64,000 nucleotides of DNA from Candidatus Bathyarchaeota archaeon (GTDB lineage Archaea; Thermoproteota; Bathyarchaeia; Bathyarchaeales; Bathycorpusculaceae), in assembly GCA_022865885.1 (NCBI GenBank), contig JALHSQ010000095.1:1-64000 (forward strand), read 5' to 3'. How positions within the stretch are numbered: the first letter of the stretch is position 1; the number at the start of each line of letters is the position of its first letter. The notes beneath the pieces are model-generated. The model saw only the letters and a list, made by a program, of their open reading frames with translations. It had not been told where the DNA came from and made no database searches. Of this stretch, positions 1 to 64,000 are shown one piece after another. The position numbers and the translations under genes are program-made.

Positions 1-96
1 AGTGCAATTCAAGAAATTGTTGAATTCTCTGCAAGGGAAGATGGGAAGCAAGCGCAAGGATGGTTAGACAACGTTGAGAAAGTTGCAGAAAAATAA
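1..96 (+). CDS. C-terminal end of an unidentified protein (partial)
   Basis: The window opens inside an open frame of 31 codons ending in TAA at 94-96. The readable tail (ending VEKVAEK) is charged and probably helical. There are too few residues to assign a family. The octamer ttgcagaa occurs in its last codons and three more times just downstream, so the end of this frame may itself be part of repeat-rich accessory DNA. Alternatively it is an open stretch in decayed sequence. Confidence 0.4.
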   Translation, partial: SAIQEIVEFSAREDGKQAQGWLDNVEKVAEK

Positions 97-271
97 GGAA
101 GGTCAGAAAATTGCAGAATTTCCAAAATTGCAGAAATGCCGCCCGTCACCATGTCAAGGTTGACTTACACTATTGTCCCAGTTTTAAGCCTAACTAACTA
201 TACTATAAAAATAAAAAAAAATATAGTATAGTTAGTAGGGGTAAAAAGTGGGACAGTTAAGAATTGCAGAA
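83..271. repeat. Four copies of the octamer ttgcagaa
   Basis: The octamer ttgcagaa occurs at 83-90, 111-118, 128-135 and 264-271, all in the same orientation. The middle two share a longer context (aaaattgcagaa). The last copy lies just beyond the large inverted repeat at 174-255. Four identical octamers in 190 bp is more than expected by chance; they could be iterons or remains of a degenerate tandem repeat. No function is claimed. Confidence 0.5.
174..255. repeat. Large imperfect inverted repeat, 34-bp arms, 14-bp A-rich loop
   Basis: The arms are 174-207 and 222-255. The inner 15 bp of each arm (actaactatactata and its complement) are perfect, the outer ends pair through tgtccca/tgggaca, and 29 of 34 positions match overall. 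The central 14 bp are almost only A. It sits 30 bp before the polymerase-like fragment at 286 and within the cluster of ttgcagaa octamers. Possible roles are an element end, a replication-initiation site or a cruciform-forming binding site. It is not a simple terminator because it lacks a T-tract. Confidence 0.7.
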
Positions 272-285
272 AGGATGGAAAGTTA

Positions 286-561
286 ATGCTATTACAAGTT
301 AAACCAAGAGTTATAAATGGCGAAACCGTCCTGCAATTCTACAAGGTAGGCGGAGAACGCCATCTCGTAAAAGCGCCGTTCCCGCCATACTTCTATTCAC
401 CGCACAGAATGCCTTCAGGTTCAAGCATTGCAACTTCAAGAATCCTGTTATCCACCCTCCAAAGGCAGGCGCTCTACAAAGTCTCTTTCCCAACAACTTG
501 GAGCTTGGCGAAGCGTCGCAACTTTGCAAGCTCGCTTAGCCTTGGTGCGGGTAGGCATTGA
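286..561 (+). pseudogene. N-terminal fragment of a family B DNA polymerase
   Basis: The 91-residue frame resembles only the N-terminal domain of archaeal PolB: an opening strand with the NGETVLQFY pattern, a PYFYSP motif, then residues 52-78 with YKVSFPTTWSLAKRRN, which match the segment just before the exonuclease domain. The exonuclease and polymerase domains are absent. After about residue 80 the frame loses similarity, and a neighbouring frame continues to about 606, suggesting a frameshift. It differs from the complete PolB at 31919-34600, so it is not a recent copy of that gene. Most likely it is a relic of a mobile element or virus polymerase; a functional small protein is less likely. 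Confidence 0.55.
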
Positions 562-593
562 AAAAGTTGAATTCAAGAATGGTGGTCAGAACC

Positions 594-830
594 TCATGAA
601 AGCTTAGACCGGAGCCTGCAGAGATAATCCGCGTATCGCCCGTAAAAGTTGTCCGCCTGACGCCTCAAGGCCATGTAATGCCTCGCGCCTATGCGCTTTG
701 CAACTCTTCCCTCCATGAAGTCCGCAACGCTCTCTGGAACGTCAAGGCTAACCATCTTGTCAAAGGCGAATTTCCTAAGATACTTGGGCGCCACAAGGTT
801 GAGCCTTGAATAGTAGTGCGAAGCGCTCAT
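594..830 (-). pseudogene. C-terminal fragment of an archaeal tyrosine recombinase (integrase)
   Basis: This 78-residue frame has the layout of the last part of archaeal/SSV-type integrases: PKYLRKF (the HxxR-region arginine), then VPESVADFMEGR, then RHYMAL with the presumed nucleophilic tyrosine, then a YGRYADYL tail. The N-terminal and core-binding parts are missing: an in-frame TAA lies at 837-839, two codons before the ATG, and nothing recognisable is encoded upstream. The fragment converges on the polymerase relic. Family knowledge says this piece alone cannot recombine DNA. I read it as a decayed integrase marking an old insertion; an unusual split integrase cannot be excluded. Confidence 0.55.
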
Positions 831-1455
831 GGGCTCTTACCTGTAGACCATAGTCATAGCTGGTTCTAGGGCTGGCAAATTGTAGCCCACCTGCGGAATC
901 GGCGGGTCACTATCGGACGCAGATGATTTCTTTGGTCTAGGCGAAAGCGAACTCGACATCGCCTGGAAGACCAGGGCCTCTCGGCTGACTCGTTCAACGT
1001 AGCCATTGAAAGTAGACAATGGCAGGACTGTTTTCTGATTGTGTTTGATGTTGCGAAGCGTAGCGTGTTGTAGCCGCTTTTTCTCAAGGCCCCTGTATTG
1101 CAAAGCTTCTCGGGGCAAATTCTGTGCGAGGGGTGGGATTTTAACCCCCACCACAGTGGCGACGTCTCCCGCACCTTCCCTTTTTTCTCTAACGTGCAGC
1201 TGGCACTGATTGGAGTTTCGGTTTTGAATTGACTTATATGATGCAAAGACTGGTCGGTGACGTGTTTCAGACTTTATATGATGCATCTGGTTCCATGTGA
1301 CCTGCCTTCCTGAGAGTTGCGTTTAATTCAGTATGAGCACGCGTTGTTTTTGTTTGATGTGCATAGATGATTTTTTCATAACTCATAAATACTCGGTCAC
1401 GCGGATATTGTCCTTGGTAGTTTTCCGTTGAAGGATAACTGCTCGAGATGAGAAA
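831..1455. other. Non-coding or decayed stretch
   Basis: No convincing gene is seen. Two overlapping minus-strand frames (837-1286 and 866-1246) run through the direct repeat at 1125-1189 but show no recognisable motif or sensible composition. The last 130 bp before 1456 are AT-rich (for example ttcataactcataaatact near 1375) and probably hold the promoter of the solute-binding protein gene. Confidence 0.5.
1125..1189. repeat. 65-bp direct repeat, copy 1
   Basis: Positions 1125-1189 match 4583-4647 with two substitutions. The copies lie on the two sides of the gene 1456-4545. The unit begins tgcgaggggtggg, has an internal stem (gtggg/cccac around an attttaa loop), and ends with a run of six T. 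It could be a recombination site, a shared 3' processing or termination element, or the border of a duplicated gene cassette. Confidence 0.8.
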
Positions 1456-4400
1456 ATGAAAGGAGAAACAAGCATATACTTATCTGCATTGATTGCGTTT
1501 CTGATGCTGATTCTGATTTTCCCATTGCCTTCAACATTCAGCTGGAGTTACGGCAACCCGGCAAAAACCAGCGACACGAAATACGAGAATTACGGCCCAA
1601 GAGCCGACAAACTGCTCATCAACCTGTATTCGGACGATGCTACTGAATGGCACGCTCTTGAAACGGGACAGATAGATGTTACAGACTGCCCCCTAGACGA
1701 TGCACACTACAACAGTTACACGACACCACCATGGAACAACACAATTGACGTGTTGGGCTACGGTCCAGAATTCGGACTGTACCTGTTCGACCTCAACAAT
1801 AACAACAACCTGTACCTAGGCAACCCGCAAAACCCAGCTTACCCGAACCCAGTGTATCCAAACCCAATGTCCGACGTTGACCTCAGAAAGGCAGTTGCTT
1901 ACCTGTCTGACAGACAGGCTTACATCAACTACATTGGCCCAACAACCGTTACTGCCCTCTACACCCCAGTAGGTCCCTCTGCCGGAAAGTACGCTTCCCC
2001 AACAATTTACCCAGGCGGAGACGACGAGGCTTTGTGCTATCTGTACAATCCAGCTGCGGCTAACGCCACACTTGATGCTGGCGGATTCCCAGTTGGTCCA
2101 GGTGGCTGGCGCTATTGGGACATGAACGGCAACCACGTAAAGGATGCTAGCGAAGACCTCGTTCTAAAGATTGTCGGAAGAAGCGACAGTTCGGCGAGAG
2201 CGTTCGCAGCTAGTGACATATCTACTAGCCTGAGAGCCGCAGGAGTCTTCACCAGTCTAAGCCTTGCGCCAAGTGGCTTTGCCAGGCTGCAGGTTATGGG
2301 CAACAAGAACTACCACATCTACACAGGCTACAAGGCTGTCAGTCCTGAGCCTGATTATCTCGTAGACTGGAATTGGGACTACTACTGGCACCCAGGCCGA
2401 CCATACAACTATGCTGGATGCAACAGTGCAGCATTCAACGCTGCAGCTGACGGTGTCCAGTATGCCAACGATCAAGCTGAAGCCGTAACCAACGCACACG
2501 AAGCCGAATACGCTTACTGCCATGAGTGCCTTAGCGTCCCGTTGTGGACAAGCACAGGATTCAAGGCTGCAAGCAGAACATACGTGGGTGGAACAGCTGG
2601 AGAAGCCGCGGCAGGATATGTTGGCAACTATTGGGAAGACTTCGTCAACATTCCTGGCTACGGTGTTGATAACGGCTTCAGTTTCATGGACATGCACCCA
2701 GAAGGCTACGCATATGGCAACGGCAATATGACGATACGCTACGGTTTCAAGCAGCCAGAAATCGATTCGTTTAACCCAATCTACGCTGATTCGTCTTGGG
2801 ATAACAAGGTGATTGACCTGATCGGATACGACAGCCTTCTAAGCAGAAACCCATACAACTTGGGCCAGTTCATGCCTATGGTTGCGCTGAAGTACACCGT
2901 CAGCACCTACCTTCACCCGGATTGGGGGACATGCAGCAAAGTCGTATTCACTCTTAGACCTGGAGTCGAATGGAGCGACGGCACGCCTTTAACGATGGCA
3001 GACGTCTATTTCACGTTAGTCGAAATCGATGGATTGCTTGAGAGTCGGGGACTGCCTCCGCCAAGCTGGATCCGCAATGTCATGGACATCCTATCCTTTG
3101 AGGTATTAGATCCATACAGTTTCGAAGTGCTGTTCGACGTCAAGAGCATCTTTGCAGTCAATTGGCTTAGTGCGGTTCCAATCTTGCCCGAACACGTCTG
3201 GATGCCAATAATTACAGCTGGAGATCCGACAGGCTTCGCTCCTGATCCAAACATGATAGGTTGTGGTCCCTTTCGGCTTCAGGAATATGTTCCGGGCAGC
3301 CATCTGCTACTGGTTGCCAACGCGCCAGACACGACAGTAACGAGTCCAGTTGCAGGTGCTACACCAGTTACTTCAGATATGGGCTTTTACCGCTTCTCAC
3401 CAATAACCGGCTACCTAACGGTTCCAGGAACCGACTACTACAAGTTCAACATGTCAGCTGCGCTGAACGCGATTGATGTGCACTTCGTCAACGAAAAGTC
3501 TGTTGCAGTGACATGCGACTTGACTGCGACGATCACGGAACCAGACGGTACATCCATAGTAGCCACACTTGCTGGCGTTTCTGTCAACCCGGGAGGCTTT
3601 GTATGGCACAACCCGTGGCCAATAGCGCCACTACAACACTACGGATTGTGGAAAGTAGCCATCTCCGCGACGTTTTCGGACCGTCCGAGCACGTGGGCTG
3701 CAACTGAGCTATTGTGGGTCACAATCAGAGAAGACATCTGCGGCAGCACTTGGTATGACGACATGGGACTAGGCTCATATCCCTACAAGAACAAGCTACC
3801 AAGCCCTGACATTGCAGTAGACACGCAAGACGTAAAAAGAGCAGAACATGCTTGGGGCACGTCCCCTGGAGATGCCAGGTGGGACCTCGTAGCAGACATC
3901 GTTAAAGACTACAAGATCGACGTCCCAGACAGTGCAGCTATTTGTAAGAAATATGGCTGGTTAGGTTCGCCTATAGACATAGCAGTCATCAGTGTTTACA
4001 ATGCGAAGACAGGCTGTTCTCCGTTGCCAACGGTATGTCGAAACATGACAACGCAGGTCTATGTAATTGTAGAGAATCAGGGCGACTACCCTGAAACTTT
4101 CAACGTGACCGCATACGTCCAATCAACAATGATCGGGGAGCAATCTGCAACCGTGAACCCGAAACAAAACACCACGGTGACCTTCATATGCAACACCACA
4201 GGCTTCGTTGAATATGGGAACTACACCTTTGCCGCGCAAGTATCGATGCTGCCTTACGAGACGCACTTGTACGATAACACTTTGACGAACAGCTCAGTGA
4301 TAGTCACACACATGGGAGACATTGATGGCAACAAGAAAGTGGAAGTCAAGGACATCGCAGTAATATCGCAAGCCTTCGGAGCCAATCGCGAAACAAACAC

Positions 4401-4545
4401 TTCCAGCCCAAAGTATGGCCAATATTGGCATCCTACAGCATGCAGCAAATGCCCACACCCACCGAACGCAGACATCGACGACAACGGCAAAATCGAAACA
4501 AAAGATGTAGCTTTCGCAAGCAAATTCTTCGGCTGGGTCGGATAA
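1456..4545 (+). CDS. Secreted ABC-type peptide/solute-binding protein (family 5, apparently permuted) with CARDB and dockerin domains
   Basis: A 1029-residue protein with an N-terminal hydrophobic signal segment (about residues 8-30). It carries hallmarks of SBP_bac_5 (DppA/OppA-type) proteins but in swapped order. The C-lobe signatures come first: LETGQIDVTD near residue 70 and DVDLRKAVAYLSDRQ near 141. The N-lobe signatures come later: LRPGVEWSDGTPLT near 500 and GCGPFRLQEY near 602. From about 840 to 945 there is a CARDB-like beta domain, then two dockerin calcium-loop repeats (DIDGNKKVEVKD near 955, DIDDNGKIETKD near 1006). It should lie outside the cell, held by cohesin-like or surface contacts, and bind oligopeptides or other solutes. 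No transporter permease or ATPase genes are adjacent. It is flanked by 65-bp direct repeats. The family call is confident, the ligand unknown. Confidence 0.8.
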   Translation: MKGETSIYLSALIAFLMLILIFPLPSTFSWSYGNPAKTSDTKYENYGPRADKLLINLYSDDATEWHALETGQIDVTDCPLDDAHYNSYTTPPWNNTIDVLGYGPEFGLYLFDLNNNNNLYLGNPQNPAYPNPVYPNPMSDVDLRKAVAYLSDRQAYINYIGPTTVTALYTPVGPSAGKYASPTIYPGGDDEALCYLYNPAAANATLDAGGFPVGPGGWRYWDMNGNHVKDASEDLVLKIVGRSDSSARAFAASDISTSLRAAGVFTSLSLAPSGFARLQVMGNKNYHIYTGYKAVSPEPDYLVDWNWDYYWHPGRPYNYAGCNSAAFNAAADGVQYANDQAEAVTNAHEAEYAYCHECLSVPLWTSTGFKAASRTYVGGTAGEAAAGYVGNYWEDFVNIPGYGVDNGFSFMDMHPEGYAYGNGNMTIRYGFKQPEIDSFNPIYADSSWDNKVIDLIGYDSLLSRNPYNLGQFMPMVALKYTVSTYLHPDWGTCSKVVFTLRPGVEWSDGTPLTMADVYFTLVEIDGLLESRGLPPPSWIRNVMDILSFEVLDPYSFEVLFDVKSIFAVNWLSAVPILPEHVWMPIITAGDPTGFAPDPNMIGCGPFRLQEYVPGSHLLLVANAPDTTVTSPVAGATPVTSDMGFYRFSPITGYLTVPGTDYYKFNMSAALNAIDVHFVNEKSVAVTCDLTATITEPDGTSIVATLAGVSVNPGGFVWHNPWPIAPLQHYGLWKVAISATFSDRPSTWAATELLWVTIREDICGSTWYDDMGLGSYPYKNKLPSPDIAVDTQDVKRAEHAWGTSPGDARWDLVADIVKDYKIDVPDSAAICKKYGWLGSPIDIAVISVYNAKTGCSPLPTVCRNMTTQVYVIVENQGDYPETFNVTAYVQSTMIGEQSATVNPKQNTTVTFICNTTGFVEYGNYTFAAQVSMLPYETHLYDNTLTNSSVIVTHMGDIDGNKKVEVKDIAVISQAFGANRETNTSSPKYGQYWHPTACSKCPHPPNADIDDNGKIETKDVAFASKFFGWVG

Positions 4546-4562
4546 CCGACTAGCCACCCAAG

Positions 4563-4570
4563 TTTTTTTT
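4563..4570 (+). terminator. T8 tract after the solute-binding protein gene
   Basis: Eight consecutive T residues begin 17 bp after the stop codon of the 1456-4545 gene. Runs of T on the coding strand are the usual intrinsic termination signal in archaea. Confidence 0.55.
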
Positions 4571-4582
4571 GGCATGCTTCAT

Positions 4583-4647
4583 TGCGAGGGGTGGGATTTT
4601 AACCCCCACCACAGTGGCGACGTCTCCCGCAACTCCCCTTTTTTCTC
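4583..4647. repeat. 65-bp direct repeat, copy 2
   Basis: Second copy of the unit at 1125-1189, 3458 bp away in the same orientation with two substitutions. It begins 37 bp after the end of the solute-binding protein gene, so one complete gene is bracketed by the pair. Confidence 0.8.
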
Positions 4648-4999
4648 AAAAGTCAAATCCTCCAGTGAAGAGCATCTAAAACGCGACCGATAGTGAAGAG
4701 TATCGTAACGAGTGAAGCAAACGGGACTGCGGCGCTATTGGGTCGATTTTCGCTTAGGATTTTTCGGCGACTGTCGCTGAGCGCTTGTGTCTCAGGACTT
4801 GACGAACAGATGGCTGGCAAATAGCGTACGGGCTCTTGGGCAGTGACGTAGTCGTTTGAAGGATGTAAGCGTGCGTGCAGGCTTCGGGTGTTGGACTATT
4901 ATTTGAAGGCGAGAGCATTCTGTAGCTTTTACTAGGAATAGAACTTTTGTTCACAAGTGCTTTATTCAGCTAGACGCTATCTCTTTGTAGAGGTCAGGA
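4648..4999. other. Intergenic region before the beta-helix protein gene
   Basis: No gene is recognised. A 66-codon minus-strand frame (4754-4954) shows no family features. The final 100 bp are AT-rich and should contain the promoter of the downstream gene. Confidence 0.5.
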
Positions 5000-7507
5000 G
5001 TGGCAATGTCTAGGAGAACAGTTTCTGCAGTAATAATCGCAATGCTGTTAGCGGGCATCTTAACAGCGGCGTTTAACGTTCAACCAGTTCGGGCAAGCGC
5101 AACCATTTACATACGAGCTGACGGAAGCATAGACCCGCCGACAGCACCTATCTATACCGCAGACAACATTACGTACACTTTAACTGGCAACGTCATCACC
5201 GCTAGTGACGGAATTGTGATTGAGAGAGACAACACTTTTTTGATTGGGGCAGGATACACCGTTCAAGGATCTGAAGGCCACGGATATGGAATAACGCTCT
5301 CTGGAAGAACCAACGTAACGATACAGAGCACGGCTATCATAGTGTTCCGGTGTTGCCTCAAACTCGATCATTCTTCAAACAATAGCATAGCCGGAAATAA
5401 CATAGCAGGATACAACATGGGTTCCCCTGCTGGCTCTGGTATCTGGCTTGGCCTTTCTTCAGGCAACAGCATAAACGGAAACAACATAGCAACCAACCAT
5501 GCCGGCATGCTTTTTGTCTCTTCATCGAACAACAGCATAGTTGGAAACACTATAACAAACAACGATATGGGCATCCGTTTCCATCCTTATAGTGATAATA
5601 ACAGCGTGAGCGGAAACAACATAACAGCAAGCAACTACGGTGGCTATGGCATCGTGCTTTCGGGTTCTAATAACAGCGTGAGTGGAAACTCGTTTGTTAA
5701 TTGCGGCTTAGACGTGTCTGGTTACTATGGGAATGTTGTGACTGGTAACTTGGTTAATGGCAAGCCCTTAGTTTATCTTGAGGGTGTGTCAGACTATGCA
5801 GTTGGGGATGCTGGACAAGTCGTACTCGTCAGATGCAACAAGGTAACCGTGGAAAACCTCAACTTATCCAGCGCCACCGTCGGCGTTGAATTATGGGAGA
5901 CAAACAACACCGCAATCTCGGGAAACAACATAACAGCAAACTACGCAGGTGGCATTAACCTCTACTCTTCTTCTAACAATAGCGTGAGCGGGAACAACAT
6001 AACAGCAAACTACCACAATGGCATTGTATTACTTTCTTCTTCCAATAATACAATCTACCATAACAACTTCATAAACAACGTCCCTTATTCTCCTGACTCA
6101 ACTAATGTTTGGGATGACGGGTATCCTTCTGGGGGAAACTACTGGAGTGTCTACACGGGCTTGGATCAGAAATGTGGTCCCAGCCAAGATCACCCGGGAA
6201 GCGACGGCATGGGAGACACGCCTTACGTCATTGACAGTAGCAACCAAGACAATTATCCGCTCATGAACCCTTGGACTCCGCCGGCTGGCCACAACGTTGC
6301 AGTGGTTAGCGTCGTGTCATCCAAGACCGTAGTCTGTCAAGGTTTCAGCGGCAACGTAACCGTCTACGCTGCCAACAGGGGTGAATACTCTGAAACATTC
6401 AATGTGACGCTCTCCGCCCAAAACCAAACAGCCGTCAACCAAACAGGCTTAGTTGGCTGTTGGAAGTTTGACGAGGGAGCCGGAACGACAGCGTATGATA
6501 GCTCTGGAAATGGCAACAATGGGACTTTGGTGAACGGGCCTACTTGGGCGGCCGGAAAATATGGCGAGGCTTTGAGTTTTGACGGGGTAAATGATTATGT
6601 TGAAATCGCGGGGAACACAGACTTGAATCCGTATACCAGCGATTGGACCGTATCAGCTTGGGTAAACCTGAACAAATTGTGTCCCTACATATACGGTCAA
6701 CCATACATCTACGGTTTCGTCATATTGGGGAAGAGGCAATCAGAATTTGATAACAGCTTGACTCTGTTGGTTCATTCTGGTACCAATGCGACTTCTCAGG
6801 CGAGATTCGGGTTCATATGGGACGGCTCTATGCAGGCTGCAGGTGCGCAAAGCGATTTGATGAACGTGTTCGGTTGGCACCATGTTGTTGGCGTAAGAAG
6901 AGGCGGCGAATTGTATGTTTATGTTGACGGAGTGGAATACGGACCCAACAACTACCTGTATGCAGGCAATAACATTACGTCAGCAACGAGTATCAGTTCT
7001 GCCACGCCCGTACGTCTAGCTTATCACGGAAGTTGGTTCTTTTACAATGGGACCATAGACGAAGTAAGAATCTATGATAGAGCATTGTCTGCTGGAGAAA
7101 TACTGGCTCAATACGAAGGCGTGATATTTGCCATTCAAACAAGAACCGTTACTCTTGCGGGGTCTTCTTCAGCAACGTTGGCCTTCGTTTGGAACACAAC
7201 AGGCGTTCCATATGGAAACTACACTTTAAGCGCATGCGCTTGGCCTGTCCAAGGCGAGACAGACACGGCGGACAACAACTTCACGGGCGGTTGGGTTGTA
7301 GTCTCGCCGATTGGAGACATTACGGGCCCTGACAGTTATCCAGACGGAAAAGTCGATGTAAGAGACGTAGCCACGGTTGCAAAGCTCTTCGGCGTCAACT
7401 ATCCAGACACTCGATTCAACCCAAACTGTGACATAAACAACGACCTAAAAATCGATGTCATGGACGTGGCCTCAGTGGCCAGGCACTTCGGAGACCACTA
7501 TCCTTAA
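5000..7507 (+). CDS. Secreted right-handed beta-helix protein with nested LamG domain, CARDB and dockerin
   Basis: An 835-residue protein. Signal peptide about 1-33 (cleavage likely near VRASA). Residues about 60-410 are parallel beta-helix repeats of NosD/PbH1 type, seen as repeated NNSVSGNNIT-like units. From about 431 a CARDB-like domain begins, is interrupted at 484-708 by a LamG/concanavalin-like domain (WKFDEGAG, YDSSGNGNNG, DEVRIYDRALS), and resumes to about 765. Two dockerin loops end the protein (about 773 and 811). Beta-helix plus LamG suggests binding or cleavage of extracellular polysaccharide, but no catalytic residues were identified. ATG at 5006 has a GGAG five bases upstream and may be the true start rather than GTG at 5000. 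Its C-terminal layout is shared with the 1456-4545 protein. Confidence 0.8.
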   Translation: MAMSRRTVSAVIIAMLLAGILTAAFNVQPVRASATIYIRADGSIDPPTAPIYTADNITYTLTGNVITASDGIVIERDNTFLIGAGYTVQGSEGHGYGITLSGRTNVTIQSTAIIVFRCCLKLDHSSNNSIAGNNIAGYNMGSPAGSGIWLGLSSGNSINGNNIATNHAGMLFVSSSNNSIVGNTITNNDMGIRFHPYSDNNSVSGNNITASNYGGYGIVLSGSNNSVSGNSFVNCGLDVSGYYGNVVTGNLVNGKPLVYLEGVSDYAVGDAGQVVLVRCNKVTVENLNLSSATVGVELWETNNTAISGNNITANYAGGINLYSSSNNSVSGNNITANYHNGIVLLSSSNNTIYHNNFINNVPYSPDSTNVWDDGYPSGGNYWSVYTGLDQKCGPSQDHPGSDGMGDTPYVIDSSNQDNYPLMNPWTPPAGHNVAVVSVVSSKTVVCQGFSGNVTVYAANRGEYSETFNVTLSAQNQTAVNQTGLVGCWKFDEGAGTTAYDSSGNGNNGTLVNGPTWAAGKYGEALSFDGVNDYVEIAGNTDLNPYTSDWTVSAWVNLNKLCPYIYGQPYIYGFVILGKRQSEFDNSLTLLVHSGTNATSQARFGFIWDGSMQAAGAQSDLMNVFGWHHVVGVRRGGELYVYVDGVEYGPNNYLYAGNNITSATSISSATPVRLAYHGSWFFYNGTIDEVRIYDRALSAGEILAQYEGVIFAIQTRTVTLAGSSSATLAFVWNTTGVPYGNYTLSACAWPVQGETDTADNNFTGGWVVVSPIGDITGPDSYPDGKVDVRDVATVAKLFGVNYPDTRFNPNCDINNDLKIDVMDVASVARHFGDHYP

Positions 7508-7709
7508 CCGCCATCTTTGTCACCGAGAACCTTGCCAGAGCAGGTAGACTTTTGTTTTCATGAGGAATCCGCAGATCCTCATGAGGTTCGCCAGCTTGTC
7601 CAAGTCCGCAGCCGCTATCTCCTTGAAGTAGGCTTCTCTTGTGTCGAATGGAAGATGACAAGAAAAGCTCTTCCTGAACCTCGATGCTTAGGCCTCGCAA
7701 AAGCCGCCT
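7508..7709 (-). other. Possible remnant of a small minus-strand gene
   Basis: On the minus strand, after the stop of the AbrB-like gene, one frame reads a helix-like stretch (REAYFKEIAAADLDKLANL, then MRICGFLMK) but has no usable start codon and an in-frame stop before it. It looks like the tail of a small protein that has lost its start or been frameshifted, or chance coding-like sequence. I do not call it a gene. Confidence 0.25.
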
Positions 7710-7949
7710 TCACCTTCGCCTGATCCGTTTTCGCCAACCCAGCTCTATCGCCTCTTTCTCCGAAATCGGTTTTACAACAAGCCGCCGCTTCTGTTCATTA
7801 ATTTCAACTATACACGGCATACCGATTTCAAAAGGAAAAGCAGTGTCCTCGCTGACCTTTGTCGGCACGTAAACCCAAATCCTAGCATATTCCCTTCCCT
7901 TGCTGACGGACTTTCTGCCAATAATCGTTCCTACACCGGACCGTGCCAA
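7710..7949 (-). CDS. AbrB/MazE-like small DNA-binding protein
   Basis: A 79-residue protein with the pattern of the swapped-hairpin AbrB/SpoVT fold: an opening VGTIIGRKSVSKG segment, then ARIWVYVPTKVSED (the sequence around the shared beta hairpin) and GMPCIVEINEQKRRLVVKPI. Proteins of this fold are antitoxins or transcription regulators. No clear toxin gene is next to it; the downstream minus-strand sequence looks degenerate. It is divergent from the nuclease-like gene at 8064, with about 114 bp between them that should hold both promoters. Fold assignment is likely; function as antitoxin or regulator is open. Confidence 0.6.
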   Translation of the reverse strand: MARSGVGTIIGRKSVSKGREYARIWVYVPTKVSEDTAFPFEIGMPCIVEINEQKRRLVVKPISEKEAIELGWRKRIRRR

Positions 7950-8063
7950 ACAAACCCCCGATTGTCAAAATGCGTGTGTCCCTATGTTACTCTATTCGAT
8001 TACTAAGTTGATGCACTAACTTTTTATGCTGAGACACCGCAGCATAGACCAGGTCGGCTTGAA

Positions 8064-8555
8064 GTGGAACCTGAAGTTCACATCGTAGACCGCTACATGC
8101 AACTGGTCAAGAAGTGCTTCACGATGACGAACGTCATGCTGGAAGGCGGCAAAGAAATCGACTTGCTCGCGGTCAACCCGATTTCTGGCGAGAAGTTTCA
8201 CGTTGAGGTCCGTGTGACCATCGACAAAGGCTTCCGAATAAGGCTCAAGGACACGCAAACCAAGGATGGCCGCAAACACAGAAGAGGGCTAGACACGCTG
8301 GATGACATCAAGTTCAAGCCTGTTGCCAAGGCTGCGGAGGGAATCTTCGGCACAGATGATTACAGGAAGGTGCTGGTCATTTGGGATGTTGAAGACGAGA
8401 GCGTGATTGAGCAGGCCAAAAGCCTGTACGAAATTGAGATTTGGAAAATGTCTGACATTCTCGGCGAGTTAGCCAAGGAAGTGAAAACGAGGGGCTACAG
8501 GGACGATGTGTTGAGAACGATACAGCTTATTTCCAAGAGAGTTGGCGATCGTTGA
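8064..8555 (+). CDS. Restriction-endonuclease-fold (PD-(D/E)xK-like) protein
   Basis: A 163-residue soluble protein starting at GTG. The segment GGKEIDLLAVNP followed by KFHVEVRV (residues about 28-50) fits the core of PD-(D/E)xK nuclease-fold proteins: an aspartate on one strand and an E-x-K-like motif on the next, with arginine in place of lysine. The C-terminal part (residues 85-163) alternates strands and helices, with KVLVIWDVED in a typical core-strand position. It may be a nuclease of a mobile element or defence function, or an inactive DNA-binding derivative given the K-to-R change. The neighbouring membrane protein starts 54 bp downstream and may be co-transcribed. Confidence 0.45.
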   Translation: MEPEVHIVDRYMQLVKKCFTMTNVMLEGGKEIDLLAVNPISGEKFHVEVRVTIDKGFRIRLKDTQTKDGRKHRRGLDTLDDIKFKPVAKAAEGIFGTDDYRKVLVIWDVEDESVIEQAKSLYEIEIWKMSDILGELAKEVKTRGYRDDVLRTIQLISKRVGDR

Positions 8556-8609
8556 TTCCAAAATGCTTAACTGTAGTTTGCGAATGATGTTTGAATCAGG
8601 GAAAGTCGT

Positions 8610-9563
8610 TTGAATCTTCATTTGAAAATGAGGGAATTAAGCGAGGAGTATGGCAAGCATATCCGAAAGATCGAGATCGTACTAGTTGTAGTGCCGACTC
8701 TTACATTCGTTGCATTGCTCTTCTTTCCATTAATAAGTGCGTGGAGTATTTGGGCTTGGATGATCGCGCTTTTCATTGGGGCCTTTGTTTACTTAATTTT
8801 CTACATAACTGTGGCTGGAATGGAATCTCAGCCATATGAGGTTCTTTGGCTTGAACGCTTCAGACACTACTTTGTGGGAATTACTCTTTTCATCGTTTTT
8901 TCTGTGTCGGCACTCTTCTATCTACTGCCTTCTATGCCTGAAGCAATTGGTCATCAAGGGGCCGTTATCTCTGTGGTTGCAACTTCGGCCATGTCTGCAT
9001 TAATCCCACTAACGTTTGTTTCGTGCCTTCTTTTGGTAGGCTCGATTAGTCGTCGCAAGAAAGCACGGCTGGCACTCAAGCTGGTTGCCAATGGAATGGA
9101 ATTAATAAGCAGAGAAGAAAAAAAAGATAGAAGGATTGAGCTTTTCAGGAAGTATGTAAGCTGGTTCAAGACTGGACTTGCGGCATACAACAGCTATCTT
9201 TTCAGAGATGCGTCTACACATGTGAAAATGGTTGATGTCGAAGGCTGTTATCAGAGCGTTTGTTGTGCCGCTCTGATTGGAAGCAAAGATCAGGTGAACA
9301 GCATGACTGGGCAGATGAAGATTGCATTGGGATGTATGAGTGGCCCCAGAGGAGGTGATGACTTCAAGCATCTATTAATTGCCTTAAAGAATATAAAAAA
9401 CATGAGAACAAGAAAAAATTATCGCCTTTCTGAGTTGAACGATATGGTCAAGTTCTTGTCCTTCTCGGATAGAGTTAGGGAAGTCCTAGTGTCTCCGTAT
9501 TTCCTCTCAGCAATCGGCTTTGTAACAGTCGGCGTAGAAGTGATACTGCATTTTCTAAGATAG
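8610..9563 (+). CDS. Membrane protein of unknown function
   Basis: A 317-residue protein from TTG at 8610; TTG 8622 or ATG 8628 are alternative starts. About four hydrophobic segments lie in residues 20-155 (for example IEIVLVVVPTLTFVALLFF), followed by a charged soluble region (about 150-295) and a final hydrophobic segment at the C-terminus (AIGFVTVGVEVILHFL). No catalytic or binding motif was recognised. It follows the nuclease-like gene closely on the same strand, so the two may form an accessory pair. I do not recognise the family. Confidence 0.6.
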   Translation: MNLHLKMRELSEEYGKHIRKIEIVLVVVPTLTFVALLFFPLISAWSIWAWMIALFIGAFVYLIFYITVAGMESQPYEVLWLERFRHYFVGITLFIVFSVSALFYLLPSMPEAIGHQGAVISVVATSAMSALIPLTFVSCLLLVGSISRRKKARLALKLVANGMELISREEKKDRRIELFRKYVSWFKTGLAAYNSYLFRDASTHVKMVDVEGCYQSVCCAALIGSKDQVNSMTGQMKIALGCMSGPRGGDDFKHLLIALKNIKNMRTRKNYRLSELNDMVKFLSFSDRVREVLVSPYFLSAIGFVTVGVEVILHFLR

Positions 9564-10276
9564 CAGGCATGAAATCAATTGCAGAAGAGGCAATCAGCAA
9601 GTTCCTGTTGAAGAAAGATTATTCGAGGAATTTCATTGAAACGTCGCCTATGCTTTAGCGCGCGCATCAACGTAACGTTTGCTACGAAATTGAGTTTTAC
9701 CATAACTAACGTTGGAAACGAGACTTCACAAGAGTTCCTCATCTTCGTAAACCCTCAAACAACCAAATGGACTGTCCCAGCGAACCCGTTGAAGTTGGAC
9801 TTTTCCCAGGTGTTAAGAAAGGCGAGGCCCTCGTTGATCCTCGTGAAAAGGTTTTCAGAGCATGAGGGTTTGAAGGAAATTAACCTCATCAGGAGGCTCG
9901 CATGAGCAAAAGAGCTGAAAGATGAAGGTCTAATACAGAACGGGATAGATAGAGCGCATTGTCTTATTTCTAAGCGACTATACAACTAGCTTTCCTTACC
10001 TATCAACTTCATCAGTAACCTTTTTCCATCCACCCCGATTTGTGTTAGACCTTGGTTCGCGTGCCCATCTGACCAACCTGAACATGCGCAATCATCAAGC
10101 AATTGCATACTCACTTCAAGGATCAAGTTCAAGATTTTTCAAGAGCCTCAAGAAGAAGGCTTAAACTCTTTCTTTTTTCTTTATTTTGAATCAAAATAAC
10201 TAATCGGAGAACTGCTTAATCTCAGAACTCAATCTTAATTACCTTGTATCAACGGTTACTCTAGCTTGGTGTCTTA
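9564..10276. other. Long stretch without a convincing gene
   Basis: A 29-codon frame (9569-9658) and an 89-codon plus frame (9636-9905) are open but not convincing; the latter contains ITNVGNETSQEF, reminiscent of CARDB-like surface domains, so this may be decayed coding DNA. The last 120 bp contain a 19-bp palindrome (10181-10199) and AT-rich sequence that should serve as the promoter region of the hut genes. Confidence 0.45.
10181..10199. promoter_or_regulatory. 19-bp near-perfect palindrome upstream of ftcD
   Basis: The sequence ttattttga-a-tcaaaataa is symmetric over nine bases on each side. It lies 78 bp before the GTG start of ftcD. Its size and position fit a dimeric repressor operator for the histidine-degradation genes. 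The short run of T before it also allows a terminator of something upstream, but no gene ends nearby. Confidence 0.4.
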
Positions 10277-11194
10277 GTGCAGATTGTTGAATGCGTACCC
10301 AACTTCAGCACGTCGGATCCGAAGACAGTCGAGCTTATTCTTGAGGAAATCAGGAAGATCGGCGGCGCCTTCTTGCTGGATGTCACGTTTGACAACTATT
10401 ACAATAGGCTGGTTGTTTCCTTCGTAGGCAGCAAGGAATCAGTGCTCGAGGCTGCTTTGAAAGCAGCGTCTAAAGCCATTGAGCTGATTGACATGCAGAA
10501 CCATACGGGTCAACATCCCCGTATAGGTGCAGTTGACGTTATTCCATTCATACCGAACAAGAACGTGACCATGGAAGAATGCGTTGAGTTAGCGAAAAGA
10601 TTCGGGAAGAATTTAGCGGATAAGTGCGGCGTGCCGGTTTACCTTTATGGCGCAGCATCTGAAAGACCTGAGCGTGGAGATTTAGACTGGATTCGCGAAG
10701 GCGATTACGAAAAACTGGCTGAGAACATTGTAAAACCAGAACGCAAACCCGATTTCGGCCCAGCCAAGTTCAACCCAAAAGCTGGCGCAACTATTACAGG
10801 TGCACGCAAGGTCATGGCTGGCTTCAACGTTAATCTTAACACAGCTGACTTGAAGGTTGCCAAGAAAATCGCCAAAGCTTTGCACGCACACAAAGGCGGC
10901 TTTTCAAACGTTAAGGCCATGGCTGCCTTTATCCCGCAGATGAACATCACGCAAATAGGTATGAGTATAAGCGACTTTGAGAAAACCCCGCTTTACCGTG
11001 TCTTCGAAGCACTGAAGGTTGAGTGTGCACGTTACAACGTCTCAATAATCAGCTCAGAATTCTGCGGCATGGCACCCTTGAAGGCTTTAATTGACGTAGC
11101 CGGGTACTACCTCAAAGTCGGCAATTTAAGCGAAGATCGCGTACTAGAGATCGCAGTGCACAATGCCATGGAAAAAGGCGGGGCTTTTGAGTAA
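10277..11194 (+). CDS. ftcD: Glutamate formimidoyltransferase
   Basis: A 305-residue protein matching the formiminotransferase part of FtcD. It transfers the formimino group of N-formimino-L-glutamate to a tetrahydrofolate-type carrier, giving glutamate, the last step of this branch of histidine degradation. The opening VECVPNFS, and GQHPRIGAVDVIPF at residues 78-91 with the conserved histidine, are family hallmarks. The cyclodeaminase domain found in animal FTCD is absent, as in most prokaryotic forms. Start is GTG. The next gene, hutI, overlaps its end by about 30 bp, so the two are surely co-transcribed. Whether the carrier is folate or a methanopterin cannot be told from sequence. Confidence 0.92.
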   Translation: MQIVECVPNFSTSDPKTVELILEEIRKIGGAFLLDVTFDNYYNRLVVSFVGSKESVLEAALKAASKAIELIDMQNHTGQHPRIGAVDVIPFIPNKNVTMEECVELAKRFGKNLADKCGVPVYLYGAASERPERGDLDWIREGDYEKLAENIVKPERKPDFGPAKFNPKAGATITGARKVMAGFNVNLNTADLKVAKKIAKALHAHKGGFSNVKAMAAFIPQMNITQIGMSISDFEKTPLYRVFEALKVECARYNVSIISSEFCGMAPLKALIDVAGYYLKVGNLSEDRVLEIAVHNAMEKGGAFE

Positions 11195-12503
11195 ACGTGG
11201 AAAGCGAAAATCTAGAGAAACTGTAGACTTACTTATTGTGAATGCTAACGAATTGGTAACCCTCGCTAGCAGTAGCCAAAAACCTCGCATAGGCAAACAG
11301 ATGAAAGAGCTTGGGATAATACACGATGGCGCCATCGCCATTCGAGACGGACGAATTGTCGCCGTCGGAAAAACATCAAGCATTACAGGGTCATTCAAGG
11401 CAGGCAACGTAATCAGCGCCAACGGCAAAACCGTTCTACCAGGATTCATTGACCCTCACACACATCTCGTCTTCGCAGGCTCCAGAGAGGACGAATTCCA
11501 GATGCGTATTGAAGGCGCTTCATATCTGGAGATCCTCAATGCCGGCGGCGGCATATTGAGAACAGTAACGGACACACGAAAGACAAGTGTTGAAAGACTT
11601 GTCGATACGTGCATGGAGAAACTTGATATTATGCTCCTGCACGGAACAACCACCGTTGAAGCCAAAAGCGGCTATGGTCTGACGACAAAAGATGAACTAA
11701 AAATCCTGGAAGTCATTCGACGTGTGAATCAGCTGCATACAGTGGATATCGTTGCCACATTTCTAGGAGCACATGCCGTCCCACCTGAATACAAGGGCAA
11801 CACGCAAGGCTACGTCAACTTGATAGTTGACGATATGTTGCCAAAAGTGACTGAGAAGGTGCTTGCCGAGTTCTGCGACGTTTTCTGCGAGAGAGGCGTC
11901 TTCAACTTGGAACAATCCAAACGAATCCTAGTTAACGCAAAGGAATGTGGCCTAAAAGCAAAGATTCATGCTGATGAGATGAGCTTACTGGGAGGAGCAG
12001 AACTTGCAGCAGACGTCGGCGCCGTTTCAGCGGAACACCTGCTTTTTTCTTCGATAGACGGTTTTCAGGCGATGGCTGCAAAAGACACAATCGCAGTCTT
12101 GCTCCCTGCAGCAGCATTCAGCCTAATGATGGGTAGATATCCTGATGCACGGTTGATGATTGATCTTAATGTTCCTGTCGCTCTGGGCACAGACCACAAC
12201 CCGAGCTGCCTAGTAGAGAGCATGCAACTGATCGTTGCGTTCGCTTGTCATTTCATGAGGTTGACTCCAGATGAAGCCATAACCGCCGCCACGATTAATG
12301 CTGCTCATGCTTTAGGCAAGGCACATGATATTGGTAGTCTAGAAGTTGGCAAGAGAGCAGATGTCGTCGTTCTGGATATGCCGAATCATAAATTTCTCGG
12401 GCATCATTTTGGCATGAACCTCGTAGACAAGGTTGTCAAGAATGGAAGAATTGTGGTTGACAAGGAAATCGGTCCCAGCGGAATTGTTCATCTAGAAGGC
12501 TGA
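11163..12503 (+). CDS. hutI: Imidazolonepropionase
   Basis: An amidohydrolase of 446 residues that opens the imidazolone ring to form N-formimino-L-glutamate. Visible features are the metal-binding [16 protein letters not shown] (residues 93-108, HxH), [16 protein letters not shown] and the late GTDHNPSC segment. The ATG used here overlaps ftcD; family members usually begin near the VDLLIVNA strand (residue 21), so TTG at 11187 is an alternative start. It lies between ftcD and hutU, which catalyse the following and preceding steps. Confidence 0.92.
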
Positions 12504-12537
12504 AATTGCCTTCTTAATCTGGGTAAAGACTAATAAC

Positions 12538-14226
12538 GTGCCCCTTCTCAGTTTTTGTTGGTGCACAGATTTGCGAATTGAGAAACCGATACGCTGTTTG
12601 ACAGGGCCTGAACTACATTGCAGAAATTGGCAGATCGAGGGAATTCTACGTATGCTTTTTAGCGTTGTTGACCCCGAAGTAGCCAAGGACTCAGATCACC
12701 TCATAATTTACGGCGGAACAGGAAAGGCTGCACGAGACTGGACTTGCTTTGAAAAAATCGTGGACACATTGATCGCGCTTGAACCTGATGAAACTATGTT
12801 GATTCAAAGTGGCAAGCCCGTGGCCGTTTTCAAAACACACACATGGGCGCCAAGGGCCTTAATTGTTAATGCTATGCTTGTTCCAAAGTGGGCAACTTGG
12901 GATTACTTCCACGAATTGGAACAGAAAGGCTTGATAATGTATGGACAGATGACTGCCGGTTCATGGGCCTACATAGGAACACAAGGGATTCTACAGGGTA
13001 CTTATGAAACCTTGGCCGCTGTTGCCAGAGAGCATTTTGGAGGAAGTCTGCGTGGTAAACTTGTTTTGACTGCCGGTCTCGGTGAGATGGGTGGTGCGCA
13101 ACCTTTGGCTGTTACAATGAATGACGGCGTAGCACTTGTTGTTGAAGTTGACAAGCGGGCTATCGACCGCAGACTCAAACACAAGTACTTGGAAATGTGG
13201 ACTGACGACATGGATGAGGCTTTAAACCTGGTTACAGAAGCCAAGAGAGAAGGTAAGCCTAGGAGTGTTGGGTTGCTGGGCAATGCTGCAGAAACACACC
13301 CCGAGCTCTTGCGGAAAGGCATAATCCCGGATGTTCTAACAGACCAGACAAGTGCACACGATCCATTAAACGGCTACTACCCTGCAGGATTGAGCAAGGA
13401 AGAAGCGGACAGATTGAGAGAGAACAATCCAAAGGAATACTGCAAACGGGCCAACGAAAGCATGCGTTTACAGGTTGAAACAATGGTAAAGATGATGAAG
13501 AAGGGATCTGTAACCTTTGACTACGGAAACAACATTCGTCAACAAGCATACGATGCAGGGTTTAAAGAAGCATTCGCATATCCAGGATTTGTTCAACGTT
13601 ACGTAAGACCAATGTTTTGTGAGGGAAAGGGACCTTTCCGTTGGGCTTCGCTTGTGGGCAGCACTGAAGATATTTACAAACTCGACGATGTCATTCTAGA
13701 CGAATTCTCATATAACACCGAACTGTGCCGTTGGATCAGAAAAGCCAAAGAACAAGTGAGATTTCAAGGTTTACCCGCACGGGTTTGCTGGCTTGGTTTT
13801 GGAGAAAGAGCACGGTTCGGCAAGATAATTAATGATATGGTTGCTGACAAACGGCTAAGCGGGCCAGTCTGGATTGGCAGAGATCACTTGGACGGCGGAA
13901 GCGTGGCTTCACCGAACCGCGAAACAGAGGGCATGAAAGACGGAAGCGATGCGGTAGCAGATTGGCCAATTCTTAACGCTTTGGTTAATGCCGTCGGTGG
14001 CGCCACGTGGGTGAGTGTGCATCATGGTGGCGGTGTAGGGATAGGGTATAGCATACATGCTGGTATGTGTCTTGTGGCGGATGGAACGAAAGAAGCTGAA
14101 CAACGATTGCTAACTGTTCTAACAACAGATCCTGGAACAGCTGTAGTAAGACATGCGGACGCAGGATACGAGGACGCACAGAAGATGGCGAAGGAGAAAC
14201 ACATCAAAATGCCCATGTTACAGTAG
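12538..14226 (+). CDS. hutU: Urocanate hydratase
   Basis: A 562-residue NAD-dependent enzyme that adds water to urocanate to give imidazolonepropionate. The family pattern is complete: TGPELHC near residue 22, [11 protein letters not shown] at 57-66, [28 protein letters not shown] and the closing [17 protein letters not shown]. The GTG at 12538 gives about ten residues more than usual before the conserved region; TTG 12571 is a possible alternative. It is third in the order ftcD-hutI-hutU. Histidine ammonia-lyase (hutH), which makes urocanate, is not in the window. Confidence 0.93.
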
Positions 14227-14330
14227 TGTTTCCCACGTATTACCTTACATTCAGCTTCGCTCCACAACAGTGGCATTTCGCTAATGCCTAGACATTTGAT
14301 TCTCAAAATGCAAGGTAACTGTCTGGGTCT

Positions 14331-15389
14331 TCAACTTGCTTTGATTATCTTGTATGCTGCGGCCTTACGCAGTCTGTTCATTACTGCTAGACCGATACCG
14401 CTGTCCGAAACGCCTTCAGCAATGATTACGTCAACATCTTCATTGTCAAACTCTCTAAGAAGCCTGAACAAATTATTCGCAATAACCGCCAAATCATTTC
14501 TGCTTCCTAGTGACTTTACAATACCACTACCATCATGAGTCTTTGTCTCATCAGTGGTGAGAACACCCACCTTCTTGCCTTTAGACTTGTAGAAACTGAT
14601 CAACTCATCTATCTTGCACATAACGGCATCAGCTTTACCTTCAACAAGAAACATGTCTGCATTAGGGGCATAATGCCTGTGCTTGACACCAGGTGAACTT
14701 GTTTGTGTGATAGGTAGCATCTTGTCCGCAACAGCAGCAGGATTAAGTATGACTCTACCTAGGCTTTCAGCCAAAGCCTCATAGAGCGTCCCGCCTGGTC
14801 GCAGAATTTGTGGGGGGTCAACGGTCAGATCTAGAACTGTAGACTCTATTCCGATACGTGTCGGTCCAGCATCCAAGATTGCGTCAATTCGTCCGTCCAA
14901 ATCATCCAGAACGTGCCTGGCTGAGGTTGGGCTTGGCTTTCCAGCTAGGTTCGCACTTGGTGCAGCAATTGGGCAGCCACTTTCTTTGATCAGAGCTAAC
15001 GCAACCTTATGGCTGGGCATTCTGAGGGCGATTGTATCCAAGCAAGCTACAGTTACCTCTGGTACAATGGTTGAGTGCTTCAAAATCAACGTCAGCGGTC
15101 CAGGCCAGAATCTCTTCATAAGGCCTTTAGCTTTCGATGGAACTTCTTTGACTAATCGCCGAACATCGCTCACTTTGCATACGTGCACTATTGGTGGATT
15201 ATCAAGTGGGCGCTTCTTTGCCTCGAAGACGGACAGGACAGCGTCAGGATTTAATGCATCCGCTCCTAACCCATAGACTGTTTCTGTGGGGAACGCCACT
15301 AAGCCTCCTTTCTTGATAAGTTCAGCAGCGAATCTGATTTTTCTCATATCCAGTTCTTGAGCGTTGACCGATAACACTAAGGTCTTCAT
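14331..15389 (-). CDS. sua5: Threonylcarbamoyl-AMP synthase (Sua5 type)
   Basis: A 352-residue two-domain protein. The N-terminal TsaC/YrdC domain (about 1-205) has GLVAFPTETVYGLGADA, the FEAKKRP segment that binds substrate, and APSANLAGKPSPTS. The C-terminal Sua5 domain (about 225-352) distinguishes it from the short TsaC form. It makes L-threonylcarbamoyl-AMP from threonine, bicarbonate and ATP for the t6A modification at position 37 of tRNAs reading ANN codons, working with the Kae1/KEOPS complex. It converges with hutU, about 105 bp apart. Confidence 0.93.
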   Translation of the reverse strand: MKTLVLSVNAQELDMRKIRFAAELIKKGGLVAFPTETVYGLGADALNPDAVLSVFEAKKRPLDNPPIVHVCKVSDVRRLVKEVPSKAKGLMKRFWPGPLTLILKHSTIVPEVTVACLDTIALRMPSHKVALALIKESGCPIAAPSANLAGKPSPTSARHVLDDLDGRIDAILDAGPTRIGIESTVLDLTVDPPQILRPGGTLYEALAESLGRVILNPAAVADKMLPITQTSSPGVKHRHYAPNADMFLVEGKADAVMCKIDELISFYKSKGKKVGVLTTDETKTHDGSGIVKSLGSRNDLAVIANNLFRLLREFDNEDVDVIIAEGVSDSGIGLAVMNRLRKAAAYKIIKAS

Positions 15390-15566
15390 CAGTTAACCGC
15401 AGTGATTAGAGTCGAGATTAGACATTTAAGCTTCATCAGGAAATAAGCGCAGAACTACCCAATCATATGCTGTTGCAGTACTGCTATCGTTTTCTTATGA
15501 CTATCTGTATCTTTTGTGGTTTTCCGTAGTCATGTTTTGCAGGCAACGGTTCGCGAAACTCTGCTT

Positions 15567-16913
15567 TCAGACATTCGTCAACTTGCGAACCATTGTTTCA
15601 ACTCTCTTGTTGACAGGAATCTTTGCGCGTTCAAACTTCCCTTTGGGTTTGGTGAAGGGTCTAGTAGCGTCAATTCCCATTTTGCTGGTTAATCCCGTTT
15701 CCTGATTGGCCGAAGAATCCAAGGTAGACCCCCGCACGCCTTCAAGGACAATCAAATCCTCACCTGCTTGAAATCGCGTGGCAAGCGCCCATTCTACATC
15801 AGAAGCATCAAATACGTCTATATCTGAATCCACGACGACAACATGCTTTACACTTGGATGCGCTGCAAAAGCCGCCAGCAAAGCATTCTTGCCGTCACCA
15901 TCAACTTGCTTCTCAATAGAAACCACCGCATGAAGCCAACCACAGCCTCCAATTGAGAGATTGACCATATGAACTTTTGGCACGACTTTAGAGACACTTT
16001 CCCAAATCAGAGCTTCATGAGGCAAGCCCATCAGCAGTTTATGCTCAGCCCCAGACGGCAGGAGCCCTTCATAAACATAATCACTGCGATGCGTAACATG
16101 CACAATCTCTACTACCGGTTGCTTCCTTTGAACGTCATGTGTTCCAGTAATATCCACAAATGGACCTTCTAACACTTCCTTTGCCGCAGAAATCCTGCCT
16201 TCAAGGACCAGCTCTGCTTCAGCTGGAGCATAAGCGTCCACATTTTCGCATTCAGTCAATCTCAGGTTGTTGTCTAATAGCACATTAGCTACGTCAAATT
16301 CGCTCACACCAAAAGGAACTCGTGAAGAAGCTGCCAGAAGAAGCGCAGGATGAACACCAATCGAGATCGCAACATCCAATCCTTTTCCTGTTTCCTTGGC
16401 CATATTCCAGAGCTTGAAAAGATGCCGTGGAACCAGACGGATAGCCAAATGCTTTTCATCTAGAACTTGGAGGCGATGTATTGACACATTCTCGATTTTT
16501 CCATCGCTGCTTTTTGCATGCACGATTCCAGAAGTGACATATGGTCCAGCGTCCCCTTCAAAATGCATCAAGATAGGGATCGTATTCAGATTCACTTCTT
16601 TTTCATGGTTTTCTTTGCACGCGCCATCGGAAATCACTGCTGGTTTTCGTGGTGATTGCCATGCCTCAGTCAATCTGCTGTAGAGTCTCGCTTGATCTGC
16701 ACCAAGCGCTGTGCAGATTCTCTGTCGAGTTCCACAAACATTCGTGATCACGCTGCTATTGTGTTCTTTCACGTTTTCAAATAGGAGGATCGGCCCGTCT
16801 TTGTCAAAAGCTTTCATGAAATAGGGAATCTCAAATTTCGTCGATACTTGGTCTCTCACATGCGAAATCTGGTTCTCTTTTCCCATTTGCTCAATGAATG
16901 CTCTAAGACTCAT
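15567..16913 (-). CDS. UbiD-family decarboxylase, possibly anhydromevalonate phosphate decarboxylase
   Basis: A 448-residue member of the prenylated-FMN-dependent UbiD family. Residues N142 and R147 in NVSIHRLQ, and E249 and D254 in EGPFVDITGT, have the spacing of the cofactor and acid/base residues of Fdc1/UbiD; the last is aspartate where glutamate is usual. In archaea such UbiD homologues convert trans-anhydromevalonate 5-phosphate to isopentenyl phosphate. That fits this window, which has mevalonate kinase and isopentenyl phosphate kinase but no phosphomevalonate kinase or diphosphomevalonate decarboxylase. The substrate is inference. Its ATG overlaps the stop codon of the upstream gene by four bases. 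Confidence 0.8.
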   Translation of the reverse strand: MSLRAFIEQMGKENQISHVRDQVSTKFEIPYFMKAFDKDGPILLFENVKEHNSSVITNVCGTRQRICTALGADQARLYSRLTEAWQSPRKPAVISDGACKENHEKEVNLNTIPILMHFEGDAGPYVTSGIVHAKSSDGKIENVSIHRLQVLDEKHLAIRLVPRHLFKLWNMAKETGKGLDVAISIGVHPALLLAASSRVPFGVSEFDVANVLLDNNLRLTECENVDAYAPAEAELVLEGRISAAKEVLEGPFVDITGTHDVQRKQPVVEIVHVTHRSDYVYEGLLPSGAEHKLLMGLPHEALIWESVSKVVPKVHMVNLSIGGCGWLHAVVSIEKQVDGDGKNALLAAFAAHPSVKHVVVVDSDIDVFDASDVEWALATRFQAGEDLIVLEGVRGSTLDSSANQETGLTSKMGIDATRPFTKPKGKFERAKIPVNKRVETMVRKLTNV

Positions 16914-17287
16914 ACTTGTACCTCTTCTTTCTCTGTATTCAATTCCATACGGATTATCCTCTCAACCAGCTTCTTGAAGATTGGCTGCGCTTCTTCTTCG
17001 TTGGTCGACACTAAGTAGATCGAAACCAATGCTAATTTCTCTTTTCTCACGGTCACGTACTCAGCGAACATGCGTGCCAGAGTCGCATTCCTATCACCCA
17101 AGAGAACCGATGACGTTGGTGACCCAAGCATATCCTTTGGTTTTGGGACAGCGATAGCCAATGTTCCAAGCTTGTCCTCTTTTTCGCTTAGCAAGATGAA
17201 GCAAGAGTTTACTGTTTCCAGGCATACCGCAAGAAAGTGTTTGTTTTGTTCAATTATCTCATCTTTGGAAATCCTTGCGCGTTCCAT
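16910..17287 (-). CDS. PAC4-like putative proteasome assembly chaperone
   Basis: A 125-residue protein from ATG at 17287. A longer frame begins at 17377 but would run into the divergent nth gene, so the shorter start is preferred; AT-rich sequence lies just upstream of it. The core pattern GTLAIAVP, then SPTSSVLLGDRNATLARMFA, then LALVSIYL follows the layout of eukaryotic proteasome assembly chaperone 4 (PSMG4), where LAVAM, STSLLGDTSD and VFVSYNL occupy the same places. I infer a small beta-rich chaperone of the PAC3/PAC4 fold. It is co-transcribed with the UbiD gene. No proteasome subunit gene is in the window. Confidence 0.55.
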   Translation of the reverse strand: MERARISKDEIIEQNKHFLAVCLETVNSCFILLSEKEDKLGTLAIAVPKPKDMLGSPTSSVLLGDRNATLARMFAEYVTVRKEKLALVSIYLVSTNEEEAQPIFKKLVERIIRMELNTEKEEVQV

Positions 17288-17359
17288 TCTCAAGACTCCA
17301 TTGCTTATTAATAGCTTCACATATTCACTATTTATCGCTTTTAAGGACGAGCCAACGAG

Positions 17360-18025
17360 ATGAAAGATCGAGCACATGAAATCTTGGACATACTCCAGTC
17401 ACGCTTTGCGTTGCCACGTTGGAATAGATCAACCAACGACCCATTCAGAACATTAATTGCAACAATAATATCACAGAACACCACGGACAAGAACACAGCA
17501 AGAGCATTCAAGGATCTTTCTCGCACATTCAGAATAACCCCAGAAATACTTGCCGGCGCTCAAACAAGCCAAATCGAGCGTTGCCTGAAGGTAGCTGGAC
17601 TATATCGAAATAAGGCTACCGCAATAAAACAGACTTCAAGAGCGATAATGGATCGATTCCACGGCGACTTGAAGAATATTCTGTCTCTTCCTTTTGAAGA
17701 ATCAAGAGAACTGCTTTTGCAACTTCCAGGAGTCGGACCTAAAACAGCAGATGTTGTGCTTCTTTTTTGTGCAGGAAAACCAACGATACCCGTTGACACA
17801 CACGTTGGTCGCGTTTCAAAACGATTAGGTTTGGCGAGTACTGACGGCACCTATGAAATGATTCGTGCTTCTCTCCAAAAACTCTATGATCCCGCAGACT
17901 ATGCGGCTGTCCACGTACTGTTGATTCACCATGGTAGGGAATACTGCAAAGCCAGAAATCCACTGTGTTGTCAATGTCCAATAGACAAGCTTTGTCCCTC
18001 AAAATCTATGTGGAATAAGGAATGA
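17360..18025 (+). CDS. nth: Endonuclease III (DNA glycosylase/AP lyase)
   Basis: A 221-residue HhH-GPD glycosylase that removes oxidised pyrimidines and cleaves at the abasic site. The helix-hairpin-helix LPGVGPKTADVV carries the catalytic lysine K128, and D146 follows in VDTHVGRVSKRLG. Cysteines 196, 203, 206 and 212 have the canonical C-x6-C-x2-C-x5-C spacing for the [4Fe-4S] cluster. Its TGA overlaps the ATG of the XPD helicase gene (four bases), forming a repair operon. Confidence 0.95.
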   Translation: MKDRAHEILDILQSRFALPRWNRSTNDPFRTLIATIISQNTTDKNTARAFKDLSRTFRITPEILAGAQTSQIERCLKVAGLYRNKATAIKQTSRAIMDRFHGDLKNILSLPFEESRELLLQLPGVGPKTADVVLLFCAGKPTIPVDTHVGRVSKRLGLASTDGTYEMIRASLQKLYDPADYAAVHVLLIHHGREYCKARNPLCCQCPIDKLCPSKSMWNKE

Positions 18026-19956
18026 CAAAGCTAGATGAAAGAGTTGCAGGATATTTCCCGTATAAAGATGTGAGACCTTATCAGGACGAATTCATCAAGA
18101 CCATTTTTGAATCACTTGAAGAAGGGCATTCAGTTCTTGTTGAAGGAAGCAACGGCCTAGGCAAAACCATAGCAGCATTATCCGCATGCCTTCCTAAGGC
18201 CATTGACGAAAAACTCAAGATACTATATGTAGCAAGAACTCACCGTCAACACGATCGAGTGATAGAAGAGTTGGGAGCAATCTCGAAGAAACAATGCGTT
18301 TCTGGTATTTCGGTTCGTGGAAGGCATGAGATGTGTCTCAACAGCCTTGTGACAAGACACGATTTGGATGCCCGGGCAGTGATGGAAGTCTGCGAAATGC
18401 TGAAAGCTCAAGATAGATGCCCTTATTTTCAGGATATTGACGATCGCGCAGGTGAATTTTCAGAGACGCGGCAACAAATCCTTCTTCATCCACACACTGC
18501 TCCAGAAATCCAAACAATCTGTAGAAAAAGAAATCTGTGTCCATACGAACTTGTGAAATCCTCACTGACAGACATCAACGTCGTTGCATTGAGTTACCTG
18601 TACGTATTCGACCCAGTCATTCGGAATCTTTTCCTCAAGACGTTGGAGACCCCACTGTCTAGGATTATCTTGATTATTGACGAAGCACACAACCTTCCGG
18701 AAACAGCTGTCGATATAGCAAGCAGTAGTTTGTCGTTATTTGCCGTAAGACAAGCAGAAAGTGAAGCAAAAAGACTTGGGCACGAAGATATAGACAATTT
18801 GGCCAAGATTATCAGAGGTGAACTCGAAGACATGGCGGAGAGGACAACCAAGGAAGCCCAGATTGCACCTGAGCATCTGATAGATCGCATTAAGGAAAAA
18901 ACCAATGGCAATGAACCTCGGGAAATGTTTGAACATGTACACGACACAGGGGTCCTAATTAGGCGAAATCTGCTTGCTGAAGGAAAATACCCACGCTCCT
19001 TTATCCATGGACTGGGCTATTTTCTACTCAAATGGGTGGAAACCGCCGACGACGAATCCTTCGTAAATGTCGTAAGCAAATACACGACAAGACAAGGCGC
19101 TTCCACAGCAAGATTGGAAATTGTGGCTCTAGACCCTTCAAGAATAACGGCACCCGTCTTCTCTCAATCCTATTCTAACATCGTAATGTCCGGTACTCTT
19201 CAACCATTGGAAGCTTACATGAGAATAGTCAAGCTTCCACAGGATACGATCAAGAAGGTTGTTCCTTCACCCTTCCCAAGAGAACATATCTTGCCACTGA
19301 TCTCTTGTGGTGTAACGACGGCCATGGAAAAAAGGACGCCAGAAATGTTTCGCAAGATCATAAAAAGAATAGAAGAAGTGGTCCAGCACACTCCCTCGAA
19401 CGTAGGTATCTTCGCTCCTTCATTCGAAGTGTTGGGACGACTGCTAACGGAAGGGTTGAAGAAAAACTGGAACAAGCCGCTTTTCTGCGAGCACAGAAGT
19501 ATGACTTCTAAGGAAAATGAAAGGCTGATTGTTGAGTTCAAAGCACATTCCAAGAGCGGAGGTGCGGTGTTACTTGGGGTTCAAGGCGGTCGTTCTTCCG
19601 AAGGTGTAGATTTCCCAGGTGACGAAATGAATTCTGTTGCGATCGTAGGCTTGCCCTATGCAGAGCCAACCACAAGAGTAAAAGCCCAAATCAACTACTT
19701 CGAGAAGTGGTTTCCCGGGTTTGGACGTGAATACGGTTATGTTCTTCCAGCCATGAAAAAGGCCTCTCAAGCGGCTGGAAGACCAATAAGAACTCTTGAG
19801 GATAGAGGAGCAATGATTTTCCTTGATTACCGCTTTGCCACTCCTTATAGCCAAAGCTTTCTTCCAATGTGGATCCGTGATAACCTAAAAGTTCTGCCCG
19901 ATGAGGAAGGAGCCATCACGCGGGAGCTTCGTGTTTTCTTCAAGAAAGCTTGTTGA
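18022..19956 (+). CDS. xpd: XPD/Rad3-family iron-sulfur DNA helicase
   Basis: A 644-residue superfamily 2 helicase. Motif I is GSNGLGKT at 42-49 and motif II is DEAH at 220-223. Cysteines at 105, 124, 133, 167 and 173 supply the ligands of the [4Fe-4S] domain between them. Late motifs include GRSSEGVDFPGDE and the QAAGRPIR arginine-finger region near residue 580. Archaeal XPD unwinds DNA 5' to 3' in repair. It is translationally coupled to nth and overlaps the converging Clp1-type gene by 17 bp. Confidence 0.92.
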   Translation: MTKLDERVAGYFPYKDVRPYQDEFIKTIFESLEEGHSVLVEGSNGLGKTIAALSACLPKAIDEKLKILYVARTHRQHDRVIEELGAISKKQCVSGISVRGRHEMCLNSLVTRHDLDARAVMEVCEMLKAQDRCPYFQDIDDRAGEFSETRQQILLHPHTAPEIQTICRKRNLCPYELVKSSLTDINVVALSYLYVFDPVIRNLFLKTLETPLSRIILIIDEAHNLPETAVDIASSSLSLFAVRQAESEAKRLGHEDIDNLAKIIRGELEDMAERTTKEAQIAPEHLIDRIKEKTNGNEPREMFEHVHDTGVLIRRNLLAEGKYPRSFIHGLGYFLLKWVETADDESFVNVVSKYTTRQGASTARLEIVALDPSRITAPVFSQSYSNIVMSGTLQPLEAYMRIVKLPQDTIKKVVPSPFPREHILPLISCGVTTAMEKRTPEMFRKIIKRIEEVVQHTPSNVGIFAPSFEVLGRLLTEGLKKNWNKPLFCEHRSMTSKENERLIVEFKAHSKSGGAVLLGVQGGRSSEGVDFPGDEMNSVAIVGLPYAEPTTRVKAQINYFEKWFPGFGREYGYVLPAMKKASQAAGRPIRTLEDRGAMIFLDYRFATPYSQSFLPMWIRDNLKVLPDEEGAITRELRVFFKKAC

Positions 19957-21256
19957 ATGCTGGAAACTCGGGCTGTCCTTCTTCGCCGAAGGCAGACATC
20001 TCTTTCATATTCTTATCGAGTCTAATCTTTCCTATCGCGGCTATTGCGATATTTTCCGAGACAGGGGTCAAGATTTTGATAGTTCTTCTTAAGTATTCAA
20101 TTTCCTGAAGCAAACCTATTCCGAGAAATTTTCTCTCCGTGTTGTATAAGGCCATAAGGGACCCCTCTTCTTCGCCTTTTCGTATTACGACGACTTTTTT
20201 CTTCGTGTTTTCCTCTAATCTCTTGAGGTTTTCCGTGCTAATCCAGCGTCTCTTGCCAATGATAATGGAAATCCTGTCACTTTGCTCAGTAAAGTGCAGT
20301 GGCTTCATCCCCAAAAGGCTGTAGATTCTACTGGCCTCTTTGGTGTTTGCACGCGCTTTGGTCAGGCCGAAAAGCTCGCTGTCCTCGATTTTCAGCCAAC
20401 CTAATGGGTAAGATTGCACTTTTGCATTTCTCAAGTACTTTATGTACCCTAACTCTCGCAAGTTCTTTCTTTTCTCTCGGCTTCTTTGGTTAATGAGTGG
20501 AGGAGAGACGACGAGCACTTTCCTGAATTTTCCAAGAGCATTTACTGCGGGCGCCAACTCCTCTCTTTGCTGAATAAAGAATATAACGTCCGGGTTGATT
20601 CTCTGAGCAAGCTGAATCTTGTACTTGACCGCTTCATCTCCTTCGATCCAGCCATCACTGTTTACAATGATGAGATCTGGGTTCTCTTTCATGATTTCCT
20701 CTTTTAAAGAGGTTAATCCAGCGATTGTCTTGTCGGCGGCGCCGTTTGGCGATGTGACTCCTATGAAAACGGCGTTCTTGGCTTGCAGGTTAAACAAGTC
20801 GGTGGTTGGTTTCGCAAGGAATGTGTAAGCTACGGTGCATGGGGGTCCTATGTCCGATTGACCTATGTCTCCATCCAACACTGCAACTTTCTTCTTCTGT
20901 TGCAGCAACTTGTTCACGAGGAACGTGCAAAGGCTTGTTTTTCCTGAATCGACAGTACCCACTACCATCGCTGTGATAGGCTTGTTCTGCAAAGTCGATA
21001 ATTCTTCGCTTGCTTCATTCCATGATGGTGGAATCGTGTTTCCTTCAACTTCTTCCACATTTGCCTTTTGCGCCAACGAAATGTCGAAAGTAGCTTTTTC
21101 CTCAACTGCAAAAGGCAGTCTCTTTCCTTCGCGTATTACAATTCTTTGTGTATTGTTCATTCTCAAACCGAATACTTCAACCTTGCCTGAAGTTGTCACT
21201 ACTGAGGCTGGGCCATCAACTAGCAGAGTTCTGTTTTTCTCAACTGTCCGATTCAT
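19940..21256 (-). CDS. Clp1-family polynucleotide 5'-hydroxyl kinase
   Basis: A 438-residue protein with Walker A GTVDSGKTS at about 100-108 and a following VAVLDGDIGQSD strand, both typical of archaeal and eukaryotic Clp1/Grc3-type RNA kinases. The family phosphorylates 5'-OH ends of RNA (and DNA) and acts in RNA processing. An N-terminal beta domain of about 90 residues and a C-terminal domain flank the ATPase core, as in Clp1. It begins inside the end of the RNase H-fold gene upstream (17-bp overlap), so they are coupled. Confidence 0.85.
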   Translation of the reverse strand: MNRTVEKNRTLLVDGPASVVTTSGKVEVFGLRMNNTQRIVIREGKRLPFAVEEKATFDISLAQKANVEEVEGNTIPPSWNEASEELSTLQNKPITAMVVGTVDSGKTSLCTFLVNKLLQQKKKVAVLDGDIGQSDIGPPCTVAYTFLAKPTTDLFNLQAKNAVFIGVTSPNGAADKTIAGLTSLKEEIMKENPDLIIVNSDGWIEGDEAVKYKIQLAQRINPDVIFFIQQREELAPAVNALGKFRKVLVVSPPLINQRSREKRKNLRELGYIKYLRNAKVQSYPLGWLKIEDSELFGLTKARANTKEASRIYSLLGMKPLHFTEQSDRISIIIGKRRWISTENLKRLEENTKKKVVVIRKGEEEGSLMALYNTERKFLGIGLLQEIEYLRRTIKILTPVSENIAIAAIGKIRLDKNMKEMSAFGEEGQPEFPAFNKLS

Positions 21257-21731
21257 GTACTCTTCTCCGTTGAAGTGATTGTCCTTTTCTTCCTGCGATT
21301 CTTATTGCTGAAGCCATGTCTCTTAGTCCTCTTTTATGTTTGGTTCCGACTAGATTGCGACTTGTTCCGGCTTCACTAACACATTCTAGCACTATATTTT
21401 GGGGTAATGCTTTGCTCAAAGCTAGTATGATCTGTTCTTTGATAGTAACCGCTCCATCGCCGATTTTTATCGAAACCGGGGCCATGGACGTGCTCTCATT
21501 GCTCTTGAGAATGTTCTCTATCTTCTTTAATGTTTCTGCCACGCTGAAGCATTTTTCTGTTTCAACAACCTTTCCATCTGCCAAGACTGCTAATCCAATG
21601 ACTTCGCCAGGGTCAATTCCTATTACGAGTCTTTCATAGTATTCTTTTCCATAGGCGATTTGCAGTACGTTGCCAATCACTGTTTCTAAACCCTCTATCT
21701 CTTTATACGGTATGATTCTCGCGTGTTTCAC
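21240..21731 (-). CDS. Small RNase H/RuvC-fold protein of unknown function
   Basis: A 163-residue protein whose central part begins with LVIGIDPGEVIGLAVL (residues 35-50), the first strand and turn of the RNase H-like fold with the metal-binding aspartate D40. Later acidic residues (IKIGDGAV near 110, ECVSEAG near 133) could complete the site. The basic tail (KHKRGLRDMASAIRIAGRKG) could bind nucleic acid. It is upstream of and overlapping the Clp1-type kinase, which hints at RNA or DNA end processing. No specific family is assigned; resolvase-like nuclease activity is only a suggestion. Confidence 0.6.
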   Translation of the reverse strand: MKHARIIPYKEIEGLETVIGNVLQIAYGKEYYERLVIGIDPGEVIGLAVLADGKVVETEKCFSVAETLKKIENILKSNESTSMAPVSIKIGDGAVTIKEQIILALSKALPQNIVLECVSEAGTSRNLVGTKHKRGLRDMASAIRIAGRKGQSLQRRRVHESDS

Positions 21732-21947
21732 TAGTGCTTTTCGGCATCAGTGGTTATCACTACTTTAATCTCCATTGGAACAGGTTGGTTTGGCATCAAA
21801 CTAAGAAATGGTATGTTTTTCTTTCGCAGTTCATTAACGATAAGGTAGATGCTCTCACTGATAGTGTTGCAACAGCAATGTTCGCTTCCATGATGTCTTC
21901 CTATTCATGTGAATATTCTAGGCCAAACGAATTATTAGTTTCGTGCC

Positions 21948-22667
21948 TTGTATTGGTTGACGTGCACTAGTTTGCTGCAAAGAATCCCAACAGATTGCAG
22001 GACAATCGACAATTTCCTAGGAGGAGGTCTTTTGTCTGGAAACATCAGTCTCATCTATGGAGAGGCAGAAACAGGGAAAACCACCCTAGCTTCGCAATGC
22101 GTCGTAAACTGTGCAAAACAAGGCAGCAAAATACTGTTCATAGACTGCGATGGTACATTCTCAGCGAAAAGACTATCTCAGATTGCCTCAGAGAGATTCG
22201 ACGAAATCGCTGAATCAGTGATCCTGATGAGACCTGAAAACTTCCAGCAGCAAGCCATGATAATAAACAAACTAGGCGACTATATTACTGGGAACTTCGG
22301 GCTTGTAGTCATCGACACTATCAATTCCCTCTATCGCGCACAGATAGCAGAATCGCCAAAAACGTTTTCACTCAACCGCGAATTAAACAAACAGCTTGCG
22401 ACTTTGGCACAGTTGGCTAGGACCAAGAAGATTGTAATCCTAGTATTGAGTCAGGTTCGAACTGCCTTTAGGGAGGAACATGCAAGCATAGAACCTGTTG
22501 CAACAAGAGTTCTGAAATTCTGGGGCGATACAATAATCAACCTCATGCCTACTGAGACCCCGCGTTTGATAAAGGCCATCTTAGAGAAAAACTCTCCACA
22601 AGTTCAACCCATAATATGCTATCTCAGCATAAGTGCATCAGGAATATGTGAGCGGTCACCCCGTTAG
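21948..22667 (+). CDS. radB: DNA repair and recombination protein RadB
   Basis: A 239-residue RecA-superfamily ATPase, shorter than RadA and lacking its N-terminal HhH domain. The opening RTIDNFLGGGLLSGNISLIYG and Walker A GEAETGKTT (38-46) are typical, with a Walker B strand LVVIDTINSLY. RadB assists RadA in homologous recombination. Starts in this region are weak; TTG 21972 would begin immediately before the conserved part and is as plausible as TTG 21948. CarS starts on the base after its stop codon. Confidence 0.88.
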   Translation: MYWLTCTSLLQRIPTDCRTIDNFLGGGLLSGNISLIYGEAETGKTTLASQCVVNCAKQGSKILFIDCDGTFSAKRLSQIASERFDEIAESVILMRPENFQQQAMIINKLGDYITGNFGLVVIDTINSLYRAQIAESPKTFSLNRELNKQLATLAQLARTKKIVILVLSQVRTAFREEHASIEPVATRVLKFWGDTIINLMPTETPRLIKAILEKNSPQVQPIICYLSISASGICERSPR

Positions 22668-23180
22668 GTGGTTTTCCATGTGGAATTAGCACAATTAGTG
22701 ATTGAAGCGATGAAATTCATATTTCCAGCTTATTGCGCAAACGCCATACCAGTGATTGCCGGGGGTGGAAGCCCTCTGGACCTAGGGAAGAACTTTGTAG
22801 ACGGTAGACCTATTTTTGGAAGGAACAAAACCTTTCGAGGTTTCTTTTTCGGTCTGACTGTTGGAACAGTGATCGGATTAGCGGAGAGTGCACTGTTTGG
22901 TTATCATCTTCTCTTCGGGCTGCTATTATCGTTAGGAGCGTTACTCGGAGATTTGGCTGGGGCTTTCTTGAAAAGGCGGCTCGATCTTGCTCCCGGCGAC
23001 ATGTTGCCCGTTGTTGACCAGGTAGATTTCGTAGTTGGCGCACTCTTGTTCTCGCTTCCAATTTCCTTAGTGTCTGTATCATATGGCGTTATCTTGACAG
23101 TGTTGATCCTAACTCCACCTGTGCACCTGCTAACGAATTTCGGAGCTTACAAACTGGGCCTGAAAAACAATCCTTGGTAG
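22668..23180 (+). CDS. carS: CDP-archaeol synthase
   Basis: A 170-residue integral membrane protein of the CarS (formerly DUF46) family. It transfers CMP from CTP to digeranylgeranylglyceryl phosphate, making CDP-archaeol for archaeal phospholipids. Visible hallmarks are AYCANAIPVIAGGGSPLDLG, FGRNKTFRGFFFG and GDMLPVVDQVDFV, with about four to five membrane segments. GTG at 22668 or 22680 is the start. It directly follows radB and converges on the OST3/6-like gene. Confidence 0.92.
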   Translation: MVFHVELAQLVIEAMKFIFPAYCANAIPVIAGGGSPLDLGKNFVDGRPIFGRNKTFRGFFFGLTVGTVIGLAESALFGYHLLFGLLLSLGALLGDLAGAFLKRRLDLAPGDMLPVVDQVDFVVGALLFSLPISLVSVSYGVILTVLILTPPVHLLTNFGAYKLGLKNNPW

Positions 23181-23187
23181 GATTTTA

Positions 23188-23604
23188 CTACCCCACTTTA
23201 AGCCGTATTGTTGCTTCCAGATATATGTACGCCAAGAACAGCAGAACTACTCCTACGAGGAACATCATGTAGGCTTGCCTCGGTTTGTAGGCGTATTTCG
23301 TGCTTTGATACATTATTACCAGCCCAGCAATTCCGACTGAGTAAAGAATCATGGCAACAAGACTGTCTGCAATGAATTGCTCCGAGAGTTGCGGGTATAT
23401 CAAGATGAATTGACTATTAAAGTAGACCGATGGATAGGGTTTCATTATTATGTCATATAATCCTCCGCCAAAGAGGAACACCGCGATAGCCATGGCGACT
23501 GTGGAAAGAATGAGTGTTGAAGGTTTTGCCGTCGAGATTCTCCGATAGAACCTGTTCACCGAGAATGATACTGATGACATCCCTTTTTTAACTTTCCGTG
23601 ACAT
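23188..23604 (-). CDS. OST3/OST6-like four-helix membrane protein
   Basis: About 138 residues from ATG at 23604; a start at 23580 preceded by AAAGGG is an alternative, and the frame is open to 23658. Hydrophobic segments are seen at ILSTVAMAIAVFLFGG, an amphipathic FILIYPQL stretch, SLVAMILYSVGIAGLVIMY and MMFLVGVVLLFLAYIY. The order and details (GGGLYDIIM, a short loop, then QFIADSLVA) resemble the C-terminal membrane part of eukaryotic OST3/OST6/TUSC3 (SGQMWNHIR, then QFVAETHIVAG). The thioredoxin domain is absent. If correct it would be an accessory subunit of the AglB oligosaccharyltransferase encoded at 27945. It is third in the topoisomerase operon. Confidence 0.5.
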   Translation of the reverse strand: MSRKVKKGMSSVSFSVNRFYRRISTAKPSTLILSTVAMAIAVFLFGGGLYDIIMKPYPSVYFNSQFILIYPQLSEQFIADSLVAMILYSVGIAGLVIMYQSTKYAYKPRQAYMMFLVGVVLLFLAYIYLEATIRLKVG

Positions 23605-23821
23605 TTTCGTCACTCCACCTTCTGATCTGGTGCTGAGCCACTTCTCTAGCCCATTCACCTGTTAATGGATTCTCTGCAATCTCACTTAAATAGTCTTTCC
23701 AAGACATCTCCAGAGCCTTTTTCCACTGATGATATTTCTCTTTCAGGTTTTTGAAAGCTTTGGCATGAAATTCGCAGTAATCGCCTTCACTTGTTTCTCT
23801 ACCGCATATCCTGCACTTCAT
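23588..23821 (-). CDS. Small zinc-knuckle protein
   Basis: A 77-residue protein with an N-terminal CRICGRETSEGDYCEFHAK module (C3, C6, C15, H18 in order) able to bind one zinc, then a basic, helical, tryptophan-rich region (KYHQWKKALEMSWKDYL). It overlaps the end of the topoisomerase gene by 23 bp and the start of the OST3/6-like gene, so all three are co-translated. Function unknown; nucleic-acid binding is plausible. Confidence 0.75.
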   Translation of the reverse strand: MKCRICGRETSEGDYCEFHAKAFKNLKEKYHQWKKALEMSWKDYLSEIAENPLTGEWAREVAQHQIRRWSDENVTES

Positions 23822-25898
23822 CTTTCTTCACTTCCTTTTTGAGAGGGCACTCCGGATTGAGACATAAGACCCATGAGCGTTTCCATTTCGTAGTGACTTG
23901 AATCTTGGGCCATCCACATTCTCGGCACACCTTGCCAAGCGATCTTATGCTGCCTTTTTGAGGAAGCGGGGCTGACGTATTGCATGTTCCTTTGAAATAA
24001 CTCGTGCAGCCGACGAAACGTTTGCCAGTTTTCCTTGAACATAAAACTACGAGCTTCCCTGTTTGGCATCTTGGGCAATGACCAATAGTATTCTCTTCAG
24101 TTCTCGATTTCTGCAGGGCTTCATTCAGCCGCCCGCCGATCTCTTCTTCTCGTTCCTTGAGTCTCTCCATTATTGGTTTGAGTGCTTCAACGATATCTCC
24201 TAAGATCCTTTCTCTTTTCTCCTGCCCTTCTTGCACTTGGCTCATTTTCTCCTCGAGACTTCTTGTGAACTCACTGGAAATGATTGTTGGGCAGTGTTTT
24301 TCCAGAATCCCAAGTACTTCGAAACCCAGATCTGTCATTGTCATCGTGTCATTCTTGACGTATTTTCTATCATGAAGAACTTGTATTATGTCGCCTCTGG
24401 TTGCCTTTGTTCCGATCTCTTCTCTCTCCATTTTCTTGAGAAGACTGCGGGGATTATATCTTGCGGGGGGTTCTGTGAATTTTCTGCTTAGGACTACTTT
24501 CTTGACAGCGATGTTCTGGTTTTCTTCCATTTGTGGTAGGGGAGCTTCTTCTCTTCTTGCATAAGGCGAGTAAAAATGCCGCCACCCTACTTCTGTCGTT
24601 CTTTGTCCAATAAGGCGGAAGAGATGTCCGTTTATGTCTACAGAGACGGTTGTGATTTGTTTAAGTTCTGGTTCCCCGAAGACTGCTATGAATCTTCTAA
24701 CAATAAGGTCAAAAACGTTTCTTTCCGGGCTTTCAAGTGTTCTTGCTGGTAATTTTCCAGTTGGGCAGATGGCAGGATGCGCTGGATCTTCTTTTCTTCC
24801 TTCATAAGGTTTCAGGCGTGGCTTCGTCAGAAGCTCTGCCGTAAATCTTCGATATTCTGTTTTCTCATTCAAGCCTTTCATTATTGCTTCATAATCTATT
24901 GCAGGTGGAAGTCTTTGGCTACTTGTTCTGGGATAGCTTATCAAGCCATCCAAATACAAGCACTGGGCGATTTTTGCTGTATATTTTGGCGTATATCTAA
25001 ACAGGGTGTAGGCTTCAATCTGCAACAAGCCCAAGTCAAATGGCACTGGAGGCGATTCCTGAAAGCTCTTGATTTCGATTTTTCTGACTTGTCCACTATT
25101 TCTCATGCATTCACTCAAAATGGTTTCTGCATCGCTTTTTTTCTCTATCTTTTCTCTTTCAAACCATGCTTCGAAGTTTCGCCCATCGACCTCAATTCTA
25201 GCCTTTATCTCCCAATAAGGCACTGGTACGAAACTCCTGATGGTTCTTTCTCTGGCCACGATAAATCTCAACGTAGGGCCTTGAACTCTACCAGTACTTA
25301 CAACGGAATATCTTCCGCTGGATTTTTTCGCTGCTGCTGTCAGAGCCCGAGAAAGATTTATGCCATAGAGCCAATCTGCTTCGTGTCTCGTAAGACCAGC
25401 CTCCACGAGCGAAAAATCCAAGTGCGGAAGCGGTTTTTCGTAGGCTTTTTTCAGCTCCTCCTTTGTCAGAGTCGAGTATTTCATGCGTTTTGAAACTGTT
25501 TCCTTGCCACCGCACGCGTACTTGAGTATGTTGTAGCCGATTATGCTTCCTTCAATATCATAGTCACATGCATCAATGTAGACATCAGCATCTTTAGCTA
25601 ATTCTGAGATAGCTTCTATCCACTTCTGTACTCGCCATGCACGCTTTTCAGATACATATCTGGGTCGCCATTTGAAACTGAAGACTGGATAATCTCTTTT
25701 TCCAGTTCTTCCGTCTGTCACTGTGTACAGGTGCCCCAAAGCAGAAACAATCAGTATTTCTTTTTCGCGCCCAACCACATAATACGGCATTCCATTCTTA
25801 ATCATCTTCCTAGGTTGTTCTTGTGACTCAGTCAGTGCCGAGGCTATTCTAAAAGCTGCATCTGGCTTCTCTGTGATTACTATTGTGTATTTCTTCAT
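23799..25898 (-). CDS. topA: DNA topoisomerase I (type IA)
   Basis: A 699-residue protein from ATG at 25898 (MKKYTIVITEKPDAA); the open frame continues eleven codons upstream, but this start directly precedes the Toprim domain. Domains in order: Toprim with ITEKPDA, the type IA core with the active-site tyrosine in LISYPRTSS, and a C-terminal set of zinc-ribbon modules (CPRCQTGKLVVLC; CRECGWPKIQ; CLNPECPL). It relaxes negative supercoils through a 5'-phosphotyrosine link. There is no helicase part, so it is not reverse gyrase. First gene of a three-gene leftward operon. Confidence 0.94.
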   Translation of the reverse strand: MKKYTIVITEKPDAAFRIASALTESQEQPRKMIKNGMPYYVVGREKEILIVSALGHLYTVTDGRTGKRDYPVFSFKWRPRYVSEKRAWRVQKWIEAISELAKDADVYIDACDYDIEGSIIGYNILKYACGGKETVSKRMKYSTLTKEELKKAYEKPLPHLDFSLVEAGLTRHEADWLYGINLSRALTAAAKKSSGRYSVVSTGRVQGPTLRFIVARERTIRSFVPVPYWEIKARIEVDGRNFEAWFEREKIEKKSDAETILSECMRNSGQVRKIEIKSFQESPPVPFDLGLLQIEAYTLFRYTPKYTAKIAQCLYLDGLISYPRTSSQRLPPAIDYEAIMKGLNEKTEYRRFTAELLTKPRLKPYEGRKEDPAHPAICPTGKLPARTLESPERNVFDLIVRRFIAVFGEPELKQITTVSVDINGHLFRLIGQRTTEVGWRHFYSPYARREEAPLPQMEENQNIAVKKVVLSRKFTEPPARYNPRSLLKKMEREEIGTKATRGDIIQVLHDRKYVKNDTMTMTDLGFEVLGILEKHCPTIISSEFTRSLEEKMSQVQEGQEKRERILGDIVEALKPIMERLKEREEEIGGRLNEALQKSRTEENTIGHCPRCQTGKLVVLCSRKTGKRFVGCTSYFKGTCNTSAPLPQKGSIRSLGKVCRECGWPKIQVTTKWKRSWVLCLNPECPLKKEVKKDEVQDMR

Positions 25899-26480
25899 TC
25901 TTGCCAAAGACCAGCTGACATTAGATAGCACTGTTCTTAGAATTCTTACAGACTTAAAATCTCTGCCATGCAGGTTTCCTTGTTAATCAACTCTCTCTAC
26001 ATCAGGAAGTATGTCTACGTGCTACTTCAGGAGCCACCTTAAGGTGTTATGATGTTCCAAGCATTGAGACCTTTGTGACTAGCAATGTATCTTCTTCCTT
26101 CATTAACATAGATCACGTCTGGCAGACACAGATCAGTCAATCGCTTCAAATAGAGTTTCGATCTCTGTCAGCTCTTGATGCTTCAGAGACTCTGACTTGG
26201 AATCTACTATTCTTGATTGCACTAGGAATAAATGCCCTCAAGACTACTTGCTTTGTTCTTTCTCGTAAATACGGGCACAGGTTCTATGATAACCCGGAAA
26301 TTTGCTCGGGAAATCAACTGCCAACGATGCCGAAAAAGAAACTCGCAAAGAACGCTTGTTTGAGGCGAGACCCAAAAAACTAGAAAAAGGCATGTAGCGA
26401 GAGCTATCTCTGAATCAATTCCTAGCAATTGATAAATATGTCAGTATTGCTCCTTCATGTTGTTAACGGTGTGTACAATT
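25899..26480. other. Intergenic region between topA and the zinc-finger gene
   Basis: About 580 bp separating divergent genes. Open frames here (for example 26075-26383) have no recognisable features. A plus-strand stretch near 26290-26345 reads FAREINCQRCRKRNS, which has a CxxC, but a stop follows soon after and it is probably chance or decay. A TATA-like gataaatatg at about 26431-26440 lies about 45 bp before the zinc-finger gene. Confidence 0.45.
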
Positions 26481-26648
26481 ATGCCCCAGCACGTTGTCTG
26501 TCAAGGATGCGGTCATATATTATACGATGGAGCCGAACTGAAACCTCCAGACGAGATAATAAACGAGCATGGCGGCAAATGTCCAAAATGCGACAGAAAG
26601 CTCTTGTTGATACCCACAGACGTTGACGTAAGACCAGCAAGCAAGTAG
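26481..26648 (+). CDS. Small zinc-ribbon protein
   Basis: A 55-residue protein from ATG at 26481 (MPQHVVCQGCGHILYDG). Two CxxC pairs (CQGC and CPKC), separated by about 30 residues with the PPDEIINEHGGK connector, form a rubredoxin-like zinc ribbon. It precedes gcvT by 16 bp and is probably co-transcribed. Such proteins are common in archaea and mostly uncharacterised. Confidence 0.8.
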   Translation: MPQHVVCQGCGHILYDGAELKPPDEIINEHGGKCPKCDRKLLLIPTDVDVRPASK

Positions 26649-26664
26649 CGAAGAGGAACGGCGC

Positions 26665-27810
26665 TTGTCCGAGAAAACCCGCAGAGTTCAGCTTCATGAA
26701 ATCCACAAACAAACAGCAAAATTGACAAGCTTCGCAGGTTACGAAATGCCCCTTTACTATAAGGGAATACTCCAGGAACACTTAGTTGTCCGAAATAGCG
26801 CCGGCCTTTTCGACATCTCTCACATGGGACGAATAATAGTGGAAGGCACCGATTCAGAACCCTTCCTAAACCACGTAGTTACCAACGATGTTTCCAGACT
26901 CTTGCCGAATAATGCACAGTACTCCGTCATGTGCAAGGAAAACGGCGGCATCATAGACGATTTTGTCATATATCGGTTGGACGTAACTAGATTCTTGGTG
27001 GTCTTTAATGCGAGTAACCGCGAAAAAGATCACACTTGGTTAGTCAGAAATGCTAAAGGCTTCAACGTAAGAATTGAAGACGTCTCTGATAACGTGGCTA
27101 TGCTTGCAGTCCAAGGACCAAATGCTGCAAGAATTCTTCAGGAACTCTCTACAGAAGACTTGAGTAAGATCGAGCGATTCAAGTGTGACAAAACAAGACT
27201 AGCCGGCGTTGAATCTTTTCTCGCCAGGACTGGCTACACAGGTGAGGACGGATTCGAGATTTTCGTCTGGGATGCTACATTGGCAAAACCGGACAACGCC
27301 CTAAAAGTGTGGAAAACCACCCTCGAGTCTGCAAAGTCCTTCGAGATAGAACCCTGCGGTCTAGGTGCCAGGGACACATTAAGACTTGAGGCGGGTCTAT
27401 GCTTATACGGAAATGACATAAACGAAAACATAAACCCCTTGGAAGCTGGTTTGGGTTTTGTAGTCAAACTCCAGAAAACCAGTTTCATAGGAAAAGAAGC
27501 ATTGCAGAATCAGAAGAATGAGGGGCTTAAACGAAAGCGGGTTGGAATAATCCTGACGGAGCAAGGTGTTCCACGACCAGGCTTTGAAATACTCAACGAT
27601 AAGGACGAAACAATAGGTCACTTGACAAGCGGAACATTCTCGCCACTACTCAAACGCGGCATAGGAATGGGCTACACGGAGCCATCGAAAGCTCAAGAAG
27701 GAAACATCGTAAAGATAAGAATACGCGAAAAGCAGATGAGAGCGAAGATCGCTGCATTTCCCTTGTACGATGCCGAAAAATACGGTTACAAACGAAAAAC
27801 TGCTATGTAG
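26665..27810 (+). CDS. gcvT: Aminomethyltransferase (glycine cleavage T protein)
   Basis: A 381-residue GcvT-family protein from TTG. Hallmarks are FAGYEMPLYYKG, LFDISHMGRI, LAVQGPNA, RTGYTGEDGFEI and LEAGLCLYGNDI, with the C-terminal barrel to the end. It transfers the methylene unit from the aminomethyl group on lipoyl-H protein to a tetrahydropterin and releases ammonia. P, H and L protein genes are not in the window. A role with the formimino-transfer step (ftcD) in one-carbon supply is possible but inferred. Confidence 0.92.
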   Translation: MSEKTRRVQLHEIHKQTAKLTSFAGYEMPLYYKGILQEHLVVRNSAGLFDISHMGRIIVEGTDSEPFLNHVVTNDVSRLLPNNAQYSVMCKENGGIIDDFVIYRLDVTRFLVVFNASNREKDHTWLVRNAKGFNVRIEDVSDNVAMLAVQGPNAARILQELSTEDLSKIERFKCDKTRLAGVESFLARTGYTGEDGFEIFVWDATLAKPDNALKVWKTTLESAKSFEIEPCGLGARDTLRLEAGLCLYGNDINENINPLEAGLGFVVKLQKTSFIGKEALQNQKNEGLKRKRVGIILTEQGVPRPGFEILNDKDETIGHLTSGTFSPLLKRGIGMGYTEPSKAQEGNIVKIRIREKQMRAKIAAFPLYDAEKYGYKRKTAM

Positions 27811-27944
27811 AAAGATATGTGCCCTTCGCTATTGTCTCTCCAATTTGAAAGATACGTGCAAGTAGCTTTAACCACGTGGTCCTTTCACTCACCGCAAGGA
27901 TAATAAAACACCTCAATAATCTCAGTAGGAGAGATGAATCTTCA

Positions 27945-30179
27945 ATGAAGCTGCCAAGCATATCGAGAGAGCGTGTCAAGGATGACTTGAAGAGCCTTGG
28001 GAAACTGCGTTTGAAAGTAAATCACAACTCGTTACTCACTTTCTCGGTTCTGACCCTTGTTCTTTTCGTGGCTTTTGTAATACGAATATTCCCTATCCGA
28101 TGGGAAATAGGGTTAGGTTCATTGCATCTTTCTGAATTCGATCCATACTATCAGTACAGCTTGACGAAATACATGGTGGAGCATGGATTGTTTTCGCCTT
28201 ACTGGCCTACACAATGGGTTGACTACCAAAGATGGTATCCTGGCGGGATAAACATGGGTGAATCTTTGTCATCATTGCCCATGACTACAGCGGTGGTCTA
28301 TTCCCTGATCTCAGCTTTAGGAGTCAATATTGACCTGATGAGTTTTTGTTCGCTTGTGCCCGTCTTTTTCGGCACATTAGCCGTTTTGGTTCTCTATTAT
28401 CTTGGGAAGGATATTGGGGGGAGGTCTGTCGGAATGCTTGCTGCCCTCTTCTTGGCCCTAAGTCCGTCTGTTATTCAAAGAACTGGTCTTGGCTTCTTTG
28501 ACACTGAGACAATAGGCTTGTTCTCTCTACTGTTGTTCAGTCTCCTATTCCTGAGGGCAATTGAGCAAGAGAGGTCAATTGGTTCCGCAATTAAGTATTC
28601 ACTTGGCTCTGCAGCCACCTTAGCATACTTCATAATGGGGTGGGGTGCAGCGTACTATATAGTAGGATTGGCCGTTCTTTTTGTCTTTGTACTGATACTG
28701 ATAAGACGATACTCACGGCGTCTGCTCTTAACATACAGTATTACATTCGGTTTAGGGCTATTGATGATAATCATAAATCCCTATTTGTCTACTGGATACC
28801 TGACAAGTTACGCTGTCTTGCCGGTCGCAGGGGTCTTCGTTATACTCTGCTTGAGTGAGTTGGTAACCAACTTGGCTTCGGCGAGAGCTAAAGTCTTGTT
28901 TTTTGGGGTAGTGCTGGCTGCGTTGGTTGGCAGCTTCGTTTCGCTTTGGGCTTTGGGTTATATGTCAAGCATAGCTGGAAAGTTCTTGACGGTGATAGAT
29001 CCCTTCTTGCGGGAGGCCAATCCCTTGGTGGAATCTGTTGCTGAGCATAAATTATCCGCATGGGGGTCGATCTACTACGACTTCGGAATTATTATACTCT
29101 TTTTCGTTGTGGGTTTGTTTTTCGTTTCGAGGAATCTCAACAACAAGAATCTATTTCTATTGCTTTTCGGTTTGACTACAGTCTATTTCGCTTCTTCCAT
29201 GGTGCGGCTGGAGGTAATCTTGGCTCCTGCATTTGGTGTTCTCGCTGCACTTGGAATCGTGGGAATACTGCGTCCGTTTGTGACTCTCTTAAAAGAGCCA
29301 CCCAGACTAACCGTTAAGAAGAAGTTCGGACTTGAACATGTTGGAAAGGAGTTCAGCGGAACTGCTGTTTTCCTGATATTCTTACTTCTGATGACAAATC
29401 TTGCTTTCGCACCACAGTCTGGAGGAGTTCCCAAAGTCTACAGGCAATCCTATACCCCGGTAACGATCACTGCGGGCAGCCTCCCCATAGCGCCCAACGA
29501 GCCAGTTCGAGAGTGGTTAGACATGTTGGAGTGGACTAGGAGCAATTTGGGATCCAAAGCGGTTGTTTGCAGCTGGTGGGACTATGGATATTGGCTGACG
29601 ATGCTGGGCAACGTTACCTCTCTTGCAGATAACGCGACAATAAATGCCACTCAAATCGAGAACATAGGCTTCATTTTCATGGCCAATGAGTCACAAGCTT
29701 TGAAGATGCTGAAGTCATATGACGCGAAATACATCCTCGTGTTCACGGTTCTTGGCCTCGGGACTTCTTCTACTACTGGAGAGAACTATGCAGCGTGGGC
29801 TGGTTACGGCGACGAAGGTAAATGGTCGTGGATGGCAAGGATCTCAGGTGGGGAAGAGCAACGATTCATGGATACAGGCTGGATGGATACGGAATCATCA
29901 TGGGTCAATGAGACTAAGTTTGGCAACTATTCCAACAACCAATGGGTATGGAACGATTTTGGGGTAAATTCCACAGTATATAAGCTGATGAGCTGGGGGA
30001 AGAATCGATGGTGCAATACGAACGGCATTACTGATGCAAATGCAGCCAACGTCACTCAGCCGACGTATTTTGAGGAGGCGTACTTTGCTGGTCTTAGTCT
30101 GAGTGCTTCAGATGCCTCAAGTAAGTATGGCGGACTGATTCCACTGGTTTGTCTTTACAAGATCAACTACCCTGATTGA
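27945..30179 (+). CDS. aglB: Archaeal oligosaccharyltransferase, STT3/AglB family
   Basis: A 744-residue protein from ATG 27945; the frame is open to GTG 27876, giving 767 residues. The N-terminal two-thirds form about a dozen membrane helices, with acidic catalytic motifs SEFDPYYQY and GFFDTET in external loops. The soluble C-terminal domain carries the sequon-binding WWDYG at about 544-548. It transfers the lipid-linked glycan to asparagine in N-x-S/T on surface and secreted proteins. The PNPT-type gene follows with a one-base overlap, making a glycosylation operon. Confidence 0.94.
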   Translation: MKLPSISRERVKDDLKSLGKLRLKVNHNSLLTFSVLTLVLFVAFVIRIFPIRWEIGLGSLHLSEFDPYYQYSLTKYMVEHGLFSPYWPTQWVDYQRWYPGGINMGESLSSLPMTTAVVYSLISALGVNIDLMSFCSLVPVFFGTLAVLVLYYLGKDIGGRSVGMLAALFLALSPSVIQRTGLGFFDTETIGLFSLLLFSLLFLRAIEQERSIGSAIKYSLGSAATLAYFIMGWGAAYYIVGLAVLFVFVLILIRRYSRRLLLTYSITFGLGLLMIIINPYLSTGYLTSYAVLPVAGVFVILCLSELVTNLASARAKVLFFGVVLAALVGSFVSLWALGYMSSIAGKFLTVIDPFLREANPLVESVAEHKLSAWGSIYYDFGIIILFFVVGLFFVSRNLNNKNLFLLLFGLTTVYFASSMVRLEVILAPAFGVLAALGIVGILRPFVTLLKEPPRLTVKKKFGLEHVGKEFSGTAVFLIFLLLMTNLAFAPQSGGVPKVYRQSYTPVTITAGSLPIAPNEPVREWLDMLEWTRSNLGSKAVVCSWWDYGYWLTMLGNVTSLADNATINATQIENIGFIFMANESQALKMLKSYDAKYILVFTVLGLGTSSTTGENYAAWAGYGDEGKWSWMARISGGEEQRFMDTGWMDTESSWVNETKFGNYSNNQWVWNDFGVNSTVYKLMSWGKNRWCNTNGITDANAANVTQPTYFEEAYFAGLSLSASDASSKYGGLIPLVCLYKINYPD

Positions 30180-31063
30180 TGAAGGACGACAGCTTGTTTC
30201 CGAAAGCTCCTGACCAACATAAGCCAAATAAGCCCCTCATTCCAAACGGTTTAGGCGTCTTCTACGTCTTGATCAGCACAACCTATCTTTTTCTCGTTTA
30301 CTTCTTTGACATAGTCAAAGTGTCAAATGGTGTGTCCACACCTCTAACATTGGCAGTCTGCATTCTGTTTGGAGGTTTCATGGGTTTATTGGATGATTGG
30401 ATTGACGTCAAATGGCGATACAAGGCTTTTCTTCCTCTGATCGCTGCTATCCCGCTCATTTCACTGGCTTTCAAGCTTGGATTGCGAACAACTGTATCAA
30501 TCCCCCTCTTAGGCACATTGGACTTCGGCGTGTACTACTATTTCCTGATAATTCCACTGCTCGTGACAATAATCACTAATACTGTGAATCAGCTCGGCGG
30601 CCTGAATGGTCTGGAGACGATTTGCCCAGCAATAGTTATCATCGGGTTTATGTATGCTTCAGGACCGCAAGCGGTCCTTCTTTATGGGCCATTAGCGGTG
30701 TGGCTTGTGTTGGCTTATTTGAATTTCAGAGGAAAAATCTTTGTAGGTAACACTGGTTCCTTCGCAATAGGAATGACACTGGCTGCATATGCGATCATTT
30801 CAGATCTGAAACTCGATCTAGCAGTCTCGATTTTACCATATGTATTGAACTCTTCGCTCATTCTCTTGACCTTCTTTCTCTTCAGAAAAAAAGCCAGTGT
30901 TCTCTTTGATGGAAAGAAGCTTTCTTCTGACCACGTAAGAAGTTTGGTGACCCTCATAACGTACCATCGCCATTTGACAGAGAAGCAGGTTGTTACGGCA
31001 CTATCACTTCTATTTGCAGCTTCAACCTTCGTTGCCTTATTTATTCGGTGGATAGCCACTTAG
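30179..31063 (+). CDS. Polyprenyl-phosphate GlcNAc-1-phosphate-transferase family (ALG7/AglH/MraY-like)
   Basis: A polytopic membrane enzyme of about 294 residues; ATG 30179 overlaps the stop codon of aglB. Family signatures are GLLDDWIDVKWRYKA (metal-binding DD), NTVNQLGGLNGLE and FVGNTGSFAIGM. It would load the first sugar phosphate onto dolichyl phosphate for the glycan that AglB transfers. Unlike most members it starts directly with the HKPNKPLIPNGLG loop and lacks the usual first membrane helix, so it is some 40-50 residues short at the N-terminus. The sugar donor cannot be told. Confidence 0.87.
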   Translation: MKDDSLFPKAPDQHKPNKPLIPNGLGVFYVLISTTYLFLVYFFDIVKVSNGVSTPLTLAVCILFGGFMGLLDDWIDVKWRYKAFLPLIAAIPLISLAFKLGLRTTVSIPLLGTLDFGVYYYFLIIPLLVTIITNTVNQLGGLNGLETICPAIVIIGFMYASGPQAVLLYGPLAVWLVLAYLNFRGKIFVGNTGSFAIGMTLAAYAIISDLKLDLAVSILPYVLNSSLILLTFFLFRKKASVLFDGKKLSSDHVRSLVTLITYHRHLTEKQVVTALSLLFAASTFVALFIRWIAT

Positions 31064-31222
31064 GATTTCGTTAAGGAACCCTGAAGTCAGTTAGGTGCCC
31101 AAGCCTGCTAGGACTGATCTGGTTTGCCGCCGCCGCGATGACAAGCCCGGAAATGGAGGTTTGGATAAAGGAATCTGGTTAAATGGCCTTTTGCAGCTTC
31201 AAATACCCGACAGATCCAGCGA

Positions 31223-31918
31223 TTGAAGCTACGATTGTTCAAGAACGGTTACCACGCAATACTTAATATTCTAGGATTGCTTTTTCTATGCTATCTGGCG
31301 GGTGAGTGGGCCTCCACCCGTTCCGCCACGACAAACCCCGGCGTAGGAGGTGAAAGAGTTAAGATTGAGAGTAGAAGTCTAACACTGACGGCGGTATTTG
31401 CCGCCTTGTATGTTGTGTTGAATGTTCTTCAAATGGTTTCAGTCGGCAATCCAACTGTCTATGGACCAATTCAATTGCGAGTAGCAGATTGCCTAATTGC
31501 TTTGGTTGCCCTGTTTGGCTGGCCTGCTGTTGGTGGAGTTACTCTGGGCTGTTTTATCGTCAACGCCTACTATTTCCTTGGGGTTCAGGACGTTATCTTT
31601 GGGCCGATCGCTAATCTGATTGCAGCATGCATAATTCTGCTGCTTCATAGACATCGATTCATCGGTTGCATTGCAGGAGCCTTGCCCATAGGACTCATGG
31701 TCGGGGCTTATCTCTCAATATTCTTTCCGTTTCTCACACCACCCGAAGTTCTCAGCGTTTTGCCAGCAATTGCAGCCATGATTGTCAGCTTAACAATAAG
31801 CAGTTTGATTGCAATCGCAGGAATCGGCTATCTATTGCTCACGGTCATAAGCAGACCAAGCATCCTCGGACCGCTAGAGTCGAGAGGGCTGAAAACTACT
31901 TTAAAACGTAAGGGCTGA
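31223..31918 (+). CDS. QueT-like membrane transporter (ECF substrate-binding component)
   Basis: The conserved part (residues about 50-220) has the QueT/DUF988 pattern: SLTLTAVFAALYVVLNVLQM, PIQLRVADCLIAL, GCFIVNAYYFLGVQDVIFGP and several membrane helices. Such proteins import queuosine precursors as S-components of ECF transporters. The start is unclear: TTG at 31223 includes about 47 residues encoded by a GC-rich, strongly foldable stretch, while a GGAGG at 31346-31350 points to a start near 31364, where only ATT is available in frame. It converges with polB, whose stop follows at once. No ECF ATPase gene is adjacent. Confidence 0.72.
   Translation: MKLRLFKNGYHAILNILGLLFLCYLAGEWASTRSATTNPGVGGERVKIESRSLTLTAVFAALYVVLNVLQMVSVGNPTVYGPIQLRVADCLIALVALFGWPAVGGVTLGCFIVNAYYFLGVQDVIFGPIANLIAACIILLLHRHRFIGCIAGALPIGLMVGAYLSIFFPFLTPPEVLSVLPAIAAMIVSLTISSLIAIAGIGYLLLTVISRPSILGPLESRGLKTTLKRKG
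31297..31353 (+). promoter_or_regulatory. Structured RNA leader with possible Shine-Dalgarno sequestration
   Basis: The stretch folds as nested stems: ggcgg (31297-31301) with ccgcc (31323-31327), and inside it gtgg (31306-31309) with ccac (31314-31317). The segment cctcc at 31311-31315 is complementary to the ggagg at 31346-31350, allowing a second fold that hides the ribosome site. Two exclusive pairings ahead of a vitamin-type transporter fit a riboswitch-like control. No known riboswitch class was recognised. If translation begins at 31223 this lies inside the coding region. Confidence 0.35.
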
Positions 31919-34600
31919 CTACATGAAGCGTTCAAGCTTTGTCAGTCCTATTATCTCTTCAAAGTCTAAACCTAATGCGTCCAAGACTTGGTCAAATGTT
32001 GAATGTAGGTAATCTACATACTTGTCAACGTCAATCTCATTTTTTGTCGCCAGATTCACTGGTTTCACGTGTGGTTCCTTTGTGATTTTTACAAAGCTTA
32101 TCAGGTCGCCAGCTTTTAGTTCAGTGCCATTATCTTTCAGCATTCTTGCGGCTCTCACATGTTGCGGAGTAGTTTTCTTGTAACTGTCCAAACCATCGCC
32201 CAGAGTCACATTGAATGCAAGTTCACTCATGTTTTCCCATTCTCGTCTTTTCAATTTCATGTAACAATCGCGGACGATCTCATTAATGTCCTTCTTCGCG
32301 CCTTGAAAATCTGTGGGAGTCTTCACCGCTGCTAAACGCTGCTTCATTTTTCCGAAAGCGTTCTTGATGAAGGGTGGAATATGTCGTTTCTTTCCCGTCA
32401 ACCCTTTTACGTCAACTGTTCCGTCCTCTAAGACTCCAAGATAGTTCTTTTTCCGTGAACTGAAGGCTGCGAACCTGTAAACCTTGTCAACATCCAAGCT
32501 CATCTTCAATTCATTCTCGGTCCAATGGGCTAGTTCCTCGATTTGCTGTTTTGAGGGATTCTTCAGAAAAAGACTATCCGTGTCTCCATAGAGCACTTGA
32601 ATGTTGAACTGTTTAGCTTTGCCAAGTATCTGAGTTATATAGTGACGCCCAATAGCAGCCGTTGCCTCCGCTACAGGAGGGCAATAGAGGTCAAAACTGT
32701 CGGCCCCAAATACTCCGTAACTAGCGTTCAAGATAACTTTGAGTGCTCCCTGCGTAATGTTATACCAGCTTCGCAAATCATCAGACAATGTCTTGTCTCT
32801 CGATTTCGGTTTGTACCATTGCACTCGTAAGTCTCTAAGTGAGCCGACTAGGAGGCTTTCCAAGGCTCGTTTTTTCGTGCACACCCAATGCGGTGTATCT
32901 GGGATCAAATTGGTGCGACATTCTGGATGCGAGCACAGGATGGACTCATAACCTAGATTCCAGACCTTCATTATTGATGGATACAGACTTGGGAAATCCA
33001 TGACTGCAACGTTGAAATGCACGCCTGGTGTTGGGTCGACAACTATAGCGCCTTTGTACTTCTTACCCTTAATTATCGCTTTGGTGGCTGTCTTGCCTTT
33101 TACTGCAAGAATATCTTGTGTATTGGGTATCAGCATATTCCGTCTTCTGTGTTCACGGTGCAGAAAGTTTCTTATCCAACGCGAAACGCCTTGGCGACTG
33201 ACGTCATCCATAGGCATGCTGCTAATTCTGGCCAAGACCAGAATGAGTTTCATAACAAGTTCATCTTCGAAATCTGTGAGTCTAAAAGTTATCTCTGCGT
33301 CTCTGAAGCAGTATCTGGCGAGTTCTGTGTAAGTTAGCTCACCAAACGGTTTGCCAAGCTTCAATTTTTCGGTTTGAATGAGGGCCTTGCCGACATCATT
33401 AAGCGTGACATCCCTGTAACGGTTGTTGAACGCATAGATTTGGATTGACCGGTTGAAGAAGAACTTGTACAGGTCAACATGTACACCGTAGCTTAATAGG
33501 CAAGTCCGTTTTCCAACTTCTATCGGGATCTCACTTCGCTTGAACCCAAGGTTTAGTGCTCTATGAGCCAGATAACGCAGGTCGAAGTCGTCACCGTTGA
33601 ACGTCAAGACAAAGGGATAATCCCACAAGGCCTCGAAAATGACTCTTATGAGTTTATCTTCAGCGTCAAAATACTCAACGTTTACGTCAGGTGGTAGGCG
33701 CTCTGCACCCTCACGCACGCCTTCTCGTCTCAAGAGCAGAACCCTATTTTGTCCATCTGAACTGCAGAGTGAAACACAGATTACTTGGTAAGCGGCTTCT
33801 TGCGGGTCAGGAACCCTCGTTGCGACGGGTGCGACAACTTCTATGTCTAAAGCTACGCGACGAAACTTCGGAGCAGGATACTCCAGAAGTCTGGCCCATT
33901 CGTCAATAAACTCCAGTTCTTCGGCTGTCGCATTCTTGTAGATTTCCCGGATCTGACCTTTTATCGTCTTTTCCTTTTCTTCCAAGTTCTCTGGAACAAG
34001 ATTACCCTTCCTGACTCGGTAGATCATGCCGGGCAAAAGGTTTCTGTCGTAGATGTATGATTCATAGTACTTTATTTTGGATTCCCAGACTTTGATTTTC
34101 TCCTGTTCTATCGGTGTATCTGAGACCTTGGGGAAGTCTTCAGGGATTATGTCCCTTATGCATCCTGACGGGCGCCCACCGATGGCTAGCGGATCCGTGG
34201 TGAGGATTTTCGTCACTCTTACGTTTTTGTTTGAGAGTGCATCGAATTTCTCCACAATTTCAAAGCGGTCAAAACCTTCGTGCTGAACCACGCGATTGAT
34301 TCTTTCAAGCTCATAGGGTGAGAGGTTCGTCAAGCAATATGGCTGGTGTCCCGTATTGTCATACCAGAAGTAGATGCGGCAGGACTCTGGTTCATAGAGT
34401 TTGATCACTGCTTTTCTGGCTCGGCCATTATAGGTGGCTGAAACAAAATAGGAGGCCGGCAGATTCTCAGGTGCTACTAGGGGAAAAGCATGTCTCGTGT
34501 TTTCTTTTGTTCTTGTTCTCATTTGAGCTGAAGCTGACGCTTTTTCGTTTGTGAATCCATCGTCTACCTTCGAGTACTCCTCTAGATGCCTTTGCGCCAT
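31919..34600 (-). CDS. polB: DNA polymerase family B
   Basis: An 893-residue replicative-type polymerase. The 3'-5' exonuclease site is intact: D252 and E254 in LDIEV, FNGDDFD at 335-340, and Y430-x3-D434. Polymerase motifs are DFPSLYPS at 535-542, KVILNASYG at 621-629 and YGDTDS at 671-676. An N-terminal extension of about 45 polar residues precedes the conserved fold. Most residues expected for activity are present. It resembles crenarchaeal-type PolB in layout, and is distinct from the polymerase relic at 286. Confidence 0.94.
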   Translation of the reverse strand: MAQRHLEEYSKVDDGFTNEKASASAQMRTRTKENTRHAFPLVAPENLPASYFVSATYNGRARKAVIKLYEPESCRIYFWYDNTGHQPYCLTNLSPYELERINRVVQHEGFDRFEIVEKFDALSNKNVRVTKILTTDPLAIGGRPSGCIRDIIPEDFPKVSDTPIEQEKIKVWESKIKYYESYIYDRNLLPGMIYRVRKGNLVPENLEEKEKTIKGQIREIYKNATAEELEFIDEWARLLEYPAPKFRRVALDIEVVAPVATRVPDPQEAAYQVICVSLCSSDGQNRVLLLRREGVREGAERLPPDVNVEYFDAEDKLIRVIFEALWDYPFVLTFNGDDFDLRYLAHRALNLGFKRSEIPIEVGKRTCLLSYGVHVDLYKFFFNRSIQIYAFNNRYRDVTLNDVGKALIQTEKLKLGKPFGELTYTELARYCFRDAEITFRLTDFEDELVMKLILVLARISSMPMDDVSRQGVSRWIRNFLHREHRRRNMLIPNTQDILAVKGKTATKAIIKGKKYKGAIVVDPTPGVHFNVAVMDFPSLYPSIMKVWNLGYESILCSHPECRTNLIPDTPHWVCTKKRALESLLVGSLRDLRVQWYKPKSRDKTLSDDLRSWYNITQGALKVILNASYGVFGADSFDLYCPPVAEATAAIGRHYITQILGKAKQFNIQVLYGDTDSLFLKNPSKQQIEELAHWTENELKMSLDVDKVYRFAAFSSRKKNYLGVLEDGTVDVKGLTGKKRHIPPFIKNAFGKMKQRLAAVKTPTDFQGAKKDINEIVRDCYMKLKRREWENMSELAFNVTLGDGLDSYKKTTPQHVRAARMLKDNGTELKAGDLISFVKITKEPHVKPVNLATKNEIDVDKYVDYLHSTFDQVLDALGLDFEEIIGLTKLERFM

Positions 34601-34904
34601 CTCGGTTCTTGACCTAGTTAGCCTTATGAACTGCTGGGTTAAAATCTCTTGCTGAGATGCCTAGGCTCAGGTTTTCTCTGCTGGGATCCGTTCATAACAG
34701 TGCTATATGTGAAATATCCAATACCAGAGCGGCGATTTTTCGCCGCGAATAACGCTTGAATTGCTTTGATAATCACACGAAAGATTGTACATTTGTGCTT
34801 TTCATTCATCCACACACTGTACAATAGATTCTTCAAGTCACAAATCAAAAGAAGTGTCTTCAGTCTTATCTACATCCTCGCCATAGTTTAGTGTGTGAAA
34901 AAGC
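34601..34904. other. Divergent promoter region with a perfect 7-bp hairpin
   Basis: No gene is recognised between polB (leftward) and the methyltransferase gene (rightward). A perfect hairpin at 34729-34746 (gcggcga, four T, tcgccgc) stands near the middle; since both genes run away from it, it is not their terminator. It may be an operator or part of a small RNA. Confidence 0.5.
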
Positions 34905-36254
34905 TTGCTTAAAGATGCTTGGATGCTTGCCATCGAAACTCTGAGCTGGATGGAAATGCAGAAGCTAAGCGAAAGATCGGCCATCGCCAAAACAGTTAGA
35001 CAACTAGATGTGAGCGATTCTGACGCTGTGCGCCTTGCCTATAGACTAGTGTGTGAAACGGTTAGACGACGTAACTATATAGACCGATATATCAACAAAG
35101 TTGCTAAGCCTCGGACTGTTGGCGAATATGAGTTGGGCATCCAAGCTTTCCTGCGACTTTACGTTTATCAGACAAGAATTGCTAGAAAGTGGTCTAGGCC
35201 TAATGTTGAGGAAGCTGAAACTATAGTCAAATTGGTTCGGTCCATTTTGGGTTGGAGAACTACCAAGGAAGTCGAGTCCATTCTAGGAGAACTGCTGACA
35301 CAAGAACCTGACATAGTCCTTGAGGGGGCAACTGATGAAGAAAAAGTCGGGTTGTCAACATTTCACCCAGTATGGTTCGTGAAATACTGTTTCAACCTCT
35401 TCGGAAGGAGCAATGCCGTAATCATGCTTGAAGCAGACAACCAGACTCTGCCAACTTACATAAGATTGAATACGCTCAGAGCCAGTGAAGACGTGATTCT
35501 GGAGAAACTTGCAGCAGAAGGCATCCAGATCAAGAAGGTTGAGCATTTACGATTTGCCTATGAAATCAAGAATACAAGAGCGCCACTAACAGGAACAACA
35601 AGTTTCCAAGAAGGCTTGTTTTACATTCAAGACAAGGCAAGCTGTTTTGCAGCAGAGGTCGCCAATCCCCAACCAGGCATGACGCTTCTGGAAGTCTGTG
35701 CCGCTCCAGGAGCCAAGACGACGTACTTGGCTCAACTAATGCAGAATCGAGGGGCAATCTATTCTATAGACTATTCAAAACGAAGAATGGGCATTTGGAA
35801 GAGAGAAGTCGGCCAAATGGGCGTCAAAATTGCTGAACCAGTTATTGCGGACGCGTGCGAGTTGTCACCCTTGACGAAAGAGGCAGACGTTGTCGTGCTC
35901 GATCCACCTTGCACAGGTAGTGGAAACTTCGTGAGATCGCCTTCATCCAAATGGAGGCTTACAAGTCGTTCCATTGACAAAATGGCAGAGATTCAATGGA
36001 GAATGTTGGAAAAAAGTGCGGAGAACGTGAAACCGGGTGGTACTTTGGTCTACTCTACGTGTAGCATAACCCTTGAGGAAAATGAGATGCTTGTAGAGAA
36101 ATTCTTGAAAAGAAACTGTGATTTCTTACTGGCTGAGGCAACTCCCAAGATTGGTTTGCCAGGGTTAAGAGGTCTCGATATGTGTCAGAGACTTTTTCCT
36201 CATATTCACATGTGTAATGGCTTTTTCATTGCCAAGCTCATCAAGAATCTTTAA
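34905..36254 (+). CDS. RNA cytosine-C5 methyltransferase, RsmB/NSUN family
   Basis: A 449-residue protein from TTG. The N-terminal 140 residues look like the NusB-like helical domain of RsmB; the C-terminal part is an AdoMet methyltransferase with LLEVCAAPGAKTTYLAQ, the catalytic cysteine in DPPCTGSG and the second cysteine in VYSTCSI. It methylates cytosine in rRNA or tRNA. The NusB-type N-terminus is typical of bacterial RsmB, and is not present in archaeal Trm4, so the target may be rRNA. Converges on the agmatinase gene. Confidence 0.88.
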   Translation: MLKDAWMLAIETLSWMEMQKLSERSAIAKTVRQLDVSDSDAVRLAYRLVCETVRRRNYIDRYINKVAKPRTVGEYELGIQAFLRLYVYQTRIARKWSRPNVEEAETIVKLVRSILGWRTTKEVESILGELLTQEPDIVLEGATDEEKVGLSTFHPVWFVKYCFNLFGRSNAVIMLEADNQTLPTYIRLNTLRASEDVILEKLAAEGIQIKKVEHLRFAYEIKNTRAPLTGTTSFQEGLFYIQDKASCFAAEVANPQPGMTLLEVCAAPGAKTTYLAQLMQNRGAIYSIDYSKRRMGIWKREVGQMGVKIAEPVIADACELSPLTKEADVVVLDPPCTGSGNFVRSPSSKWRLTSRSIDKMAEIQWRMLEKSAENVKPGGTLVYSTCSITLEENEMLVEKFLKRNCDFLLAEATPKIGLPGLRGLDMCQRLFPHIHMCNGFFIAKLIKNL

Positions 36255-36270
36255 CGCCAATTCCCTAACT

Positions 36271-37170
36271 CTAAGTCTTCCTACTTTTCTCTAGACAGCA
36301 CAGCATCTCGAAGATGACCTTTGCAGCTTGAATAGCTGAGACGCCATTGTCATAGTTGGGAGCAATTTCGACGACATCAAACCCTATCGTGCGTTTGTCA
36401 ATTATTGAGGCTATGATGTCAAGTAAACAGTGTGGCTCTAAACCTTCAGGCTCTGGGTTCTGGGCAGCCGGTACGTAAGCCGGGTCGAGAACGTCCATGT
36501 CGATTGACAAGTATACATTTTCAGATTCTTCAAGTCTTTTCTTGAGTGTCTCTGTGATTCTTTCAGTTCCTTCATGTCTGATTTGTTGCGTGGAGAAGGA
36601 CTCTATGCCCGCTTTCTTTGCATATGCCAATTCCTCTTTGCAGACTGCCCTAGTGCCAACTTCAATTATCCTCGCTGGTTCTACCTCTTCATTTATCCTT
36701 CTCATGAAAGTCGTATGTGAAAGCTTTAGACCCATAAACTCGTTCCGTAAGTCTAGATGCGCGTCGAAACTAACTATCGCTGTCTTTGCCGCTTTCTTCC
36801 CCAATCCTTTCGTAATTCCTAAAGTTATCGTGTGTTCTCCGCCGATTGTCACAGGTTTTTTTCCTTTTTCTAGGATGGCTTTGGTGACCAGACTTGCTGC
36901 TTCCAACGTCTTCTTTGTATCGGTGGAAACATGCAGATCGCCTAAATCGTGCTGTTGTAGATCTTCAACATCCATGCCTGTGCGGAAACTGTAGGTTTCA
37001 ATGTTGAGCGATGCTTGCCGAATCGCGTTGGGTCCGAATCTTGCGCCAGTTCTATAGGTGCTTGTAACGTCGAAAGGAATGCCCATTATCACATAGTCTG
37101 CTTTTTCGAAGGGTTTTTGGAAGCCGCTGAAGAAGTTTGATTGGGATACAAAGAGTTCGTAATCACTCAT
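36271..37170 (-). CDS. speB: Agmatinase
   Basis: A 299-residue ureohydrolase. The Mn-binding residues are all visible: GGEHTIT, SFDAHLDLR and SIDMDVLDP, with the RTGARFGPNAIRQ substrate loop near residue 40. It splits agmatine into putrescine and urea for polyamine synthesis; in archaea agmatinases of this family can also act on the eIF5A hypusination route. An arginase or formiminoglutamase assignment is less likely, but cannot be excluded by eye, and the hut genes in this window already use the ftcD route. Confidence 0.87.
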   Translation of the reverse strand: MSDYELFVSQSNFFSGFQKPFEKADYVIMGIPFDVTSTYRTGARFGPNAIRQASLNIETYSFRTGMDVEDLQQHDLGDLHVSTDTKKTLEAASLVTKAILEKGKKPVTIGGEHTITLGITKGLGKKAAKTAIVSFDAHLDLRNEFMGLKLSHTTFMRRINEEVEPARIIEVGTRAVCKEELAYAKKAGIESFSTQQIRHEGTERITETLKKRLEESENVYLSIDMDVLDPAYVPAAQNPEPEGLEPHCLLDIIASIIDKRTIGFDVVEIAPNYDNGVSAIQAAKVIFEMLCCLEKSRKT

Positions 37171-37499
37171 TTCAATGCTTCCTAGATGCTAGCCAATCTA
37201 TTTTGTTTGTCTATTCTAAGCTTTTCTATTACCGACCTGCAATTTCTGCTAGTCAAGAATAGGTAACACTCCCAAAATATGTAGAAATGCGGGCTATGCT
37301 TGGATCTAATCAAACCGCGGATCCACACACAAGCCTGTAAAGAATCAATGCGGTGCATCACATCATAAGCAAGAATGAGATAGCGACAGAATTGCATAAG
37401 TTTGGGTTTGAAACCTGTACGTACGGAGTTGGTTAAGAGCCTAAAACATTAAATTTATTAACGTTGGTGTCAATGCAATAACGTCAAAGGTGGCTAGAA
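37171..37499. other. Divergent intergenic region
   Basis: About 330 bp between speB and a small membrane protein gene. An AT-rich acattaaatttattaacg stretch at about 37447-37464 fits a TATA box for the rightward gene. A 71-codon minus frame (37182-37397) has no recognisable features. Confidence 0.5.
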
Positions 37500-37856
37500 A
37501 TGTCATTTGTATCCAAACTCAGAATGGAGAGTGTCGGAATGCTTCTAGCAATCGTTTTCTATGCGCTCGTTGGAGTAGTTTTCCTTGTGTTGTTGCCCTT
37601 CACCAGTTTTCCACCGCACATTGGTATAATCGGCATTTTTAGCTTGATAGCAGCCTATGGGGCGTTCAGGAAGAGAGGGTGGACAATTTGGTTTGCGATG
37701 ATATTGTTCTGTATCGCCACAACGTTTTCAGTATACACACTCTACTATTACCTAATGATAGATTATCTTCTAGGTATAGGCACGTTAGTCTACCTTATTC
37801 TAACGTGGGTTTGCACTGTATACCTAGCAGCTAAGAGAAAATCCTTGGAATCATAG
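37500..37856 (+). CDS. Small four-helix membrane protein of unknown function
   Basis: A 118-residue protein from ATG. Four hydrophobic segments are visible (MLLAIVFYALVGVVFLVLL; IGIIGIFSLIAAYGAF; IWFAMILFCIATTFSVYTLY; LGIGTLVYLILTWVCTVYL) joined by short loops, with a basic tail. No motif identifies a family. It stands alone between divergent and convergent neighbours with its own likely promoter. Confidence 0.7.
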   Translation: MSFVSKLRMESVGMLLAIVFYALVGVVFLVLLPFTSFPPHIGIIGIFSLIAAYGAFRKRGWTIWFAMILFCIATTFSVYTLYYYLMIDYLLGIGTLVYLILTWVCTVYLAAKRKSLES

Positions 37857-37916
37857 ATTTTTCTGCTTAGATCACCAAGGTTCTGGTTGTAAGTCCTTTT
37901 CATAGAGGTATTTCTA

Positions 37917-39212
37917 TTAGGTATTCTTCTCTCTTAAGAAGTGTTGAGGAAACATATTCTCGTGCAATTGCGGCATGTCTTCGTCAAAAAGCTTCACTCT
38001 TACCTTTTCTTTTGCTTCGACAAATTGCTTGTTCTCGCCGATTTCCACAAACCCGTCAGCCTTGGCAAGTGTAGTTATGGCGCCAGAAACCCCCGCAGAA
38101 GCGGGCTCAGCAACTAATCTGCTTGACTTGTCACGTTTCAGTTTGACCATGACAAATGTTCGTCTTCCTTTCGCTGGGAACATTCTCATACCCGCAAGTG
38201 CCTCAACTTCCAAAGGTTCAGTAGGTTTTCTGCCAGACATAGCTTGGATTAGTGGGCGGACGAGCAGATGAAAAACTAATAATGCAGATGCAGGATGGCC
38301 TGGAAGCGAAAAGACGGGTTTCCCAGTCGCAGAAGCGATAGTCACGGGTTTTCCAGGCTTGATAGCGATTCCACATACGATGATACCTGGCTTTCCGAGC
38401 GAGTTTAAGACTCTTGGCATCACATCTTTCGGCCCTACCGAAACTCCACCAGACGTAACAATCACATTTGCTGAAGTTAATGCGTTCTTCAGTGCCTTCT
38501 CCATTTCCGTCAAGCTATCTGGGAAGACGCCAAGATAGATGGGTTTTCCGCCACTTTCGAGCACTGCAGTGCTCAGACTGTACGCGTTTATGTCATAGAT
38601 TTTCCCTGGCTGTAGTTTCCTGCCGGGTTCTGTTATTTCTGCTCCCGAGGAAAGAACTGCGACATGCGGTGTAGCGTAGACTTTGACTTCTGCTAGGCCC
38701 ATTGCTGCAAGAACGCCGATCTCTCTTGGTTTGAGCATCTGTCCTCTTTCAAGGGCAGTCTCGCCTTTTTTTATGTCTGTTCCAGCTTTCATGACGTTTT
38801 CGCTTTTTGTGACCATGGTGAAAACCTCAAGATCCCCATTTTTCCGATCTGCGTGTTCTAACATGACGACGGCGTTTGCACCAATGGGTATGGGTGCTCC
38901 TGTGACGATCTCCGCAGCTTCACTCTGCTTAATCATGGTTTTTGGTTTTTCTCCTGCACTGATTAATCCAACGATCCTTAATCTTGCAGGCTTGTTTTCT
39001 TCTGCTCCAATGGTGTCTTTGGCTCTCACTGCGTATCCATCAACTGTTGAGCGGCTAAAGGGTGGGATATTTTGCTTTGAGACAATGTCTTGTGCAAGGA
39101 TACGTTCAAAGGCATCTAGAAGCTTGATTTTCTCGATTTCTAAAGGCTTGGGTGGAAAATGTTGCTGGATAATTCGCTTCGCCTCGCTGAGAGTTACCAG
39201 TTTTCTGAACAT
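37917..39212 (-). CDS. moeA: Molybdopterin molybdotransferase MoeA, copy 2
   Basis: A 431-residue MoeA-family protein that inserts molybdate or tungstate into adenylylated molybdopterin. Hallmarks: PPFSRSTVDGYAVRAKDT, TGAPIPIGANAVVMLE, VTSGGVSVGPKD and SLPGHPASAL, with a C-terminal beta domain. It is the second of two tandem paralogues, overlapping the end of the first by 19 bp. Tandem MoeA proteins in archaea are often thought to separate molybdenum and tungsten insertion; which is which cannot be told here. Confidence 0.9.
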   Translation of the reverse strand: MFRKLVTLSEAKRIIQQHFPPKPLEIEKIKLLDAFERILAQDIVSKQNIPPFSRSTVDGYAVRAKDTIGAEENKPARLRIVGLISAGEKPKTMIKQSEAAEIVTGAPIPIGANAVVMLEHADRKNGDLEVFTMVTKSENVMKAGTDIKKGETALERGQMLKPREIGVLAAMGLAEVKVYATPHVAVLSSGAEITEPGRKLQPGKIYDINAYSLSTAVLESGGKPIYLGVFPDSLTEMEKALKNALTSANVIVTSGGVSVGPKDVMPRVLNSLGKPGIIVCGIAIKPGKPVTIASATGKPVFSLPGHPASALLVFHLLVRPLIQAMSGRKPTEPLEVEALAGMRMFPAKGRRTFVMVKLKRDKSSRLVAEPASAGVSGAITTLAKADGFVEIGENKQFVEAKEKVRVKLFDEDMPQLHENMFPQHFLREKNT

Positions 39213-40453
39213 TCTTTACCAACCATTTTAACATCATCAAATAGGTGCACTAACACTTTTTCTCCGTTTTCAACGCCTTCCCGGTTTTCTGGGATAATAG
39301 TGTAACCATTAGACATCGTCATTGTTGATATTGCTCCAGAGCCTTTAGTGCTTATCGGTTTAGCGAAGAACTCACCATCTTGTTGGAATACGAAGACCCG
39401 CGCAAAGGTTCTTCTCCCGAGGGTCGACGTGATTTTCTTCGTAACTTTTGCATTCAGAGAAGGGCGTGACTCTTCTTGTTTCAGACCGAGAAGCATGCAG
39501 ATTACTGGTCTGGCAAAAGTTTCAAAGCCGATCATTGATGCGACGGGATTTCCTGAGAGAATCACAATTGGTTTGCCGTTTGCCACTGCTAAGGCCGTTG
39601 GCATGCCTGGCCGCATCGCTATTCCATGGACGATGATGCCGGGTTTTCCAATTTTACTAACGGTTTCTGGGACCAAATCAGGGGCGCCGACGCTGGTTCC
39701 ACCAGTAGTTATTATCATGTCAGCTGTGAATCCGCTTGTCAACTTCTGTAAAATGTCTTTGGAGTTGTCTCTTGCGATGCCCAAATCTAAAGGCTCAGCC
39801 CTCAACTCTTCGCAAAGAGCTGAGATGATATGCTTGTTTGCGTCAAACACCTGGTTTTCTCTAGATCTGTTTCCTGCTTCTACTAATTCGTTGCCTGTTG
39901 TCAGGATCGCCACCTTGGGTTTTTCATAGACTCTGATTTCGGTTATGCCTAGTGCGGCTATCAATCCCAAATGTTGAGGCCTTAGGCGTGTTCCCGTTCT
40001 CACTGCTGTTTCTCGCTTTTTGATGTCTTCTCCTTTCTTCGAAACATTTTCGCCTGGTGCCAGTGGTATCCATATTTCGACTTTGTCCTTGATTTGCCTA
40101 GTGTTTTCCAACATTACGGCTGTGTTTGCGCCTTGCGGAGTTGGGTTTCCGGTCCAAATTCTCTTTGTTTCTTTGGAGCCTATTTTGTTCTTAGTAGTTA
40201 TGGTCATTGTTATCGGATTAAATTGTGAGGCATCTATGGTGTCATTGGCCCTGACTGCGTATCCGTCTACAGCGGATCTGTCAACTCTTGGCAGATCGTT
40301 TTGAGCAACGATTTCTTCAGCTATTACTCGACCTAAAGCCGAGTCTAAAGGTATGGAAACAGTTTTCAATCTCTTCGTTTGGATTGCCCCTAAGAATACT
40401 CTTAACGCTTCGTTGACGGGCTTTAATTCTTGGAATCCTTTAAGTCGCGTCAA
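39194..40453 (-). CDS. moeA: Molybdopterin molybdotransferase MoeA, copy 1
   Basis: A 419-residue MoeA paralogue with LPRVDRSAVDGYAVRANDT, TGNPTPQGANTAVMLEN, TTGGTSVGAPDL and LSGNPVASMIG. It differs clearly from the downstream copy, so the duplication is old. It starts 49 bp from the end of the endonuclease IV-like gene; all leftward genes from 42155 to 37917 may be one unit, but the two functions are not obviously linked. Confidence 0.9.
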   Translation of the reverse strand: MTRLKGFQELKPVNEALRVFLGAIQTKRLKTVSIPLDSALGRVIAEEIVAQNDLPRVDRSAVDGYAVRANDTIDASQFNPITMTITTKNKIGSKETKRIWTGNPTPQGANTAVMLENTRQIKDKVEIWIPLAPGENVSKKGEDIKKRETAVRTGTRLRPQHLGLIAALGITEIRVYEKPKVAILTTGNELVEAGNRSRENQVFDANKHIISALCEELRAEPLDLGIARDNSKDILQKLTSGFTADMIITTGGTSVGAPDLVPETVSKIGKPGIIVHGIAMRPGMPTALAVANGKPIVILSGNPVASMIGFETFARPVICMLLGLKQEESRPSLNAKVTKKITSTLGRRTFARVFVFQQDGEFFAKPISTKGSGAISTMTMSNGYTIIPENREGVENGEKVLVHLFDDVKMVGKECSENW

Positions 40454-40501
40454 AATACGTACCCGAAAACAGCACTGCGAGACTCGATAAAAACGTATCC
40501 A

Positions 40502-41359
40502 TCAAAGTAAATCTAGGAGGGTATCACGCATTCTTATCGCATCCAAATCTAGCATTGGACTTTCGCTTATTATGACGGGTCTTAACTTGAATTCGGTTAT
40601 GATTCTTGCGAGCATTGTGAAATCCGGTCCATACTTCTCTTCTTCTAAAGTATGATGTCGTCGTTCTCCTTTATCTGTGAACTCGATTTTCGTGAAATGG
40701 CAATGCATGTCTCTAGTGGCTTCTGTTCCCAGCTGTCTCTCGATTTCTTCTACAGTCTCGCGGAAATCCTCAAGTGTTCTTAGTCGACCTCCGTCTCTTG
40801 CATGCAGATGCGACCAGTCGACTACTAGCTGAGTCTGCTCCACTTCTCTGCACAAATCCAAAACCTCCTTCAGGCTTCCGAACTGAGAGCGTTTGCCCAT
40901 CGTCTCAGGGCCAATCTTAACATTCCTGATTCCCATGTTTCTCATGGTTTCAACGATCTCTTTCAAGACTTTCAGGCAATTTCTGAAAGCCTCTCTTTGC
41001 GGTTTCTTACCGTAGAAACCAGGATGGAAGACTACTACGTAGGCGTTCATCCATTCTGCTGCCGTAGCACATGCAAGCAGGCGTTTCTTGCTTGCTTCAA
41101 CAATCCTCTCTTCACCACAGAAGTTTATGAAGTATGAACCATGAAGGCTCAACAAGATATCGTTCTTCTTGGCTTGGGCACCGAACTTCTCTGCATCTTC
41201 TTTCTTTATCTGCGGTTTTCCACCCCAAAAGATAGCTTCATACTCAAAAGCGTCTAGTCTTTCTTCTCGCAAGAGTGTCAGAACGTCTTCTAGAGTCGCA
41301 TTTATGTATCTGAACTTCGGAGGAACGCCGGCCGGACCAAATCTAGGATGGTCGGCCAC
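40502..41359 (-). CDS. Endonuclease IV-like TIM-barrel protein
   Basis: A 285-residue protein from GTG at 41359, chosen because aaggaggt lies seven bases upstream and because this start avoids overlap with the preceding gene; the frame is open to 41419. Metal-binding segments match the AP endonuclease family 2 barrel: LSLHGSYFINF, VVFHPGFYG, IGPETMGK, VVDWSHLHARDGG and DMHCHFTKIEF. Archaeal members cleave abasic DNA, although some homologues are sugar isomerases. The retained HPG, GPE and DxxH positions favour the nuclease. Confidence 0.78.
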   Translation of the reverse strand: MADHPRFGPAGVPPKFRYINATLEDVLTLLREERLDAFEYEAIFWGGKPQIKKEDAEKFGAQAKKNDILLSLHGSYFINFCGEERIVEASKKRLLACATAAEWMNAYVVVFHPGFYGKKPQREAFRNCLKVLKEIVETMRNMGIRNVKIGPETMGKRSQFGSLKEVLDLCREVEQTQLVVDWSHLHARDGGRLRTLEDFRETVEEIERQLGTEATRDMHCHFTKIEFTDKGERRHHTLEEEKYGPDFTMLARIITEFKLRPVIISESPMLDLDAIRMRDTLLDLL

Positions 41360-41375
41360 ATACAAACCTCCTTCT

Positions 41376-42155
41376 CTATCTTCTCTTGTATCGATAGTGT
41401 TTTTGTCCATATTCCCCATAGAGCAGGGCTATGAAAGCGGTTATCCATGCAGCTATGTTCTGAAAGACAAGGTATTTTCCAGGATCATCCAGACCGGCTA
41501 ATGGCTGGATTAGATTGCCAAGGCTGGATCCAAAATCTCTGAGTCCTGGGGCAGCCGCCAACAAAGCGTTGTTTATGGCTGAGAAAGTCGAGCCTACGGA
41601 TGCCACTGCCTCTCCTGTTCCCCTTACGAAGTCGAGAAACGAGGGATTGTTCTGGTACAGGTTGCTGATGCTTTGATAGATCAATCGTGGATAAGCGAGA
41701 AGCGAGATGACTAGAATGAGCACTACAAAAACCGCAAGAACAACCGACGCACTTCTTACGATCGCTTTGGTCGACCTTGCTTTAAAGAGATTTATTTTGT
41801 GCTCTCTTTCTTTGTTCCTAGGTTGTCCGGGTTTTACCTTCGTTGCTTCAACAGGTTTAATGAGGATTCTTCGAGATAAATAACTCCATGTGGCAACAAG
41901 TGTGATAACGACTGCGGCTGGAACCAAGTGGAAAAGTGGGCTAACTGCAAACGGCAAGTTCCAATCGGTTCCTGGGAGCTTTTGTAGTTGCAGCAGTGTT
42001 TCATCTTTGACACCTATACTTATTGCGTAAACGACAATCAAATACTCGACAAATGCTCCTGCTATGAGAAGCAAGAGTAGGCCTGATATGCCTTTTATTC
42101 TGGTCCAAATTCTCATGGTGCGGCTTAAAAAATTTTGAGTTGACATCTTCTTCAC
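41376..42155 (-). CDS. Membrane protein of unknown function
   Basis: A 259-residue protein with hydrophobic segments at ISGLLLLLIAGAFVEYLIVV, LFHLVPAAVVITLVATWSYL, SASVVLAVFVVLILVISLLA and FQNIAAWITAFIALLYGEYG, and a basic cytoplasmic loop (about 100-128). The external loop after the third helix is rich in Ser, Gly and Ala. No family was recognised. It ends 16 bp before the endonuclease IV-like gene and is probably co-transcribed with it. Confidence 0.65.
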   Translation of the reverse strand: MKKMSTQNFLSRTMRIWTRIKGISGLLLLLIAGAFVEYLIVVYAISIGVKDETLLQLQKLPGTDWNLPFAVSPLFHLVPAAVVITLVATWSYLSRRILIKPVEATKVKPGQPRNKEREHKINLFKARSTKAIVRSASVVLAVFVVLILVISLLAYPRLIYQSISNLYQNNPSFLDFVRGTGEAVASVGSTFSAINNALLAAAPGLRDFGSSLGNLIQPLAGLDDPGKYLVFQNIAAWITAFIALLYGEYGQKHYRYKRR

Positions 42156-42473
42156 CGATCCAATTTTCTGTTCATTATCAGATTTGGTTTATGGGTGTTC
42201 TAACTAAAAAACGCGACGGTGGAAGCTCCCTGAGCAGTTACCTTTTTTTCCGTGAAGAAAGAACTTCTATAAACCAGTTTGGCAAACGTTTGATTTAATT
42301 CTCTGAGATGCCGTTGCAGGAAAAAGAAGCGTAACTCGCTTTGTTGACTAAGACAATTATGGAAACATTCTTGACACATTAGAGCGTATCGCCACTATTC
42401 CAATAGGAATCCATGGGCTATGATGGTGGAAAGTTTTTGTCGCCTTGTCTAGGTCGCCCGTAGCACATGTCTC
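42156..42473. other. Intergenic region
   Basis: About 320 bp upstream of the membrane protein and downstream of the small zinc-ribbon gene (both leftward). I see no gene. The run of T at about 42243-42249 lies antisense to both genes. Confidence 0.45.
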
Positions 42474-42638
42474 TCATCCTTTCGTCAATGGAAATTCGTG
42501 GCCACACTTTGGGCATTTTGCCATTTCGCAATGCACAGACGATTGGCATCCGGCGCAAGCGAAGGCTCTGCCATACGTTATATCAAAGGAAAAACCGCAT
42601 TTGGGACACTTTGTTAGGTTCTTTGTGCGCGAATTCAA
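42474..42638 (-). CDS. 54-residue zinc-ribbon protein
   Basis: A short leftward gene from TTG 42638 to TGA 42474-42476. It encodes three cysteine clusters: CPKCGFSFDITYGRAF, then CAGC, then HCEMAKCPKCGHEF, giving enough ligands for two zinc ions. The dense, well-spaced CxxC/CPKCG motifs make chance very unlikely. Similar small double-ribbon proteins are found near metal-transport genes in archaea (recollection, not checked). No feo gene is adjacent here. Confidence 0.75.
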   Translation of the reverse strand: MNSRTKNLTKCPKCGFSFDITYGRAFACAGCQSSVHCEMAKCPKCGHEFPLTKG

Positions 42639-42959
42639 TCGCACTCACTTTCTTTAGAGGAACCATTTGCTAGGTGTCAGAAAAACCTTCTGTGAAGCGA
42701 AACTGGGGCGCATGTCTAGAACGATTCTTACATTCCATGAGGAGTCCAAATTGGGACAAAGGCTCGTGACTACCATTAGATAACTGAACCGAGAAATGTC
42801 CTTCGCAGAAAACACCAGTATAAGCATACTGAAGGAGCAGAATATGCGATAATCGTTAAGTAAACAGATAATTCCCAGCATCGGTTTCTGCTAGTAAGGT
42901 TTAAATAAAGTCCGGGTTATTTCCGTAGTTAGCTTCAAACGATATTTGGATGTTAACAA
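42639..42959. other. Divergent promoter region before the ribosomal operon
   Basis: A 75-codon minus frame (42654-42881) is open but shows no family features. The last 70 bp hold the promoter of the ribosomal protein operon. Confidence 0.5.
42900..42910 (+). promoter_or_regulatory. TATA box of the ribosomal protein operon
   Basis: The sequence tttaaataaag lies 50 bp before the ATG of uS13, a fitting position for an archaeal TATA element with a transcript start near 42935 and a short leader. It is the only strong promoter-like element ahead of the long rightward gene run. Confidence 0.55.
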
Positions 42960-43436
42960 ATGTCAGAAGAATTTCGACATATACTTCGAATAATAGACGC
43001 AGACGTAGATGGCACGTTGAAGGCGTCTTACGCATTATCAAAAGTCAAAGGAGTAGGCTCAATCCTTGCAAATGCGATCCTAAGGAAAGCTGGAGTAGAC
43101 CCAGATAAGAGAGCAGGTTTTCTCACAGAAGCAGAAATCGAAAAAGTAGAGGAAATGGTCAAGGATCCAACAAAGCAAGGATTACCGTCTTGGCTTTTCA
43201 ATAGACGAAAAGATACTGAAACGGGAAAAGATGCACATCTGATCAGCGCAGACCTTGTTTTGAGGACGAAAATGGATATAGACCAGATGAAGAACATAAA
43301 ATCATGGCGTGGGTATCGCCATGCTTATGGGCTGAAGGTGCGTGGTCAGAGAACCAAGACAACCGGAAGGGCAGGAAAAGCTCTAGGAGTTAAGAAGAAA
43401 GATCTTGTGCGACGAGCTCCTGCGGAGAGTAAGTAG
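42960..43436 (+). CDS. rps13: Ribosomal protein uS13
   Basis: A 158-residue small-subunit protein, with [18 protein letters not shown] near the start, the H2TH region [13 protein letters not shown], and the C-terminal [18 protein letters not shown] tail that reaches the decoding region and tRNA. Length is normal for archaea. First gene of the operon, followed after two bases by uS4, the usual archaeal order. Confidence 0.97.
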
Positions 43437-43438
43437 TT

Positions 43439-44005
43439 ATGGGCGATCCAAAGAAACAAAGAAGAAAATACGACACTCCGCGTTTCCCTTGGCGAACCGA
43501 CACATTACAGGAAGAACTCAAGCTCCTAGGGCAATATGGACTGAGAAACAAACATGAATTATGGTTACATGAAACGACGCTATCCAACTTCAGAGGAAAT
43601 GCACGCTCGCTAATCGGCAGACCGGCTGAAGAACGCAAGAAAATGGAAAACGAGCTTGTTCTTCGCTTGAAGAAAATTGGCATCCTCAGCGGAACAGCAG
43701 TCCTAGACGACGTTCTTGACTTGACGATAGAGGATCTACTTGAACGCAGACTCCAAACGATCGTGTTCCGAAAAGGCCTAGCAAAGACGATTCACCAATG
43801 TCGCCAGCTCATAACGCACGGACATGTAACAATCGGAGATCGACGAGTCACAATACCAAGCTATATTGTTGCGAAAAGCGAAGAACCACAGATAGTTTAC
43901 ACGCCGAAGAGTCCGCTTGCGAATCCAAGTCACCCTCTGCGGCAAACCATATCCATTGTAGCCACGTCGGAAACGAAAACAGGAGAGGTACAACCTGAGG
44001 AATAG
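43439..44005 (+). CDS. rps4: Ribosomal protein uS4
   Basis: A 188-residue protein. The archaeal N-terminus [17 protein letters not shown] and the S4 RNA-binding domain ([20 protein letters not shown] followed by the [18 protein letters not shown] turn) are clear. It binds 16S rRNA early in assembly. Starts two bases after the uS13 stop and ends two bases before the uS11 start. Confidence 0.97.
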
Positions 44006-44007
44006 AA

Positions 44008-44406
44008 ATGAGTAGCAAGAAAAACGAGAAATGGGCTGTAGTCCACATTTTCAGTTCCTACAATAACACATTGATCCATATAACAGACATTTCAGGTGCA
44101 GAAACAATAGCAAGAACGTCTGGTGGAATGTTCGTGAAGGCAGATAGACTGGAGTCTTCTCCATACGCAGCAATGCGAGCAGCAACAGCAGCAGCGGACG
44201 TAGCCAAAGACAAAGGAATAACAGCAATACACATCAAGGTGAGAGCACCTGGAGGATCAGGACCAAGAACTCCCGGTCCAGGTGCACAGGCAGCCATAAG
44301 GGCTTTGGCAAGGTCAGGCTTCCGTATAGAACGTATAGAAGAGATTACGCCAATACCACATGATGGAACACGGAGACCGGGTGGCAGAAGAGGAAGAAGA
44401 GTCTAG
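44008..44406 (+). CDS. rps11: Ribosomal protein uS11
   Basis: A 132-residue protein with [37 protein letters not shown] and the glycine-rich [19 protein letters not shown] segment, ending in a basic [11 protein letters not shown] tail. It sits on the platform near the mRNA exit. Third gene of the operon; a gap of 105 bp follows before rpo3, which could contain an internal promoter. Confidence 0.97.
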
Positions 44407-44511
44407 TCCCGCCAACGATATTCTCCCACAACAGAAAAATTGAAATAAAGCACCAATATTCTATTGAAGGGCATCGTAATTACCATAGGGTGTCACGGAG
44501 TGTCCAAATAA

Positions 44512-45336
44512 GTGGAAATAAGAGTGCTTGAAAAAAACGACAGGAACATGCGTTTACTTATTCGAGACGTTGACGTCCCCTATATGAACGCCCTGAGGAG
44601 AACTATAACTTCTGCAGTTCCATGTATGGCAGTTGATGAGGCAGTAATTCTTGAGAATTCCTCTGTGATGCCGGATGAAACAATAGCTCATAGGCTTGGA
44701 CTCATTCCGCTTAAAACTGATCTCGAAAGCTACACTCTGCCAGAAGAGTGTGAATGCAAAAGTGAATTTGGATGCAATCTCTGCAGGGTAACTCTCACAT
44801 TGGACGTAGAAGCTAAGGAAGGGACAAGACCCGTTTACTCAGGCGAACTAGTCTCGGAAAACAAAGATGTATCGCCTGTAAGCGACAAAATCCCAATAGT
44901 GAAACTAGCCAAAGAACAGAGGCTCAGACTAGAAGCTTATGCAAGACTTGGCAGAGGGAAAAACCACGCAAAATGGCAACCTGTTTCCATGTGCGCATAC
45001 AAATACTACCCGAAAATAGAAATCTCAAGCAAGAACTGTGATGCTTGTGGAAAATGCGTGGAGATATGCCCGAAAAAAGTGCTGGCAACCAAGGACAAGA
45101 AAATAGAAATCGTCAACCTAATGTCCTGCACACTATGCCAAGACTGCGTTAAAACTTGTCCAAAAGAGAAGTCAGCAATAAAGGTCGGTTGGGAAGAAAA
45201 CACATTTATATTTAGTTTGGAATCTACGGGTGCGCTTCCTCCTGAGAGGATAATGGCAGAAGCCGTCAGAATCTTGGAAAAAGATCTAAAGGAATTCGAG
45301 AGTCAAATCAAGGTGAGAAAGAGTGAAGAAAGTTAA
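44512..45336 (+). CDS. rpoD: RNA polymerase subunit Rpo3 (RpoD) with a two-cluster ferredoxin domain
   Basis: A 274-residue Rpb3/alpha-like assembly subunit starting at GTG. The core begins VLEKNDRNMRLLIRDVDVPY and YMNALRRTITSAVPCMAV. An inserted ferredoxin domain (about 170-225) carries two full cysteine sets, CDACGKCVEICP and CTLCQDCVKTCP, so two [4Fe-4S] clusters should form. The eL18 gene overlaps its end by 14 bp. Confidence 0.96.
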   Translation: MEIRVLEKNDRNMRLLIRDVDVPYMNALRRTITSAVPCMAVDEAVILENSSVMPDETIAHRLGLIPLKTDLESYTLPEECECKSEFGCNLCRVTLTLDVEAKEGTRPVYSGELVSENKDVSPVSDKIPIVKLAKEQRLRLEAYARLGRGKNHAKWQPVSMCAYKYYPKIEISSKNCDACGKCVEICPKKVLATKDKKIEIVNLMSCTLCQDCVKTCPKEKSAIKVGWEENTFIFSLESTGALPPERIMAEAVRILEKDLKEFESQIKVRKSEES

Positions 45337-45685
45337 GACCACAAATCCAGAACTCATAGAACTCATTCGCTTTCTAAGAAAACAAGGCAGAGAGAACAAG
45401 GCAGACATATGGCGAGATGTTGCAGAACGCTTGGCCAAACCAAGAAGAATACGTGCAGCTGTAAACTTGAGCCGCATTAACAGATACACGGAAGAAAACG
45501 AAACAGTAGTCGTCCCCGGAAAAGTGCTGAGCACAGGCGAAATAACCCATCCGATAACAGTGGCAGCAGTCGCTTTCTCCGAAAAAGCCAAGGCGAAAAT
45601 AGACGCCGCACGTGGAAAATGCGTGCCCTTCTCTGATCTAGTCAAAAGGAATCCAAAAGGGTCAAACATCAAGATAATCGGGTGA
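45323..45685 (+). CDS. rpl18e: Ribosomal protein eL18 (L18e)
   Basis: A 120-residue large-subunit protein from GTG, recognised by KTTNPELIELIRFLRKQ, VNLSRINRYTEE, VVVPGKVLSTGEIT and the SDLVKRNPKGSNIKI tail. Translationally coupled to rpo3 by overlap and followed by uL13 after four bases. Order rpo3-eL18-uL13-uS9-rpo10 is standard in archaea. Confidence 0.96.
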   Translation: MKKVKTTNPELIELIRFLRKQGRENKADIWRDVAERLAKPRRIRAAVNLSRINRYTEENETVVVPGKVLSTGEITHPITVAAVAFSEKAKAKIDAARGKCVPFSDLVKRNPKGSNIKIIG

Positions 45686-45689
45686 GAAA

Positions 45690-46133
45690 ATGCAGACAAC
45701 AAACAAACCAGTCACCGTAATGAATGCGGATGGACTCATTCTGGGAAGAATGGCAACCTACGTAGCCAAACGATTGCTGAATGGTGAGGAAATAGTAATA
45801 GTGAATGCTGAAAAAGCCATACTTTCCGGCAAGAAAAGCGGAAAATTGGAGGACGCTAAAGAATTCCTCGGAGTTGGAGCCCCACAAAGAGGACCATTCC
45901 ACTTCAGAAGACCAGATAGAATCGTCAGAAAAAGCGTAAGAGGCATGCTCCCAATCAAGCAACCGAAGGGCAAGCAAGCATACAAACGACTCAAAGTATA
46001 CTTGGGAGTACCAAGCGACCTCAAGGATCAAAAAATGGAGACACTAGTCGATGCTCAAGCCCGAAAACTAACCTGCCCATATCTGACAATTGGCGAATTC
46101 GCCAAGGAGATTGGATGGAACCCGGGTGAATGA
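45690..46133 (+). CDS. rpl13: Ribosomal protein uL13
   Basis: A 147-residue protein with [33 protein letters not shown] and the [20 protein letters not shown] core that contacts 23S rRNA. Its TGA overlaps the ATG of uS9 (ATGA), showing coupled translation. Confidence 0.97.
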
Positions 46134-46546
46134 TTATGCCAACAAAGAAGGTTCTAGTAGTCAGTGGAAAAAGAAAAACGGCCACAGCACGCGCTGTTGC
46201 AAGACCTGGGATTGGAAGAATACGCATAAACAAAATCCCATTAGAGATTCTTGAACCGGAAATCTCGCGTGAAAAAATAAAGGAACCACTCTTGCAGGCT
46301 GGGGATGATGTTTGGAAACAACTGGACATAAATGTAACAGTCTCGGGTGGCGGCTTCATGGGGCAGGCTGAAGCGGCAAGAATGGCTGTCGCAAATGCAT
46401 TGCTAAAATGGACCAAGAGCGCGCATTTGCGCACAGTTCTCGCTGAGTATGACAGAACAATGATCGTTGGAGATTCAAGAAAGAAAGAGCCTAAGAAGTT
46501 CGGTGGACCTGGGGCACGAGCAAAGGGACAGAAGAGCTATAGATAG
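46130..46546 (+). CDS. rps9: Ribosomal protein uS9
   Basis: A 138-residue protein: [20 protein letters not shown] near the start, [20 protein letters not shown], and the C-terminal [14 protein letters not shown] whose basic end reaches tRNA in the P site. ATG 46136 is an alternative start two codons later. Followed by rpo10 after 14 bp. Confidence 0.97.
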
Positions 46547-46560
46547 CGGGGTTCTGCTGA

Positions 46561-46791
46561 ATGATTATTCCTGTAAGATGCTTCACGTGTGGCAAACTGG
46601 TAGGGGATAAGTGGGAGGAGTTCGCAAGAAGAGTCAAGGCTGGAGAGAATGCAGGCGACGTTTTGGATGACCTAGAAATTAAGCGATATTGTTGCCGTCG
46701 CATGTTGCTGTCGCACGTAGAAATAATCGACGAGGTCCTACGTTTCTATGAAGAAGCCGAGAAACGAAAAGAGGCAAGAGGAAACTACTGA
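46561..46791 (+). CDS. rpoN: RNA polymerase subunit Rpo10 (RpoN)
   Basis: A 76-residue zinc-binding subunit: [18 protein letters not shown] supplies the first CxxC pair and [14 protein letters not shown] the second. It bridges Rpo3 and Rpo11 in the polymerase. In many archaea rpoK follows between rpoN and enolase; here enolase begins 22 bp after the stop, so rpoK is not in this place. Confidence 0.96.
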
Positions 46792-46813
46792 GTCAGATGA
46801 AAAGGAGAAAAGC

Positions 46814-48076
46814 ATGTCAACAGTCATCGAGGACCTCATTGCTAGAAGAGTCTACAATAGTCGTGGAGAAGAAACAGTAGAAGTTGATGTTGTAACAACC
46901 TCTGGTTTCGGTCGAGTCTCCGCTCCTGCTGGAAAAAGCCGCGGAAAATCTGAAGTTGTCTACTACCCACAAAATAGCGTAGAGCAAGCATTAAAGAAAG
47001 TGGAGGAAAGCGTAGCTCCAGAAATTGTAGGGTTAAACGCAGACTACCAAGAAGAGATTGATAGGACACTGCATGAAATTGACGGTTCAAAAGACTTCAA
47101 AGTGATCGGAGGAAACACTGCTTTTGCCGTATCATTGGCTAATGCGGAGGCAGCTGCAAACTCCTATGGTTCTCTTCTTTTTCAGTATTTAGGAGGTCAC
47201 GTTGCACACGAGCTTCCTTACCCGTTAGGTAACACTATAAGCGGCGGACAACATGGATCCGGAAAAACTCCAGATATACAGGAGTTTCTAGTTCTACCAT
47301 ATGGAGCCGACTCGTTTGTGGAGGCAGCTGCGACTAACGTGCAAGCTCACAGAAAGATTGGTGAAATACTCAAGAAAAAGGACAAATTATTCACCGGAGG
47401 AAAGAGTGACGAAGGAGCTTGGGTAGCAAACGTCGGAGACCTAGAGGCCCTCGAAATCCTGGCAAATGCATGTGAAGAAGTGAGTGATGAACTGGGATCC
47501 GAATGCGGTGCAGGCATTGACGTCGCAGGTTCCTCGTTATGGAATGGCAAGGGACGAAGTTATGTTTATGAAAGGGAAAGGAAAAAACGAAACCCAGGCG
47601 AACAACTCGATTTCATATTAGAGCTTATAAAGAAGTATCACCTTGCTTACGTTGAAGATGCCTTTCACGAAGAAGATTTCACAGGCTTCGCAGAACTCGC
47701 CAAGAAAGCAAAGAACTGCTTGATCTGTGGCGACGACCTGTTCACTACAAACATTGAAAGGCTTAGCCGCGGAATAAAAACCAAAGCAGCCAACGCCATA
47801 ATAATAAAGGTGAACCAAGTTGGCACCCTTACGGATGCCTCAGAAACCGTTGAAAAGGCAAGAAAGAACGGTTACACTCCGATAATGGCACATCGTTCCG
47901 GCGACACATGTGACTGGCACATAGCCCACTTAGCAGTTGCCTTCAAGTGTCCAATAATAAAAACAGGAATCGTTGAAGGCGCACGAATAGCGAAAATAAA
48001 CGAATTGATAAGAATAGAGGAGTTCTTGGGCAATAGGGCCGAAATGGCCGATCTCAAGAACAGCGTAGGAGGATAA
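46814..48076 (+). CDS. eno: Enolase
   Basis: A 420-residue glycolytic enzyme interconverting 2-phosphoglycerate and phosphoenolpyruvate. The start ATG 46814 is preceded by aaaggag; the frame extends upstream into rpoN, which is an artefact. Active-site features: IEDLIARRVYNSRGEETVEV, GGQHGSGKTPDIQEFL, the ED and DD metal ligands in YVEDAFHEED and CGDDLF, the catalytic lysine in IIIKVNQVGTL, and AHRSGDTCDWHIAHLAVA. Location within a ribosomal operon is common in archaea. Confidence 0.96.
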   Translation: MSTVIEDLIARRVYNSRGEETVEVDVVTTSGFGRVSAPAGKSRGKSEVVYYPQNSVEQALKKVEESVAPEIVGLNADYQEEIDRTLHEIDGSKDFKVIGGNTAFAVSLANAEAAANSYGSLLFQYLGGHVAHELPYPLGNTISGGQHGSGKTPDIQEFLVLPYGADSFVEAAATNVQAHRKIGEILKKKDKLFTGGKSDEGAWVANVGDLEALEILANACEEVSDELGSECGAGIDVAGSSLWNGKGRSYVYERERKKRNPGEQLDFILELIKKYHLAYVEDAFHEEDFTGFAELAKKAKNCLICGDDLFTTNIERLSRGIKTKAANAIIIKVNQVGTLTDASETVEKARKNGYTPIMAHRSGDTCDWHIAHLAVAFKCPIIKTGIVEGARIAKINELIRIEEFLGNRAEMADLKNSVGG

Positions 48077-48080
48077 GAAA

Positions 48081-48821
48081 GTGTCAGAAGACGAAGAGAT
48101 CAAGAAAGAAGCTGAAAACGAGGAAGAAACAAAAACATTAGACATAGAGGAAAGTAGGCCTGAAACTACAGGCGAAACGCAGGGACCAGAGGTATCCATC
48201 CCTGAAGAAGGACTGTTACTGCCGAGAGATACGTTGCTGTCTGCAGGAATACATATTGGAACCAGAATGAAAACAGGCGACATGGAACAATTCATCTATC
48301 GTGTAAGACCAGACGGCCTATTCGTACTGGATGTTAAGAAAACTGACGAACGCATAAGAGCTACTGCAAAATTCCTTGCACGATTTGAGCCAACAAAGGT
48401 CGCAGCAGCTGCAGCGAGACTTTACGCCCAAGAACCAGTCAAGAAATTCTGCGAAGTAACCAAAGCAACTCCGGTGGCAGGTCGCTTCATCCCAGGTCTC
48501 TTGTCAAATCCACTGTATCCCAACCGAATCGAACCAGAAGTGCTTGTAGTATCTGATCCGAGAGCCGATGCCCAAGCAGTAAAAGAAGCGGCCGCTGTAG
48601 GTATCCCCGTAGTTGCGCTGTGCAGCACGGATAACGAGTTTGCCGGAATAGATCTGGTTATCCCAACAAACAACAAGGGCAGACGAGCTTTGGCTGTCAT
48701 ATATTGGCTTCTAGCGAGACAAGTGCTGCGAGAAAGAGGAGAACTCCCAGCTGACAAAGACCTATCCGCGGCAATCGATGATTTCGAGGCAAAGATCACT
48801 AGGGAAGAGGAGGAAATCTAA
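48081..48821 (+). CDS. rps2: Ribosomal protein uS2
   Basis: A 246-residue protein from GTG. The first 45 residues are acidic and probably disordered; the conserved fold starts at LLSAGIHIGTRMKTGDM, with FVLDVKKTDERI, RFIPGLLSNPLY and VVALCSTDNEFAGIDLVIP. The acidic extension (many E, few hydrophobics) is longer than in most archaeal uS2. Confidence 0.96.
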   Translation: MSEDEEIKKEAENEEETKTLDIEESRPETTGETQGPEVSIPEEGLLLPRDTLLSAGIHIGTRMKTGDMEQFIYRVRPDGLFVLDVKKTDERIRATAKFLARFEPTKVAAAAARLYAQEPVKKFCEVTKATPVAGRFIPGLLSNPLYPNRIEPEVLVVSDPRADAQAVKEAAAVGIPVVALCSTDNEFAGIDLVIPTNNKGRRALAVIYWLLARQVLRERGELPADKDLSAAIDDFEAKITREEEEI

Positions 48822-48825
48822 CGTA

Positions 48826-49677
48826 ATGGTGAAGGTTCGGCTACCATGCCAAGCCGGAGCCTTCTACGAAAGAAACGCAGAATCACTTAAAGAACAAATA
48901 GAAGCCTGTTTTCTTCACAGATTCGGACCGGGAAAACTTCCAGAAGTGAACGATGCTAGCCTAAGTCGTGTGGTAGGACTAATTTGCCCACATGCAGGTT
49001 ACATGTTTTCCGGCCCAATAGCATCTCACGCTTATTACAGGCTTGCTGTTGATGGGAGACCAGACACCGTCGTCATACTTGGTCCTAATCATACTGGCCA
49101 GGGCAGCGCCTTGGCAGCCATGCGAGAAGGTTTTTGGCGGACACCACTAGGTGACGTTGAAGTTGACACAGAAACAGCTAACCGAATCGTACGAGGCTCA
49201 AACATAATTGACATAGACGATTCAGCCCATAACCTTGAACATTCAATTGAAGTTCAACTTCCATTCCTCCAGTATCTTTATGGTCAGGAATTCAAGATTG
49301 TACCAATATGCTTCTTGATGCAAGATTTGACCTCGGCCAGAGATGTCGGTCATGTTCTGGGCAAGGTTCTGGCTGGAAGAAACGCAGTTGTAATAGCCTC
49401 ATCGGATATGACACATTATGAGACACAGGAAGAAGCCTTGAAGAATGACATGTTAGCTATTGAAGCGGTGCAAGCAATGGATGAAGACAAGTTTTATTCT
49501 ATCATTGAGGAGCACAACATCAGCGCTTGTGGATATGGCCCCATAGTCACTCTTATTACAGCTGCCAAACTCATGAGTGGAAAAGAAGCAAAGCTATTAT
49601 GCTATAAGACTAGTGGAGATATAATTGGCGACCACTCAAGTGTAGTTGGGTATGCCGCCGTTTGTTTCACAAAATAG
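48826..49677 (+). CDS. MEMO1/AmmeMemoRadiSam-family protein
   Basis: A 283-residue protein from ATG 48826; an open extension into rps2 is not used. The MEMO fold is recognised by LICPHAGYMFSGPIASHAYY, VVILGPNHTGQG, ahead of NLEHSIEVQLPFLQYLYG and ASSDMTHYE: histidines and aspartates able to bind a metal as in the related extradiol dioxygenases. Its reaction is unknown. It sits between uS2 and mevalonate kinase, its usual place in archaea. Confidence 0.93.
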   Translation: MVKVRLPCQAGAFYERNAESLKEQIEACFLHRFGPGKLPEVNDASLSRVVGLICPHAGYMFSGPIASHAYYRLAVDGRPDTVVILGPNHTGQGSALAAMREGFWRTPLGDVEVDTETANRIVRGSNIIDIDDSAHNLEHSIEVQLPFLQYLYGQEFKIVPICFLMQDLTSARDVGHVLGKVLAGRNAVVIASSDMTHYETQEEALKNDMLAIEAVQAMDEDKFYSIIEEHNISACGYGPIVTLITAAKLMSGKEAKLLCYKTSGDIIGDHSSVVGYAAVCFTK

Positions 49678-49686
49678 TGGTATAGA

Positions 49687-50670
49687 ATGGGTGTCGTTGC
49701 CTCAGCGCCCGCGAAAGTAATACTCTTCGGGGAACACTTTGTAGTCTACGGCGAACCAGCAATAGTCTTGGCCATGGATAGAAGAGTCTACGTAAAAGTG
49801 GAAAACCAAGAGGATAACACTCTTCACGTGCGATCAACAAACCTAAACCTTGCAGCATGCTTTGAGAAAAACAGATTCAGAATTGAACAAGGTGACCCAA
49901 AAGAAGCAAGACTGAGATTTGAACCAGTCAGACAGGTCGTGGAAAGAATCATCGAAGAACACGGCGCAAGCGTCGGTTTGAATGTTGAGATTAACTCAAC
50001 TGTTCCTGTGGGTGCTGGCCTCGGGTCTTCTGCTGCTGTGATTGCAGCTACGATAGTAGCGGTGAGTACTCTCCTAAACGTGAAATTGCATAAAGAGGAT
50101 GTTTTCCGTTTGACTTGCGAGGCGGAAAAAGTGGTTCACGGCGCCTCATCAGGAGTAGACCCAGCGATCGCGACTTTTGGTGGTATCATCTTGTTCCAAA
50201 TGGACACAGGGTTCAAACCGCTGGATCTTAGAATGGATATACCACTTGTCATTGGTGACACTGGCGTTGAAAGATCCACGAAAGCTCAGGTTGAAAAAGT
50301 GAAGAGCATTATGGAAAAGTATCCACAAATTGCCCAGCTCATGATGAACACTGTACGCGAAATCGTTCTGAGAGCCATGGATGCATTGAAAGAAAACGAT
50401 TTGGAAACTGTCGGATCGTTGATGAACGTGAATCACGCCTTGCTTTACGGAGTCGGCGTGTCAGACGAATCTTTAGAGTGGCTAATCAATGCAGCCCGCA
50501 AAGCTGGAGCTCTTGGCGCAAAATTGACTGGCGCGGGCGGAGGAGGATGCATGATAGCCCTATCAAACGAAGAGAAACTTGACAGAATTTCAGAAGCCAT
50601 TCAGAACGCTGGTGGAAGATCGTTCAAAGCCAGAAAAACAGACGAAGGTGTAAGAATTGAACAAAACTGA
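49687..50670 (+). CDS. mvk: Mevalonate kinase
   Basis: A 327-residue GHMP kinase: SAPAKVILFGEHFVVYGEPA, the phosphate loop PVGAGLGSSAAV, and KLTGAGGGGCMIAL near the end. It phosphorylates mevalonate to mevalonate 5-phosphate, first kinase step of archaeal isoprenoid synthesis. Isopentenyl phosphate kinase follows with a 14-bp overlap. Confidence 0.95.
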   Translation: MGVVASAPAKVILFGEHFVVYGEPAIVLAMDRRVYVKVENQEDNTLHVRSTNLNLAACFEKNRFRIEQGDPKEARLRFEPVRQVVERIIEEHGASVGLNVEINSTVPVGAGLGSSAAVIAATIVAVSTLLNVKLHKEDVFRLTCEAEKVVHGASSGVDPAIATFGGIILFQMDTGFKPLDLRMDIPLVIGDTGVERSTKAQVEKVKSIMEKYPQIAQLMMNTVREIVLRAMDALKENDLETVGSLMNVNHALLYGVGVSDESLEWLINAARKAGALGAKLTGAGGGGCMIALSNEEKLDRISEAIQNAGGRSFKARKTDEGVRIEQN

Positions 50671-51457
50671 TGCCACGATCCTGAAAATTGGCGGATCCGT
50701 AATAACGGATAAGAACGGCGAATTGACCGCTCAAACACAAGTCATAGATCGTCTAGCAAACGAAGTTGAAAAGGCAGACACAAGAAACCTGATTATAGTT
50801 CATGGCGGCGGAAGCTTTGGACACCCAGCTGCACAAAGAAATGCCATCAAAGAAGGATTAAGAGACCCGAAACAACTAGTCGGTTTTGCCGAAACCCATC
50901 ACTTCATGACTGTGCTAAACGGTCTCATGATGGACTCACTGATAATGCATAACGTTCCAGCAGTGAGCGTCACACCATCATCCTGCATAACAACAGAGAA
51001 CGGCCGGATCAAGAGCTTCGAAGACACACCCTTGAAAATGCTACTCGAAACAGGCTTCCTTCCAGTCTTATATGGAGACGCCGTGATAGATACAAAGCTG
51101 GGATTCACCATATTATCAGGCGATCAGCTTGTTTCCACCCTAGCAACAAAATTCAATGCTGACCGCATCATCATAGGCGTCGACGTTGACGGATTATACG
51201 ATGCCGACCCGAAAGCCGAGAAAACTGCAAAACTGTTCACGCATTTGACGATAGATGAACTGAAGAAGCTGAAAAGCAAGCTGGGCAAACCGACTGTCTG
51301 CGACGTCACAGGTGGTATGTTCGGCAAAATAGAGGAACTTCTACCCGCTCTTGAAAGAGGAATCACCGCAACAATAGTAAACGCAACAAAACCAAACCAC
51401 ATCTACCGGGCTCTGAAAAGAGACAGCATAGAGGGAACAACTATAGAGAAGAGATAG
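50657..51457 (+). CDS. ipk: Isopentenyl phosphate kinase
   Basis: A 266-residue amino-acid-kinase-fold protein from TTG. Hallmarks: ILKIGGSVITDKNGE, IVHGGGSFGHPAAQ with the catalytic histidine, GDAVIDTKLGFTILSGD and DVTGGMFGKIEELL. It makes isopentenyl diphosphate from isopentenyl phosphate and marks the archaeal form of the mevalonate pathway, which needs a decarboxylase acting on a monophosphate (see the UbiD-family gene at 15567). Confidence 0.95.
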   Translation: MNKTDATILKIGGSVITDKNGELTAQTQVIDRLANEVEKADTRNLIIVHGGGSFGHPAAQRNAIKEGLRDPKQLVGFAETHHFMTVLNGLMMDSLIMHNVPAVSVTPSSCITTENGRIKSFEDTPLKMLLETGFLPVLYGDAVIDTKLGFTILSGDQLVSTLATKFNADRIIIGVDVDGLYDADPKAEKTAKLFTHLTIDELKKLKSKLGKPTVCDVTGGMFGKIEELLPALERGITATIVNATKPNHIYRALKRDSIEGTTIEKR

Positions 51458-51459
51458 AA

Positions 51460-52563
51460 ATGACTATTGAAACAAGGAAAAGAAAAGCCGATCACATTAG
51501 AATCAGCCTAAACCATGACGTACAAGCCCGAAAGGCAACGACAGGTCTAGAAGATGTCTGCTTCATCCACAAAGCATTGCCAGAGATCAACAAGAAACAG
51601 GTAGATCTGTCAACTACAGTCTTTGGACACAAGTTTGCCGCGCCATTGATAGTAGGCGCGATAACGGGCGGAACTCCAGAAGCAATGAAGATCAATGCAA
51701 CGATAGCTGAAGCCGTTGAAGAAACTGGCTTGGGAATGGGTGTAGGAAGCCAAAGGGCAGCAATAGACGACAAGAAACTTGAAAAGACTTTTGCCATAGT
51801 AAGGAAGAAGGCACCGACTGCTTTCATAATCGCAAACATCGGAGGCGTTCAGCTTGTCAACGGCTACGGGTTACGAGAAGTAAAAAGAGCAGTGGAAATG
51901 ATTGAAGCTGACGCCATTGCGATACATCTGAATCCTCTGCAAGAGGCAGTTCAGCCGGAAGGCCAGACAGATTTCAAAGGTGTACTTGAAAAAATATGCG
52001 AGATCGCAAATGAACTTGACAAACCTGTTATTGCCAAAGAGACAGGAGCAGGTATAGCCGCGGAGGAGGCCAAGAAGCTTGAGGATGCTGGCGTCAAAGG
52101 CATAGACATAAGCGGTTCCGGCGGTACAAGTTGGGCAGCAGTTGAATATTACCGGGCCAAGGAAAGCAAAAACAGTACACAACTCCGATTAGGCGATGTT
52201 TTCTGGGATTGGGGCATTCCGACTGCTGTGAGCATCGTGGAAGTCTCCCAAACGGTAAACGCGGCCGTCATTGCTTCTGGTGGAATACGCAACGGCGTGG
52301 ATGTCGCCAAAGCAATAGCTCTCGGTGCAAGCTTGACGAGTTCCTCGCAACCAATTCTGCATGCGGCAATCAAGAACGTGAATGAAACGAAAATGGCACT
52401 CTCACTCCTGATTGATGAATTGAGAAACGCGATGTTCCTCGTCGGCGCAGAATCTGTGAAGAGTCTACGGAAAACTCCGGTGGTCATAACAGGCAAGATA
52501 GCAGATTGGCTGAGAACGCGAGGATTCAACGTTGAAAATTATGCGCGAAAAGGGAGGAACTGA
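51460..52563 (+). CDS. fni: Type 2 isopentenyl-diphosphate delta-isomerase
   Basis: A 367-residue FMN-dependent TIM-barrel enzyme: APLIVGAITGGTPEAMKIN, GMGVGSQRAAI, AIHLNPLQEAVQPEGQTDF with the conserved substrate-binding residues, KETGAGIAAEEAKKLEDAG and GIDISGSGGTSWAAVE. It interconverts IPP and DMAPP using reduced flavin. In line with the isoprenoid genes on both sides, two bases after ipk. Confidence 0.95.
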   Translation: MTIETRKRKADHIRISLNHDVQARKATTGLEDVCFIHKALPEINKKQVDLSTTVFGHKFAAPLIVGAITGGTPEAMKINATIAEAVEETGLGMGVGSQRAAIDDKKLEKTFAIVRKKAPTAFIIANIGGVQLVNGYGLREVKRAVEMIEADAIAIHLNPLQEAVQPEGQTDFKGVLEKICEIANELDKPVIAKETGAGIAAEEAKKLEDAGVKGIDISGSGGTSWAAVEYYRAKESKNSTQLRLGDVFWDWGIPTAVSIVEVSQTVNAAVIASGGIRNGVDVAKAIALGASLTSSSQPILHAAIKNVNETKMALSLLIDELRNAMFLVGAESVKSLRKTPVVITGKIADWLRTRGFNVENYARKGRN

Positions 52564-52566
52564 ACC

Positions 52567-53637
52567 TTGGACATTGACAAGTTCCTTGAAGAGAAAGCCG
52601 CCTTGGTAAATAAGACAATCGAGAAATATATCCCGAGAACTTTCTCAAAAAAGGAAGCCCTTTTCAGAATCAATCCACCAAACTACGCATACAATCTTGA
52701 GGCTTTGAACAAGGCGATTGCAGAACCCATCTGGGAGTTTCTTGACAGAGGAGGCAAACGTTGGCGGCCAGCCTTGTTCCTATTGATCTGCGAAGCACTA
52801 GGCAAGAACCCAGATGATTTTGCTGACTTCGCCATTATCCCAGAAGTAGTTCATAACGGAACACTAATGATAGATGACATTGAAGACTCTTCAGAATACC
52901 GAAGGGGAAAACCAGCTACTTATAGGATCTACGGCTTGGACATCGCCATAAACGTCGGAAACGCAATGTACTATTTGCCGCTCTTGCCGCTCATGGAGAA
53001 AAAACAGAAGATTACCCTCAGAAAACGCTGCGAAATCTACGAGATTTACATGCAAGAGATGATCAACCTGAGCCTCGGCCAGGCCATGGACATAGCATGG
53101 CACAGAGGCCTAGCAAACTCGGACCATGTTAAAGAAAAAGACTACATGCAGATGTGCGCCTACAAGACGGGAACCTTGGCAAGGATGTCTGCCAAGATCG
53201 CCTCCGTTCTTGCAGGCGCCAACCACGAACTCGTGCTTGCACTCGGACGCTTTGCTGAGAATGTAGGTGTGGCCTTTCAAATGCAAGACGATATGCTTGA
53301 CCTAACCAGCAAGGAGTTTGAGAAAAAGAAAGGCGGCCGCGGCCAAGACATAACGGAAGGAAAGAGAACCCTAATCATTATCCACACGTTGAGAGTCGCT
53401 AGCGCCAAAGACAAAAGGAGACTTGTTCAGATTCTCAACATGCACACTTCAGATCAAAGAATCAAAGACGAAGCAATCGCAATAATAGAAAAACATGAGT
53501 CCATAGACTACGTGAGACGACTCGCGAGGAGAATGATTGAGGAGAGCTGGAAAGAAGCCGAAAGACTTCTGCCCAATTCAAGTGGAAAAGAAAAGTTAAA
53601 AGCCTTCGCAGAATTCTTGATTGAAAGAAACACCTGA
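52567..53637 (+). CDS. idsA: Polyprenyl (geranylgeranyl) diphosphate synthase
   Basis: A 356-residue trans-prenyltransferase from TTG. The first aspartate-rich motif is in LMIDDIEDSSEYRRGKP, the second in QMQDDMLDLTS, and RGGKRWRPALF holds the arginine and lysine of the IPP site. The chain-length-determining residues before the first motif could not be judged, so farnesyl or geranylgeranyl product is inferred from the archaeal lipid context. GluRS starts within its last codons. Confidence 0.93.
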   Translation: MDIDKFLEEKAALVNKTIEKYIPRTFSKKEALFRINPPNYAYNLEALNKAIAEPIWEFLDRGGKRWRPALFLLICEALGKNPDDFADFAIIPEVVHNGTLMIDDIEDSSEYRRGKPATYRIYGLDIAINVGNAMYYLPLLPLMEKKQKITLRKRCEIYEIYMQEMINLSLGQAMDIAWHRGLANSDHVKEKDYMQMCAYKTGTLARMSAKIASVLAGANHELVLALGRFAENVGVAFQMQDDMLDLTSKEFEKKKGGRGQDITEGKRTLIIIHTLRVASAKDKRRLVQILNMHTSDQRIKDEAIAIIEKHESIDYVRRLARRMIEESWKEAERLLPNSSGKEKLKAFAEFLIERNT

Positions 53638-55414
53638 GCTGGGTAGAAGTGCAAATGCTTTGACACTTGAAGAAAATGCTGAGCTTAAGGAAGCAGTTCG
53701 GAAAATTGCTCTATTGAACGCTGTCAGACATGGGGGCAAAGCTCAGACAGGAGCAGTTATTGGGAAAATACTGGGTGAAAGACCAGAACTAAGAAACAAA
53801 ATAAAGGAAACATCTGTTCTTATAGATGTAATAATTCGAGAAGTTAACGACCTTCCTCTCGGAGAACAGAAACAGGTTGTTGAAGAGAAATGGCCGGAAG
53901 CCCTTGTAAAAGACAAGGCTGAGGAGAAGAAGCAGCTTCCTCCGTTACCCAACGCGGACAAATATAGGCAAATCGTCACACGGTTCTCACCCAACCCCGA
54001 TTGCGTCTTACACCTAGGATCAGCTAGAGCCATAATTCTATGCCACGAATACGCAAAACTGTATAAGGGAAAATTCATTCTACGTTTTGAGGACACAGAT
54101 CCAAAGATCAAAAGACCTGTTCTAGACTTTTATGAACGCATCAGACAAGATCTAGCATGGCTAGGCTGCAAACCAGATGAAGAATACATTCAGAGTGATC
54201 GAATCCCCTTATACTATAAGTATGCAGAGGAAATGCTGAAAGATGGCAACGCCTACGTCTGCATATGTCAACGCGAACTTTTCCGAAAAAAGACACTAAA
54301 CGGGAAACCCTGCGACTGCCGCAATCTGCCAACAGAAGAGCACCTGACAAGATGGCAACACATGCTCCAAGGAGACTACAGAGAAGGCGAAGCAGTAGTT
54401 CGCGTGAAGACCGAGTTAAACCATCCGAATCCGGCCGTCCGAGACTGGCCCGCTGCACGTGTTATAGACATTGAGAAATGCCCTCACCCAAGAGTCGGGA
54501 CTAAGTACCATGTATGGCCACTGTACAACCTTGCATGCGGCGTGGACGATCACCTATTGGGCATAACCCACATAATCAGAGGAAAAGAACACCTTACCAA
54601 CCAAGTCAGACAAGAATACATGTACCGCCACTTGGGTTGGAAGTACCCAGAAGCCATACACTATGGCAGACTCAAAATCACTGGCGCCTATCTAAGCAAA
54701 TCAAAAATCGTCCAAGGAATAAGAGAAGGATTGTTCAAGGATTGGGACGACCCGCGACTTGCTACATTCGCAGCTTTGAGAAAAAGGGGAATCACGCCGG
54801 AAGCCATCATGAAGATGATCATCGATATAGGCCCCAAGACTCAAGACGTCATCTTGAGTTGGGAGAATCTAAATGCATACAACCGCAAGATCCTGGATCC
54901 AACCGCTGAAAGATACTTCTTCGTGCAGAATCCAATAGAGCTGTCTGTCAAAAACATTCCAAGGACGTTCGTGGTGAAGCTTCGTTTGCATCCAGATCAC
55001 CTCGAAACAGGTTTTCGAGAATACATGATACAGCCTGAAGGAGACAGCAATCTGGCAAAATTCTGGGTTTCAAGGGGAGATATCGACGCTTCAAAAACTG
55101 AAAGCGTAATTCGTTTAATGGAACTGTTTAACGTGAAGATCGAGAAGGCCAATGCATACCTGGGTGACGCTGTTTTTGCCAGCGAATCCTATGAAGAAGC
55201 AAGACAAGTAAAGGCACAGTTAATTCACTGGATCCCGATTGGCAAAGACGTGCCTTGCCAAATCGTCATGCAAGACGCCGCCATTGTAGAAGGAATTGCT
55301 GAAAACATTTGCAGAAACCTGAAACCAAATGCAATGATACAGTTCGAACGGTTCGGCTTCGTTAGAATAGACAAAGTTAACAAGAAAATCACAGCTTACT
55401 ACGCCCATAAGTAG
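53621..55414 (+). CDS. gltX: Glutamyl-tRNA synthetase (archaeal type)
   Basis: A 597-residue class I synthetase. After an N-terminal helical domain of about 110 residues, the catalytic domain opens with RFSPNPDCVLHLGSARAI, where the HIGH motif reads HLGS, followed by FILRFEDTDPKIKRP. The second signature is YLSKSK. The C-terminal half is a GlnRS-like beta-barrel domain, as in archaea. It charges tRNA-Glu and, as a non-discriminating enzyme, probably tRNA-Gln. The HxGS variant resembles other TACK enzymes, by recollection. TTG start overlaps idsA. Confidence 0.93.
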   Translation: MKETPELGRSANALTLEENAELKEAVRKIALLNAVRHGGKAQTGAVIGKILGERPELRNKIKETSVLIDVIIREVNDLPLGEQKQVVEEKWPEALVKDKAEEKKQLPPLPNADKYRQIVTRFSPNPDCVLHLGSARAIILCHEYAKLYKGKFILRFEDTDPKIKRPVLDFYERIRQDLAWLGCKPDEEYIQSDRIPLYYKYAEEMLKDGNAYVCICQRELFRKKTLNGKPCDCRNLPTEEHLTRWQHMLQGDYREGEAVVRVKTELNHPNPAVRDWPAARVIDIEKCPHPRVGTKYHVWPLYNLACGVDDHLLGITHIIRGKEHLTNQVRQEYMYRHLGWKYPEAIHYGRLKITGAYLSKSKIVQGIREGLFKDWDDPRLATFAALRKRGITPEAIMKMIIDIGPKTQDVILSWENLNAYNRKILDPTAERYFFVQNPIELSVKNIPRTFVVKLRLHPDHLETGFREYMIQPEGDSNLAKFWVSRGDIDASKTESVIRLMELFNVKIEKANAYLGDAVFASESYEEARQVKAQLIHWIPIGKDVPCQIVMQDAAIVEGIAENICRNLKPNAMIQFERFGFVRIDKVNKKITAYYAHK

Positions 55415-55735
55415 ATGAAGGAAAAGAACATGCGCAAACAAGAAAAAGTGATAATGTGGCCTGCCTATTTTGACGCCACAAAGACCAGAAAGAATGGGAG
55501 ACGAGTACCCCGGAATCTGGCTGTTTCCTCACCAAAAGTCTCCGAGATCAAGGACGCGACAGATAGGCTTCATCGGGATTGCGAGCTGGTTTTGGATGCC
55601 GCATATCCGAAAATGCCTTGGCTGAAGACTGGAATGGCCCTCGTGAAGAAGAATAGATCGAAAGACTACACTATTCAGGAAATAACAGCACAATTATTGA
55701 AGATCCGCAACACATCTGCAGCAACAAAACAGTAG
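55415..55735 (+). CDS. srp19: Signal recognition particle 19 kDa protein
   Basis: A 106-residue SRP19: VIMWPAYFDATKTRKNGRRV near the start, RNLAVSSPKVSEIKDAT and a basic tail. It binds 7S RNA and enables SRP54 to bind. The start is ATG 55415, right after the gltX stop, or 55430. Last gene of the operon; eS8 converges four bases beyond. Confidence 0.95.
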   Translation: MKEKNMRKQEKVIMWPAYFDATKTRKNGRRVPRNLAVSSPKVSEIKDATDRLHRDCELVLDAAYPKMPWLKTGMALVKKNRSKDYTIQEITAQLLKIRNTSAATKQ

Positions 55736-55739
55736 AAAA

Positions 55740-56135
55740 CTAACCTTTTGTTTCGTTTGCCAAAATGGCGTTTAGTACTCCATCCTGCCCTGGTCTCGAC
55801 GTAACACGAGCTAGACCCAACGGGGTCTCTACGACAGCGCCTTTGGTTATTACGCCACGACGATTGTAGTCGATGTTTGCTGGGTTTTTGGCAACGCGAA
55901 TGATTTCAGTCTTCTGCGTTTTTCCGGTTTTGGCGTCTGTGACGCATATGGATTTGCCGGTCAGCATTTTGAGCTTTTGGTTTCCGCCTCTTCCTCTTTC
56001 CGTTTTTTGTTTCAGTTCACCTAGCGTGGTTTCTGCTGGAAATGAACCTAGCTCGTATCTTCTCTTTTTCCTGTGGACTATCTTTCTGCCACCCGAAGAT
56101 TTTCTTTTTTTCAGGTTACCATGCCAAGTTGACAC
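55740..56135 (-). CDS. rps8e: Ribosomal protein eS8
   Basis: A 131-residue archaeal-eukaryotic small-subunit protein: WHGNLKKRKSSGGRKIVHRK, KKRRYELGSFPAETTLGE, RGRGGNQKLKML and NPANIDYNRRGVITKGAVVE. Monocistronic or first of a leftward unit; upstream 65 bp separate it from scpB. Confidence 0.96.
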   Translation of the reverse strand: MSTWHGNLKKRKSSGGRKIVHRKKRRYELGSFPAETTLGELKQKTERGRGGNQKLKMLTGKSICVTDAKTGKTQKTEIIRVAKNPANIDYNRRGVITKGAVVETPLGLARVTSRPGQDGVLNAILANETKG

Positions 56136-56199
56136 TTCTTCATTTCCCCAAAGCCATGTGATTTAGGCGGTGATTATGACCGCTGTTTTGCATATAAAT

Positions 56200-56814
56200 C
56201 TATCCATTCTTTGCTGGCGAGTTCTCCTGCTTCTCCAGGTCTTCAAAAACTCTTTTCAACTCTCGTTTCATCATGACCGTGTCATGGCTCAGGGCGAAAT
56301 AGTCGGCGAAATAGTCCGTTGTCTGAAGAAGTGAGGAACGCCCGCTTCTCTCACTGACAAGCAATCCCATCTCTTTCAGCAGTTTAACGTGGCCGTATGC
56401 ATGATGACCTCGAACGTCGATCACTCTCTTTTGAGAGAGGGGTTGCCTAAACGCTATATAGGAAAGCGTTTTCAGCGGTCCCATCGATAGTAACGGTCTA
56501 TTGACGAGTTTCCTGACATGCTGTGTGAAATCGCTCTTCAACTGCAGAACATATCGTTCGTCTTTCAGTTCCAGAATTTCCAAGGCGGTATTCCTATGGT
56601 CGTATTCCTGCTTCAGGTTTTTCGCAAGTTTCACGGCTTTGTTTTTTGACCGCGTCTTTAGGACGGAACATAGTTCATTTATGTCTAAGGGACGACCGGC
56701 CACGTATAACGCGGCCTCTATTAGCACCAGTTCATTCTGCGTTTTCTCCGTAGCTTGCTTCTCCCGAACGTCAACGATTGAGTTAGTCACTTGTTTTTCC
56801 GCTTTCTGCAACAT
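56200..56814 (-). CDS. scpB: Segregation and condensation protein ScpB
   Basis: A 204-residue kleisin-partner protein with two winged-helix domains: LVLIEAALYVAGRPLDINEL in the first, and LLSMGPLKTLSYIAFRQPL, RGHHAYGHVKLLKEMGLL in the second. Dimers bind ScpA and help the SMC ring load and condense DNA. Overlaps the end of scpA by about 30 bp. Confidence 0.9.
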   Translation of the reverse strand: MLQKAEKQVTNSIVDVREKQATEKTQNELVLIEAALYVAGRPLDINELCSVLKTRSKNKAVKLAKNLKQEYDHRNTALEILELKDERYVLQLKSDFTQHVRKLVNRPLLSMGPLKTLSYIAFRQPLSQKRVIDVRGHHAYGHVKLLKEMGLLVSERSGRSSLLQTTDYFADYFALSHDTVMMKRELKRVFEDLEKQENSPAKNG

Positions 56815-57484
56815 TCAAAACCCCAATGGTTATGTATATCTCTTCTGACTCCTCATTTTGCCACAAGTCCAACTTGCCTTCTTGCGCCAAGAAGAGAAGT
56901 AGAATAAACGTGCGAATCGCTTCCAATCTTGTCATTCCTTTTATCAAGCTTGAGAATTCTATTATGCCTGCGCCCTTCACCTGCTCGGAGAGACTAGTAT
57001 AGAGTTTTTCCATCTGCAATTCGATTTCAATCATGAAAAGGTCGAGTTGCGGGAAAATCTCCGATGGCGCAGGAAAAATCGATTCTACCATAGTCTTTTC
57101 AAAACGCAACAGTTTCTCACCTTTCAGAACGTCGTCAAGAACTTCTAGTAGGTTCTTGATAGTAGTCGATGTTAGCTCATATCTTAGCGGCAGGAACAGG
57201 GGGGGTGGAAGAAAATCTGTCTGAGTTTTAGGTGGCGGTGGAGGTTCCTCAAGCTTCAGCAGAAGTCTAGACTTCATCAGATATATGAGAGCCGAAGAAT
57301 CCAAGGCCACACCCGAGGCTCTGAAGTCCACTTGGCCAGCTTTTTCCATTTGCTCCAAGAAGGATCCTAGGAGATAGGCGATGTTAATATCCCACGGAGT
57401 GAGTTTCTCGATCTTGTGGAGTTCGAAAAGAATGTTCCATGGAGGATGTAGATAGAATGGTCTTTTCAGAGTCTCAGAAACCAC
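56783..57484 (-). CDS. scpA: Segregation and condensation protein ScpA (kleisin)
   Basis: A 233-residue kleisin. N-terminal PPWNILFELHKIEKLTPWDI and FLEQMEKAGQVDFRASGVAL would bind the SMC neck, followed by a proline-rich linker (EEPPPPPKTQ) and a C-terminal winged helix that contacts the SMC head. GTG start shares one base with the SMC stop codon, so expression is coupled. Confidence 0.92.
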   Translation of the reverse strand: MVSETLKRPFYLHPPWNILFELHKIEKLTPWDINIAYLLGSFLEQMEKAGQVDFRASGVALDSSALIYLMKSRLLLKLEEPPPPPKTQTDFLPPPLFLPLRYELTSTTIKNLLEVLDDVLKGEKLLRFEKTMVESIFPAPSEIFPQLDLFMIEIELQMEKLYTSLSEQVKGAGIIEFSSLIKGMTRLEAIRTFILLLFLAQEGKLDLWQNEESEEIYITIGVLNVAESGKTSD

Positions 57485-60400
57485 TAACCGGGCACCTCTA
57501 GTAGGTTTGCAGAAATAACATTCGAGACGCCATTTTGCCCATAGACCCCATAAACTTTCTGCGCTTTGTTCACCATTTCAGGTTTTAGCGTTATAGCTAT
57601 GAACTGCGTTCTCTCTGACTCTTCACGTAAAAGATCAGCCAGTTTTGACACGTGCAGAGCATCTAGATGCGCGTCTATCTCGTCGAGTATGTAGAAAGAG
57701 GCAGGTGTGAATTCCTTCAGAGCGAAAAGGAATGCAACAGCTGCAACCGAACGCTCGCCTCCGCTTGCGCCGCTAACGACAATCGATGGCTTGTTGAGAA
57801 ACTGGACGATCATGTCTATACCGCCTGCGAAAGGTTCGTCCATGTTTTCGATTTTCAATGTGGCAGTCCCGCCACCAGTCACCTTCGAGAAATAGCTTTG
57901 CAGATTGGCGCTGATTTTTTCGAAGGCCTCCAAGAAAACTCGGCGCTTCTTTTGTTCAATTTCATCCATAAACTGAACAATCGCCTGTTTTTCCTTTTCA
58001 AGTTCGTTCATTCTCAGTGATAATTCCTTGTAGCGAGAAATCTGCTCAGCATAATGGGAGAGAGCAAGCTGGTTAACCGCACCTATTCTTTCGAGTTCAA
58101 ACTGCATCATTCTAATTGATGTCACTGCTTCCTCGACTTGTTTCAAAGTCACTTCGAGAGGTTGATCATAACCGAATTGCCTAAGCTGGTTTCGGTATTG
58201 GTCAAGCCGCAACAGGGACGTCTGGATGCCCAGGTGAAGTTGGTTCAACGTTCGGTCAGTTTGCTCATATTCCAAATCAACCTTACGTAGTTCCTTGTCT
58301 ATATCGTCTATTTGAGCAGTGAAATTCTTGGTTCCTTCTCTTGCCGAGAAAACGCTCTTTGAGAGTTCAACGCGGCTCTTTTCGAGTTCTGCCAGCTCCT
58401 CCTTGAGTGCTTCTCTTTCTTGCAATGCTTCCTCGACATCTTTCTCTACTTTTCTCAGTTGTTGTTCAACTTTGGCAATCTGAATTTTCGAGTTTTGATA
58501 GCCAACTCTAAAAACATTATCAAATTGTGATTGAAGCGTGGAGCTTTCTGTTTGAATCGTGCCAAGTTTCTGCCTTTGGATTATTATTTCCTCTGCAAGT
58601 TTCTCTCTCTTAACTTCCATTTCTGGAATGTTGCCAGGGTCCGTTTTCCGTCTCAGAACCATTAGTTCAGCTTGGAGCTTGCGAATCTCCTTTTGGGTTG
58701 TACTGTTCTCAGCTCGATGAATCCACATACGCGATTTTTCGCTTTCAACTTCCTTCCCGAATTTTGCAATGTAGTGGTCCACCCTTTTGACGGTAGATCT
58801 TGTTCTTCTAGCTGTTTTCTTTACTCTGCTTATTTCTCTTTCAAGCGTGGTTATGGCGTCTGACAGTCGTGCGATTTCAACGTGTGCCCTGTCAATCTCT
58901 TCTTCGATAGTTGCTACATCGCTACCTTTTCTTGAGAGATGCTGTTGAAGAGCTGTGACGGCTTCATCGAGGCTTTTGATTGCTGCTTCGCTTGGAATGA
59001 TTGTTGAGAAGTCTATTGGTGCCCGGTAGTAACCGCTTTCGGATGCCCCACCTGGTTCATAGAGATCACCGTTTGGGGTGACTGCGCGGTGTCCTTCATT
59101 TGACAAGGCAAAAGCGGTTTTGTCATCCGAAACGATCAAGGTGTCACCGAAAACAAAGTGGATGGCAGGTTCATACTGTTTGTCATATTTCAGGAATGAA
59201 GGAAGCGAGCCATTGACGCCCTCTCTCTTTGGGATTGCGGGAAACGTTGGTCTTGTTGTTCCCTCTATAGGTATTATCTTTATTCTTCCTAGCTTCATTT
59301 TTCTCAGTGTTTCTGTGCACGCAAAGGCAGAATCAAAATCTTTTACGACTAAGGCGTCAAGCCATCCTGCTGCAGCTGACTCAATTGCTCGCTGGAATGA
59401 CCTATCGTTCTTTATAAAGACGCGTAGTCTGCCGTAAACTCCCTGGATGACGCCGAGATCACCTAACTCTTCCATACTTCTCAAAGCTTTTTCCTCTGCA
59501 GCCACAGTTTCGGCTAGTTCTTTTTGAGTGACAAACTCTATGACTGCTTGTCTTGCGGAATCGGCTATTTTCCCAGCTTCAGATATTTCCTTTTCCGCAG
59601 CTTCTCTTTGTGTTTTTCTTTTTTCAAGCATGTGTCCCAGTTCTTTCAGTTGTGTTTTTTGTTCTGTCTGCACTTTTTCCAGTTCAACGAATGATTTCTC
59701 AAGCTCAGTAAGTGTTCCGGCAAATCTCTCTTTACGATCACTTAGATCCTTAAGTCGTCTAGAGCGAATCTTGATGGCCGTCTGGCTTTTGGAGTATTCA
59801 GATCTCAGAACTGAAAGTCTCTTGTAATGATTGTCCAGATTAAGCTCGATCTCTCGGATTCTCTTGCTGTTTTCGCCGACATTCTCCCACAGCCGTGCGG
59901 TTTCCTGTGCGAGTGTATCATGTTCGCTCTGTTTTGTGTTTATTTGACTTGCGACTTCATCAAAGTCCGTTCTTAACTGTCTAACTCTTATGCGGTTTTC
60001 GCGGATTTCGTTCCGGATTGACTCATATTGTTGTAGATCGTTTTCTTTGACTTTTTTCAAGCCTTCCAGGCTTATTTTGCCAGAGCTGATTTTGGTTGTT
60101 AATTCCGTCAATTTCGATTTCAGTTCACCGATGCTTATTTGGACTTTTATTACTTGAGAACCACCTTCTTCGACAATCTCCGAACTAAGTTTTCGCCACT
60201 CAGTTTCGATTCCTCTTCTTTTCAACCGGCGTTCATCACGTAACTGTTTTAGTTTCTCGACTCTGCTCCTGACTTTGTCGGCTTGTGAGGAATTCTCGTC
60301 AATCTTTTTCTGGATCTGGGCCATGTCATGTGAGGTCTTGATCGTTTCAAATTTCCTTATTTCGTCTTGTATGAAGTTGGCTCTTAACAGTTCGTTGCGT

Positions 60401-61035
60401 TCTCTTTCTAGATCATCGAGTCTCTTTTGTACTTCATCTATTCTACCCATAGCGGTACGGGTGGAAATGTCAGCCACTCGTAGTTTTTCTTCAGCTTCAA
60501 CCTTCTCAGTGTCATATTGAGCAATACCAACTAGATCCTCGATGATTTTTCTTCTCTCTATTGGTGAGATGTCTGTCAGACGAGTTATCATGCCCTGCGG
60601 GATTATATTCCGGCTCGTGCTAGTTATGCCCGCCATAGAAAGAATCTCGACAATGTGGGTTCTTGAAATTCTTCTTCCGTTGAGCCTATATACGCTTTGG
60701 CCGTTCCTGTAAACCTCGCGGGAAACGGTAACAGTTGTTGTGTCAACTGCCATGCGGCCATCCGTGTTATCAAATTGAATTGTCACCTTGGCCATTTTGG
60801 CTCTTTCTAAACCGGCCTTCTCTGATCCATGGAAAATTAGCTTGGCAGCTGTCTCTGCACGTAGTCTTCGAGTACTCAACTCGCCTAGCGAGAACAAGAA
60901 TGCGTCCAAAATGTTTGTTTTTCCGCTTCCATTTGGGCCAGTTATGACTGTGAAACCCTTATCTAGAGCTACCTTAACGATTTGCGGTCCGAATGATTTG
61001 AAACCTTTCAGTTCGATTCTTTTGATGTAAGGCAT
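57484..61035 (-). CDS. smc: Chromosome segregation SMC protein
   Basis: An 1183-residue SMC. Walker A GPNGSGKTN at 33-41, long coiled coils on each side of a hinge at about 510-650 (GVIQGVYGRLRVFI onwards), then the C-terminal head with SGASGGERSVAAVAFLFAL and Walker B FYILDEIDAHLD. It entraps and organises DNA with ScpA and ScpB encoded just downstream. Length and layout are normal. Confidence 0.96.
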   Translation of the reverse strand: MPYIKRIELKGFKSFGPQIVKVALDKGFTVITGPNGSGKTNILDAFLFSLGELSTRRLRAETAAKLIFHGSEKAGLERAKMAKVTIQFDNTDGRMAVDTTTVTVSREVYRNGQSVYRLNGRRISRTHIVEILSMAGITSTSRNIIPQGMITRLTDISPIERRKIIEDLVGIAQYDTEKVEAEEKLRVADISTRTAMGRIDEVQKRLDDLERERNELLRANFIQDEIRKFETIKTSHDMAQIQKKIDENSSQADKVRSRVEKLKQLRDERRLKRRGIETEWRKLSSEIVEEGGSQVIKVQISIGELKSKLTELTTKISSGKISLEGLKKVKENDLQQYESIRNEIRENRIRVRQLRTDFDEVASQINTKQSEHDTLAQETARLWENVGENSKRIREIELNLDNHYKRLSVLRSEYSKSQTAIKIRSRRLKDLSDRKERFAGTLTELEKSFVELEKVQTEQKTQLKELGHMLEKRKTQREAAEKEISEAGKIADSARQAVIEFVTQKELAETVAAEEKALRSMEELGDLGVIQGVYGRLRVFIKNDRSFQRAIESAAAGWLDALVVKDFDSAFACTETLRKMKLGRIKIIPIEGTTRPTFPAIPKREGVNGSLPSFLKYDKQYEPAIHFVFGDTLIVSDDKTAFALSNEGHRAVTPNGDLYEPGGASESGYYRAPIDFSTIIPSEAAIKSLDEAVTALQQHLSRKGSDVATIEEEIDRAHVEIARLSDAITTLEREISRVKKTARRTRSTVKRVDHYIAKFGKEVESEKSRMWIHRAENSTTQKEIRKLQAELMVLRRKTDPGNIPEMEVKREKLAEEIIIQRQKLGTIQTESSTLQSQFDNVFRVGYQNSKIQIAKVEQQLRKVEKDVEEALQEREALKEELAELEKSRVELSKSVFSAREGTKNFTAQIDDIDKELRKVDLEYEQTDRTLNQLHLGIQTSLLRLDQYRNQLRQFGYDQPLEVTLKQVEEAVTSIRMMQFELERIGAVNQLALSHYAEQISRYKELSLRMNELEKEKQAIVQFMDEIEQKKRRVFLEAFEKISANLQSYFSKVTGGGTATLKIENMDEPFAGGIDMIVQFLNKPSIVVSGASGGERSVAAVAFLFALKEFTPASFYILDEIDAHLDALHVSKLADLLREESERTQFIAITLKPEMVNKAQKVYGVYGQNGVSNVISANLLEVPG

Positions 61036-61153
61036 TCAGCCTGCGCCTTCACCTTCTTGAAAGCCCGCAACCTTATCTTCTAGACAACTCTGTATGGCAT
61101 TTCAATAGAATTATCATATCATCAAGCTTTAACGGTTATGTACCTTTTTGACG

Positions 61154-61672
61154 CTATTTCAATGTTTTCGATTCGTACTCCATAGCCATTTTCTTGACAA
61201 ACTCCCTTATCCGTTCTTCTTTTCCATACACAAGAATTGAGCCATCATCTTGAACTCTGATCAAGAGGTTACATGCTTTGCTCAGCATTCCTAGTTTCTC
61301 CCCAGTTAACCCAATTGAAGGTTTGACACGAATCCACTTCTGCTCTCTGGGAAGACCAAGAACAAATCTAGTGTCTTCTGCCTCTTCTTCTGAAATTTTC
61401 TTCTTTGCTTCACTCAATCGCCAAAGCCATTTATCCACATATTCATCACCGAGTTTCTTCTGCCCTTCAGAAAAAAGGTAGAATTCCACATTGTCGAGGT
61501 ATTCGCCAATTCTCTGAGTGGTTTCTCCATAGCAGGGATCAGTTCTCGAAACGCTCATCATTGTCCTTGCAGATTTCAAATCATTTAGGATCTGAACTGG
61601 TGGGGCTATTCCGTTTTTTCGAAAATCAACGATGATTTCTTCCAGTATTCTCCACGCAGCGAGGTATCCCAT
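61154..61672 (-). CDS. DUF2096-like archaeal protein
   Basis: A 172-residue soluble protein beginning MGYLAAWRILEEIIVDFRKN, with IPPVQ-like helices (APPVQILNDLKSARTMM) and a C-terminal beta part RVQDDGSILVYGKEERIREF. I recognise the layout of DUF2096, an archaeal family without known function. The gene runs leftward, about 120 bp before smc, and could be its upstream partner, though a gap of this size may hold a promoter. Confidence 0.65.
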   Translation of the reverse strand: MGYLAAWRILEEIIVDFRKNGIAPPVQILNDLKSARTMMSVSRTDPCYGETTQRIGEYLDNVEFYLFSEGQKKLGDEYVDKWLWRLSEAKKKISEEEAEDTRFVLGLPREQKWIRVKPSIGLTGEKLGMLSKACNLLIRVQDDGSILVYGKEERIREFVKKMAMEYESKTLK

Positions 61673-61813
61673 GTTGATAATTCACCATGCAATGTTGCTA
61701 GAAGGATCGGATTATAAAGAGATTATTGTCAAACTGCGGATTCTCTCTTCCCTAGATCATATCCTTCGCAGTTTCCAAAGGTTTCTTCGATCGTCATAAA
61801 ATCGCCCGAGTAT

Positions 61814-62212
61814 CTATACACATGTCAGTTGGGTAAGCGGCAAGCAGATTCTACACTTGTCAATGTCGACCAAGGGGTCAAAGGTTTTGTGCATTTCACA
61901 CAACAATCCTTTGGCCCTTATCACCTGACAAATTCTACAGAAGGTTAATATGAAATCCCTGTGAGGAAGATTGTTTTGAGCTAATGAAGCTGCAAAGTCT
62001 TCTACAAGTTTCATGACTTCAGCATCGTTTTCAAGAGTAATGGCTTTTCCACGCATCTTTCTGTGGTAGAGACTTATAGCAGGTTGGCTTAGACCAAGAA
62101 TTTTGGCTACTTCTGCTTGTTTCAAGTTGTGCCTAACCATAAGTTCATTTGCAATCATTGCTCTCACAACGGGCAAAACGCATTTTACGGCGACTTCACA
62201 CGGAACCAACAT
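61814..62212 (-). CDS. HTH transcriptional regulator with C-terminal cysteine cluster
   Basis: A 132-residue protein. An XRE/Lrp-like helix-turn-helix occupies about 29-52 (QAEVAKILGLSQPAISLYHR), followed by a helical linker and a C-terminal region with six cysteines in CRIC, LLCEMH, CRIC and the final TCV. That set could hold an iron-sulfur cluster or zinc and sense redox state, oxygen or NO. It is divergent from the A-type flavoprotein gene, 82 bp away, with a palindrome between, so control of the flavoprotein is the natural inference. Confidence 0.72.
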   Translation of the reverse strand: MLVPCEVAVKCVLPVVRAMIANELMVRHNLKQAEVAKILGLSQPAISLYHRKMRGKAITLENDAEVMKLVEDFAASLAQNNLPHRDFILTFCRICQVIRAKGLLCEMHKTFDPLVDIDKCRICLPLTQLTCV

Positions 62213-62247
62213 TTATCGTGCTTCCAGCTGGTATTTTGTCGAAAGAC

Positions 62248-62256
62248 ATAAATATA
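62248..62256. promoter_or_regulatory. TATA-like element between the regulator and flavoprotein genes
   Basis: The sequence ataaatata lies about 40 bp before the flavoprotein ATG. Read on the other strand it also fits a TATA box for the regulator gene, so it may serve both directions. Confidence 0.5.
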
Positions 62257-62259
62257 CTT

Positions 62260-62275
62260 TATTACGATTGTAATA
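62260..62275. promoter_or_regulatory. 16-bp palindromic operator candidate
   Basis: tattac-gatt-gtaata has perfect 6-bp arms. It lies between the TATA-like element and the flavoprotein start, overlapping the place where transcription should begin, as expected for a repressor site. The adjacent HTH regulator is the obvious candidate ligand and could also control itself. Confidence 0.5.
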
Positions 62276-62294
62276 TCGAAACTAGGGTGTCATA

Positions 62295-63485
62295 ATGAAT
62301 TGGCGAAACATTTCGCAACTCTCAAAAAAAGTGTATTGGGTGGGCGTAAGAGACTGGAATCGAAGGCTTTTCGATGCCTTGATTCCGCTTCCTAAAGGAA
62401 CAACGTATAACGCGTATTTGGTGATAGGTAGCAACAAGAAAGCCCTGATCGACACGGTTAACCCGGGCTTTGAGAAAGAGCTGGAAGAGAAAATCAGCAA
62501 ATGCACAAATCTGGCCGATATTGACTACGTAATAATGAACCACGCTGAACCCGATCATGCCGGTGCCATTCCATATATTATGTCAACGAACAGCAAGGCT
62601 ATGATTGTTACCACTAACAAAGGCGCCAAGATGGCTCAGACTTTCTACAAGGTACCTGAGGAAAGAATAAGAATCGTTGCAGATGGTGACTCTCTTGACC
62701 TCGGAGACAAGACGTTACAATTTATCGAAGCCCCGATGCTTCATTGGCCAGAGACAATGTTCACGTATCTGAAGGAAGAAAAGATTCTGTTTCCCTGCGA
62801 CTTTTTCGGGTCCCATGTGGCCGTAGGACTCTATGACGATGACGTTGAGGACTTGCTGGTTCATGCACAGAGATATTTTGGTGAAATAATGATGCCATTC
62901 AGGATCATGGGTCAGAAAGCAATGGAGAAGATAAGAGGCTTAGATATTATGCTGATAGCGCCAAGTCACGGACCAATACATCGAAACCCTAACCGCATTC
63001 TCAAAGCCTACAGTCAATGGGTTAATGGAGAGACTCGAAAGAAAGCAATAGTAGTTTACGCAACGATGTGGAACAGCACCGAAAAGATGATACGACCGAT
63101 CGTGGACACCCTTGCTTCTGAAGGCATTGAACTAGCAATTCATAATCTCACAGTAACAGACTTGGGCGATCTTGCAAAAGATCTCGTTGATTCCAAGGCA
63201 ATAGTTCTAGGTTCTCCGACGGTGCTAGGCGGAGCACACCCTCTAGTCGTCTACGCGACCTTCTTAGTAAAGGCGTTGAAACCACCAGCAAAATTCGGAA
63301 TCGTTCTCAGTTCATACGGATGGGGTGGTGGCGCCGTGAAAAACATACAAGAGATACTCGGTGCATCAAAAATGGAAGTTGTCGGTGCTATGGAAATAAA
63401 TGGTCCACCTACTGACAATGACGTTGGCAAAATCATCGAATTGGGCAAACTACTTGCTGCCAAGATCAAGGAGGAAGCTCATTGA
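62295..63485 (+). CDS. fprA: A-type flavoprotein (FprA/flavodiiron family)
   Basis: A 396-residue flavodiiron protein. The lactamase-like domain supplies metal ligands H83, E85, D87 and H88 in HAEPDHAG, then H150 (LHWPETMF), D169 (PCDFFGSH) and H225 (PSHGPIH). A flavodoxin domain follows from about 247 (AIVVYATMWNSTEKM) with GSPTVLGGAHP and SSYGWGGGA. The family reduces oxygen to water or NO to N2O, in methanogens from F420H2. All diiron ligands are present. The next gene, DUF438/hemerythrin, starts inside its stop codon. Confidence 0.93.
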   Translation: MNWRNISQLSKKVYWVGVRDWNRRLFDALIPLPKGTTYNAYLVIGSNKKALIDTVNPGFEKELEEKISKCTNLADIDYVIMNHAEPDHAGAIPYIMSTNSKAMIVTTNKGAKMAQTFYKVPEERIRIVADGDSLDLGDKTLQFIEAPMLHWPETMFTYLKEEKILFPCDFFGSHVAVGLYDDDVEDLLVHAQRYFGEIMMPFRIMGQKAMEKIRGLDIMLIAPSHGPIHRNPNRILKAYSQWVNGETRKKAIVVYATMWNSTEKMIRPIVDTLASEGIELAIHNLTVTDLGDLAKDLVDSKAIVLGSPTVLGGAHPLVVYATFLVKALKPPAKFGIVLSSYGWGGGAVKNIQEILGASKMEVVGAMEINGPPTDNDVGKIIELGKLLAAKIKEEAH

Positions 63486-64000
63486 ACGATTCAACTGATA
63501 ACAAGAAGAAAATGCTGAAAGAAATGATCAAGCAGCTACATGAGGGAGTATCGCCACAGAAAGTCAAAGAAAAGTTCAAGCAGGTACTGAAGAACACAAG
63601 TCCAGAGGATATTGCCAGAATCGAACAGGAGCTAGTCAAGGAAGGAATGCCAAGGGAGGAACTTCAAAGACTCTGTGACGTTCATCTTGCCGTGTTTGGT
63701 GAACAGGTACAAAGACAGGAACCACATGTTTCCATTGATCATCCGATCGGCATCCTGATGGAAGAACACAAGATCCTATCAAAACATGCGGAGAGATTAG
63801 GGATAATCGTGAACATGATTGAAGAAGCATGCGACTCTGTCTACGTTGGTGATGCTTTAACAGAGTTGCAAAGCATAGTGAAGGATTTTGTTGATTCAGA
63901 GAAGCATTATTTGCGTGAGGAAAACGTGCTCTTTCCCACCATGGAAAAACATGGAATCACTGAGCCTCCCGCGATAATGTGGATGGAGCATAACAAGATC
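63482..64000 (+). CDS. DUF438 and hemerythrin-like domain protein (partial)
   Basis: The frame from TTG 63482 stays open to the window end (173 codons). Residues about 10-75 match the DUF438 pattern (MIKQLHEGVSPQKVKEKF, IEQELVKEGMPREELQRLCD). From about 85 a hemerythrin-like four-helix domain follows with histidines and glutamates in HPIGILMEEHKIL, SEKHYLREENVLFP and WMEHNK, suited to a diiron site. Full-length members often end in a PAS domain. With the flavoprotein it suggests sensing or handling of oxygen or NO. Confidence 0.85.
   Translation, partial: MNDSTDNKKKMLKEMIKQLHEGVSPQKVKEKFKQVLKNTSPEDIARIEQELVKEGMPREELQRLCDVHLAVFGEQVQRQEPHVSIDHPIGILMEEHKILSKHAERLGIIVNMIEEACDSVYVGDALTELQSIVKDFVDSEKHYLREENVLFPTMEKHGITEPPAIMWMEHNKI

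Follow-up and report, generated by a model that had tools for sequence, protein, structure and literature searches.

A circularly permuted family 5 solute-binding protein in Bathyarchaeota and other Thermoproteota

Introduction

The window, a stretch of 64,000 nucleotides from a Candidatus Bathyarchaeota archaeon (contig JALHSQ010000095.1, positions 1 to 64,000), contains a gene whose product has the motifs of a family 5 solute-binding protein in swapped order, with LETGQIDV at residue 68, DVDLRKAVAYLSDRQAY at 140, RPGVEWSDGTPLT at 501 and GCGPF at 602. Is this chain a whole binding protein in a circularly permuted form, or what is left of two? The four positions agree with the first-pass annotation of the window, except that the motif at residue 602 reads GCGPF and not GTGPY. 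Natural circular permutations of ABC binding proteins have rarely been reported, and the nearest case, TpMglB-2 (Tp0684) of Treponema pallidum, belongs to another fold class. TpMglB-2 is a circularly permuted glucose-binding protein that is still functional, and its authors raise a link between permutation and tethering (PMC4990184). It resembles the window protein in being a naturally permuted ABC binding protein, but is bacterial, has the Type I/cluster B sugar-binding fold and is permuted at another site, whereas the matches of the window protein are to family 5 (cluster C). A full-text search of the open literature, with subscription papers outside its scope, found no permuted family 5 protein.

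Results

Parts of the gene and family assignment

The gene lies inside the contig and is intact in one frame. Its parts are as follows.

1456..4545, + strand: whole gene, 1029 aa, a single open frame with Pfam SBP_bac_5 in two swapped pieces
1456..1545, + strand: likely signal peptide, aa 1-30, a hydrophobic N-terminus by eye in the translation
1576..2667, + strand: normal second half, now first, aa 41-404 corresponding to normal 199-504 (hhalign)
2668..2715, + strand: linker from the old C-terminus to the old N-terminus, aa 405-420, the gap between the aligned halves
2716..3333, + strand: normal first half, now second, aa 421-626 corresponding to normal 1-202 (hhalign; Pfam profile 19-138)
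3334..3798, + strand: probably a beta-rich linker region, aa 627-781, without a Pfam match and read from the sequence
3799..3969, + strand: degenerate dockerin-like module, aa 782-838, resembling other modules of the genome
3970..4305, + strand: CARDB-like segment, aa 839-950, resembling other secreted proteins of the genome
4309..4542, + strand: C-terminal dockerin-like module (Pfam Dockerin_1, E 0.015, below the cut-off)

The family assignment comes from Pfam SBP_bac_5 (PF00496), which matches with 127.6 bits against a cut-off of 32.4 (E 8e-37). The match is in two pieces, residues 43-306 aligning to profile positions 137-360, followed by window positions 2941-3324 aligning to profile positions 19-138. 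Normal-order paralogues from the same genome match profile positions 2-367 in one piece, indicating that neither the genome nor the search as such produces the swapped order. A phmmer search of the PDB returned the second piece only, which it placed on the N-terminal region of known binding proteins. The accessory domains proposed in the first-pass annotation stand in part. A CARDB-like stretch is present at residues 839-950, but Pfam reports no CARDB match up to E = 1 in the window protein. For the dockerin, the Dockerin_1 (PF00404) score of 15.9 bits falls below the cut-off of 22.9, although the C-terminal module contains two loops, DIDGNKKVEVKD and DIDDNGKIETKD (4318-4353 and 4471-4506), which both fit the calcium-loop pattern. 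The module at residues 782-838 has one imperfect calcium loop.

No transporter genes are found beside the window copy. The protein encoded just downstream (5000-7507 of the window) has NosD/beta-helix, laminin-G-like and dockerin domains, and further along (10277-14226) adjacent genes, read by eye as those for glutamate formimidoyltransferase, imidazolonepropionase and urocanate hydratase, would make up a set for histidine degradation.

Alignment to single and doubled normal-order profiles

With hhalign, a profile built from 21 permuted relatives was compared with a profile of nine normal-order Bathyarchaeia proteins, present as a single or a doubled copy. The single copy gives two matches, with permuted positions 4-367 corresponding to normal 199-504 and permuted 384-589 to normal 1-202. 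The doubled copy gives one match, which runs along normal 199-509, through the old ends and on along 1-202 (E 3e-48), with a score of 397 that is approximately the sum of the separate halves (220 + 187). The linker at residues 405-420 is bridged within one alignment to the doubled profile. Every SBP_bac_5 segment is present once, with none lost and none duplicated (normal 1-202 and 199-504 are each covered once), in the order 199-509 then 1-202 rather than the normal N-to-C order. Controls of normal order obtained far higher scores and aligned along a full normal copy, which excludes a general artefact of the test as the source of the swapped order. The cut lies at normal position ~200, in the loop after the strand LxANxxYF, an NPxYW-type loop following the GTGPY strand; in the window protein the new cut of the first half falls after LLLVAN. 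Judging by OppA/DppA, this site is presumably in domain I.

The first-pass annotation had proposed a circular permutation and named a permutation-aware alignment as a check. The proposal is borne out by the one continuous match to the doubled profile (score 397) and by the order common to 51 homologues (see below), and the window protein is confirmed, as far as its sequence can tell, as a complete circular permutant of a family 5 binding protein. Tandem duplication followed by loss of opposite halves is a standard route to permutation. No intermediate was found for such an origin, which the first-pass annotation had also raised. Candidate tandem duplicates, in which low-threshold hhalign extensions of some proteins reach normal position ~870, were rejected; they look like over-extension, as the C-terminal tails consist, to judge from the sequence, of Ig-like, dockerin or membrane segments.

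Distribution and phylogeny of the permuted proteins

Matches to the permuted protein were found in 34 of 61 genomes in a search of close relatives and in 103 of 220 genomes phylum-wide at E 1e-20; some of the matches are partial, and the individual checks cover part of the set. When the proteins were ordered by their matches to separate half-profiles, 61 had the C-half first. Removal of duplicates, fragments and one protein of another type (type 2, below) left 51 non-identical proteins, here called type 1, from many genera of Bathyarchaeia and other Thermoproteota including ammonia-oxidising archaea; named hosts are Thermoprotei archaeon AUK163, Candidatus Wolframiiraptor and several Bathyarchaeota. 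Eight tested genomes carrying matches (families f17, f44 and f47) encode archaeal AmoA, which identifies them as ammonia oxidisers, and a profile led by an ammonia-oxidiser protein aligned end to end with the type 1 profile (E 6e-43). On plasmids, the best type 1 matches among those listed are all two-piece, as expected for proteins of normal order.

The C-half tree unites all 48 type 1 rows in a single clade (SH-aLRT 99). The order requires one change on this tree and two on the N-half tree; several long branches make the details of the trees unsure. A single origin of type 1 would be compatible with the N-half tree as well, and the two trees together agree with one gene having been permuted once and not with fusion on repeated occasions. 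Type 1 is an ancient lineage of the Thermoproteota.

The window's genome carries near-copies of the permuted gene (88-90% DNA identity) that are cut at the ends of contigs C39, C230, C185, C232 and C49. Contigs C39 and C230 each have exactly 141 bases identical to the end of C232, an overlap that marks a branch in the assembly, where a recent duplication has copies that differ in their C-terminal parts.

A second permutant, type 2, is cut at normal position ~350 (~330-364). By hhalign against the doubled profile, L077, L078 and L003 align along 330-509 and then 1-364 (E 1e-44), and L094 does likewise. The members are L003/L021, L077, L078, L132, L223:4914-6653 and WP_066111853.1, and the hosts comprise the window's own genome (L003, at C27:18802-22854), other archaea including haloarchaea, and Alphaproteobacteria. 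The plasmid-borne WP_066111853.1 of Salipiger sp. CCB-MM3 matches the type 2 profile over 541 columns (E 2e-80), its gene standing at the end of a permease-permease-ATPase-ATPase operon, and a plasmid of Halalkalicoccus jeotgali shows the same type 2 order. Like type 1, type 2 is a permuted family 5 protein adjoining opp genes, but it differs in its cut, in its mostly normal-length OppC and in its place in the N-half tree, where four type 2 rows cluster amid proteins of normal order, apart from type 1. This separate place argues for permutation on at least two occasions, and most likely, judging by these alignments and trees, the family 5 binding proteins were indeed permuted at least twice. 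The recurrence of the order across the phylum and the second, apparently independent version point to an old, working design and not an accident.

Transporter operons and the enlarged OppC

Type 1 genes adjoin oppB-oppC-oppD-oppF sets at about 30 loci, which indicates that the fold is in use. One of these is a copy in the window's genome, on contig C232, located after genes for OppB, OppC, OppD and OppF. OppC is 467-851 aa long in 29 of 30 type 1 operons, compared with 282-324 aa in all 14 normal-order operons (Fisher p 1e-10, without correction for relatedness). The difference is due to an extracytoplasmic insertion of 150-550 aa between the first helix (OppC_N) and the permease core, as in L020:292-2829, L109:7973-10525, L042:7522-9381 and about 26 more. 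The insertion has no confident Pfam match in the type 1 operons, and its best PDB match reaches only E 0.55. An OppC that adjoins a type 2 binding protein (L131:2979-4649) has a different insertion, which resembles a beta-propeller (YCF48/BNR-like, Pfam E 3e-7). For several operons a conserved small gene in the stretch from oppC to oppD was considered and rejected, there being no common open reading frame on the operon strand. The one exception in OppC length is L177, where the permuted protein is paired with a short OppC of 315 aa. This lineage is an early branch of the C-half tree, which suggests that the permutation preceded the OppC insertion.

C-terminal tethers

A C-terminal tail of at least 50 aa is present in 50 of the 51 type 1 proteins and in 11 of 45 normal-order proteins (34 of 45 have tails under 50 aa). 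A membrane helix ends 17 of the 51 type 1 proteins, 15 contain a recognisable dockerin loop and others have dockerin-like repeats by eye; among type 2 proteins five of six end in a membrane helix. The suggestion in the first-pass annotation that permutation makes space for the dockerin arm is not supported in that form. Normal-order proteins of the same genome also end in dockerins (L024, 1435 aa, and L022/L004, 789 aa), so that a dockerin is carried without need for permutation, and 17 of the 51 permutants end in a membrane helix instead. The dockerin as the reason for the permutation was thus rejected as stated; C-terminal tethering in general is nonetheless associated with permutation. Five cohesin domains, the partners to be expected for dockerins, are encoded on contig C185, also home of a permuted copy. 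On the same contig, 41.8-61.1 kb hold a cluster of secreted proteins with cohesin domains or dockerin-like modules, a possible surface scaffold.

Predicted structure

AlphaFold models were obtained for the window protein (pLDDT 61.5, pTM 0.58) and for L037, the homologue from Thermoprotei archaeon AUK163 (pLDDT 67.2, pTM 0.67); the N-half is their least certain part, and the moderate scores are probably due to the small number of input sequences. For both models, the matches listed in Foldseek searches of the PDB are binding proteins of family 5, with AppA, DppA and NikA at the head for L037. These matches keep sequence order and cover about 290-380 columns, part of the chain only. Among the matches listed there is no solved structure that spans the new junction of either type. 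Structure prediction, a further check named in the first-pass annotation, goes part of the way: the matches are to the expected family, and pTM values of 0.58 and 0.67 are too moderate to show the joint packing of the halves. The exact complementarity of the halves and the conservation of their order suggest a single fold, most likely the bilobed one that is usual for binding proteins.

Discussion

The explanation that we favour, and consider as a whole very probable, is that the gene encodes a secreted family 5 protein of the DppA/OppA/NikA type whose chain starts at normal position ~200, proceeds to the old C-terminus, passes over a short linker to the old N-terminus and finishes at ~200. 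With DppA, OppA, AppA and NikA (family 5/cluster C, PF00496) it shares all segments, likely secretion and the opp-type operon context, as well as profile and Foldseek matches to AppA, DppA and NikA; it differs in the swapped order of the halves. The permuted protein would deliver its solute, peptides or something similar, to an ABC importer of the Opp type, and the type 1 chain would continue from the C-terminal end of the fold into a tether, which is a dockerin here and a membrane helix in other members. The window copy is 57-71% identical to other near copies and has no transporter beside it, and so probably represents an additional specificity for a shared importer. It would be an extra binding protein for the transporter of the C232 paralogue, presumably held on the cell surface by contact of its dockerin with a cohesin. 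As far as sequence and gene context indicate, the most likely role of the window protein is to bind solute for an Opp-type importer while tethered to the cell surface.

The same motif order could be obtained if two truncated binding proteins from different genes had been fused head to tail, as a degenerate remnant without a joint fold, and the AlphaFold models, with pTM values of 0.58 and 0.67, leave joint packing unproven. The halves are, however, exactly complementary, cut at 199 and 202 with no loss and no real overlap, and their order is kept in intact frames in 51 proteins across the phylum, many of which adjoin intact transporter operons; both half-trees also group the permuted proteins (two changes for the N-half and one for the C-half). 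Such a fusion is therefore improbable. That several similar copies in the window's genome end at contig edges might point instead to misassembled repeated genes or a frame artefact, an explanation we regard as negligible, since this order recurs in tens of independent genomes, of which several are nearly complete, and the window gene is internal to its contig and in a single frame; misassembly is ruled out by this recurrence.

Two readings of why the chain was permuted are compatible with the circular permutant as such. Permutation may have served to move a chain end to a C-terminal anchor, a dockerin or a membrane helix, as suggested by the tails of at least 50 aa in 50 of 51 type 1 against 11 of 45 normal-order proteins and by the membrane helices of five of six type 2 proteins. 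This reading is possible but somewhat doubtful, as the counts are inflated by relatedness, the normal-order L024, L004 and L081 have a C-terminal dockerin or membrane helix without permutation, and no anchor is present at the end of WP_066111853.1, the bacterial protein of type 2. The permuted protein might alternatively form a standing docking complex with the extracytoplasmic insertion of OppC, with which the long OppC of type 1 operons (467-851 aa in 29 of 30, against 282-324 aa in all 14 operons of normal order) and the placement of the insertion between the OppC_N helix and the permease core would agree. We consider this rather unlikely, given that the pair may be co-inherited merely as one operon and that the early-branching L177, with its OppC of 315 aa, suggests that the permutation came first. 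As a speculative synthesis, to which we likewise give a low probability, family 5 proteins would have been permuted at least twice, and one lineage, coupled to a docking-domain OppC, would have spread in the Thermoproteota including ammonia oxidisers, the binding protein being held from its relocated chain end.

An ancient, phylum-wide permutant of a very common peptide-binding family escapes standard models, which match it as two broken pieces, and its carriage by ammonia oxidisers bears on the annotation of binding proteins in abundant archaea. The link of the type 1 permutant to an enlarged OppC is directly testable, and the permuted proteins are a natural experiment in how the ends of a binding protein's chain must be placed with respect to the permease.
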